This document shows, piece by piece, positions 1-36,271 of a stretch of DNA of 36,271 bases; position 1 is the stretch's first letter; each line of letters starts with the position of its first letter. Position numbers and translations under genes: made by a program. Under the pieces are notes generated by a model. The model was given only the letters and a program-made list of their open reading frames with translations. It made no database searches and was not told the origin of the DNA. Location of the stretch: contig SULG01000029.1 in NCBI GenBank assembly GCA_005524015.1, positions 1-36,271 of the forward strand, in the 5' to 3' direction. Origin of the DNA: Candidatus Jettenia ecosi. Its GTDB lineage: Bacteria > Planctomycetota > Brocadiia > Brocadiales > Brocadiaceae.

Positions 1-280
1 GGGGGACTTGAAGAAATCCCCCTTAAGAAAGGGGGCTAGGGGGTTGTCTCTGTTAGTAAAGAGGGTCAGGAGGTTATTTTTAACCGATATTTTCCGTATA
101 TTCAAAAAGTCGCTGCCAAAGGCAGCTTAATTTATACTTTTCCAGAAAAATCTTTTATTTGGTAAAGATTAGGTATTTAACTTGCATTAAGGAACTACAA
201 TAAAAAGGAGTAATGGGAAGTGTATCGTCTAATTTTTCAGATTGGACAGAAAATAATGAACGTTTTTATGGAGATAAAGT
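1..280. other. Upstream region of the baeRF gene
   Basis: No gene is seen. The first 50 bases contain a C5/G5 palindrome of the kind that recurs elsewhere in the window (CCCCCTTAAGAAAGGGGG). The remainder is AT-rich leader for the gene at 281. A GGAG at 270-273 sits 7 bases before the ATG and is the likely ribosome binding site. The other ATGs at 256 and 268 are out of frame. Confidence 0.6.
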
Positions 281-1465
281 ATGGATTTATTAACAAAAAA
301 TGATTTAAGGGCATTAATAGAAAAGCCCAAAGGGTCAAACGGACTCTGTATATCAATTTTTATGCCTACGCATCGAATGTGGCCGGAAACACAGCAGGAT
401 CCGATTAGACTAAAAAATCTTCTTCGGATAGCAGAAGAAGACCTTATACAAAATGGACTCCGGTCCCCGGATGCGAAAAAATTGCTAGAACCATCTCAAG
501 TATTCTTAATAGATACATCTTTTTGGAGATATCAAGGTGACGGTCTGGCAATATTTCTTTCTTCTGGTGTATTTCAATACTACCGCCTTCCTTTGAAATT
601 TGGAGAATTCACGGTTGTAACTCACCGTTTTAACATCAAGCCACTTCTCCCATTATTCAATAGCGATGGTCACTTTTTTGTTCTGGCGCTTAGCCAAAAT
701 AAAATCAGATTATTTCAGAGTACCCGTTACAGCATCAGTGAGATGGACTTGGAAAAAGCACATGTTCCGACAAGTATAAGTGAGGCTCTCAGGTATACCG
801 AATTTGAAAAACAACCGCAATTTCGTACCCGTATGACACCTTTTACCGGTGGATCAGCTTCCATGGGTGGAAAAGCAGGTACATTTTATAGTAGCAGGGA
901 AGATATTGATGAAGCAAGAAAAAACATCCTGGAGTACTTTAATAGGGTTGATAAGGGTTTGCATGAACTATTGCATGATGAAAAAGCGCCTTTGGTGCTG
1001 GCAGGAGTTGAATATCTTTTACCAATATACAGAGAGACAAACTCATATCCTTATCTAATGGAGAGGGGAATTACAGGAAGTCCTAAAGAGATAAACGAAA
1101 AAGAACTCCATGAACAGGCATGGACTATTGTACAGCCATATTTCCAGAAAGAACAGGAAGATGCAGTCAGGAAATATAAGCAATTTGCCGATACAGACCG
1201 CACCTCGCATGATATTAAAGAAATCGTTGTAGCAGCTTACCACGGACGTGTTGAATCGCTGTTTGTAGCTGTTGGCATCAGGCAATGGGGTACTTTTAAT
1301 CTAGAGACTCACGTGGTTCATGCCCATGAGAAAGAAGAAGTTGGAGACGAAGATTTGTTGGATCTTGCAGCCATTCATACTTTTTTAAAAGGAGGATTCG
1401 TTTATGCCGTTGAGCCGGAGAAAGTACCTGATACCTCATTGTCGGCTGCTGTGTTTCGCTATTAG
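281..1465 (+). CDS. baeRF family 3 protein (archaeo-eukaryotic release factor-like)
   Basis: This 394-residue protein matches my memory of bacterial archaeo-eukaryotic release factor family 3. It has an N-terminal LTKNDLRALIEKP segment, then SIFMPTHR and ETQQDPIRLKNLL (residues about 25-50), and a central VLALSQNKIRLFQSTRY. A C-terminal eRF1-like half contains LVLAGVEYLLPIYRE, AAYHGRVESLFVA and a GDEDLLDLAAIHTFLKGG stretch close to the C-terminal FRY. The family is thought from comparative genomics to act in ribosome rescue or stress, often near hibernation factors, but the biochemistry is poorly known. It has no signal peptide, so it should be cytoplasmic. It stands alone, with repeats downstream and no co-oriented neighbour. 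The length is normal and the gene is complete. Confidence 0.88.
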   Translation: MDLLTKNDLRALIEKPKGSNGLCISIFMPTHRMWPETQQDPIRLKNLLRIAEEDLIQNGLRSPDAKKLLEPSQVFLIDTSFWRYQGDGLAIFLSSGVFQYYRLPLKFGEFTVVTHRFNIKPLLPLFNSDGHFFVLALSQNKIRLFQSTRYSISEMDLEKAHVPTSISEALRYTEFEKQPQFRTRMTPFTGGSASMGGKAGTFYSSREDIDEARKNILEYFNRVDKGLHELLHDEKAPLVLAGVEYLLPIYRETNSYPYLMERGITGSPKEINEKELHEQAWTIVQPYFQKEQEDAVRKYKQFADTDRTSHDIKEIVVAAYHGRVESLFVAVGIRQWGTFNLETHVVHAHEKEEVGDEDLLDLAAIHTFLKGGFVYAVEPEKVPDTSLSAAVFRY

Positions 1466-1575
1466 TTAGCAATGAAACACACTCCAAAATATTTTCTCGC
1501 AGATTCATCTAAGGATTCTAATAAGATCGTGGGTATAAAGCACCCTTGCCGGAGAAGACCAATCTGGCAGATATT

Positions 1576-1650
1576 CCATGTCACCCCTTCGGGGTTGAAG
1601 GGCTTTTTTCTGCTTTTTCTATAATCATGACATCCCTACGGGATTAGGCA
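1576..1650. repeat. CCCCTTCGGGG dispersed palindromic repeat
   Basis: It contains CACCCCTTCGGGGTT, then CTATAATCATGACATCCC and ACGGGATTA. The same phrases occur at 13864-14091, 18375-18520, 18905-18990 and 31405-31631, so this is a REP-like family. It lies just after the baeRF stop and may act as a 3' hairpin. Confidence 0.75.
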
Positions 1651-1748
1651 GGAAAATTATAAATAAGCCTTTCAGCGACTTAAAATACCTGGTTTCCCGA
1701 CACTGATCCCCCCTTCACCCTCCACCAGATGGGGGCAGTGCTTGTCCC

Positions 1749-2276
1749 CATATGCATCAAGCTAAAATATGGAAACGGCGAAGAATAACATAATCCCCCT
1801 TAATCCCCCTTTAAAAAACTCATCCTTACCCACAATTCAGGGGAGAATTTGAAGTTTTGTAATAAAGTCTGGATAGGGTGGCACGGACAAACTCGTTTGT
1901 CCGTGCCTGTTGAGTGCACACAGGGATAGAAAAGAAAAAACACTGACAAACAGAGTTTGTCGGTGCCACCCAAACGGCTTAAACGGTTTTTTATAAGCAT
2001 CCTAAGCTATGTCTCTTGGTTATTTTAAAGATGTGGGTAAGGATAAGTTTAGAAAAAGGGGGGGAAATATATGGGTGTTTTAGAAAAGGGGGAAATTCCT
2101 CGTTCCCCCTTTTCTAAACTCATTCTTCTTTCCCCCCTTTTTCTAAACTTATCCTTCGTTCCCCCTTTTTTAAAGGGGGGTTAGGGGGATTAGAGGGGAA
2201 CATGGACACACCTTGCTCTTTTTCCAGGGGGATACCTCCCTTTTTATGGAACACTATTCTTAGCTTGATGCATATG
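1749..2276. mobile_element. MITE-like element with TATGCATCAAGCTAA terminal inverted repeats
   Basis: The left end TATGCATCAAGCTAA (1751-1765) is exactly inverted at 2260-2274. The right 60 bases, including TATGGAACACTATTC, match the right end of the element at 10693-10930. It encodes no transposase. The interior holds alternating C-rich and G-rich blocks (CCCCCTTTTCTAAAC units) and a nested GGTGGCAC hairpin. Terminal TA dinucleotides on both sides are compatible with a TA target. Confidence 0.7.
1876..1971. repeat. GGGTGGCAC-GACAAAC inverted-repeat element
   Basis: The ends GGGTGGCACGGACAAAC and GTTTGTCGGTGCCACCC are near-perfect inverted repeats, with additional internal hairpins (ACAAACTCGTTTGT). 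A related copy lies at 32148-32274 and a left-end fragment at about 31187-31210. Confidence 0.65.
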
Positions 2277-2290
2277 GGATTCATTCCCCC

Positions 2291-2345
2291 GTAGAGACGC
2301 AACATCTTGCGTCTCTACAACCGACAAACGCAAAATCTTGCGTCT
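2291..2345. repeat. GTAGAGACGC hairpin repeat
   Basis: GTAGAGACGCAA-CATC-TTGCGTCTCTAC (2291-2318) is a perfect hairpin, followed by a partial second copy. The same hairpin recurs at 14515-14541, 18526-18548 and 30730-30757. Confidence 0.75.
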
Positions 2346-2474
2346 CTGCTTCAAAACTGTACAGGTTTTTATATTCCTAAAAGACGGGTAGCAGTTGAAA
2401 AATAAATTATTAAAGCCAATGTAAAACTTGCAATACAACTTACCTTGAGTTCTTTAAAAAATACCTTTTGCACA

Positions 2475-2817
2475 TCAGAGGCGCTTATTTCCTTCCTCTA
2501 AGGCCATACCTCTGATTATAAGGGTTGATGATTGTGAACCTGCGTTACCTCCCGTATCCATAAGCATGGGATAAAGGAAGCCAATATCACAAACGACTGC
2601 AGTACTGTTTCATAGCTTCTAAGGGTATATAGGAAAACACCTCCGCTGCAATTTCCTTGGGGAGTATTCTGAAAAGAATAAGAAGCTTTTCTCTCTCAAA
2701 TTCCGTAAGAAGCTGAGCTATATCCACAATGTTCATATCGAGTATTTTATTTCTGACTTCCAGATACCTGTTTTCCTCGATCAGTCTTCTCAGGATATCC
2801 TGCCGGGCAGACATCAT
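2475..2817 (-). pseudogene. mgtE: Remnant of Mg2+ transporter MgtE with large internal deletion
   Basis: Reading from 2817, the first 60-70 residues (RQDILRRLIEENRYLEVRNKI, then DIAQLLTEFEREKLLILFRILP) match the MgtE cytosolic N domain. The frame closes at 2587. In another frame immediately after it, 2600 to 2475 encodes PMLMDTGGNAGSQSSTLIIRG, the signature of the MgtE membrane domain that contributes to the pore, then stops. MgtE is normally about 450 residues, so most of the N domain, the CBS pair and the first membrane helices are missing and the C-terminal helices are lost. The start overlaps the end of eboD by 71 bases. I regard it as a non-functional relic. Confidence 0.8.
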
Positions 2818-3955
2818 AAATCTCCTTCATTTTCTTCACAGCCTGTTCTATCTCATCATGTGAAATACTATTAATCTGGCAACTACTGCCAAGGTGGTCA
2901 GGCATAATTAAGGTAAGCTTTCCACCCATATGTTGCCGGAATTCCTCAAGTCCATGATAAATATTGAGGAATTTACCATCCTCTCTTTTCTCAAGAAGAG
3001 GATGCCATAACAGAAAACCACAATACTTAAGGCCGTAATAAACAAAGTCATACTCATCTTTATTAACGAGACCACGATTTTTAGCAATAGTCATATCAAG
3101 CACAAGACCAAGCGCCACTGCCTCTCCATGACGAAGTTCATACCCGCTCATCGCCTCAAGATAATGACCACTCCAATGTCCAAAATCTAATGGCCGCGAA
3201 GATCCGTTCTCAAAGGGATCATTTCCTGAAGCTATATGGTCTGTATGAAGCTGGACACAACGTATGATCAACCTTTCCATTACCTCCGCATCATGCCGAA
3301 ACAATTCTTTGGACTTGCTTACCAGATATTCTAAAAACGAACGATCTTTAATAATAGCAACCTTGAAAGCTTCTGATACACCGGAAAGCCAGTCCCTTGT
3401 ATCCAGGGTCTTTAAAAAATCAAAATCATTAATCACTGCATAGGGAGGTGTAAAGGTGCCAAAATAATTCTTCACTCCAAAAAAGTTGATACCGTTCTTT
3501 ACGCCAACACCGGAATCATTCTGTGAGAGCACTGTCGTTGGCACCCGTATATGACGTATCCCCCTTTGGCTGATAGAGGCAATAAATCCCACGGCATCAA
3601 GCACTGCGCCGCCTCCAACGATAACTATATATGAATGGCGATCCAGTTTATTCAGCCGTAAGGCATATGCTATATCCTTATAGTGTTTAAAATCATTTTT
3701 ACATCGTTCTCCTCCATCCAGAACAACGGCGGGAGAAACTATATCTGCACACCTTGTATGGATACGGAACCAATTCTCGATGCGATGCCCTATGCCAGGC
3801 CAGGAAGCGACAACTCCTGAATCAAGAAAAACCATAATTTTTGATTGTGGATCTTTCAATACTTCTTTTAATACGCAATTTTCAGGATGAAATACATCAT
3901 GGGTAAAATGTATAGTATAATGAAAAGTAACTTTTATTCGTTGCTCTATTCGCAT
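2747..3955 (-). CDS. eboD: EboD-like 3-dehydroquinate synthase family protein
   Basis: This 402-residue protein is a dehydroquinate synthase/sugar phosphate cyclase superfamily member. It has the NAD-binding VGGGAVLDAVG (residues 113-123), PTTVLSQNDSGVGVKNGIN (139-157) and EAFKVAIIKD (195-204). The metal-site regions are GHWSGH (259-264) and RHGEAVALG (275-283), so the catalytic shell looks complete. It overlaps the upstream phosphodiesterase gene by 10 bases and follows TatD-like and UbiA-like genes. That combination is the ebo cluster rather than the shikimate pathway. In cyanobacteria ebo genes are required for export of a scytonemin precursor; the substrate here is unknown. The last 20 residues lie over the mgtE remnant and may be a non-native tail. 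Confidence 0.85.
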   Translation of the reverse strand: MRIEQRIKVTFHYTIHFTHDVFHPENCVLKEVLKDPQSKIMVFLDSGVVASWPGIGHRIENWFRIHTRCADIVSPAVVLDGGERCKNDFKHYKDIAYALRLNKLDRHSYIVIVGGGAVLDAVGFIASISQRGIRHIRVPTTVLSQNDSGVGVKNGINFFGVKNYFGTFTPPYAVINDFDFLKTLDTRDWLSGVSEAFKVAIIKDRSFLEYLVSKSKELFRHDAEVMERLIIRCVQLHTDHIASGNDPFENGSSRPLDFGHWSGHYLEAMSGYELRHGEAVALGLVLDMTIAKNRGLVNKDEYDFVYYGLKYCGFLLWHPLLEKREDGKFLNIYHGLEEFRQHMGGKLTLIMPDHLGSSCQINSISHDEIEQAVKKMKEIYDVCPAGYPEKTDRGKQVSGSQK

Positions 3956-5274
3956 GGCAATGAATGCAGCTTCTCTCCCGAATTTACCCTTACATCGAGA
4001 AGGTTTTTTATACTTAAGGAAAGATCCATCAGGCTGTCGGGATTGCCTGGCAATTCTCTATCGGATGCATAAAAAATTGGTTCATTTTCATCAACACGGC
4101 CGTGAGTTCCTTTAATCCTCGATGGATTTTGAGATATAAAGGGAGGCCACCCCCAAAATAACTCACAGGGGTCATACCCGGGTTTATTATGTATATCTAC
4201 ATGAAAGGCATATTCGGGGGCCTCTTTTACCTCTGTCCACCACCTATAATCAAACCATGCGCCTCGTTTAGCCACGAGTATCAACTCTCCGCTTCGTGTA
4301 TGGTCAACCCCGGCTTCAGCTTTGGCAGCGCCGTCCAGTATAGTATCAATATGGGGCATCTTACCCAGGAGCGATCTTACTTCTTCTATTAAGTTTTGAT
4401 GAAATACATAGACATGAGCTACCTGATGATCCACAACGCTAAATGCTGCACTCGTATAAAAATCAGGATACTGCATGCCCTGTACAGAGCGCATCTTTAA
4501 GAAACCGGCCTTTTTCAATACGATATTGGGAAATACGACCGTATTTGCAGGGGTGACAGGGTAATCTCCGAAGAGAATAACCCGGTATTTTCCCTTCTGC
4601 GCAGCGCGTAAAAGTTCGCCAATAAGAGAATATACCTCGATAAATGCCTTTTTGCTCACGGTTGAGTCAGGGCCGTATCTTTGAAGCGCATAATCAAGAT
4701 GAGGTAGATATGCATACAGCAGATCTGGCCTCTCGTTTCCCATAACATTCATAATTGCTTTTACAATCCATCGACTCGATCTCCTGGAGGCAAACGGCCC
4801 CCAGTAATGATGAAGAGGAAATGTCCCGTTTAGCTCTTTTTCCAGTCGTACACTTATGTGTGAAGGTTCTGAAATGCAATTCATTATTATGCCACCGCGG
4901 TGTTTATGGATTGGAGCAGGGGAAAGGAAAACATCGCTGCCTGGTCCGAGTGACTGCTGGATAAACATCTGAGCAACCCTTCCTCCGTGCGAGCGAAAAT
5001 TTTCCCAGATAAGTGGCCGCTGAATGAGACGAACACTCTGTTCCCAGAACAATGGCTTCCATTGATCCTTAAAGAAAAATCCATTTCCTACAATACCGTG
5101 CTGTGCAGGAAGAGAGGCAGTACGCATAGTAGCCTGAACCACACAGGTTAATCCGGGGAATACCCCCTGCATCGGTTTAACATCAAGATCGTACAGCTTC
5201 TGACCGTTCAGATTATTTCTTAAAAAGTTATATCCAAGCCCTGCTATTTGAAGTAAGAGAATTTTCTGTTCCAT
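3946..5274 (-). CDS. eboF: EboF-like phosphodiesterase/alkaline phosphatase superfamily protein
   Basis: This 442-residue protein belongs to the type I phosphodiesterase/nucleotide pyrophosphatase fold. It opens with KILLLQIAGLGYNFL and then PMQGVFPGLTCVVQATMRT, where a Thr near residue 43 is the probable nucleophile. It continues with LPAQHGIVGNGFF, a central YLPHLDYALQRYGPDS metal-binding stretch, and RSGELILVAKRGAWFDYRWW and KGTHGRVDENEPIF near the C terminus. The usual SDHG motif appears as FGDYPVTP, so one metal ligand may be altered. No signal peptide is seen. It is translationally coupled to eboD (10-base overlap) but separated from eboC by 438 bases of inserted repeats. The name rests on gene context, and the substrate is unknown. 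Confidence 0.82.
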   Translation of the reverse strand: MEQKILLLQIAGLGYNFLRNNLNGQKLYDLDVKPMQGVFPGLTCVVQATMRTASLPAQHGIVGNGFFFKDQWKPLFWEQSVRLIQRPLIWENFRSHGGRVAQMFIQQSLGPGSDVFLSPAPIHKHRGGIIMNCISEPSHISVRLEKELNGTFPLHHYWGPFASRRSSRWIVKAIMNVMGNERPDLLYAYLPHLDYALQRYGPDSTVSKKAFIEVYSLIGELLRAAQKGKYRVILFGDYPVTPANTVVFPNIVLKKAGFLKMRSVQGMQYPDFYTSAAFSVVDHQVAHVYVFHQNLIEEVRSLLGKMPHIDTILDGAAKAEAGVDHTRSGELILVAKRGAWFDYRWWTEVKEAPEYAFHVDIHNKPGYDPCELFWGWPPFISQNPSRIKGTHGRVDENEPIFYASDRELPGNPDSLMDLSLSIKNLLDVRVNSGEKLHSLPCE

Positions 5275-5364
5275 ATTCTAAAGGCTCATTTTTTAAAAAT
5301 CCTGCAATGGGACACAGATAAACACAGATACGTACCAGGAAACTCAGAATGGAGATATTTATAG

Positions 5365-5606
5365 TACAGTGTCAAGATAATTCATGTGGTTCAATCGTCC
5401 ACGATTGAACCGAGTCGTTGAGTATTTCTCTTCTAGTTCCATACCGATTCAACGGTATGGGGCTGCCAAAAGGTATTATCTTGTCATTGCGAGGGTATTG
5501 TCCGAAGCAATCTCTTGCATAGTTCAGAAGAGATTGCTTCGGGAAAAAACCCCTCGCAATGGCACATACAAGAAAGTCTATTATAGGAAATTAAGTTGAC
5601 AGTGTA
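5365..5606. mobile_element. MITE-like element with TACAGTGTCAA ends
   Basis: TACAGTGTCAA at 5365-5375 is inverted with one mismatch at 5596-5606 (TTGACAGTGTA). It contains two small palindromes (GGTTCAATCGTCCACGATTG and CATACCGATTCAACGGTATG) and the CATTGCGAGG repeat. No coding capacity is seen. Confidence 0.55.
5482..5562. repeat. TGTCATTGCGAGG hairpin repeat, copy 1
   Basis: The ends TCATTGCGAGGG and CCCTCGCAATG pair, as do the inner GAAGCAATCTCTT and AGAGATTGCTTC. Further copies are at 13515-13595, 14503-14595, 31957-32037 and 36059-36138. Repeats of this type are widespread in unrelated bacteria. Confidence 0.8.
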
Positions 5607-5712
5607 GTAGGTACTTCACCCAATAGATGATTAACCGTACTTATATCTCCTGTTGAAAAATCCGTGTTTATCTGTGTTCTTCTGTGTCCAACTATAATTT
5701 TTAGATTCCATG

Positions 5713-6657
5713 TTAACTGCTATAAAATTTTCTTGATACCAGTCCGGAGGTAAAGAAAAGCAAAAGTAAAAACGCTACAAGGGAAAAGTGGTAGTATCCC
5801 TGTTGAGGTTCCATAACTATCGTTATAAGGGTACATTGAATCAGGAGTAAACTACGGATTAAATCTCCTATTCTTGCAGGAATTTGTTCACGATAATATC
5901 GTATATGCCCAAGGATATAAAAAATCCATACAAAGGTTATAAAGAACGCACACATCTTTAGCAGGGAAATTCCTGTAATACACAGGATCACCCCAAGGGT
6001 TAAGAGAGAGATAAACGGCAACCAGCACATCACGGCTGATGGCGGTCTCTTTATTTCACTATATGCAATAGAACTGACCGATACGATATAAAGTGCTTCT
6101 ATTCCTGCGCCATACAATACCTTACCATGAAAGGAGTTGGTAACAATAGCAGCGCCTAAAAGAACATTTAACCCCCGGCACAATCCCATGATTATAAAAC
6201 TTAACCAGGGCATTCTCCTGGCAAGCTTATTATAGAGAAGGATAAACATTACCAGAAGCAACACCATGGTAAAAACCCATGTCCTTTGAATAGTAAAACA
6301 TGGTAAAAGATTATTTTCACTTATCAGGAAACTGATAAGCAACGCCATACCTATTAAGATTGAGGATACAGCAAGCGCTGTCTTCGGACACACCCGCCCG
6401 GAGGGCATCGGGCGTAATGGTCTTTCTTCTTTATCTATTTCATAATCGGCATAATCATTCAGAATTAAACCTGAAATGTATAAGGATAATGAAATAATAA
6501 TCACGGGAAAAATCACAGAGAGTTCGTTTTTGGCGATACCGGCAAGAAAAGCCCCAACCAAAATATCCCCGGGCACAGTAAAAAGATTTGGAAGACGAAC
6601 AAGCTCTAACCAACTGTGTAAAATCTCAACGTGATAAAATACTTCTCTGTTTTTCAT
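5713..6657 (-). CDS. eboC: EboC-like UbiA family prenyltransferase
   Basis: This is a polytopic UbiA-superfamily protein of 314 residues when started at the ATG at 6657. The open frame extends to 6798, but that would overlap eboB by 128 bases with a sequence unlike the family; 6657 leaves a 13-base gap. The start region reads SWLELVRLPNLFTVPGDILVG. The first Asp-rich motif is LNDYADYEIDKEERPLRPMPSGR, which carries the NDxxDxxxD Mg-diphosphate site. About eight hydrophobic helices follow, with YSEIKRPPS in the position of the second motif, where the usual DxxxD is reduced. EboC proteins are proposed to act on an unknown lipid or prenyl substrate. Membrane location is clear. Confidence 0.87.
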   Translation of the reverse strand: MKNREVFYHVEILHSWLELVRLPNLFTVPGDILVGAFLAGIAKNELSVIFPVIIISLSLYISGLILNDYADYEIDKEERPLRPMPSGRVCPKTALAVSSILIGMALLISFLISENNLLPCFTIQRTWVFTMVLLLVMFILLYNKLARRMPWLSFIIMGLCRGLNVLLGAAIVTNSFHGKVLYGAGIEALYIVSVSSIAYSEIKRPPSAVMCWLPFISLLTLGVILCITGISLLKMCAFFITFVWIFYILGHIRYYREQIPARIGDLIRSLLLIQCTLITIVMEPQQGYYHFSLVAFLLLLFFTSGLVSRKFYSS

Positions 6658-6670
6658 TGAATCACTATGG

Positions 6671-7507
6671 TTACCTCTGATAGTATGAAACGGGAACAGG
6701 TTCGATATGATAATTTGGCTTCCACTTTGTCGACTGGCTATAAAACTCATACGCATTATCATGAAAGAGCCGTTTAAGAGTTTCTTCCCTATAACCATCG
6801 TTTCGTAAAAATTCTATAGTCTTCGGTAAAGATAACGGGTCAGAAACGCCCCAATCCGCACTGCCATTTATGATCATGCGCCCTGCTCCATATTCCCTCA
6901 CGATATGTGATACACGCTGTGGATTCAGTTTGGAATAGGGGTATACGGTAAGTCCGGTAAAGCATTCGGTATTCCGCGTAATACTCATGGTCTCTTCTGT
7001 ATTATGGTCAATTTCTATTCTCCTTTGGTTTACACCTTCAGCTTTTATGATATCTACAATAATCTTTGCGCCTTCTGCCTTTCTATGGTGAGGTAAATGG
7101 ACTATTACCGGCATAGTTCTTTCTTCCGCAATGAGAAGCTGCCGGCGAAAGGCATAGATCTCATTTTCGGTAATCGTATTAAGTCCTATCTCGCCTATTC
7201 CAATACATCGCGGATGATCCAGATACTCATCGATTCCGAAGAGCACTTCGTCTGTCAGTTTTTTATTTTCAGCTTCTTTGGGATTACAAGATATACAGCA
7301 ATAATGATCTATTCCAAAGCGGCTGGCGCGTATGGTTTCAAATTCTAAAATGAGATGGAAATAATCAAAAAAACTGCCCGCATAACGACGATGAGAACCA
7401 AGCCAGAATGATGGTTCTACAACCACCCGTATACCAGCCTTGTACATTGCCTGATAATCATCAGTAATTCTTGAATACATGTGAATATGAGGTTCAATGA
7501 TATACAT
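6671..7507 (-). CDS. eboB: EboB-like TatD family metal-dependent hydrolase
   Basis: This 278-residue TIM-barrel amidohydrolase begins EPHIHMYSR, so the HxH metal pair is at residues 7 and 9. GIGEIGLNT supplies the bridging Glu, VIVHLPHH and EIDHNTEE supply further His ligands, and INGSADWG supplies the final Asp. This is the full TatD metal set. The length is normal. It is the first recognised gene of the ebo-like group, with eboC starting 13 bases after it. No eboA precedes it: upstream lie 318 bases of repeats and then a glycosyltransferase. The ribosome binding site is weak (AAAGAGA, 5 bases before the ATG). EboB is probably cytoplasmic; its substrate is unknown. Confidence 0.86.
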   Translation of the reverse strand: MYIIEPHIHMYSRITDDYQAMYKAGIRVVVEPSFWLGSHRRYAGSFFDYFHLILEFETIRASRFGIDHYCCISCNPKEAENKKLTDEVLFGIDEYLDHPRCIGIGEIGLNTITENEIYAFRRQLLIAEERTMPVIVHLPHHRKAEGAKIIVDIIKAEGVNQRRIEIDHNTEETMSITRNTECFTGLTVYPYSKLNPQRVSHIVREYGAGRMIINGSADWGVSDPLSLPKTIEFLRNDGYREETLKRLFHDNAYEFYSQSTKWKPNYHIEPVPVSYYQR

Positions 7508-7825
7508 AGATCTCTTTGAGAAAGGTGTTCCGTGGAAATATCCTTATCGATTATCTGTTTGCCCCTTTGCAACCGCTCTTCCCGGCAACGCTGATAATCC
7601 AGCCGGTGGAATAGCAACTGTTGTGCCCTAAGGCACAATTCTCCAGATTACTCCGGTTCCCGGAAATGGCTTGGGAAAAGGGGTGAAAGATATCATGAGC
7701 AATAATGTACCCTGGATACAAAAATCCTTAACTTGATGCATACGGGGCTTTAGCCTTGCATCCTCCCAAAATACATGCGCCGGGATAGCAACCCTAAAGG
7801 GTTGCCCTACAAGTTCGAAAAGAAG
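7508..7825. other. Intergenic region with repeat fragments
   Basis: No gene is supported. It contains one TTAACTTGATGCATA end (7728-7742) resembling the right terminus of the TATGCATCAAG element family, and a GCGCCGGGATAGCAACCC hairpin repeat (7773-7822). The rest shows nothing I recognise. Confidence 0.6.
7773..7822. repeat. GCCGGGATAGCAACCC repeat
   Basis: ATGCGCCGGGATAGCAACCC followed by AAAGGGTTGCCCTAC forms a small hairpin (GCAACCCT/AGGGTTGC). Matching copies occur at 22345-22400 and 35935-35990, with an inverted relative at 19030-19100. It sits just past the GT2 stop and could help end that transcript. Confidence 0.7.
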
Positions 7826-8803
7826 CTACAAAAAGAACACACGGAACTTTATTGCTCCATAGGCACGCCAGAAAACAGCAAGAAATGGTATCATAACCGA
7901 TGTAACTGCCATCTCAGCTCTATGGATAAAAGAGCGAGATGTTTTCCGTACCCGTTTAAAAAAAAATCTCCCTGTCATCAGCATCCAAACACCCAGTAAA
8001 CCCACGGTCACATACTCTAAGTTGTATAGAACACTAAAAGGAAGAAGGATTGAGGCACAAACAATACTATAATAATCCCACGGCGGTAATTGCTGTATGC
8101 GCTGGCGATACAACACCGGATGTTTCTTGTAGAGTAATGCATTAAACATACATTTTTTGTGTTCCCGAAGACTAATCCCCCATGGCGCATACCTTACCGG
8201 GTGGATAACTACTGCCTCTCTGGCATACACCAGCTTTACATTTTTTTTTAGTAAGGTAAAAAACAAATCGGCATCCTCTCTCCATGCGGCAGTAAATTTT
8301 TCATCAAATCCCCCCGCCAGGCGCATTACATCCCGCAGGTAAAAACAGTTTGCGGTAACAAATTCAGAGTGTTCAAGCCTGGAAACAGTATATTCATAAT
8401 CGGTAGGAACGGGCGGAACCGGAACGATAATTTTCCCCGATACACCTACTACTCCTTTCGCAAAAGCAGCTACTCCAGCCTTGAGCCATGTTGGTGAAGG
8501 AATACAATCATCATCAGTAAAAGCAACGATATCGCCGGTTGCAGCCCGCCAGCCACAATTTCTGGCGGCGGCAGGACCATGGGTATTTCCGGCAGGAATA
8601 TAGCGAAGGGAGGGGAAACCTCTTCGGGTTTTTTCTCTTTCACTTTCAACAAGATTCCGGGTTTCCTGTCTCCGGGCATCGTCCACAACAATAATTTCAT
8701 AGGAAGAAGGTTCATATTCCTGAGCAAAAAGGCTTGTCAGACAACGCTGCAATAATTCATCCCGTCTGAATGTCGGTAGTATAACAGAAACAGAGATAGT
8801 CAT
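7826..8803 (-). CDS. Family 2 glycosyltransferase
   Basis: This is a GT-A fold glycosyltransferase of 325 residues when started at the ATG at 8803. The frame is open to 8875, but 8803 gives an exact ATGA overlap with the carbamoyltransferase stop and begins directly with the family core. Motifs are SVILPTFRRDELL (5-17), the nucleotide-binding IIVVDDARR (37-45), the metal-binding FTDDDC (95-100) and GGFDEKF then WREDADLFF (174-182) near the catalytic base. Two hydrophobic segments near the C terminus (about 235-270 and 290-325) suggest membrane attachment. The coupled carbamoyltransferase suggests both act on the same surface glycan or exported metabolite. The sugar is not predictable. Confidence 0.9.
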   Translation of the reverse strand: MTISVSVILPTFRRDELLQRCLTSLFAQEYEPSSYEIIVVDDARRQETRNLVESEREKTRRGFPSLRYIPAGNTHGPAAARNCGWRAATGDIVAFTDDDCIPSPTWLKAGVAAFAKGVVGVSGKIIVPVPPVPTDYEYTVSRLEHSEFVTANCFYLRDVMRLAGGFDEKFTAAWREDADLFFTLLKKNVKLVYAREAVVIHPVRYAPWGISLREHKKCMFNALLYKKHPVLYRQRIQQLPPWDYYSIVCASILLPFSVLYNLEYVTVGLLGVWMLMTGRFFFKRVRKTSRSFIHRAEMAVTSVMIPFLAVFWRAYGAIKFRVFFL

Positions 8804-10539
8804 TTTCTTTCCTTTGGTTTCTCCAGCAAATATGAGCCGATAACCAGGGCATCCAGTGGCGAAGTCCAAAAACATTCTACGGCATCACGTGGAGTGCATA
8901 CAATTGGCTTGCCACGGGTATTAAATGATGTATTAATCAGGATAGGCACTCCCGTATGCATTTTAAATGCATGGATAAGATCGTAATACGCCGGGTTGTA
9001 TTCCCGCTTAATCGTCTGAATACGAGCAGATCCGTCAATATGGCACACGGCAGGTATGAGATCCGCCTTCTCAGGCCGTACACTGTGCACAAAGGTCATA
9101 AAGGGAGAGATTCCTGCGTTGATAAACCAGTTTGATGCCTCTTCCTCAAGTACTACAGGTGCAACAGGCCTGAAATCTTCCCTGTCCTTTATCTCATTCA
9201 GGCGGGCTTGCATACATGCCTTCATGGGCGAAGCTATGATTGAACGGGCGCCAAGGGCTCTTGGTCCAAATTCCATCCTCCCCTGAAACCAGCCAATCAC
9301 CTTATCCTGAATAAGCAGAGCCGTGGCTTCTTCTGCAATATTTGATAATTTGCGGTGGTGAAGTTTCGACCAGGAGAGAAATTCCTTAATCTCATAGTCA
9401 CTGTAGCATGGACCGAGATAGGTATGTTCCATACTATAATCTCTTTTACCCTGGAACTTTTTCCTCATGAGTGCATCTGTCCATAATGCTGCGCCAAGGG
9501 CTGTGCCTGCATCGCCGGCAGCTGGTTGGACCCACACATGTTTAAAAGGCCCTCTATCACGCAGGTAAGCATTCATTACACAATTGAGGGCTACACCTCC
9601 GGCCATGCACAGGTTATCTTCGCCGGTTTTCTTCTGCAACCAATGAACAATATGTAATACCGTTTCTTCAAGAACTGTCTGAAGAGAATTTGCAATATCA
9701 TAATGATACTGATGAAGTGGTCCTCCCCGCTTTCTCGCCGGTCCAAGAAGTTTCTCTAAAGATGGCTGCGCAATCGTATATTGACCGTGATCTTTAACCT
9801 GTATGATGTTACGAAATTCATCTGCGTAAACCGGCTTACCGTATGATGCAAGCGCCATGACCTTGTATTCATCGGAGGAGTGTTGGAAACCGAGGTATGT
9901 TGTCATCTGTTCGTAAAAAAGACCGAGCGAATGAGGCATAGTAACTTCTCCCAAACGCTCAAGTCTGCAATCGGCGCCAAGACTATAACTGGTTGTTGTC
10001 TTTTCTCCTCTTCCATCGAGTGTTAGCACGGCTGCGCTACGAAAAGGCGATGCAAAAAAAGCGCTTGCGGCATGCGCGGTGTGATGATCTATAAAATGCC
10101 ATGTATACGGCCCATCGATACGAGCTTTTCTAAAACGCTCTTTCAAATGATAAGGAACTCCATCCACAAGCTGACGGGGAGCATTTATAATTGACGAGAT
10201 AAAAAGAGGGTCCCACGGAGATTCCCATGATTCAGATACCTTATGTGCGCTCGGTTCGAGCGGTAAGGTTATTACTGTATCTCTGCCGTCTTCTTTCAGC
10301 AGCAGAAACGGGTTGTACGAATACGCAATATGATCCACTTCTGAGAGGATAAGTCTTGCCTCTTTCAGGCAATAATCAATTGCATGAAAGGGAAGTTCGT
10401 ATGTTGAAAATGGAATCGGACGTTTTCCATGTTTTATTCCGGTAAACCGTTCCTCCTCAGATGCAGCTATAACTTTTCCATTTTTAACAAGACATGCTGC
10501 AGAATCGTGATACGCAGCATTAATTCCGAGGGTATACAT
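8800..10539 (-). CDS. NodU/CmcH family carbamoyltransferase
   Basis: This 579-residue protein transfers a carbamoyl group from carbamoyl phosphate to a hydroxyl of a sugar or metabolite. The N-terminal Kae1/YrdC-linked half has GINAAYHDSAACLVKNG, SEEERFTGIKHGK, HHTAHAASAFFASPF and LTLDGRGE. Later come GGVALNCVMN, QPAAGDAGTALGAAL and GWFQGRMEFGPRALGARS. The C-terminal domain has REDFRPVAPVVLEE and NTSFNTRGKPIV. All are family hallmarks, and the length is typical. The ribosome binding site GAGGAG is well placed. It overlaps the GT2 start as ATGA, so the two are translationally coupled. It is separated from the GT9 operon by a MITE-like insertion, so the two may once have been one unit. Confidence 0.93.
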   Translation of the reverse strand: MYTLGINAAYHDSAACLVKNGKVIAASEEERFTGIKHGKRPIPFSTYELPFHAIDYCLKEARLILSEVDHIAYSYNPFLLLKEDGRDTVITLPLEPSAHKVSESWESPWDPLFISSIINAPRQLVDGVPYHLKERFRKARIDGPYTWHFIDHHTAHAASAFFASPFRSAAVLTLDGRGEKTTTSYSLGADCRLERLGEVTMPHSLGLFYEQMTTYLGFQHSSDEYKVMALASYGKPVYADEFRNIIQVKDHGQYTIAQPSLEKLLGPARKRGGPLHQYHYDIANSLQTVLEETVLHIVHWLQKKTGEDNLCMAGGVALNCVMNAYLRDRGPFKHVWVQPAAGDAGTALGAALWTDALMRKKFQGKRDYSMEHTYLGPCYSDYEIKEFLSWSKLHHRKLSNIAEEATALLIQDKVIGWFQGRMEFGPRALGARSIIASPMKACMQARLNEIKDREDFRPVAPVVLEEEASNWFINAGISPFMTFVHSVRPEKADLIPAVCHIDGSARIQTIKREYNPAYYDLIHAFKMHTGVPILINTSFNTRGKPIVCTPRDAVECFWTSPLDALVIGSYLLEKPKERK

Positions 10540-10692
10540 GAATGAATTCTCCTCTCTTCTTATATCAATAACAAGCAGGACAAGGCTTTATCCTTGCCGC
10601 CCTGCATGTTTTCTCCAGGATGTTTGCCGAAATTCATCTGCCATCAAAATAATCCCGATTAACAACCCTGTAATACCCCCCGGGATTGCCTA

Positions 10693-10930
10693 TATGCATC
10701 AAGCTAACCCGTAATCCCCCTTGATCCCCCTTTAAAAAAGGGGGAAATTTCTCGTTCCTCCCTTTCTAAAGGGAAACTTCTTTCTTTTCCCCCTTTCTAA
10801 ACTTATCCTTCTTTCCCCCCTTTTTTAAAGGGGGGTTAGGGGGGATTAGAGTGGAACTTGGACGCACATTGTTCTTTCTCCAAGGAGATACCTACTTTTT
10901 TATGGAACACTATTCTTAGCTTGATGCATA
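10693..10930. mobile_element. 238-bp MITE-like element with perfect 15-bp terminal inverted repeats
   Basis: TATGCATCAAGCTAA (10693-10707) is perfectly inverted at 10916-10930. The interior consists of CCCCTTTAAAAAAGGGG palindromes and a right portion (TATGGAACACTATTC) shared with 1749-2276. It is non-coding. Its right end enters the GT9 reading frame and supplies that gene's last ten codons and stop. Confidence 0.75.
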
Positions 10931-12018
10931 TGCCGTGATTGCCAGGCTCCTTCTCTCAATAATTCACAGGCAGCGCTTACCACAGCATCTGGAGATAATA
11001 ATCTTAAACAATTATGATGCGCTTTCGGACAAATGCTCTTGTAGCAGTATTTGCAGGGCACATCGTGAAACAACACATGATGAGGAACTTTCCATGGTGT
11101 ATGCTGTGGATTCGTGAGTGCATACAAGTCAACCACAGGCACACCTAATGCAGAAGCCACATGTACGGGCGCTGTGTTATTTGAAATTAAGAGAGACGAA
11201 CATGATATCAGCGCCGAAAGCTCACTAAAATTCAGTTTACCAGCAAGGGAATACGAGGGCACACCAATCATGTTTTGAATAGTATGAACAAGCTCCTGTT
11301 CTGTTTCTGATCCCGTCAGAATAAGCAGAGAACCCGTTTCTTTGACAAAACACCGGGCAACGGCAGCAAAATTTTCGGGTGGATATCTGCGTGATGGAGC
11401 GCTGGCGCCGGTATGCATTACTACCCATGGCCGTTTTCTCTCTCTGTTTATTTCCCTGAGAATGGTGAGAACCTTAGCCCGCGCCTGGAATGGCACGGAA
11501 AGGGAGATCCGTTCATCGGCGGTATGGCAGCCAATTGCTGCAACGAGATCAAGCTGACGCCGGACCTCATGACGGGTATATTGTTTCGGTTCGGGATCAG
11601 GCAGCCAATGCGTAAGAAGCTGATAAGGATTCTCATGGCAATAGGCGAGACGGAGCGGGATATCTGCCAGATAACATAAGAAAGCCGATGGCAGCGGGTT
11701 TTGGGTATATACCGTAAAGATAATCGCAGCATCAAACCTGCCCTGTCTCAAACACTCAACCATGGTGTATTCAAATTTGCTGTTGTGAACCGGAGCCGTA
11801 GCTTTTATCCAGGGTGCATCGTATATAATGACATTGTCTATCTCAGGAATCAACCCCGATAATTTTGCGCCTGATGAAGAAGCCAGAAGCGTGATTTTAC
11901 GCCCGGCGCAAGATTCCTTAAGAGCGCGAATTGCCGGGGTTGTCATAAGCACATCCCCAATATTATCGAGCCTTACACAGAGAACGTTTTTACAAGTATC
12001 CCAGTCATGTGGAATCAT
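10900..12018 (-). CDS. Family 9 glycosyltransferase (heptosyltransferase-like), 3' end altered by repeat
   Basis: This 372-residue GT-B enzyme of the ADP-heptose:LPS heptosyltransferase family has an N-terminal VLCVRLDNIGDVLMTTPAIRAL (12-33) and the donor-domain VMHTGASAPSRRYP and LLILTGSETE. It also has SLAGKLNFSELSALI, NNTAPVHVASALGVPVVDLY and a late Cys-rich CKYCYKSICPKAHHNCL. It begins 6 bases after the GmhB-like gene, which fits heptose use in lipopolysaccharide or glycoprotein glycans. The last residues (HMHQAKNSVP) are encoded by the MITE end, so the natural C terminus has been replaced. The loss is likely small because the conserved core is complete. Confidence 0.92.
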   Translation of the reverse strand: MIPHDWDTCKNVLCVRLDNIGDVLMTTPAIRALKESCAGRKITLLASSSGAKLSGLIPEIDNVIIYDAPWIKATAPVHNSKFEYTMVECLRQGRFDAAIIFTVYTQNPLPSAFLCYLADIPLRLAYCHENPYQLLTHWLPDPEPKQYTRHEVRRQLDLVAAIGCHTADERISLSVPFQARAKVLTILREINRERKRPWVVMHTGASAPSRRYPPENFAAVARCFVKETGSLLILTGSETEQELVHTIQNMIGVPSYSLAGKLNFSELSALISCSSLLISNNTAPVHVASALGVPVVDLYALTNPQHTPWKVPHHVLFHDVPCKYCYKSICPKAHHNCLRLLSPDAVVSAACELLREGAWQSRHMHQAKNSVP

Positions 12019-12024
12019 AACCTT

Positions 12025-12600
12025 TTATCTATTCATCATAATTCTTCTATCAATGAGTGTTATCAAATGTGCAGCTTCTAAAAGATTTCCCATAATATAA
12101 TGCGGCATTCGATTGGGAGAGAGTACCCATTCTGTCTCATTGCCGTTATCTATAAGAACGGTCTTACATCCTGCACGGCGTCCTGCTTCAACATCGTTCA
12201 GGATATCGCCAATAAACCAGGATTGTTTAAGATCTATGTTCAGCTCATGAGCTGCCATGAATAGTAGCCCTGGTGCAGGTTTCCGGCAGGAACATACCAT
12301 AGCATAATCAGGTATCCCATCGGGAAGATGAGGACAATAATAAAATCCCGCAAGCGACACGCCAAACTCAGCCATACAATGACGGATACGTATTTCTACG
12401 TTGCGCAAATCTCCTTCCGAAAAGTAGCCACGGGCTATCCCTGATTGGTTCGTAATTATCACTAACCTGTACCCGGCAACATCAAGAAGTTGTAAGGCAT
12501 CCCTGGCGCCTGGCACAAACCGTATGTGACGATGGTCAATATTATACGGCACATCCTCTATAATAGTACCGTCTTTATCCAGGAAAACAGCTTGTGTCAT
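12025..12600 (-). CDS. gmhB: D-glycero-D-manno-heptose 1,7-bisphosphate phosphatase-like HAD protein
   Basis: This 191-residue HAD phosphatase of the GmhB/histidinol-phosphatase type has motif I FLDKDGTIIEDVPY (6-19) and ITNQSGIARGYF. Its zinc loop reads YYCPHLPDG followed by VCSCRKPAPG (Cys-x-His then Cys-x-Cys), and motif IV is WFIGDILNDVEAGRRAG. Zinc ligands and catalytic Asp residues are present, and the length is as expected. It lies 8 bases after the SDR and 6 before a GT9 heptosyltransferase-like gene, which supports heptose precursor synthesis over histidine biosynthesis. It is cytoplasmic. The exact anomer preference cannot be read from the sequence. Confidence 0.9.
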   Translation of the reverse strand: MTQAVFLDKDGTIIEDVPYNIDHRHIRFVPGARDALQLLDVAGYRLVIITNQSGIARGYFSEGDLRNVEIRIRHCMAEFGVSLAGFYYCPHLPDGIPDYAMVCSCRKPAPGLLFMAAHELNIDLKQSWFIGDILNDVEAGRRAGCKTVLIDNGNETEWVLSPNRMPHYIMGNLLEAAHLITLIDRRIMMNR

Positions 12601-12608
12601 ATTGAATA

Positions 12609-13334
12609 TTAAGGCCAGGATGTCTCACGCATGGGAAGGACCATTACCTCCGGTATAACCGTCTCGTCAGGCAGCATCAGCACAAATTTAATAGTCTCTG
12701 CAACGTTTTTTGGCTCCTGAAGGGTATTCAAATCTATATCGGGAAATCTCTCCAGAAGAAACGGTGTGCGCATCCCGCCACTTATTACCGCTATCACTTT
12801 GATATTTTGCTTTCTGGCCTCTACATGAAGTGCATGGCTAAAGCCGAGAAGCCCCCATTTACTTGCATGGTATGCAGACGCATTCGCCCACGTTCTTTTT
12901 GCTGCAGTAGATACAATATTTACGATATAGCCTCTGCCACGCTGTTTCATAGCACTCAATGCGTATTTTGACATAAGAAACGGACCGCGTAAGTTTACCT
13001 GAATGATACGATCCCAATCAGCAACAGAGATTTCATCGACAGGCAGTGTTACATCAATTCCTGCATTATTAATGAGTATATCGAGATGCCCGTATCTTGC
13101 TACTACCTGGTTTACGGCATCTTCTGCCTGTTGTTCATTACCAACGTCAAGCGGCAAAGCCATAGATTCAATACTCTTTATTCTCAAGTCGTCAGCTACC
13201 TTTTTAACAAGTTCTTCCCTGATATCAGTCAGAACTACGTTAGCGCCTGATTCTCCCAACATGCGGCATATGGCTTCGCCAAGCCCCCGCCCTCCCCCGG
13301 TAACTAAAGCCACATTTCCCTTTAATTCATTCAT
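12609..13334 (-). CDS. SDR family NAD(P)-dependent oxidoreductase
   Basis: This 241-residue classical short-chain dehydrogenase has the cofactor loop VTGGGRGLGEA (12-22), VLTDIREE with an acidic residue after beta-2 that favours NAD(H), NNAGID (about 87-92), the catalytic Ser in NIVSTAAKR and YHASKWG (YxxxK). The substrate loop is ISGGMRTPF. A ribosome binding site AAGGAGAAGGG precedes a cluster of overlapping ATGs; the ATG at 13334 is the in-frame one. It is first gene of a tight SDR-gmhB-GT9 operon, so a role in making or editing a nucleotide sugar or glycan precursor is likely. The specific substrate is unknown. Confidence 0.92.
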   Translation of the reverse strand: MNELKGNVALVTGGGRGLGEAICRMLGESGANVVLTDIREELVKKVADDLRIKSIESMALPLDVGNEQQAEDAVNQVVARYGHLDILINNAGIDVTLPVDEISVADWDRIIQVNLRGPFLMSKYALSAMKQRGRGYIVNIVSTAAKRTWANASAYHASKWGLLGFSHALHVEARKQNIKVIAVISGGMRTPFLLERFPDIDLNTLQEPKNVAETIKFVLMLPDETVIPEVMVLPMRETSWP

Positions 13335-13456
13335 TCATTTTTCCCTTCTCCTTTTGCGTTCATAAAGGTAACATCTTCAAAAATTCTGAACAGGAAGTAT
13401 ATATGCAATTTAATTGCCACTTCTCACATTCCACATAAAAAATTTATACAAATAGC

Positions 13457-13688
13457 TATAGTATCCAAATGATGAAACCGAACATATCATCAACTGAAGA
13501 AGGATTACCCTGTCTGTCATTGCGAGGGTCTTTCCCGAAGCAATCTCTTCTAAAATATTCAAGGGATTGCTTCGGACACTACCCTCGCAATGACATGTTA
13601 AGAATCCTCTCCATTTCATACGCTTACCTATGAGCCAAAGACTCAACTTTCCCCACATTCTGTTCGGTTTCATCTGTTGGATGCTATA
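13457..13688. mobile_element. 232-bp MITE-like element (TATAGTATCCAA/GAAACCGAACA ends), copy 1
   Basis: The left end TATAGTATCCAAATGATGAA and right end TTCATCTGTTGGATGCTATA are imperfect inverted repeats. Inside each end is GAAACCGAACA/TGTTCGGTTTC. A second copy of the same 232-bp length lies at 31899-32130. Both carry a CATTGCGAGG hairpin in the same place. Reading frames across it (87 and 141 residues in the two copies) are repeat-derived. Confidence 0.75.
13515..13595. repeat. TGTCATTGCGAGG hairpin repeat, copy 2
   Basis: The same palindrome as at 5482, nested inside the 232-bp element. Confidence 0.8.
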
Positions 13689-13780
13689 AAAATCCTTAAT
13701 ACATAAGGTTGCGTTTTTTATCCGAATGAAAATGGAGAAAATACGTAGGACGACAAGGCTAAAGCCTTGCCCTACTTCTT

Positions 13781-13861
13781 AAGTACCTGAACATAAATAT
13801 TTGCATACTGAAAACCCCTGTATACAAAGATACAGGTACAAAAATTTGTGATCAGGTACTT
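13781..13861. mobile_element. 81-bp hairpin element (AAGTACCTGA ends), copy 1
   Basis: AAGTACCTGA (13781-13790) and TCAGGTACTT (13852-13861) are perfect inverted ends, and the arms continue to pair through TTTGCATAC/GTATACAAAG. An equally long copy in the opposite orientation is at 31644-31724, and a half copy is at 14167-14192. Confidence 0.75.
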
Positions 13862-13863
13862 AC

Positions 13864-14091
13864 CATGAAGATGATCTCTATTTCAAGCCCGAAGGGCTGT
13901 CATGATTATAGATAATGAATAACCGCAAAATTAATAACCCTGAAGGGGTGAAATACTTATCAGAAAACAACGGCAAATTCCCAGGCAATGACCGGTATAC
14001 ACGGGTTTTCCATGCCACCCCTTCGGGGTTCAAACCCTTTCTTCTGCTCTTTTGCTATAATCATACCATCCCTTCGGGATTATGAGACAAA
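13864..14091. repeat. CCCGAAGGG/CCCTTCGGG composite repeat, copy 1
   Basis: This block of about 228 bases is nearly identical to 31405-31631. It has CCCGAAGGGCTGTCATGATT at the left, CCCTGAAGGGGTGAAAT, CACCCCTTCGGGGTT, and ATCATACCATCCCTTCGGGA at the right. The units are shared with shorter copies at 1576, 18375 and 18905. Confidence 0.8.
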
Positions 14092-14415
14092 AACACCTTG
14101 ATACTCTGTCACACCGTTTCTTTGGATTCTGTCTTCTGAATTCTCTATTCTGTTGACAAAGAGAATGTACAAAAATTTGTGGTCAGGTACTTATTGATGT
14201 AAGAAAAATGGAGTTGTGAAAAACGTGACTTGTTACAAAAGTGTGACATTGCAAGAAGTGCATCATGTCACATGTTGCTCATATTCCTTCAAGACGGATC
14301 CTAAGAGTTTACGACATGCAGAACAGCTCTTCAGTACAAGAATGGGTCAAGCAAAGCGAAGGCAATATGTCATAAGATGAGTTGGGTTTCGTTTCTTAAT
14401 CTAAATTACTCAACT

Positions 14416-14654
14416 TATAGTATCCAATAGACGAGACCGAACATGGTGAAAGTAGAGTCTTGGTTTTATGCAGGTGTATAAAACGTACGGAATCCTTAAA
14501 CATGTCATTACGAGGGTAGAGACGCAAAATCTTGCATCTCTACTGAAGTAATCTCTGCCTTTGAGATTGCTTCGGAAAAGACCCTCACAATGGCAGGTGA
14601 GATAGTCTTTCTCCGGTAGATGAATATATTCGGTTTCGTCCTTGGGATACTATA
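14416..14654. mobile_element. TATAGTATCC MITE-like element, copy 3 (divergent)
   Basis: The left end TATAGTATCCAATAGACGAG and right end CGTCCTTGGGATACTATA are inverted repeats. Inside is a CATTACGAGGG hairpin (14503-14595), and inside that a GTAGAGACGC hairpin (14515-14541), giving three levels of nesting. Confidence 0.7.
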
Positions 14655-14724
14655 GCTTGCTTTCTATATGATGTGCACTGGAAATGTGAATGTAACGTAA
14701 CGGATGAGAGAAAAGATTGCCGGA

Positions 14725-16011
14725 CTAAACATGCGATACCTGTTCCCGGAGGTTGTTATAACGCACTCTTTCTTTGCTATCTCTGCACTCATTCTTCTTT
14801 TCTGGTACAATAGTGAAATTCCATTGCAAAGGTGTTCCCCGGAATTCGCCACTCAGTTCTGTCATTTCGTAATCTGGTATTCCCATCTCTATTTTGCGAT
14901 TATCCGTATCAAAAAGAGGTTTCTTTTTTGAAGTTTTCGATGCGGGAGAACTGATTACCTGGATAACGGTTTCAAAGTTTACCAGCGATTCTCCTTTCCG
15001 GTTCATACTGACAAAAGAAAACGTTTTATACTCTACATTACTCCATTTGCTTATCCCCGGAGGAGAATAACATACCGTGATACATTTCTGTATTTCATCA
15101 GATACTTTTTGTAAATAGTATCTCCATTCTTCACCATGAAGACCGTTATTTTCTGAGCCATTTATACAAATCATGATACTTTTTGCATGAGGATATTGTT
15201 TAGATTCAAAGAGAAACCACCATTCTTTAACACTCTCTGCGGTAAACTCTATCGCATCACGAGATACTTCAACAGTGGCCATTCCATTATTTTTCTGAAT
15301 ATCGTATGATCCAGAAACTGCTGTTTTGTTATCAGATAATGTGGAAAGACCGTGTCTATGCATTTGTTCTGAATGTCCTTTTGGGGATAATCTTTTATCA
15401 GAATTTTTAACTCTATCTCTTCGCTCTTTCTTTTTTATATCAACCGATATTACCGGATTTCCTTCACGAATATGCTTTTTTGCAAGGCTATTTATATACT
15501 GAAACTGATGCTCGCGCTCTTTACGCGAAATCCCTTTCCACATTTTTCCATTAAATTGTAAAGAATACTCCAACTCTTTAAGCCTTCTCTGGACGGTATC
15601 CTCACTTATAGAATACCCTAGCTCCTTTATTTGATCGCTGATCTGATACGTAGATTTCGTTGTCCATGTAAGTAAGCTTTTAGGATCATTTGCAGTTGTC
15701 TCGTTTACAATATTCTTTAGTATATGCAAAATTTCGGGATTCTTTTCTTCTACCTTTTTCCTTCCTCCTCCGGGTTGGCGGATTCTCCCCTCTTCGTACA
15801 ATGTCCCTGATGTCCCTTTTGATTTAAGCTCTTTTATCCCTCTTATTACCGTAGGTTTTGACAAACCAGTAATATCACATATTTTCTTGATTCCGCCGTG
15901 TCCAAGAAGCATAGCTTCTCTGGCAACAAACCACCGGGTTTGTGCCTCATTGAGCGTATTCAAAATCTTTAAGAAAATTTTTTCTTGTTCTTTGCCTGTT
16001 AACTTTATCAT
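14725..16011 (-). CDS. ISAzo13-type transposase with altered active site
   Basis: This 428-residue protein is of the ISAzo13 transposase type. The ATG at 16011 has AAAGGA upstream and is preferred over a TTG at 16032. The N-terminal helix-turn-helix region is KKICDITGLSKPTVIRGIKEL, followed by the linker RQPGGGRKK. The DDE core has ISVDIKKKE (first Asp present) and KWSNVEYKTFSFVSMN (Glu present). The second-Asp segment reads IMICINGSENNG where I recall ICADxGGSNG, so Asp appears replaced by Asn. The C-terminal TLQWNFTIVP-like end (PLQWNFTIVPEK) is family-typical. No clear terminal inverted repeats were found. It is probably an inactive relic, or possibly a retained DNA-binding protein. Confidence 0.85.
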   Translation of the reverse strand: MIKLTGKEQEKIFLKILNTLNEAQTRWFVAREAMLLGHGGIKKICDITGLSKPTVIRGIKELKSKGTSGTLYEEGRIRQPGGGRKKVEEKNPEILHILKNIVNETTANDPKSLLTWTTKSTYQISDQIKELGYSISEDTVQRRLKELEYSLQFNGKMWKGISRKEREHQFQYINSLAKKHIREGNPVISVDIKKKERRDRVKNSDKRLSPKGHSEQMHRHGLSTLSDNKTAVSGSYDIQKNNGMATVEVSRDAIEFTAESVKEWWFLFESKQYPHAKSIMICINGSENNGLHGEEWRYYLQKVSDEIQKCITVCYSPPGISKWSNVEYKTFSFVSMNRKGESLVNFETVIQVISSPASKTSKKKPLFDTDNRKIEMGIPDYEMTELSGEFRGTPLQWNFTIVPEKKNECRDSKERVRYNNLREQVSHV

Positions 16012-16735
16012 AATTCTTTCGTTTCCTTTCAAAAAAACATCTTTCTCATAAATTATGAAGTCTAACTATAGATTTATTAGCAATATACTTACCAAAAAAT
16101 TTTTTCCGGAGAAACTTATCGTAAGAATAAAATTAAAACATAAGTAACTGGAATTTAAGAATATACAGAGTATCTGGTAAGCTGGATTATACCATATGTT
16201 TTATTTCTTTAGGATAAGGTAATTTATATCTTCTGTATGAATACAGATACAGTGGTCACACATTATCACCTAAAAAATTATGGCTTAAGTTCTTATAGCA
16301 TATTTTACATGACCACAAAAACATACAATGAGTAGGCAATTACATGCACGATAACGTAAGATTTGGAGATTATTCCGGGTGGAATGAGGATTCCCCCGCT
16401 CGTGAAAAATGATGTGAAAATTACGAAAAGGAGGTATATTGATTGGAATTGTGAGTTTTGTATAACTTCAAACTGAAGTACAATTTCATTAAGTTAAGCA
16501 TTTTTATTAAGGGAATGGTAAAAATGCTAAGAGGCTGTCTGCAAAGTGCATATTCATGTTTAGAATTTATCCCTTTGGTGGATTCGCTTCGCTTAATCCG
16601 TTACTCGCTCCTCAATCATTCGGTAGGGTGGATTAAACGAAGTGAATCCACCATTGCATCGTAATGACATTAGAATGAAGTATGCATCAATCTTGAAGTA
16701 AGCGCATTCTTACCTGGTAGTATTATTGGTTTTTT
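16012..16735. other. Intergenic region upstream of the transposase
   Basis: No gene is supported. 16012-16500 is AT-rich with nothing I recognise. 16575-16652 carries an inverted repeat, GGTGGATTCGCTTCGCTTAA against TTAAACGAAGTGAATCCACC, with AGGGTGGATT in the loop side. This is a palindromic type widespread among bacteria. Confidence 0.6.
16575..16652. repeat. GGTGGATTCGCTTCG inverted repeat
   Basis: The two arms pair over about 20 bases with few mismatches. It is non-coding, although a short 68-codon frame runs through it. Confidence 0.65.
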
Positions 16736-18274
16736 TTACTTCATCGCTACCTCCTTCCAGGCTGTTTCAATGGCTGCTTTCAGAGATTTATGAGTTTTCT
16801 CTGCAACGCGTCGGCCGTTCACAAAAACAGTTGGTGTCGAATTGAGTCCGAGCCGTAACGCTTCCATTCGGTCTTGCTTTACCCTATCAGCAAATTTCTC
16901 AGTATCAAGCGCTTCATCAAACATCTTTCGGTTAAGCCCCAATTGGCTTGCATACTCTTTCAGATTGTCGACATCGAGCGCTCTCTGATTCTGAAACAAA
17001 ATGGCAATATACTCCCAATATTTACCCTGTTCACGCGCAGCTTCAGCGGCAAGAGCAGCCTTATAGGCGTTGGCATGCCGCTGTAACGGGAAGTCGCGTG
17101 CTACGAGCCTTACCTTATTACCATATTCTTTCATCAGTTCCTCAAGGATTTCATGTAAATTTGAACAAGTCGAACATTCATAATCGATAAACTCCACAAT
17201 AGTTATTGTAGCATTCTCATTGCCTTTCGATGGCTGATCCTGAGTCGAGATGGCTTCAATAGAACGTTTTGGCGCAGCAAGAAAGACCTCCAGAGCAGCT
17301 GTCTGGCGTAATCGTTCAGTAAAAGCAGCCTTCGCCCGTTCTTCCTCGTGCTGTTTCAGATATTGAGTGATCTTACCCCTGTCAACTGCCATTCCGTGAT
17401 TGGCATCAATTTTATCTTTGTTCTTCATATAAAATGCCAGAATATCCTTCTTCGTTATTCTCTTCTGTTTCGAGGTAACTTCTGCATTCAGTAATTCCGG
17501 AATGGTAATATTCCTTCTCTGTGCCTCTTGCTGAAAAAGCAGATCATTTATCATGAGGTCAACGGTTTGTTTTTGCAACTCGTAGATCTGCTCTTGTACC
17601 TTAAAAATCTCTGGTTGAAGTTTTTTATCAATATCTTTCAGGGTAATCTTTTCGCCATTGACTACGGCAAGCACACGATCCGGCTCAGTAGTAACATCAG
17701 CAAGGGTCAGGTAGTCTACTACCGTCTGAATCTGAGCCTTAGAACGAAGGAGTTCGGCAAGTTTCTTTGCCTCCGCACTCTGGCGCTGTCTCTGAAGATA
17801 GTTTATAATCTGCTCTTTCAAGATGTTAAACTCCCCTGAAAGCTGGCTCTTGTTCTCGTGGTAGAAAGCCAACGCCTCCGCTTCAGTCGGTTCCCTGACT
17901 TTTGATATAACCTCGTCCTGGAGTATCCTGGCAGTATCAATCTTACGTTTTTTCGCCTCCTGATCCAGGAGATCGGAATTAATCTTAAGATAGAGTTCGT
18001 TTGATCGCGCATCGAGCAAGACCTGCTGAATTTCGAATACAGAGTCTCTGATCTTCTCAGTAACCTCTTGCCGGGTAATGATTGTGCCATTGACTACAGC
18101 AATAGCATGAGGTGGTATTTCCATATCACAATCCTCATTACTCTCCTGTTTTCCCTCGGATTCAATTGTTAACGTTCCTTTCTCTTTTTCCGATGCAGCA
18201 TCAGCCTGAAACAGAAATACTGTGCCGTATACCATGATCTTTGCGAAAAGAAGTAATGATAGTTTATTCATCAT
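16736..18274 (-). CDS. Secreted SurA/PpiC-like plus DsbA-like thioredoxin-fold protein
   Basis: This 512-residue exported protein has a signal sequence (LSLLLFAKIMVYGTVFLFQADA, 5-26). Two related chaperone-like repeats follow, each starting with AVVNGTIITRQEV (about 59) or AVVNGEKITLKDI (about 204) and continuing as the helical SurA N-domain pattern. No PpiC catalytic parvulin domain is evident. The C-terminal 150 residues are a DsbA/DsbG-type thioredoxin fold with ITIVEFIDYECSTCSNLHEI (CxxC about 366-369), the late cis-Pro segment NSTPTVFVNGRR and a helical insert. It probably handles disulfides or presents copper ligands in secreted partners. It faces the same way as the Sco/oxidase block but lies 1 kb away. 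Confidence 0.88.
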   Translation of the reverse strand: MMNKLSLLLFAKIMVYGTVFLFQADAASEKEKGTLTIESEGKQESNEDCDMEIPPHAIAVVNGTIITRQEVTEKIRDSVFEIQQVLLDARSNELYLKINSDLLDQEAKKRKIDTARILQDEVISKVREPTEAEALAFYHENKSQLSGEFNILKEQIINYLQRQRQSAEAKKLAELLRSKAQIQTVVDYLTLADVTTEPDRVLAVVNGEKITLKDIDKKLQPEIFKVQEQIYELQKQTVDLMINDLLFQQEAQRRNITIPELLNAEVTSKQKRITKKDILAFYMKNKDKIDANHGMAVDRGKITQYLKQHEEERAKAAFTERLRQTAALEVFLAAPKRSIEAISTQDQPSKGNENATITIVEFIDYECSTCSNLHEILEELMKEYGNKVRLVARDFPLQRHANAYKAALAAEAAREQGKYWEYIAILFQNQRALDVDNLKEYASQLGLNRKMFDEALDTEKFADRVKQDRMEALRLGLNSTPTVFVNGRRVAEKTHKSLKAAIETAWKEVAMK

Positions 18275-18374
18275 TTATTATCCCTATACTAATGAATTTC
18301 AGAAATAGGTAACGAGGACGAACATAGAGTATCCTCTGTATGAAACCGAACACACCGCATTCAACCCCGAAGGG

Positions 18375-18520
18375 GTGAAATGATTATAGATAAAACATTA
18401 CCGTATAATCAAATCCCGAAGGGATGACATCTCAACACAGATTTCCCCTATGCCACCCCTTCGGGGTTTAAAGGTTTTTTCTGCTTTTTCTATAATCATG
18501 ACATCCCTACGGGATTAGGT
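18375..18520. repeat. CCCCGAAGGGG repeat
   Basis: It has AACCCCGAAGGGGTGAAATG with TGATTATAGA, then CACCCCTTCGGGGTT and TAATCATGACATCCC. This is the same family as 1576 and 13864. Confidence 0.75.
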
Positions 18521-18650
18521 AAAGGAGAGACGCAAGATTTTGCGTCTCTACAACCGACAAAATCGACATCCTGCACCTGTACCATTACAACATCGTGTAT
18601 CTCTGTGTTTAAAACGTTGAAAAATTTCAATTACGTAGGGCAAGGCTAAA

Positions 18651-18769
18651 CAGGCCGTCCGAGAATGCTTTCACACGATAAATCCTATACTATGATGTTG
18701 AAAAAATATTAGCATGACAACAATATTTAGTATGGCATTTGTGAGTCGATTGAATTCTCGGACAACCTG
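18651..18769. mobile_element. 119-bp MITE-like element with CAGGCNGTCCGAGAAT ends, copy 1
   Basis: The ends CAGGCCGTCCGAGAAT and ATTCTCGGACAACCTG are 16-bp inverted repeats with two mismatches. TAAA precedes (18647-18650) and follows (18770-18773) the element. Removing one TAAA plus the element restores the GTAGGGCAAGGC-TAAA-GCCTCGCCCTAC hairpin seen intact elsewhere. Confidence 0.8.
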
Positions 18770-18904
18770 TAAAGCCTCGCCCTACATCGACTCCGTTTTT
18801 TCATGAGGAAAGATCGTAAGATTTTACGTCTCTCCTGCCAAAGATAGCCTCATGTATGATCTCTGTAACTACAGAGTAAGAGAACAATAACCATGAGATA
18901 CTAT

Positions 18905-18990
18905 AATCTAAGCCCGAAGGGCTGTCATGATTATAGATAACACACAACCACGAGGAAATAACCCCGAAGGGGTGAAATGATTGTAGAATT
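18905..18990. repeat. CCCGAAGGGCTGTCATGATT repeat
   Basis: It carries AGCCCGAAGGGCTGTCATGA and ACCCCGAAGGGGTGAAATGA, the left half of the composite repeat at 13864-14091. Confidence 0.7.
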
Positions 18991-19106
18991 TATCCAAAAA
19001 AGTCACTGGATACCTAATTTTCTGCATAGAAATCTCAATTCTGTAGGGCAATCCTTTATGATTGCTATCCTTGTGCACATATTCAGGCGGGGGCGGCAAG
19101 GCTAAA

Positions 19107-19224
19107 CAGGCTGTCCGAGAATTGTTTTTACGGATCAAATCCGTACTATATATTGATTAACTATTGCAATAGACGCAACATATAGCATATGTTGCAGGTG
19201 GTAATTGCATTCTCGGACAGCCTG
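19107..19224. mobile_element. 118-bp MITE-like element with CAGGCTGTCCGAGAAT ends, copy 2
   Basis: The ends CAGGCTGTCCGAGAAT (19107-19122) and ATTCTCGGACAGCCTG (19209-19224) are perfect 16-bp inverted repeats. TAAA flanks both sides (19103-19106 and 19225-19228). It sits at the same position of a CAAGGCTAAAGCCTTG hairpin as copy 1. Confidence 0.82.
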
Positions 19225-19281
19225 TAAAGCCTTGCCCTACGTAATTGAAATTCCTGTATATACATAAACGAAATTACCTCA

Positions 19282-20019
19282 TTATTGCAATTTTACCCAA
19301 TCACTGGCGCTGATAACCTTTTTTTCTTCAGGATCTACTAATGCTATATAGGCTCCCAGTGCGCCGATGCGCCGATTCGGACCGAAGGTTATCTGCGGTG
19401 TTAAACCAGTCTCAAACTCATACAATCCCTCAAGTACAGCTACCAGTCTTTCACGACTCACATCCTTACCGGCACGTTTCAGCCCCTCGGCAAGTATTTT
19501 TGCTGAACAATAAGCTTCGATCTGAACAGGTAAGTGCTGTGCAGGAATTTTGTGTTTTTCAGCAAAAGAATGATATTCTTTCACGGAGGCGCGAATCATA
19601 TCAGAGGGCCCCCGGGGAAAGGACAGAAAAATCTTATCTCTAAAGCCGGCAGAGACCGTGAGAATTTCCTTATCGATCAATGGACCAGGAATGAAAACAA
19701 AAGGTCTCCATTGAAGCCGCCCGGCTTTACTCAGCAAGGCTTTTTGCTCATCTCCTGAGCCAAGGAAAAAGATTGCATCTATCTCTTTCTCATTCATCTC
19801 TCTCACAAGACGTTCAGCCTCGAATTGATCATGCGGGTATGTGAGTATTATCCGTGAATCCCAGCCATTTTTTTTGCACTGCTCATCGATCGCATGGGTA
19901 ATTTCCGAAAAAACTTCACCGCCGGCAGAAAGGATTGCAATATGCGGATCCTCTGCGCCAAACTTCTCCGATGCAAATTCAACCAGAGCAAGAGATAGTT
20001 CTTTCACACCAGAGAACAA
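19282..20019 (-). CDS. 3' part of frameshifted cytochrome c/periplasmic binding fusion
   Basis: These 245 codons continue the previous frame after a shift near 20020. They encode most of a type I periplasmic binding fold of the branched-chain amino acid/Peripla_BP_6 kind: HIAILSAGGEVFSE, AIFFLGSGDEQKALL, SVKEYHSFAEK, IEAYCSAKILAEGLKRAG, and a terminal FGPNRRIGALGAYIALVD. Alone it lacks a signal peptide and the first lobe. It should be read with the 5' part as one exported protein of about 550 residues. The nominal TTG start is an artefact of the broken frame. The ligand is unknown. Confidence 0.8.
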   Translation of the reverse strand: MFSGVKELSLALVEFASEKFGAEDPHIAILSAGGEVFSEITHAIDEQCKKNGWDSRIILTYPHDQFEAERLVREMNEKEIDAIFFLGSGDEQKALLSKAGRLQWRPFVFIPGPLIDKEILTVSAGFRDKIFLSFPRGPSDMIRASVKEYHSFAEKHKIPAQHLPVQIEAYCSAKILAEGLKRAGKDVSRERLVAVLEGLYEFETGLTPQITFGPNRRIGALGAYIALVDPEEKKVISASDWVKLQ

Positions 20020-20933
20020 ATAAAAATATACCGGTTCAAGGGAAAATCCACCTGAGGAAAATTTGTTATAGCGCCCACAAGCGGAATTTCACGTTCCTGT
20101 ATAAGTACATCAATTTCTCTCTCTGATCCCTCAATGAAAGCGCCATTGATAGCGAATACTTCTTCCTCAAGAAGAGACATCACATTCGCTTGTGTTGCTG
20201 CAGGGGTATCTCCTGAGGCTGAAAACCTGAGCTCAATCCGGCGGTTGTAAATCCCGCCATGTTCGTTAAGGTCATGAAAATAGGACTGTAATACCTCTTT
20301 CATGGCCATTGCCATCTCTGCCGGAAATTCTTTACCCGGCAAAATAGCCCCTACCCGGATACTCGTATCCGTCAACCCCGGCTCCTTTTCTTTTCCTAAC
20401 CGCTTGAGATATACTATAAGATTATTAACCTCTTCCCGGGTGAAACGGTAGACGGGCATTACAGGAGACAATTTATTCCCTGACGGATCGATTCCCTTAA
20501 CAATGGCTTGCCGGAGAAGCCGGTCCGTATAAGGCGGATGCTTTCTCCCGTTAGGATGAGTAATGCCATAGGGTTTCATTAAGAAATCCCCGGTTATATC
20601 AGAAGGTAATACCCCGCCTTCAGGTCTGCCTTTACCATCATATCCATGACAGCTTACGCATGGTAGCGCGCTGGCTGGCACTTCTGTTGTGTCATTACCC
20701 AATAACGCAGTAATCTCACGGCCTGAGGCAGAAGAGCCAAGCAGGTAGATCTGTTTTCCCTGTCTCTCCTGAGGCGTCAAGTGCCGGTTTACGACCGTTT
20801 CGGCAGATACATGATTCTTCAGATAAACAATTGCGATAGTTGCCAGTATCCATGCCACGAAAATCTTCAGAGGCATACCGGTGTTAAGCCAGGAATGTCT
20901 CTGTATTGGCTCCAAACCTTTAATTGATACCAT
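20004..20933 (-). CDS. 5' part of cytochrome c/periplasmic binding fusion (frameshifted)
   Basis: An N-terminal membrane or signal segment (PLKIFVAWILATIAIVYL, about 21-38) is followed by a class I c-type haem domain with CVSCH (residues 92-96) and a Met ligand near SPVMPVYRF. From about residue 190 it becomes the first lobe of a type I periplasmic binding protein (RVGAILPGKEF). At 20020-20030 the frame should read ...YIFYLFSGVKEL but reads YIFICSLV and stops. One extra T in a run of five T would restore it. The start overlaps the twin-Sco gene by 14 bases, so the two are coupled. Cytochrome c/ABC substrate-binding fusions occur next to quinoprotein or copper enzymes. Function here is inferred as periplasmic electron transfer or sensing. 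Confidence 0.85.
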   Translation of the reverse strand: MVSIKGLEPIQRHSWLNTGMPLKIFVAWILATIAIVYLKNHVSAETVVNRHLTPQERQGKQIYLLGSSASGREITALLGNDTTEVPASALPCVSCHGYDGKGRPEGGVLPSDITGDFLMKPYGITHPNGRKHPPYTDRLLRQAIVKGIDPSGNKLSPVMPVYRFTREEVNNLIVYLKRLGKEKEPGLTDTSIRVGAILPGKEFPAEMAMAMKEVLQSYFHDLNEHGGIYNRRIELRFSASGDTPAATQANVMSLLEEEVFAINGAFIEGSEREIDVLIQEREIPLVGAITNFPQVDFPLNRYIFICSLV

Positions 20934-22269
20934 CGTTAAGCACTCCCTCTACCATAGGAATAAGCTCTTGAGCCTTTGCCAACCCCATCGCCTTTTTCCA
21001 GAGTCCCGTTGCATCATTGCCGATAAGGAATAGACCACTGTGCTGATCTCTTTCTTCGACAAAAAAACCGAGCTTATAGAGGGCCTGATCCACATTCTCT
21101 TTTTTCCCGGACAAGAAATACCAGCCGGGTTTTGCATGATAATTCTCAGCATACTGTTTGAGCCGTTGTGGCGTATCGGTAATCGAGTCAACACTGATGG
21201 AAATAATGTGCACATCCTTACCTAAACGTTCACCCACAGCCTCTTGAATTGCCAGCAGGTTTTTGCCCATGACAGGACAGATGCCAGTGCATTCGGTAAA
21301 AAAACAGTTGATAATAACGACCTTTCCCTTGATCAGATCGCTGTAAAACCGCATCTTCTCTCCATACTGATTGATCAATTCCACATCGGAAAAATATTTC
21401 TGTGCCGCCGGATTTCTCCCCTGCATGGCAGCGTTTTGTTGTACCTCTCCGGCAAGCCTCATGGCGTCGCTTCCGGCAACTGGTTCTCTTTTATCTTTTC
21501 TTGCCCTATCCTTTTCTCCGGACAATTCTTTCTTCGGGTTATCCAGCATATCCTCAATGACCTGGACTAGTTGAGCTGATGGCACAAGACCGTTAATCCG
21601 CGTCCATTGTCCCTTCGCTTCATTACCCACAAGGACGAGAGGAGAATGGTCCTCCTTTATCGGGGTAAAGACCTTCAGTGCTTTAAGGAGCTTGTCTACA
21701 TCTTGTTTCTTCCCGGTAAGGAAGGTCCATCCCGGTTTTGCCCCGAACTTCTCTCCCCAGGCCCTGAGCCTCTGAGGGGTATCATTTACAGGATCGACGC
21801 TGATAGAGATCAGATGGAAGTCCCTGCCGGTGCGATTGCCCATGAGATTCTGGACTTTAGAGAAGTTAACGCTCAGGGGAGGACATATCGTGGTACAGGT
21901 GGTAAAGATGAAATTTATAGCTACCACTTTGTCTTTTACCAGGTCACTGTAGAAGCGTACCTTCTTTCCTTCCTGATCCAGGAGTTCCACATCCGGTATC
22001 TTCATGGTTAAAGTTGCCGCAACCTTACCCCCCTCTTTCTGTGCTTTTTTTTCAGGTGGACAGCAAGACTTCTGTTCTGTGCTTTCCGGGGTTTCTGCCT
22101 GAATAGCTTGTTTCGGCTGTGAGGGAACTGACTTAATCTCGTCCTGGGAAAATGATACACCTGACCACAAAAAACAGACCGCCGGCGCCAGTAATTGCCA
22201 TGATCTGAGTACCCTTTTTCTGGACTCTTTATCGGAACAGATGAATTTTGACATTTCTGCAATCTCCAC
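20920..22269 (-). CDS. Tandem Sco1/SenC domain copper chaperone
   Basis: This 449-residue exported protein has a signal region (SWQLLAPAVCFLWSGVSFSQ, about 23-42) and then a CCPP-containing linker. Two complete Sco domains follow. The first (about 93-245) has FTTCTTICPP with the CxxxC copper pair near 125 and the His in DHSPLVLVGN. The second (about 290-447) has FTECTGICPVMGKN near 328 and the His in DQHSGLFLIGN. Sco proteins deliver copper or reduce cysteines during CuA assembly. No cytochrome oxidase gene is present, so the adjacent multicopper oxidase is the obvious client. It is followed with a 14-base overlap by the haem-binding fusion. Confidence 0.93.
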   Translation of the reverse strand: MEIAEMSKFICSDKESRKRVLRSWQLLAPAVCFLWSGVSFSQDEIKSVPSQPKQAIQAETPESTEQKSCCPPEKKAQKEGGKVAATLTMKIPDVELLDQEGKKVRFYSDLVKDKVVAINFIFTTCTTICPPLSVNFSKVQNLMGNRTGRDFHLISISVDPVNDTPQRLRAWGEKFGAKPGWTFLTGKKQDVDKLLKALKVFTPIKEDHSPLVLVGNEAKGQWTRINGLVPSAQLVQVIEDMLDNPKKELSGEKDRARKDKREPVAGSDAMRLAGEVQQNAAMQGRNPAAQKYFSDVELINQYGEKMRFYSDLIKGKVVIINCFFTECTGICPVMGKNLLAIQEAVGERLGKDVHIISISVDSITDTPQRLKQYAENYHAKPGWYFLSGKKENVDQALYKLGFFVEERDQHSGLFLIGNDATGLWKKAMGLAKAQELIPMVEGVLNDGIN

Positions 22270-22311
22270 TTTTTAATTAGGCATTTGGTGGCTTTTATCT
22301 CTTCGTCAGAT

Positions 22312-22402
22312 GTAGGGCAAGGCTTCAGCCTTGCCTCACCGCTAGAATATATGCGCCGGGATAGCAACCCGAAAGGGGTTGTCCTACAAAATTGAAATTC
22401 GT
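22312..22402. repeat. GTAGGGCAAGGC plus GCCGGGATAGCAACCC repeat pair
   Basis: The GTAGGGCAAGGCTTCAGCC hairpin is followed by ATGCGCCGGGATAGCAACCC and GGGGTTGTCCTAC. The same two-part unit is at 35898-35990. It lies between the lipoprotein and twin-Sco genes (147-base gap). Confidence 0.7.
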
Positions 22403-22415
22403 ATGTATCAAGCGA

Positions 22416-24503
22416 TTACCCTTTGCTGGCAACCTGTAAGATTAAAGGCGGCAATTGGTTTAACCGGACGTTGAGCGATGGGCACTGGAAGGAGATATAA
22501 TATGCTCCTGCCTTCGGGGGTGTGAGATCAATTTGATAGATACCATCACCCACAGGTCTCGCCCATTGCCGGTTCTGCCAGTTACCGGAAGTAAACGCTA
22601 TAACACCGAAGTCCTTCAGCCCAACCCTGGGTTGATCAGTTCCCGGGTCAATAACCTTGAACAGCAATTGTACATGCTCCCCCGCATAAAGGGTTTTCTT
22701 CTCCAGCATTGGTTCCACCCGCAGGGGCAGATGTTTATCCTTTTTCGATATATCCGGATTATCCCTCACGTTGACCGGAAAGCAGTGAATAATGCGGGGG
22801 GAATCCATAAAAAGGATAAGATCAAGTTTTCCGTTAAGGGTAAGCCTGGTATTTGTTGCATAGACGCCTGCTTCCACTTCTTTGAGGCTCCGGTCAATGA
22901 CCAGAATAGCCCGCGGCTGGCACCCATAGTTTCGAAAATTGCCCATAGGCGCTGCCATTCCTTCCTGATAATAGTAGATGGCTTTGTCGACCGGATTAGC
23001 TACAAGAACCGCCCCGCCTCCGGGAGCGGAAACAATGCTGTCGGCGATACTGAGGCTTTGAGCCTTGCCGAAAGGAACCTGGCCACCGCTGAAATCGCTG
23101 ACGGGAACAGGCGCCCCCTCATGTCCAACCTGGTCAAGCGGAATCATGAGGACCGATTCGCTGCCCCGCGATCTGATGTAGGCAGTGTTTTCCGTAAAAG
23201 TTACCTGGTCCGGCTCCTTTCCAGCGTCACCGGTTTGTATAATACGATGGGTTGAGGCATCAATAATATGAACGCTATTTTCACGGGAGTTTACCGCGAA
23301 TCCAAGACGTCCGTTACGGGTAAAGCGCAGGACTCCAAGTCCGGGTTTCGCTTCGATACGATTTACGATCTCAAGGCTCTTGCTGTCAACAACGAGAATC
23401 GTTCCATCCTCTTCGTTTACTACATAGGCCGCCTCGCTGAGGGCAGAGTAAGCTATCGAGACGGGCATTCTGCCACTCTGAATATCTCTGATTTTATTTA
23501 GTTTCCAGATATCGATAATGGAAACGGTGCCGTCATCCCGGTTGGTCACAAGGGCATAGCGGTCATCTCCGGTAAAGGCTATCTCGTGATGTCCTGCACC
23601 GGTGGGAATATGAGCCACTTTCTTCAATGAAACAGTGTCGATAACCGTCACACCGCTTGTTGTATCCAGGGTATCAGCAGCGCCATCAGCGCCAACCCAG
23701 AGGTACTTTTCGTCCGGCTGCAGCGCTATGCGCATGGGTCTCTGACCCGTATCGATGTTGGTAATAACCTTCCAGGTTGCGGTATCGATAACTGCAATCT
23801 GATTCGTCTGGGGCATAGTAACAAAGAGTCTCCTCTGATCCCGGCTCATAACCCAATCCTCACCAGGACTTTTCAAAGGGACCCTTGTCAGCAGATTGCT
23901 GCCGCCATAATTAAAGAGGGGATCAACTACCGAAATACTCGCTTCATCATTGAGCGTAAGGACATAAAAGATATTCAAGTCGATTTCAGCCCGCGAGGAA
24001 AGGCTGCCAGACAGGAGCGATTGTACCTTCTTCGCACAGTCATCCGTTGTGGACGGTTGAATCCACGCTGCAGGGTCGAGCGTGGTTACCGGAGCGCCTG
24101 TCGTAGTATCAGTGACCCTGAACTGTACGGTAACATCATCACCCTCTTTAAGTTCTTCAGAAGTCTTCTCTCCGGAGACAACAGGGATTATTGAAAATTC
24201 CACAGCAATTCCCTCCCGGGCGATTTTTTTTGCTTCTTCATCTGCTTCTCCGGAGGTTAATGCATTACTCGTGCCGGTACCTCCCTCCTGTGCAGGAGCG
24301 GAATTGGGATTGCCGGAGGCTGATGCCACATCTGCCGTTCCTGGCTCCTTTTCAGGAACTGATAGTCCTTCTTTAGCCACACTGCCCTGAAATGAGGCAT
24401 CGCAGGAGAGGAGAAAGAGGCAAATCACTGCTGAACAGAAAAGCGCAAACTTTTTGCCAGCGTATCCCGTGAGCTTAATTCTGATAAAGAGGCATTCAAT
24501 CAT
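22416..24503 (-). CDS. Beta-propeller lipoprotein (YVTN/cytochrome d1-like) with Ig-like flanking domains
   Basis: This 695-residue protein has a lipobox LLSC at residues 31-34, indicating lipid anchoring at Cys34. Residues about 95-145 form an Ig-like or FixH/YtkA-like domain. A seven-bladed YVTN-type propeller follows, with repeats such as NQIAVIDTATWKVITNIDTG, SGVTVIDTVSLKKVAHIPTG and GTVSIIDIWKLNKIRDIQSG. A second Ig-like domain ends the protein (MLEKKTLYAGEHVQLLFKV to SFQCPSLNVRLNQLP). There is no CxxCH, so it is not a haem d1 cytochrome itself. The setting suggests a scaffold or partner of the oxidase and Sco proteins on the periplasmic or cell surface. Confidence 0.88.
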   Translation of the reverse strand: MIECLFIRIKLTGYAGKKFALFCSAVICLFLLSCDASFQGSVAKEGLSVPEKEPGTADVASASGNPNSAPAQEGGTGTSNALTSGEADEEAKKIAREGIAVEFSIIPVVSGEKTSEELKEGDDVTVQFRVTDTTTGAPVTTLDPAAWIQPSTTDDCAKKVQSLLSGSLSSRAEIDLNIFYVLTLNDEASISVVDPLFNYGGSNLLTRVPLKSPGEDWVMSRDQRRLFVTMPQTNQIAVIDTATWKVITNIDTGQRPMRIALQPDEKYLWVGADGAADTLDTTSGVTVIDTVSLKKVAHIPTGAGHHEIAFTGDDRYALVTNRDDGTVSIIDIWKLNKIRDIQSGRMPVSIAYSALSEAAYVVNEEDGTILVVDSKSLEIVNRIEAKPGLGVLRFTRNGRLGFAVNSRENSVHIIDASTHRIIQTGDAGKEPDQVTFTENTAYIRSRGSESVLMIPLDQVGHEGAPVPVSDFSGGQVPFGKAQSLSIADSIVSAPGGGAVLVANPVDKAIYYYQEGMAAPMGNFRNYGCQPRAILVIDRSLKEVEAGVYATNTRLTLNGKLDLILFMDSPRIIHCFPVNVRDNPDISKKDKHLPLRVEPMLEKKTLYAGEHVQLLFKVIDPGTDQPRVGLKDFGVIAFTSGNWQNRQWARPVGDGIYQIDLTPPKAGAYYISFQCPSLNVRLNQLPPLILQVASKG

Positions 24504-24526
24504 TTCATCAAGTCTCCGAACGAAAA

Positions 24527-24555
24527 AATGTAGTAAATAAAAACACCTCTGTAAA
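24527..24555 (-). promoter_or_regulatory. Possible sigma70-type promoter for the propeller lipoprotein
   Basis: On the minus strand TTTACA (24555-24550) is followed after 17 bases by TACATT (24532-24527), a fair -35/-10 pair about 25-50 bases before the lipoprotein ATG. A GGAG lies closer to the start. Confidence 0.35.
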
Positions 24556-24650
24556 GGTGCAAACTTGACCTGGGAGATGTCCCAAAAAAGTTATCTTTTA
24601 ACGGTCATGGTAAACTGAGTGAACCAAAGTCCAGGGCAAAGCAAAGAAGT

Positions 24651-24987
24651 AATCCCCCTTGATCCCCCTTTAGAAAAGGGGGAAACATGTGTGAATATTT
24701 AAGAAAAGGGGGAAATGGGCAGATGATTTAAAAAGGGGGAAATGTATGAGTATTGAGAAAGTAGGAAATAATGAGGTTATTTCTCTCATTTCGGAAAGTG
24801 GATTAATAACCCCTGTATTCCCCCTTTGACAAGGTTTTTCAAACTCTCCTTCTTAAACCACTCATACATCTTCCCCTTTTCTCAATCATTCACACGTCTC
24901 CCTCTTCTCTGAATCATTCACACGTTTCCCCCTGCTCTCGATCATTCACACATCTCCCCCTTTTTTAAAGGGGGATCAAGGGGGATT
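24651..24987. repeat. Long inverted repeat built of about 28-bp GGGGGAAANGTGTGAATGATT units
   Basis: The ends AATCCCCCTTGATCCCCCTT and AAGGGGGATCAAGGGGGATT are inverted. Between them about three units (GGGGGAAA, then GTGTGAAT or GTATGAGT, then TTNAGAAAA) run in one orientation on the left. About four units of the same kind run inverted on the right. The centre near 24800 is unrelated sequence. Confidence 0.7.
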
Positions 24988-25073
24988 AAGATGCTTCAGT
25001 TGCTCCTCCTTTGCAATGACACGATATACTCCCTATTACCCTTTTTGACTGCCCTTGTCCATACCACCCTTAC

Positions 25074-25097
25074 GATCCAACAGTATTTTGAGTAACT
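25074..25097. repeat. 24-bp direct repeat, oxidase-downstream copy
   Basis: GATCCAACAGTATTTTGAGT followed by AACT is identical to 30560-30583 on the other side of the multicopper oxidase gene. Confidence 0.7.
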
Positions 25098-25194
25098 CCT
25101 CCTAACAGAACAGAGCTTGAGTAGTATCTCAAAAACCAACCTGATACAAAAATCTTATATTCTACGAAATGAAACCTGGCAGTGATTACCAAAC

Positions 25195-25249
25195 AGAGGA
25201 GGGAAAGATACCGCCAGATTGCGGTAATCCGGAACGGTATCCTCCCTCT
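25195..25249 (-). terminator. Hairpin downstream of the multicopper oxidase
   Basis: On the minus strand AGAGGGAGGATACCG pairs with CGGTATCTTTCCCTCCTCT around a 20-base loop, 28 bases past the oxidase stop. There is no strong T-run, so it may be an RNA-stabilising or weak terminator structure. Confidence 0.45.
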
Positions 25250-25276
25250 TCACCTTCAACAACTCAGATGAAAAAG

Positions 25277-28200
25277 TTACTCTTTAACCCGCATGATACC
25301 CCATATTCCGCCATCAAACTGGAAGGACATCATATCACGCCAGAGATAATCACCGGCAACTCCAAACTTGCCGCCGGCGCCGTTCTGGAGCACAACATCA
25401 AAATGGTTCGTCGGGCCGTGGCCCATTCTGGCGCCCTCAAACATAGTCAACCATTTACCCCCCAGCTTGTTATCGCCAATCCGTGTGGAATTATTCTGGT
25501 ACGGCAACTCCTGCCAGACATGACCGTGCACCATAAATACGTGGTTGCGCGTATGGCCCCCCGGCTGAAGCACCCTGAAACGGACCGGTGTTCCTTTATC
25601 AACCGTAAAGACAGGGGTTTCCGGGTCCTTATCTCCGACCTGTGCATTCGTAAGCGCATTGGCAAAGTCAACGGTCCGGGTAAATGTCAAAGGCGCATCC
25701 GGAGCAAAGCCCATTCGGAACCACATCGGCTCACTGCGATAGTTGACGGCCTTCTGGCCTGAATCCCATGAATCTTCAGCCTCTGCTGTGTCAGGTACCG
25801 CCCCATTATCGGCAATAGTACCGTCACCCAGTTTATCACCATAGCGAAAATTGATGTCATCCTGGAATAAAGTAACAAACTCACGGAATAAAAGGTTATT
25901 ATTTGCATCATAAATATTGGCAGCCATACGGGATTTTCTGTTCTGGTTCAGATCGAAATCGGTCTTCCATTTCGACCCTTGCGGTTCAATGATTAACGCC
26001 GCAACCGCCCCTTTATTGCTGTGTTTGATAAGGTCAGATGATGATATGTTTATGCTGCCAAATTCTACCGGTTTTGCATCCAGGGTTCCATCTGGCTGCA
26101 AATCCAGGTGACCTGCATACCATCGATATCTTTTACTGCTTCCCGGCTTGGTAGCCTGTAAACTGTTGTAACCAACGTTGACACCATCATGTCTGGCAAC
26201 GTCGTAACTTACCAGTTGCGGGTGCAGTCCCGTGTAACTGGAAGGCCGAACCTGGTTGCTGTTGAAGTGCTCTACCATCATCGGCATCTTGCAAAAGCCA
26301 GGCAAATCGGGAGCTGCTCCTGATGGGAGCTTGTTCCTGAAGGTTATTTCGATACAATCGCCGGCATTTGCTCGCAGAACCAATGGTTCTACCGGAACAT
26401 TCGGCTTCAGTTTACCTTTATCGGCGCCCGATGTTATCAGATCGCCGTTGAAAACGAAGAGTATTGCTGTAGGGTCATGGAGCGGCCCGTCATTCTCTTC
26501 CCGGGAATTATACACCAATGTTTTCTCTTTCAGGACATCCTTAGCAAGAACCGCCGATACTGCATACGACCGCACCGGCGCCGAATCGGGACAAACACCC
26601 TCAAAATCATCGGCATTGGCAATCTGATCATTCAAAATTTCCATGTTATTAGGCAGTGGCATGAGATCGTCCTGCAGGTTTTTGTATGCGCGCAAGATTC
26701 CCCAGCAACCATTCCACAGACCATCCGCTGAAGAATCCGGTTTATAGAGGTAATCGTTAAACCGCCTGCCGCTGGTGGTTTCAACCTTTATAACAGGCGC
26801 TATCATTTCAAAATGCTCGGAGATACCCATCATCTGAGAACTGCGATAGCCCGAGTTTGTCCAGTCAGGTTCATAGAGCCACTTGAACCCGTGGATGGAG
26901 AAATTATGCCCCTCCTCCTGGGCGCCGACCATGACGCGAATCTCGACCTTGTCATTTTGGTAGACACGCAAGAGAGGTGTGAAAGGATCTCCGCGTTTCG
27001 CGCCCTGAGATGCCGTTGCGTTCGGATAAGGCCAATTACTTGGAGAAAGGTTAAAGGCCGGATCGGCCCTGGTTACATCGGAACGGAAGGCGTAGGAAAG
27101 ATCGCCTGCCTTATCCGTTGCCTGGGTATTGGTACTCGGCTTGCGAATCCGCAAGGCAATCGGTTCGTTGCGGTTATTGATCGAAAAAGTACCGACGTCA
27201 TCCGCTGAAATGGCTTCAGGGCAAGGGAGTGGTTCTCCTCCGGGGCATTCCTCAACCCTTTCAACCACGAAGGGAAGACCGACTTCCTTCCTGCCAGGCG
27301 GATTGATTGCCAGATCCGGTTGGTTTGGTTTATCGAAACCTCCTCCAGGCTGGCGGGCAACACCATTCCACGGCTTCGGGAAAACAGGGCCTCCCTTGGA
27401 AGGCAGTTCGGGATGACTCCCAGCCTTGTACGCCAGTTGAAAATCGATGAACTCAAACATGAACTCACGGTAACTATCAGCGCCGTCTTCCCCTGCCAGG
27501 ATATCAGCCCGCCAACTGGTCGGCCCTCCGTCATCACGCGTTCCCATAGTATCACCACTTACCGGATCACGCCATGTTGATCCCTTGGGTTCGATAAGCA
27601 ACCCGGCATACAGGCCAGAATGCTGATTTGTCGACGGACTATAATGATCATGGGTATACACGGTGCGGAGGGTACGGTCACGTCCATTGAGGTTCAGAAG
27701 CGGATCCGCATACCAACGCTGGATTGTCGTCTGAGCCCCGTCAACATGGAAGAAAGGATGTGACTCTGCCTCTAAGTCATTGTGCATCTGTCCATCCGGG
27801 TCCAGAAGTCCGCTCTTACCGGTAGGATCAAAATGATTCAGCGCTTCAATTCTCTCTTTTACCTCGTCCGGACTAAAGGTGCCGTCCTCGTAGTTCCAGC
27901 CATTGCCCGACCCATCGGCAGACAACACATCGAATTTTACCAGATGGATGTGCTGCCCGAGAACATCGGTTGGTGTGCGGACCTGGAAGTCGTCTAACTC
28001 ATAGATATGAGGAATCAGGTTCGTGTGCCAGTATTCAACACAATCGCCACTGTTAGCGCGGAAGAACAAGGGTTCAGGCGCACGGGTCCCGTTATAGTAT
28101 GCCGACACGTCTTTCCACAGCGAGAGTATGCGTGCCTGCGGGAAGTGCCAGCCTGCCTTATTGAGGACATTATCGATCTGGATAGCCGCAGCCTTGTAAG

Positions 28201-30322
28201 TTCGAAGGGTTGTGATGGGGTTGCCCGAATCATCAACGCAAGGGTCTGCAAAGGGAGCCCCCGGCACCCGGGGCCGACCGTTCGTAACGAAATTGCCCGC
28301 AGCAACATTTCCGTTGAGGTCGACGGCAGAAGACGGATGATTTACCTGTTCGTGAAAACTCATGGCTGCCTTCTCAACATCCGTCCCATTCTCAGGAAGC
28401 TCCTGAGCCTTCATAGCCAGGATTTCCTTGGTGAAGTCAAGGCGCGTATGTACTTCCCTGGTAACGTTGTCGGGATCGCTGACAACGACATGCCTGGGCA
28501 GACCACCATCATGAAGGGTATCAAGCGGCGGATGGGGCGGCCGGTGGCCTGCAACACCGGGAACGAAGAACGGAAACCCGGGATTCCCGTTTCCCGTAAT
28601 CTGTACCGTGCTCGAATCATCAGTACCATCACCATTCGCATCGGCTGGTATAATGGTTACCCCTGCCCCCGGCATCGGCGCCATGGGCAAACCCGGCAGT
28701 GGTACCACTCCGGGAATCGGTGTGCCGGCTATAATCTCCCCGTCAGGCAGCTTGCGTGTGCCGTCCTCAAAAACGTCATGAACACGCCAGAGCGCCCACA
28801 TTCCCTGGGCGAAGTGCGGGTAGAAGTGGCAGTGGAAGATAGCATCTCCCGGGGTTCTGTTGCGGTTTCCGCTGCCGTTATAGCAAATCTCCGTCGTATA
28901 TGCGCTGCCGGGGCCAATGGCCTGGCTATCAAGGTAGGAGGAGTTATCGCTGTCGGGGCTATGTACCCACTGATGCGCATGGAGATGATGGATGTGGTGC
29001 TCCTTGGAACCAGCGTGGAGTATCCGGAATTTTACATGATCACTGAGATAGGAATGATAGACATTCGATGGATCATCAGGATAAAGAGCTTCAGTGGCAA
29101 CTGGTCCGGGTACCAGGGTATCCAGAGTATTTGGGTCTACTCTCAGATTAGCCGGATTATCAACCACCATAGCAGGATCGCCCACTGTCCACGAGCTTAG
29201 GAAGAACTCCTCATATTTGCACTCGGTGCAGTCCCACATCGGACCAACCCCGAGACGATTGGCAATAACCTCCGCGCCTGCGCCGCCAGCACCGTAGTTA
29301 ATGCCAAAACCATCCCGCACACCATGTAACGTATGGATAAGAACCGGGTTCTCGAAGAAAGCAGGAAACGCCTGTACGGCGCCGATCTCATCGTGGTACA
29401 TTATGGTAAATTCCCTGAATGGCTGATTACGGTTCGGATAGACGGGATTTGATAAGTAAGTGCCACTGGCAGGGACGATGATTGCCGTCAGGTCCGAGTG
29501 GACGATATTGTTGCCGCTATCGAGGATCTTTAAAACGGGGGTATTGGAAGGTATTAAATCCCCGGAAGGATACGTTGCCCCACCAGGGTAGACCTTGTTG
29601 TAGTCAATTTTAGGCTGCCAGGTAGGAGTTGTTGCCGTGGTGGCAGTCACTATGTCACTGGCCGTTATCTGGCTGCGAAACCATACAGAGTTTTTGGGCT
29701 CGACATTGACAGCACCGAAGAGGCCGCTGTTCAAAGACCCCCCGTCCCCCTCACCACCGGTTGTTGCTCCCGCACTATAAAGAAGATGGGTTCCTTCCCG
29801 CTCGGCATACAAGGTATAAACGGTAGAATCTCCGGGTTCAACGAGACCACTATTCTGATTATCGCCAACGTTTGAACCATCGTCAGCTATGCCGTTTACT
29901 AACTGCATACCGACTACATGTACCGAAGCGGCTCTCGTGGCAGGCTGCTGGTTATGCACAGGCGCGTTAGCCAGAAGATTAGTAAAGGTGATCTCCAGAC
30001 AATCACCCTCACTCATACGAAGAACAAGCGGCCGGGGTCGTTTATCTGGCCGGAGCTGGACGTTTCCAGGGGTTAATTCGCTCCCTGAGATTGGGATAAC
30101 GTCCCGTTTCAGCGCGAAGATCATTCCCTGTGGGTGATAAGCGCCAAGCCGGTTCCAGAAGAACGGCTGATCCAGAGCCACAACATCGGCTTTAATGGTT
30201 CTCTGGCACCCCGCTTCCGCAGAACTTCCCCAAAAAACCACCCCAAGAATCATTAGTAGCAGACTCATGGTAAACAATATCCCTGAGGTTCTTATAGTAA
30301 AATACGTTCGAACAGACATCAT
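25277..30322 (-). CDS. Very large secreted multicopper oxidase (MofA-like size and organisation)
   Basis: This 1681-residue exported protein has a signal peptide (GILFTMSLLLMILGVVFWGSSAEA, about 14-37) and several cupredoxin domains. Their starts repeat a similar phrase: LRMSEGDCLEITFTNLL, FRANSGDCVEYWHTNLIP, LRANAGDCIEITFRNKLP. Copper motifs include HHIHHLHAHQW (about 440-450), the T1-type HCHFYPHFAQGM (about 495-506), QHIHLVKFD, YTHDHYSPS, GHNFSIHGFKW and NHVFMVHGHVW near the C terminus. Size and domain number recall the putative Mn(II) oxidase MofA rather than 500-residue laccases; metal oxidation is a hypothesis. AAGGAGGG precedes the ATG. A riboswitch-terminator leader lies upstream, and Sco, haem and propeller genes follow. 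Confidence 0.92.
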   Translation of the reverse strand: MMSVRTYFTIRTSGILFTMSLLLMILGVVFWGSSAEAGCQRTIKADVVALDQPFFWNRLGAYHPQGMIFALKRDVIPISGSELTPGNVQLRPDKRPRPLVLRMSEGDCLEITFTNLLANAPVHNQQPATRAASVHVVGMQLVNGIADDGSNVGDNQNSGLVEPGDSTVYTLYAEREGTHLLYSAGATTGGEGDGGSLNSGLFGAVNVEPKNSVWFRSQITASDIVTATTATTPTWQPKIDYNKVYPGGATYPSGDLIPSNTPVLKILDSGNNIVHSDLTAIIVPASGTYLSNPVYPNRNQPFREFTIMYHDEIGAVQAFPAFFENPVLIHTLHGVRDGFGINYGAGGAGAEVIANRLGVGPMWDCTECKYEEFFLSSWTVGDPAMVVDNPANLRVDPNTLDTLVPGPVATEALYPDDPSNVYHSYLSDHVKFRILHAGSKEHHIHHLHAHQWVHSPDSDNSSYLDSQAIGPGSAYTTEICYNGSGNRNRTPGDAIFHCHFYPHFAQGMWALWRVHDVFEDGTRKLPDGEIIAGTPIPGVVPLPGLPMAPMPGAGVTIIPADANGDGTDDSSTVQITGNGNPGFPFFVPGVAGHRPPHPPLDTLHDGGLPRHVVVSDPDNVTREVHTRLDFTKEILAMKAQELPENGTDVEKAAMSFHEQVNHPSSAVDLNGNVAAGNFVTNGRPRVPGAPFADPCVDDSGNPITTLRTYKAAAIQIDNVLNKAGWHFPQARILSLWKDVSAYYNGTRAPEPLFFRANSGDCVEYWHTNLIPHIYELDDFQVRTPTDVLGQHIHLVKFDVLSADGSGNGWNYEDGTFSPDEVKERIEALNHFDPTGKSGLLDPDGQMHNDLEAESHPFFHVDGAQTTIQRWYADPLLNLNGRDRTLRTVYTHDHYSPSTNQHSGLYAGLLIEPKGSTWRDPVSGDTMGTRDDGGPTSWRADILAGEDGADSYREFMFEFIDFQLAYKAGSHPELPSKGGPVFPKPWNGVARQPGGGFDKPNQPDLAINPPGRKEVGLPFVVERVEECPGGEPLPCPEAISADDVGTFSINNRNEPIALRIRKPSTNTQATDKAGDLSYAFRSDVTRADPAFNLSPSNWPYPNATASQGAKRGDPFTPLLRVYQNDKVEIRVMVGAQEEGHNFSIHGFKWLYEPDWTNSGYRSSQMMGISEHFEMIAPVIKVETTSGRRFNDYLYKPDSSADGLWNGCWGILRAYKNLQDDLMPLPNNMEILNDQIANADDFEGVCPDSAPVRSYAVSAVLAKDVLKEKTLVYNSREENDGPLHDPTAILFVFNGDLITSGADKGKLKPNVPVEPLVLRANAGDCIEITFRNKLPSGAAPDLPGFCKMPMMVEHFNSNQVRPSSYTGLHPQLVSYDVARHDGVNVGYNSLQATKPGSSKRYRWYAGHLDLQPDGTLDAKPVEFGSINISSSDLIKHSNKGAVAALIIEPQGSKWKTDFDLNQNRKSRMAANIYDANNNLLFREFVTLFQDDINFRYGDKLGDGTIADNGAVPDTAEAEDSWDSGQKAVNYRSEPMWFRMGFAPDAPLTFTRTVDFANALTNAQVGDKDPETPVFTVDKGTPVRFRVLQPGGHTRNHVFMVHGHVWQELPYQNNSTRIGDNKLGGKWLTMFEGARMGHGPTNHFDVVLQNGAGGKFGVAGDYLWRDMMSFQFDGGIWGIMRVKE

Positions 30323-30436
30323 GATTGCCCTCCTTTTCTTCTTTCACTTCGCAAAACAATTCAGATAAAATTATTCGTGAAAATTGACAAAATCATTGTG
30401 TCTTTGCATTCCGCACAGGAGTAAATTTTTCCGTAA

Positions 30437-30581
30437 TTACTCAAAATAAGGTGCAAAACCTGGGTCGGGGAGAACCTTGTGTTCTCCCTGATCATGGGAA
30501 AACGCACAGGTCTTGAATTTACACAAAGGGTAGGCGAACACAAGGTTCGCCCCTGCGGTGATCCAACAGTATTTTGAGTAA
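30437..30581. mobile_element. 145-bp MITE-like element with TTACTCAAAATA ends
   Basis: TTACTCAAAATA (30437-30448) and TATTTTGAGTAA (30570-30581) are perfect 12-bp inverted repeats. Inside are GGGAGAACCTTGTGTTCTCCC-like and GGCGAACACAAGGTTCGCC hairpins. It lies in the oxidase 5' leader. Confidence 0.65.
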
Positions 30582-30583
30582 CT
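30560..30583. repeat. 24-bp direct repeat, oxidase-upstream copy
   Basis: Identical to 25074-25097. It overlaps the right end of the 145-bp inverted-repeat element. Confidence 0.7.
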
Positions 30584-30662
30584 ACATTTTCCCTATAAAA
30601 AATAAAAGGAATTGCAAACCTTCTTTATGACATTGTTCAGCCTCCTTTCTCACCATGAAAAC

Positions 30663-30714
30663 AAAAAAGCCTTACTGCAAAGATACTCATGGAAAATATC
30701 TTCGGCAGTAAGGC
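30663..30714 (-). terminator. Intrinsic terminator of the oxidase riboswitch
   Basis: On the minus strand GCCTTACTGC (30714-30705) pairs with GCAGTAAGGC (30678-30669). The stem extends through CGAAGATA/TATCTTTG and is followed by six T (30668-30663). Its 5' arm overlaps the 3' strands of aptamer helices P1 (30704-30694) and P2 (30720-30710), so terminator and aptamer cannot form together. Confidence 0.85.
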
Positions 30715-30820
30715 TATCTTTTATTCACCGTAGAGACGCATTATTATGCGTCTCTACCAGATTAAAGACCCTTTCCTTTGCGCCCCCTGATCGCTCAGGG
30801 TTTACCTTTGTCGAATATTT
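30694..30820 (-). promoter_or_regulatory. GEMM-I type cyclic dinucleotide riboswitch aptamer upstream of the multicopper oxidase
   Basis: On the minus strand P1 is AAATATTCG (30820-30812) with CGAAGATATTT (30704-30694). Then comes the GEMM core: GACAAAGGTAAACC, a hairpin CCCTGA-GCGA-TCAGGG with a GNRA tetraloop, and GGGGCGCAAAGG. P2 is AAGG(G)TCTT with AAGA(TAG)CCTT, enclosing a variable loop. The GGNAAACC, GNRA hairpin and GCGCAAAG pattern matches the consensus of class I c-di-GMP (GEMM-I) riboswitches, which also include cGAMP-sensing variants. Its layout with the terminator predicts that ligand turns transcription on. Confidence 0.87.
30730..30757. repeat. GTAGAGACGC mobile hairpin inside the riboswitch P2 loop
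   Basis: GTAGAGACGCA-TTATTA-TGCGTCTCTAC is a perfect hairpin of the family seen at 2291 and 14515. It lies in the P2 loop of the oxidase riboswitch. The sister riboswitch at 35640 lacks it and has a different insert. Confidence 0.8.
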
Positions 30821-30826
30821 ACCGCA

Positions 30827-30855
30827 CTATTATTTTGACCTTAAAAGCATATCAA
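30827..30855 (-). promoter_or_regulatory. Promoter for the oxidase riboswitch transcript
   Basis: On the minus strand TTGATA (30855-30850), a 17-base spacer and TAATAG (30832-30827) put the start about 7 bases later, at the 5' edge of helix P1. The sister module has TTGACA with the same spacer and -10. An overlapping TGGCATG-TAAG-TTGA resembles a sigma54 site but lacks the essential GC at -12. Confidence 0.65.
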
Positions 30856-31012
30856 CTTACATGCCAATTCCAGTTACCTGGTATTTTAAAGTTGAACAAA
30901 GGGGTATTGTTATTTTACGTTAACTTTGAAACCTATACGCAAAATATCACAAAAAGGAATAAAGTCAATATTATTTTGCCCTTAAATTATGAAATATAAT
31001 CGTCACGGCAAG

Positions 31013-31051
<39 letters not shown>

Positions 31052-31404
31052 AAAACAGGTAATAACCTATGGAAATGAAAATAGTTAACAAAATAGTTTG
31101 TAACCTGACGGATGACATTCTGCAGATTGTTATTTTTTTGCTAAAGACTATCGAAAAAATCTTATTTTGAAGTTTTATAGTACATCTGGACAAGGCGGCA
31201 CGGACAAGCCCCATATGCATCAAGCTAAAATATGGAAACGGTGAAGAATAATAAACCACCCATAATCCCCCTTGATCATCCTTTAAAAAAGGGGGAAATC
31301 CCTCGTACCTCTTTTCTATAGTAATGTTAAAACAAAATGTCGCTTTATTTTTGAGATCATGATAGTACAAAAATACCCTATAATTCAGAAGTGGTAACGG
31401 ATAA

Positions 31405-31631
31405 AATGAAGATGATCTCTATTTCAAGCCCGAAGGGCTGCCATGATTATAGATAATGAATAACCGCAAAATCAATAACCCTGAATGGGTGAAATGATTA
31501 TCAGAAAACAGAGGCAAATTCCCAGGCAATGACAGGTATCCACGGGTTTTCCATGCCACCCCTTCGGGGTTCAAACCCTTTCTTCTGCTTTTTTGCTATA
31601 ATCATACCATCCCTTCGGGATTATGAGACAA
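31405..31631. repeat. CCCGAAGGG/CCCTTCGGG composite repeat, copy 2
   Basis: Nearly identical to 13864-14091, in the same orientation and with the same order of sub-units. Confidence 0.8.
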
Positions 31632-31643
31632 AAATACCTTGAT

Positions 31644-31724
31644 AAGTACCTGACCACAAATTTTTGTACCTGTATCTTTGCATACAGGGATTTTCAGTAT
31701 GCAAAGATTTATGTTCAGGTACTT
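31644..31724. mobile_element. 81-bp hairpin element (AAGTACCTGA ends), copy 2
   Basis: It has the same length as 13781-13861 but is inverted. The arms include ATCTTTGCATAC/GTATGCAAAGAT, a perfect 12-bp inner stem. Confidence 0.75.
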
Positions 31725-31898
31725 ACTCTATCACTCCGTCTCTTTGGGATGAGGAAAAACTGATCTGTACTTTCTGAGAAATTTTACTCTACTCTGTGAC
31801 ATTTTGTTTTGAGATTACTATATCTTATCCTTACCCACATCTTTAGAATATCATAAATAGATGTCTCGACGGGGGCGTCTCTAGAGAAATTTTTATGT

Positions 31899-32130
31899 TA
31901 TAGTATCCAAATGACGAAACCGAACATATCATCAACTGAAGAAGGATTACCCTGTCTGTCATTGCGAGGGTAGTGTCCGAAGCAATCTCTTCTAAAATAT
32001 TCAAGGGATTGCTTCGGACACTACCCTCGCAATGACAGGTTAAGAATCCTCTCCATTTCACACACTTACCTATGAGCCAAAGATTCAACTTTCCCCACAT
32101 TCTGTTCGGTTTCATATGTTGGATGCTATA
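31899..32130. mobile_element. 232-bp MITE-like element, copy 2
   Basis: The ends are TATAGTATCCAAATGACGAA and TTCATATGTTGGATGCTATA. It is highly similar to 13457-13688 throughout, including the nested CATTGCGAGG hairpin at 31957-32037. Confidence 0.75.
31957..32037. repeat. TGTCATTGCGAGG hairpin repeat, copy 4
   Basis: TGTCATTGCGAGGGTAGTGT pairs with ACACTACCCTCGCAATGACA, the most perfect copy in the window. Confidence 0.8.
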
Positions 32131-32147
32131 TGTAAGCCTATTCCTGG

Positions 32148-32274
32148 GTGGCGCTGACAAACTCTGTTTGTCAGTGTGGTATATCTCATATCCACGTGTG
32201 CATTCGAACAACACGGACAAACCATGTCCCCGTTCAAGACTTATGGGGATATGGTTTGTCCGTGTCACCCTGTT
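32148..32274. repeat. GGGTGGC-GACAAAC inverted-repeat element, copy 2
   Basis: The ends resemble those at 1876-1971 (GTGGCGCTGACAAACTCTG and GGTTTGTCCGTGTCACCC), with internal hairpins. Confidence 0.55.
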
Positions 32275-32509
32275 TAGCCCTATCGCAATACTTAGATTTA
32301 CCTCTCTGACTTGTGGGTAAAGATAAGCTTTTTTAAAGGGGGAAAAGTTTGATATTTTTGATCAGGTAAACTTTTCTCAAGAAAAAATCCTTCCTTAATC
32401 AATTAACATCTCCCGATATTCGTGAAAACTCTTGAATGTCAGTTGTCAGTACTTGCCGGGCAACATACTCTATACAAAATCTCTTTGGAAGAAAAGGAAG
32501 AAGAATATC

Positions 32510-32537
32510 TTGTGAAATAAATTTATAATCATATAAT
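32510..32537 (+). promoter_or_regulatory. Promoter of the 873-residue propeller protein gene
   Basis: TTGTGA (32510-32515), a 16-base spacer and TATAAT (32532-32537) lie 75 bases before the ATG. The leader has a CCTTCAACTTTGAAGG hairpin (32567-32582), and AGAGGAG is the ribosome binding site. Confidence 0.55.
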
Positions 32538-32611
32538 AATTAAAATTATTTTACGGTAAAAGACCCTTCAACTTTGAAGGAAGATAAAAACAATAACTTA
32601 GAGGAGTAGAT

Positions 32612-35233
32612 ATGTTTTTTAACGCCAGGTATAAAAATCTTTTTATCTATTTGATAATCCTTGCTCTATTCACTTCCTTTTTGTCATCAGTAAGAGGTTC
32701 AAATGCTTTAGCGCACGATAATTTTTATGTCGGATTAGCCCGGATTATCAAGACTAGTCGTTTTAACATTCCAAATCCCGACGGTATGATATTCTGTTCA
32801 AAATCTAAGGCCTTTTTTGTTGTGGAGGCTTCTTTATCTGCTCAATCCTCTCATAATATCACAATGATTACTTCTACTGAAGAGTTGGTTGGTTCCCTCC
32901 CTATAGCAACTCGTATTACTGATCCAATAAATATGGCCTTTGATGATAAGGCCAATCGATTGCTCATCTTTCAGTCAGATACCAATATCCTGGTTGAAAT
33001 AAAGGCGGGGGCTGATGGCCATCTGGACCCTGATACCATTACCGAATTTGATGCCCGGAAATTTGGTCTTCAAAATCCACAGGGAATGACCGTCGACCCG
33101 AAGAATGGACATCTCTTTATCCTGGATAGCGCTGTACCAGAGATTGTTCATATCAAACCGCATCCCTGTCGGGGTTTTCATAATGCAAAGATTTCCCGCA
33201 TACACCTGGAGCAGATTGAGAAATCGGACCTTCGGGGCATTGCCTTCAATCGCGAGAATGGTCATCTCTATAGCCTGAATTTCCGCGAGCAGGCGTTATA
33301 CGAGTTTACCAGGGAAGGCAAGATTGTTACGACTTACCCTGTATCTGAATTTGAACTCAGGAACCCACGAAGTATGGTTTTTGCCCCCAGCGGAGATCAA
33401 ACTGATGATCCATCAAAGACCTGCCTGTATATTGTAGATCGCAATCATGATACAAAAGAAGATCAAAAGACTGAACTGTTTGAAGATATGCAGAAATATA
33501 CCGGTAAAGGAAAAGAGGGGAGACAAAGATACGGTAAAATTATCGAGTTGTCTTTTACTCAACCAGCTCTTATTGCTGCTACAAATACCACTTCCCTGAT
33601 ACGGACAATTGATACTTCCAAATTCTCACCCCCCAGTCCCGACCCATCCGGTATTATCTATCTTCCATTCTCTAACAGGCTTCTCATTTCTGATGGCGAG
33701 GTCGACGAAGTGCGCGCCTTTGCCGATGTTAATCTCTTTGAAATGAGTCTGGCTGGTAATCTGCTCGATACCCTGAGCACTATATCCTTTTCAAATGAGC
33801 CAGCCGGGATAACAATGAATCCCGATAACAGGCATCTTTTCATTGCCGATGATGCTGATCATAAGATATTTGAATTGGATCCGGGGCCTGATGAAAAATA
33901 TAATACCTCAGATGACATACTTACTTCTTTCGATACCAAGCCTTTCGGTAGCACCGATCCGGAAGGGATTGCTTACGATACCTCGCAGGGAGTGCTTTTT
34001 ATAGCAGACGGGTTGAACCGTGAAGTATACCGGGTTGCGCCAGGAAATAACGGTATCTTTGATGGTGTATCTCCATCGGGTGATGATCAGGTGACGCATT
34101 TCGATACGTTAAGTATCGGGGTGGATGACCCGGAGGGAATCGAATATAACCCGGATAATAATCGTTTGTATTTAGTTGGTAAGCCAAAAACACAATTGGC
34201 TGAATTAACGAAGGCAGGCGCCCTTAAGCAGATGTTCGATATTTCTGCGGCAGATGCCAAAAAGCCGGCCGGGCTTGCCTTTGGTCCTGATAGCCTGAAC
34301 CCGAATATGAAGAATATCTATATCGCTGCACGGGGACTTGATAATAACGATAATCCGACTGAAAACGATGGCAAGGTGTATGAGATTTCTCTGATCCCGG
34401 CTACCATAGGCAATCAGCATCCCACGGTTAGCGCAGGACCTAATCAGACAATTATTTTACCGGAAAACGTTTCTTTGGATGGTATGGTTTTTGACGATGG
34501 CCTGCCGGAGCCGCCCGACACAGTGGCCACCACCTGGAACAAGGCTAGTGGACCGGGTACGGTTACTTTTGGTGATGCCAATGCCGTCGATACAACGGCC
34601 AGTTTCTCAGAAGCGGGAACCTATGTGCTGCGCCTGGCTGCCAATGATACAGAGTTAAACACCAGCGACAGTATAACTATTACTGTCCTGGATAATCCGG
34701 GAGGGGTTGTCATAGACGTCAGAGTTGCGACAGGTTCAAACGATGCAGAAGAAAGAGCATCAGGCCGTATTATCCTTGATAGCACTGATCTTGACCTTGT
34801 CTTTGAGAAAAACAATCAAAAGGTGGGGATGCGTTTTACCGGAGTTGATATCCCGAAAGATGCAACAATCATCAGAGCCTATATCCAGTTTATGGCGGAT
34901 GAGATACATTCCGGAGCAACTTCACTGATCATTCAGGGGGAAGCTGTCAATAATGCTGCTCCGTTTACCTCCATTGAGGGGAATATATCATCCAGACCAG
35001 GAACAACGGCTGCAGTATCATGGTCGCCATCGGCCTGGCTAACAAAAGGAGAAGCTGGCCTCAATCAGAGGACGCCCAACATATCCTCAGTCATTCAGGA
35101 GATTGTGAGCCGCGCCGGATGGTCAAGCGGCAACTCGCTGGTAATTATTATTACGGGAGCCGGTAGACGTGTGGCTGAGTCATTTGAAGGAAACAGAGAA
35201 GGGGCACCATTGCTCCACGTGGTGTATAATTAG
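32612..35233 (+). CDS. Secreted NHL-like beta-propeller protein with PKD-like and C-terminal beta domains
   Basis: This 873-residue exported protein has a signal peptide (LFIYLIILALFTSFLSSVRG, about 10-29, cleavage near SNALA). Residues about 45-610 carry eight or nine propeller blades with a repeated phrase: NPQGMTVDPKNGHLFILD, EPAGITMNPDNRHLFIADD, DPEGIAYDTSQGVLFIADG, DPEGIEYNPDNNRLYLVG. Residues about 613-700 form a PKD/cadherin-like domain (HPTVSAGPNQTIILPENVSL to GTYVLRLAANDTE). The last 165 residues are a jelly-roll-like domain (DVRVATGSNDAEE to GAPLLHVVYN) like those of surface proteins. No catalytic motif is recognised. It probably acts at the cell surface. It lies between the two inverted riboswitch modules but has its own promoter and no aptamer. 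Confidence 0.9.
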   Translation: MFFNARYKNLFIYLIILALFTSFLSSVRGSNALAHDNFYVGLARIIKTSRFNIPNPDGMIFCSKSKAFFVVEASLSAQSSHNITMITSTEELVGSLPIATRITDPINMAFDDKANRLLIFQSDTNILVEIKAGADGHLDPDTITEFDARKFGLQNPQGMTVDPKNGHLFILDSAVPEIVHIKPHPCRGFHNAKISRIHLEQIEKSDLRGIAFNRENGHLYSLNFREQALYEFTREGKIVTTYPVSEFELRNPRSMVFAPSGDQTDDPSKTCLYIVDRNHDTKEDQKTELFEDMQKYTGKGKEGRQRYGKIIELSFTQPALIAATNTTSLIRTIDTSKFSPPSPDPSGIIYLPFSNRLLISDGEVDEVRAFADVNLFEMSLAGNLLDTLSTISFSNEPAGITMNPDNRHLFIADDADHKIFELDPGPDEKYNTSDDILTSFDTKPFGSTDPEGIAYDTSQGVLFIADGLNREVYRVAPGNNGIFDGVSPSGDDQVTHFDTLSIGVDDPEGIEYNPDNNRLYLVGKPKTQLAELTKAGALKQMFDISAADAKKPAGLAFGPDSLNPNMKNIYIAARGLDNNDNPTENDGKVYEISLIPATIGNQHPTVSAGPNQTIILPENVSLDGMVFDDGLPEPPDTVATTWNKASGPGTVTFGDANAVDTTASFSEAGTYVLRLAANDTELNTSDSITITVLDNPGGVVIDVRVATGSNDAEERASGRIILDSTDLDLVFEKNNQKVGMRFTGVDIPKDATIIRAYIQFMADEIHSGATSLIIQGEAVNNAAPFTSIEGNISSRPGTTAAVSWSPSAWLTKGEAGLNQRTPNISSVIQEIVSRAGWSSGNSLVIIITGAGRRVAESFEGNREGAPLLHVVYN

Positions 35234-35327
35234 TTCCGGCCAGCAGATTCTTTATACTGAATATGGGATAGGTCGTGATGTAGAGAAGGTAATTCAATTA
35301 TGTGGGAATGAACAGGCTGCCGGTAAA

Positions 35328-35372
35328 GTGTGACATGTCACACCCTTGTCTCAGACACACATCTGTGACAGG
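35328..35372. promoter_or_regulatory. Tandem TGTGAC/GTCACA palindromes
   Basis: GTGTGACATGTCACAC (35328-35343) is a perfect 16-bp palindrome. About 16 bases on, CTGTGACAGGGTCACACA is a second, near-perfect one. They resemble regulator operators of the CRP/FNR type in sequence, though the spacing of the first differs from the classic six. The regulator is unknown. Confidence 0.4.
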
Positions 35373-35604
35373 GTCACACAAGGTGTATCATCTTCGCACA
35401 TTAAAAATTATTAAAATCATGTAATAATTTTAATAAGAAATACCTTGCCGTGACGATTATGTTTCATAATTTAAGGGCAAAATAATATTGACTTTATTCC
35501 TTAACTTATGATATTTTGCGTAGAGGTTTCAAAGTTAACGCAAAATAACCATATCCTTTTGGTAAACTTTAAAATACTATAGGTAACTGGAATTGGCATG
35601 TAAG

Positions 35605-35633
35605 TTGACATGCTTTTAAGGTCAAAATAATAG
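35605..35633 (+). promoter_or_regulatory. Promoter of the second riboswitch transcript
   Basis: TTGACA (35605-35610) is a consensus -35, followed by a 17-base spacer and TAATAG (35628-35633). The predicted start is at about 35640, the first base of helix P1. Conservation with the oxidase module supports it. Confidence 0.7.
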
Positions 35634-35639
35634 TGCGGT

Positions 35640-35799
35640 AAATATTCGACAAAGGTAAACCCTGAGTGATCAGGGGGCGCAAAGGAAAGGGTCTTGTAAC
35701 CGTGGACAGTATTCGTGAATAGTGTCAGTATAAGGAACTGACACCCACACTCATACCTGACACGATAGAAATAAGATAGCCTTACTGCTGAAGATATTT
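35640..35799 (+). promoter_or_regulatory. GEMM-I type cyclic dinucleotide riboswitch aptamer, second copy
   Basis: P1 is AAATATTCG (35640-35648) with TGAAGATATTT (35789-35799), where a G-U pair replaces the G-C of the oxidase copy. The core is GACAAAGGTAAACC (35648-35661), a CCCTGA-GTGA-TCAGGG GNRA hairpin (35660-35675) and GGGGCGCAAAGG. P2 is AAGG(G)TCTT (35687-35695) with AAGA(TAG)CCTT (35773-35783). The loop holds an unrelated insert with GTGTCAG/CTGACAC pairing. The neutral changes in P1 and the tetraloop support a maintained RNA structure. Confidence 0.87.
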
Positions 35800-35830
35800 T
35801 CCATGAGTATCTTTGCAGTAAGGCTTTTTT
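35779..35830 (+). terminator. Intrinsic terminator of the second riboswitch
   Basis: GCCTTACTGC (35779-35788) pairs with GCAGTAAGGC (35815-35824), extended by GAAGATA/TATCTTT and followed by six T. As in the oxidase copy its 5' arm is shared with aptamer P1 and P2, which predicts anti-termination on ligand binding. Confidence 0.85.
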
Positions 35831-35897
35831 GTTTTCATGGTGAGATAAGGAGTCTGAACACTATCATAAAGAAAGTGCACAATTCCTTTCGTAAGAT

Positions 35898-35990
35898 GTA
35901 GGGCGAGGCTTCAGCCTTGCCTCCCCGCCAGAATATATGCTCCGGGATAGCAACCCAAAAGGGTTGCCCGACAGAATTGAAATTCCTATA
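35898..35990. repeat. GTAGGGCGAGGC plus GGGATAGCAACCC repeat pair
   Basis: Same two-part unit as 22312-22402, with about a dozen differences. Confidence 0.7.
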
Positions 35991-36058
35991 CATTAAAATG
36001 TGGTGCATGAGTCTTTGGTTGTATGCTGGTAGAGGGAATGTTACGGAGTCTCTCAACA

Positions 36059-36199
36059 TGTCATTGCGAGGGTTTTTTCCGAAGCAATCTCTTCTGAAAC
36101 TTGCAAAGGATTGCTTCGGACAAGACCCTCGCAATGACTGGCGGCGTAGTCTTTCCTCTGTTGAGGATATGTTCGGTTTCATCATTGAAAATACTATAG
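36059..36199. repeat. CATTGCGAGG hairpin with TATAGTATCC-type right end
   Basis: The hairpin 36059-36138 is followed by TGTTCGGTTTCATCATTGAA and ACTATAG, resembling the right end of the 232-bp elements. A matching left end was not found, so this is a decayed copy. Confidence 0.65.
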
Positions 36200-36249
36200 T
36201 TAATGTCATTTCTATAAAGGATAGAGCATATAAAAGGAGGGGTATCTAA

Positions 36250-36271
36250 ATGTTCTTTGCAAACAGCCGTA
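36250..36271 (+). CDS. Start of a gene running off the window
   Basis: AAAAGGAGGGG (36232-36242) is a strong ribosome binding site 7 bases before the ATG at 36250. Only seven codons (MFFANSR) are visible. The beginning resembles MFFNAR of the 873-residue protein, which hints at a paralogue but is too short to judge. It is the first gene downstream of the second riboswitch-terminator and so is its likely target. Confidence 0.6.

Follow-up and report, generated by a model that had tools for sequence, protein, structure and literature searches.

The window analysed here, a 36,271-nt stretch of contig SULG01000029.1 from Candidatus Jettenia ecosi (GCA_005524015.1), carries on its minus strand a gene cluster headed by a multicopper oxidase of 1681 aa (25277–30322). 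It is followed by a YVTN-type beta-propeller gene (22416–24503; syntenic in loci L029–L031), a SCO1/SenC copper-chaperone gene with two SCO stretches in tandem (20920–22269; PF02630, 2.6e-39; adjoining the oxidase cluster in L029 and L030), a cytochrome c/periplasmic-binding fusion and, at the cluster end, a gene for a DsbA-like thioredoxin protein (16736–18274; PF13462, 1.4e-31; present in L029). These genes would be co-transcribed. The fusion is split into an N-terminal part (20004–20933; PF00034, PF13458) and a C-terminal part in another frame (19282–20019), is one 555-aa ORF in L031, and thus reflects a frameshift (19282–20933) of either the genome or the assembly. Two outward-facing cassettes lie 5' of the oxidase: cassette A (30605–31015, minus strand), consisting of a conserved upstream block, an aptamer and a terminator, and cassette B (35441–35889, plus strand), its inverted second copy. 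Between them is a gene for an 873-aa NHL/PKD beta-propeller protein (32612–35233, plus strand), and the start of an NHL/PKD paralogue, the putative target of cassette B, occupies the contig end (36250–36271, plus strand). The 3.86-Mb genome (G000) encodes hydrazine synthase alpha (PF18582, E 6e-29), so that the host is an anammox bacterium, a group that works in granules and biofilms. It was compared with two congeners, G001 and G002 (one assembly of 3.8 Mb in one contig, the other of 4.1 Mb in 4 contigs), and with the sister genus G009.

The original prediction, made from this DNA alone, described the first gene as a giant multicopper oxidase. By sequence comparison, its product is homologous to the manganese oxidase MnxG (NF041487, 1481.5 bits; PDB 9bxa, E 4.7e-119), with similarity across almost the whole length. 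Several His/Cys motifs that may be copper ligands align between the two, for example HCHFYPHFAQGMW against HCHLYPAFGIGMW. Given that the score lies below the NF041487 equivalog cut-off of 3100 bits, we consider it a homologue and do not file it as MnxG; manganese would be a candidate substrate. Its neighbours (propeller, SCO1 and cytochrome c) also distinguish it from MnxG. Oxidase and propeller genes are also direct neighbours in three distant clusters, from a groundwater planctomycete, a deltaproteobacterium and an unplaced MAG (identity 50–56% and 40–46%), some of which include partner genes for SCO1, cytochrome c and DsbA as well. At E<1e-100, the oxidase was found in 3 of the 209 planctomycetote genera sampled and in no further Brocadiaceae genus searched. 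The DNA fetched around oxidase homologues of other genera and phyla, which comprised limited flanks, yielded no c-di-GMP-I element, and the idea that the switch belonged to the ancestral oxidase cluster is accordingly unsupported. As far as sampled, a switch on the oxidase is a feature of the window's genus only. In G001, the oxidase reading frame is broken near residue 1566–1570 (G001:C1:669130–669145).

When the window was searched with every Rfam family (cmscan), two matches were returned, both to the c-di-GMP-I (GEMM-I) riboswitch: copy A, 5' of the oxidase (30816–30701, minus strand), and copy B (35644–35792, plus strand), which the original prediction had not named. Copy A matches the full RF01051 model (1–87) with 50.2 bits (E 4.3e-07), above the gathering threshold of 35 bits and under the 67–87 bits of canonical copies; copy B also spans model positions 1–87 (45.0 bits). 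The proposed GEMM-I assignment of copy A is thereby near certain. The core parts that had been drawn by eye are all present, namely AAAGGTAAACC, a GCGA-capped hairpin (30800–30785, minus strand; CCCTGA-GCGA-TCAGGG) and GGGGGCGCAAAG, together with P2. The stem pairs of the hairpin covary across the family, 65 of 66 members have a GNRA loop, and the GCGA loop and covarying stem of copy A suggest putative GNRA docking into P2. Both copies retain the ligand-pocket nucleotides G20, A47 (in CGCAAAG) and C92 (Vc2 numbering). All 66 family members inspected have G20, and their core reads GGTAA throughout. Position 20 sets the preference between c-di-GMP and cGAMP (PMC6456294), so the retained G20 predicts c-di-GMP as the likely ligand. 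A GEMM-Ib-like element sensing 3',3'-cGAMP would have an identical fold, and Geobacter relatives that respond to cGAMP govern metal-respiration genes (PMC6456294); however, cGAMP preference accompanies A20, and with G20 in every member inspected we regard cGAMP sensing as improbable.

An intrinsic terminator follows copy A (30715–30663, minus strand), with outer arms AGCCTTACTGC and GCAGTAAGGCT followed by T6. As had been predicted, it reuses the 3' strands of the aptamer helices, its 5' arm being common to the 3' strand of P2 and the adjoining side of P1. The leader folded to the terminator end has a minimum free energy of –65.9 kcal/mol with the terminator and –53.8 kcal/mol when the terminator 3' arm is held unpaired, a gap of 12 kcal/mol. 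Together with the shared strand, these values indicate that the aptamer and terminator states compete and that the terminator wins unless ligand energy is added. A terminator formed from the aptamer's own 3' strand is the arrangement of the pilM ON switch of Geobacter, which has been studied by experiment (PMC9262584), and it was found in 32 elements of four genomes, copies A and B among them (copy B terminator, 35778–35830, plus strand). The suggestion of an ON switch thus holds as geometry, and this direction is likely for copy A. It also resembles the Geobacter metallireducens pilM switch in its aptamer core and GNRA hairpin, whereas pilM senses cGAMP and copy A is predicted to sense c-di-GMP, its distal P2 bears a REP palindrome or, in orthologues, an extension of about 75 nt, and its target is a multicopper oxidase.

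Considering these data, copy A very probably works as a transcriptional ON switch of the c-di-GMP-I class for the oxidase operon. The 5' leader would fold into the GEMM-I aptamer during synthesis; with c-di-GMP bound, the aptamer 3' strand (P2 and P1 side, GATAGCCTTACTGCCGAA) would stay within the aptamer, the terminator would be blocked, and polymerase would continue into the MnxG-like oxidase and its SCO1 and cytochrome c partners. Without ligand, GCAGTAAGGC would take the aptamer 3' strand and transcription would end at the U-tract. The twin cassette would act in the same way on the NHL/PKD beta-propeller surface protein, and with the same logic in both, oxidase and propeller should rise together as c-di-GMP rises.

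The distal P2 of copy A is extended by a REP-like palindrome, GTAGAGACGCATAATAATGCGTCTCTAC (30730–30757, minus strand), a feature absent from the original prediction; the genome contains 44 exact palindromes of this pattern. Dispersed perfect copies (GTAGAGACGCA..TGCGTCTCTAC) include one at 2291–2318 of the window. The G001 and G002 orthologues of copy A carry a different P2 extension of up to about 75 nt. Given this difference between orthologues, the distal P2 can be swapped, as would suit a loop lying away from the ligand pocket. Searching with the extension of about 75 nt, the 'type B' also present in copy B, yielded ten riboswitches and one decayed riboswitch, and nothing else. For type B, we therefore rejected the notion that every P2 insert is a mobile element, since 10 of its 11 genome copies lie in riboswitches and the 11th in a decayed one; as a reading of the dispersed type A palindrome, we retain it. 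The decayed riboswitch (L117, 1450–1640; G000:C1:99512) keeps the P2 extension and lacks the aptamer core and the terminator 3' arm, a joint loss in keeping with a switch that couples the two.

G000, G001 and G002 all keep the oxidase together with both cassettes and the intervening NHL/PKD gene; the paralogue truncated by the contig end exceeds 1097 aa in G001. In the window, cassettes A and B are 92–93% identical, the P2 insert excepted. Over the 240 nt 5' of the aptamer, the two cassettes share 98.3% identity within G001 and 100% within G002, compared with 73% between these two species; the G000 pair is 85.5% alike, and each of its members is 77–82% alike to the other species. Just past the terminator the pattern is reversed, with orthologous flanks at 93–94% (lower for G000 copy A, owing to its insert) and paralogous flanks at 70–75%. 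The segment between the cassettes (about 32400–35430 of the window), including the 873-aa propeller gene, is inverted in G001 relative to the window and G002 (L150, 3440–8560, against window 30605–35889), and this may be an ongoing or a fixed event. The high within-genome identity and the G001 arrangement would both follow from gene conversion and one or more inversions between the oppositely oriented cassettes; judged by these alignments, the cassette copies recombine.

The promoter placed in front of the aptamer could not be confirmed: a TTGATA is present at 30855, but it has no clear –10 partner (9 of 12 matches, 18-nt spacer), and the four promoter-like sites found compare with 2.4±1.8 in shuffled sequences. 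Between the terminator and the oxidase ATG, G000 has a leader of about 340 nt. It contains a MITE-like insert of about 150 bp (about 30431–30586) with inverted ends GTAGTTACTCAAAATA and TATTTTGAGTAATTAC, which both congeners lack. The copy A core and terminator are conserved in both congeners and identical between G000 and G002 at 111 of 111 positions, compared with 76.7% identity in the upstream DNA, which indicates that the RNA is under constraint; in G001, G45 is replaced by A where position 22 is U, so the pair is kept. The ambiguous promoter, the insertion in the leader and the decayed copy elsewhere in the genome could suggest that the aptamer is a relic, uncoupled from termination or behind a dead promoter, with the operon driven from elsewhere, for instance from the 340-nt leader. 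Perfect conservation of core and terminator between two species amid drifting surroundings and retention of both copies in three species argue against this, and we consider it quite unlikely.

The ON switch proposed for copy A belongs to a large set. About 28 c-di-GMP-I elements were detected in G000 (26 over gathering in the first search), and a pattern search of this genome recovered no additional copies. The congeners have 24 and 21, the G002 count being a lower bound since its two copies at the oxidase locus were missed at first and recovered by cmscan; another genus of the family has 21 and the remaining relatives 0–8. The start of the terminator 5' arm is bimodal, lying 14–26 nt before the aptamer end in 32 elements and at least 4 nt after it in 25, and each of the four genomes has both kinds. 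The separate kind resembles the OFF layout of Cd1 (PMC9262584). In G000, overlapping terminators precede genes for SBBP and NHL/PKD propeller proteins, matrixin and the oxidase, and separate ones precede polysaccharide export, PilM, prepilin-like, sugar transferase and CapD-like genes, target assignments being tentative where the first clear gene is 0.8–2.4 kb off. Canonical copies precede genes for a histidine kinase, response regulators and beta-helix proteins.

In G009, folding energies strongly suggest OFF control, the P2 5' strand pairing with the terminator 5' arm at –14.7 kcal/mol (swapped controls, –5.6 to –6.5). The same pairing reaches –7.7 kcal/mol in the separate-type elements of the window's genus, 17 of 18 of which keep AAAGTAAAGG; it is weak relative to G009, and OFF geometry is accordingly less certain for these copies, for which we stop short of a strong OFF claim. 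Both the G000 copies with separate terminators and the G009 terminators, whose 5' arm can pair with the P2 5' strand in the manner of OFF switches, could favour an OFF reading of copy A, in which ligand stabilises termination. Its terminator 5' arm starts inside the aptamer, however, making the ligand-bound aptamer and the terminator mutually exclusive, and we regard OFF control of copy A as highly improbable. The G009 elements with this OFF geometry include L179, L180, L181, L183 and L184 (terminator 5' arm AAAGACCCAAGC), and aptamers occur in tandem at two G009 loci.

Like the GEMM-Ib regulons of Geobacter, in which G. sulfurreducens has 17 GEMM-I elements (PMC6456294), this genome has many elements, several of them over extracellular redox and surface genes. 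Here, in contrast, the host is an anammox planctomycete with 28 elements of c-di-GMP type according to G20, in both ON and OFF geometries and with an inverted cassette pair. Higher c-di-GMP leads to more Mn(II) oxidation in Pseudomonas resinovorans biofilms, by way of peroxidase (mop) gene expression and a PilZ protein rather than a riboswitch on a multicopper oxidase (PMC9765421). Aggregation of anammox bacteria has been examined with respect to c-di-GMP (Guo et al. 2017, as cited in PMC8851195). In line with the original prediction, we found no description of the riboswitch/oxidase pairing, or of riboswitches of anammox bacteria, in the open-access literature, with subscription papers mostly outside the search; the switch type is known, and the controlled gene and the network size appear to be undescribed. 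Tentatively, c-di-GMP-I may have multiplied in one anammox genus to about 28 cassettes of two polarities, switching on surface propellers, matrixin and the MnxG-like oxidase and switching off genes for type IV pili and polysaccharide. These cassettes would recombine and so share sequence with one another, and one inverted pair among them would stay homogeneous while turning round the DNA that it encloses. With nearly 30 riboswitches, a candidate regulon can be named directly from sequence, one that includes a giant copper oxidase unexpected for an anaerobe, and every element is testable in vitro without growing the organism. Nine GGDEF proteins are encoded in G000, in keeping with c-di-GMP control, and a canonical c-di-GMP-I element precedes a gene for a response regulator that also has a methyltransferase domain and part of a GGDEF domain (L034, 1881–3590; G000:C87), which is possibly a feedback gene.
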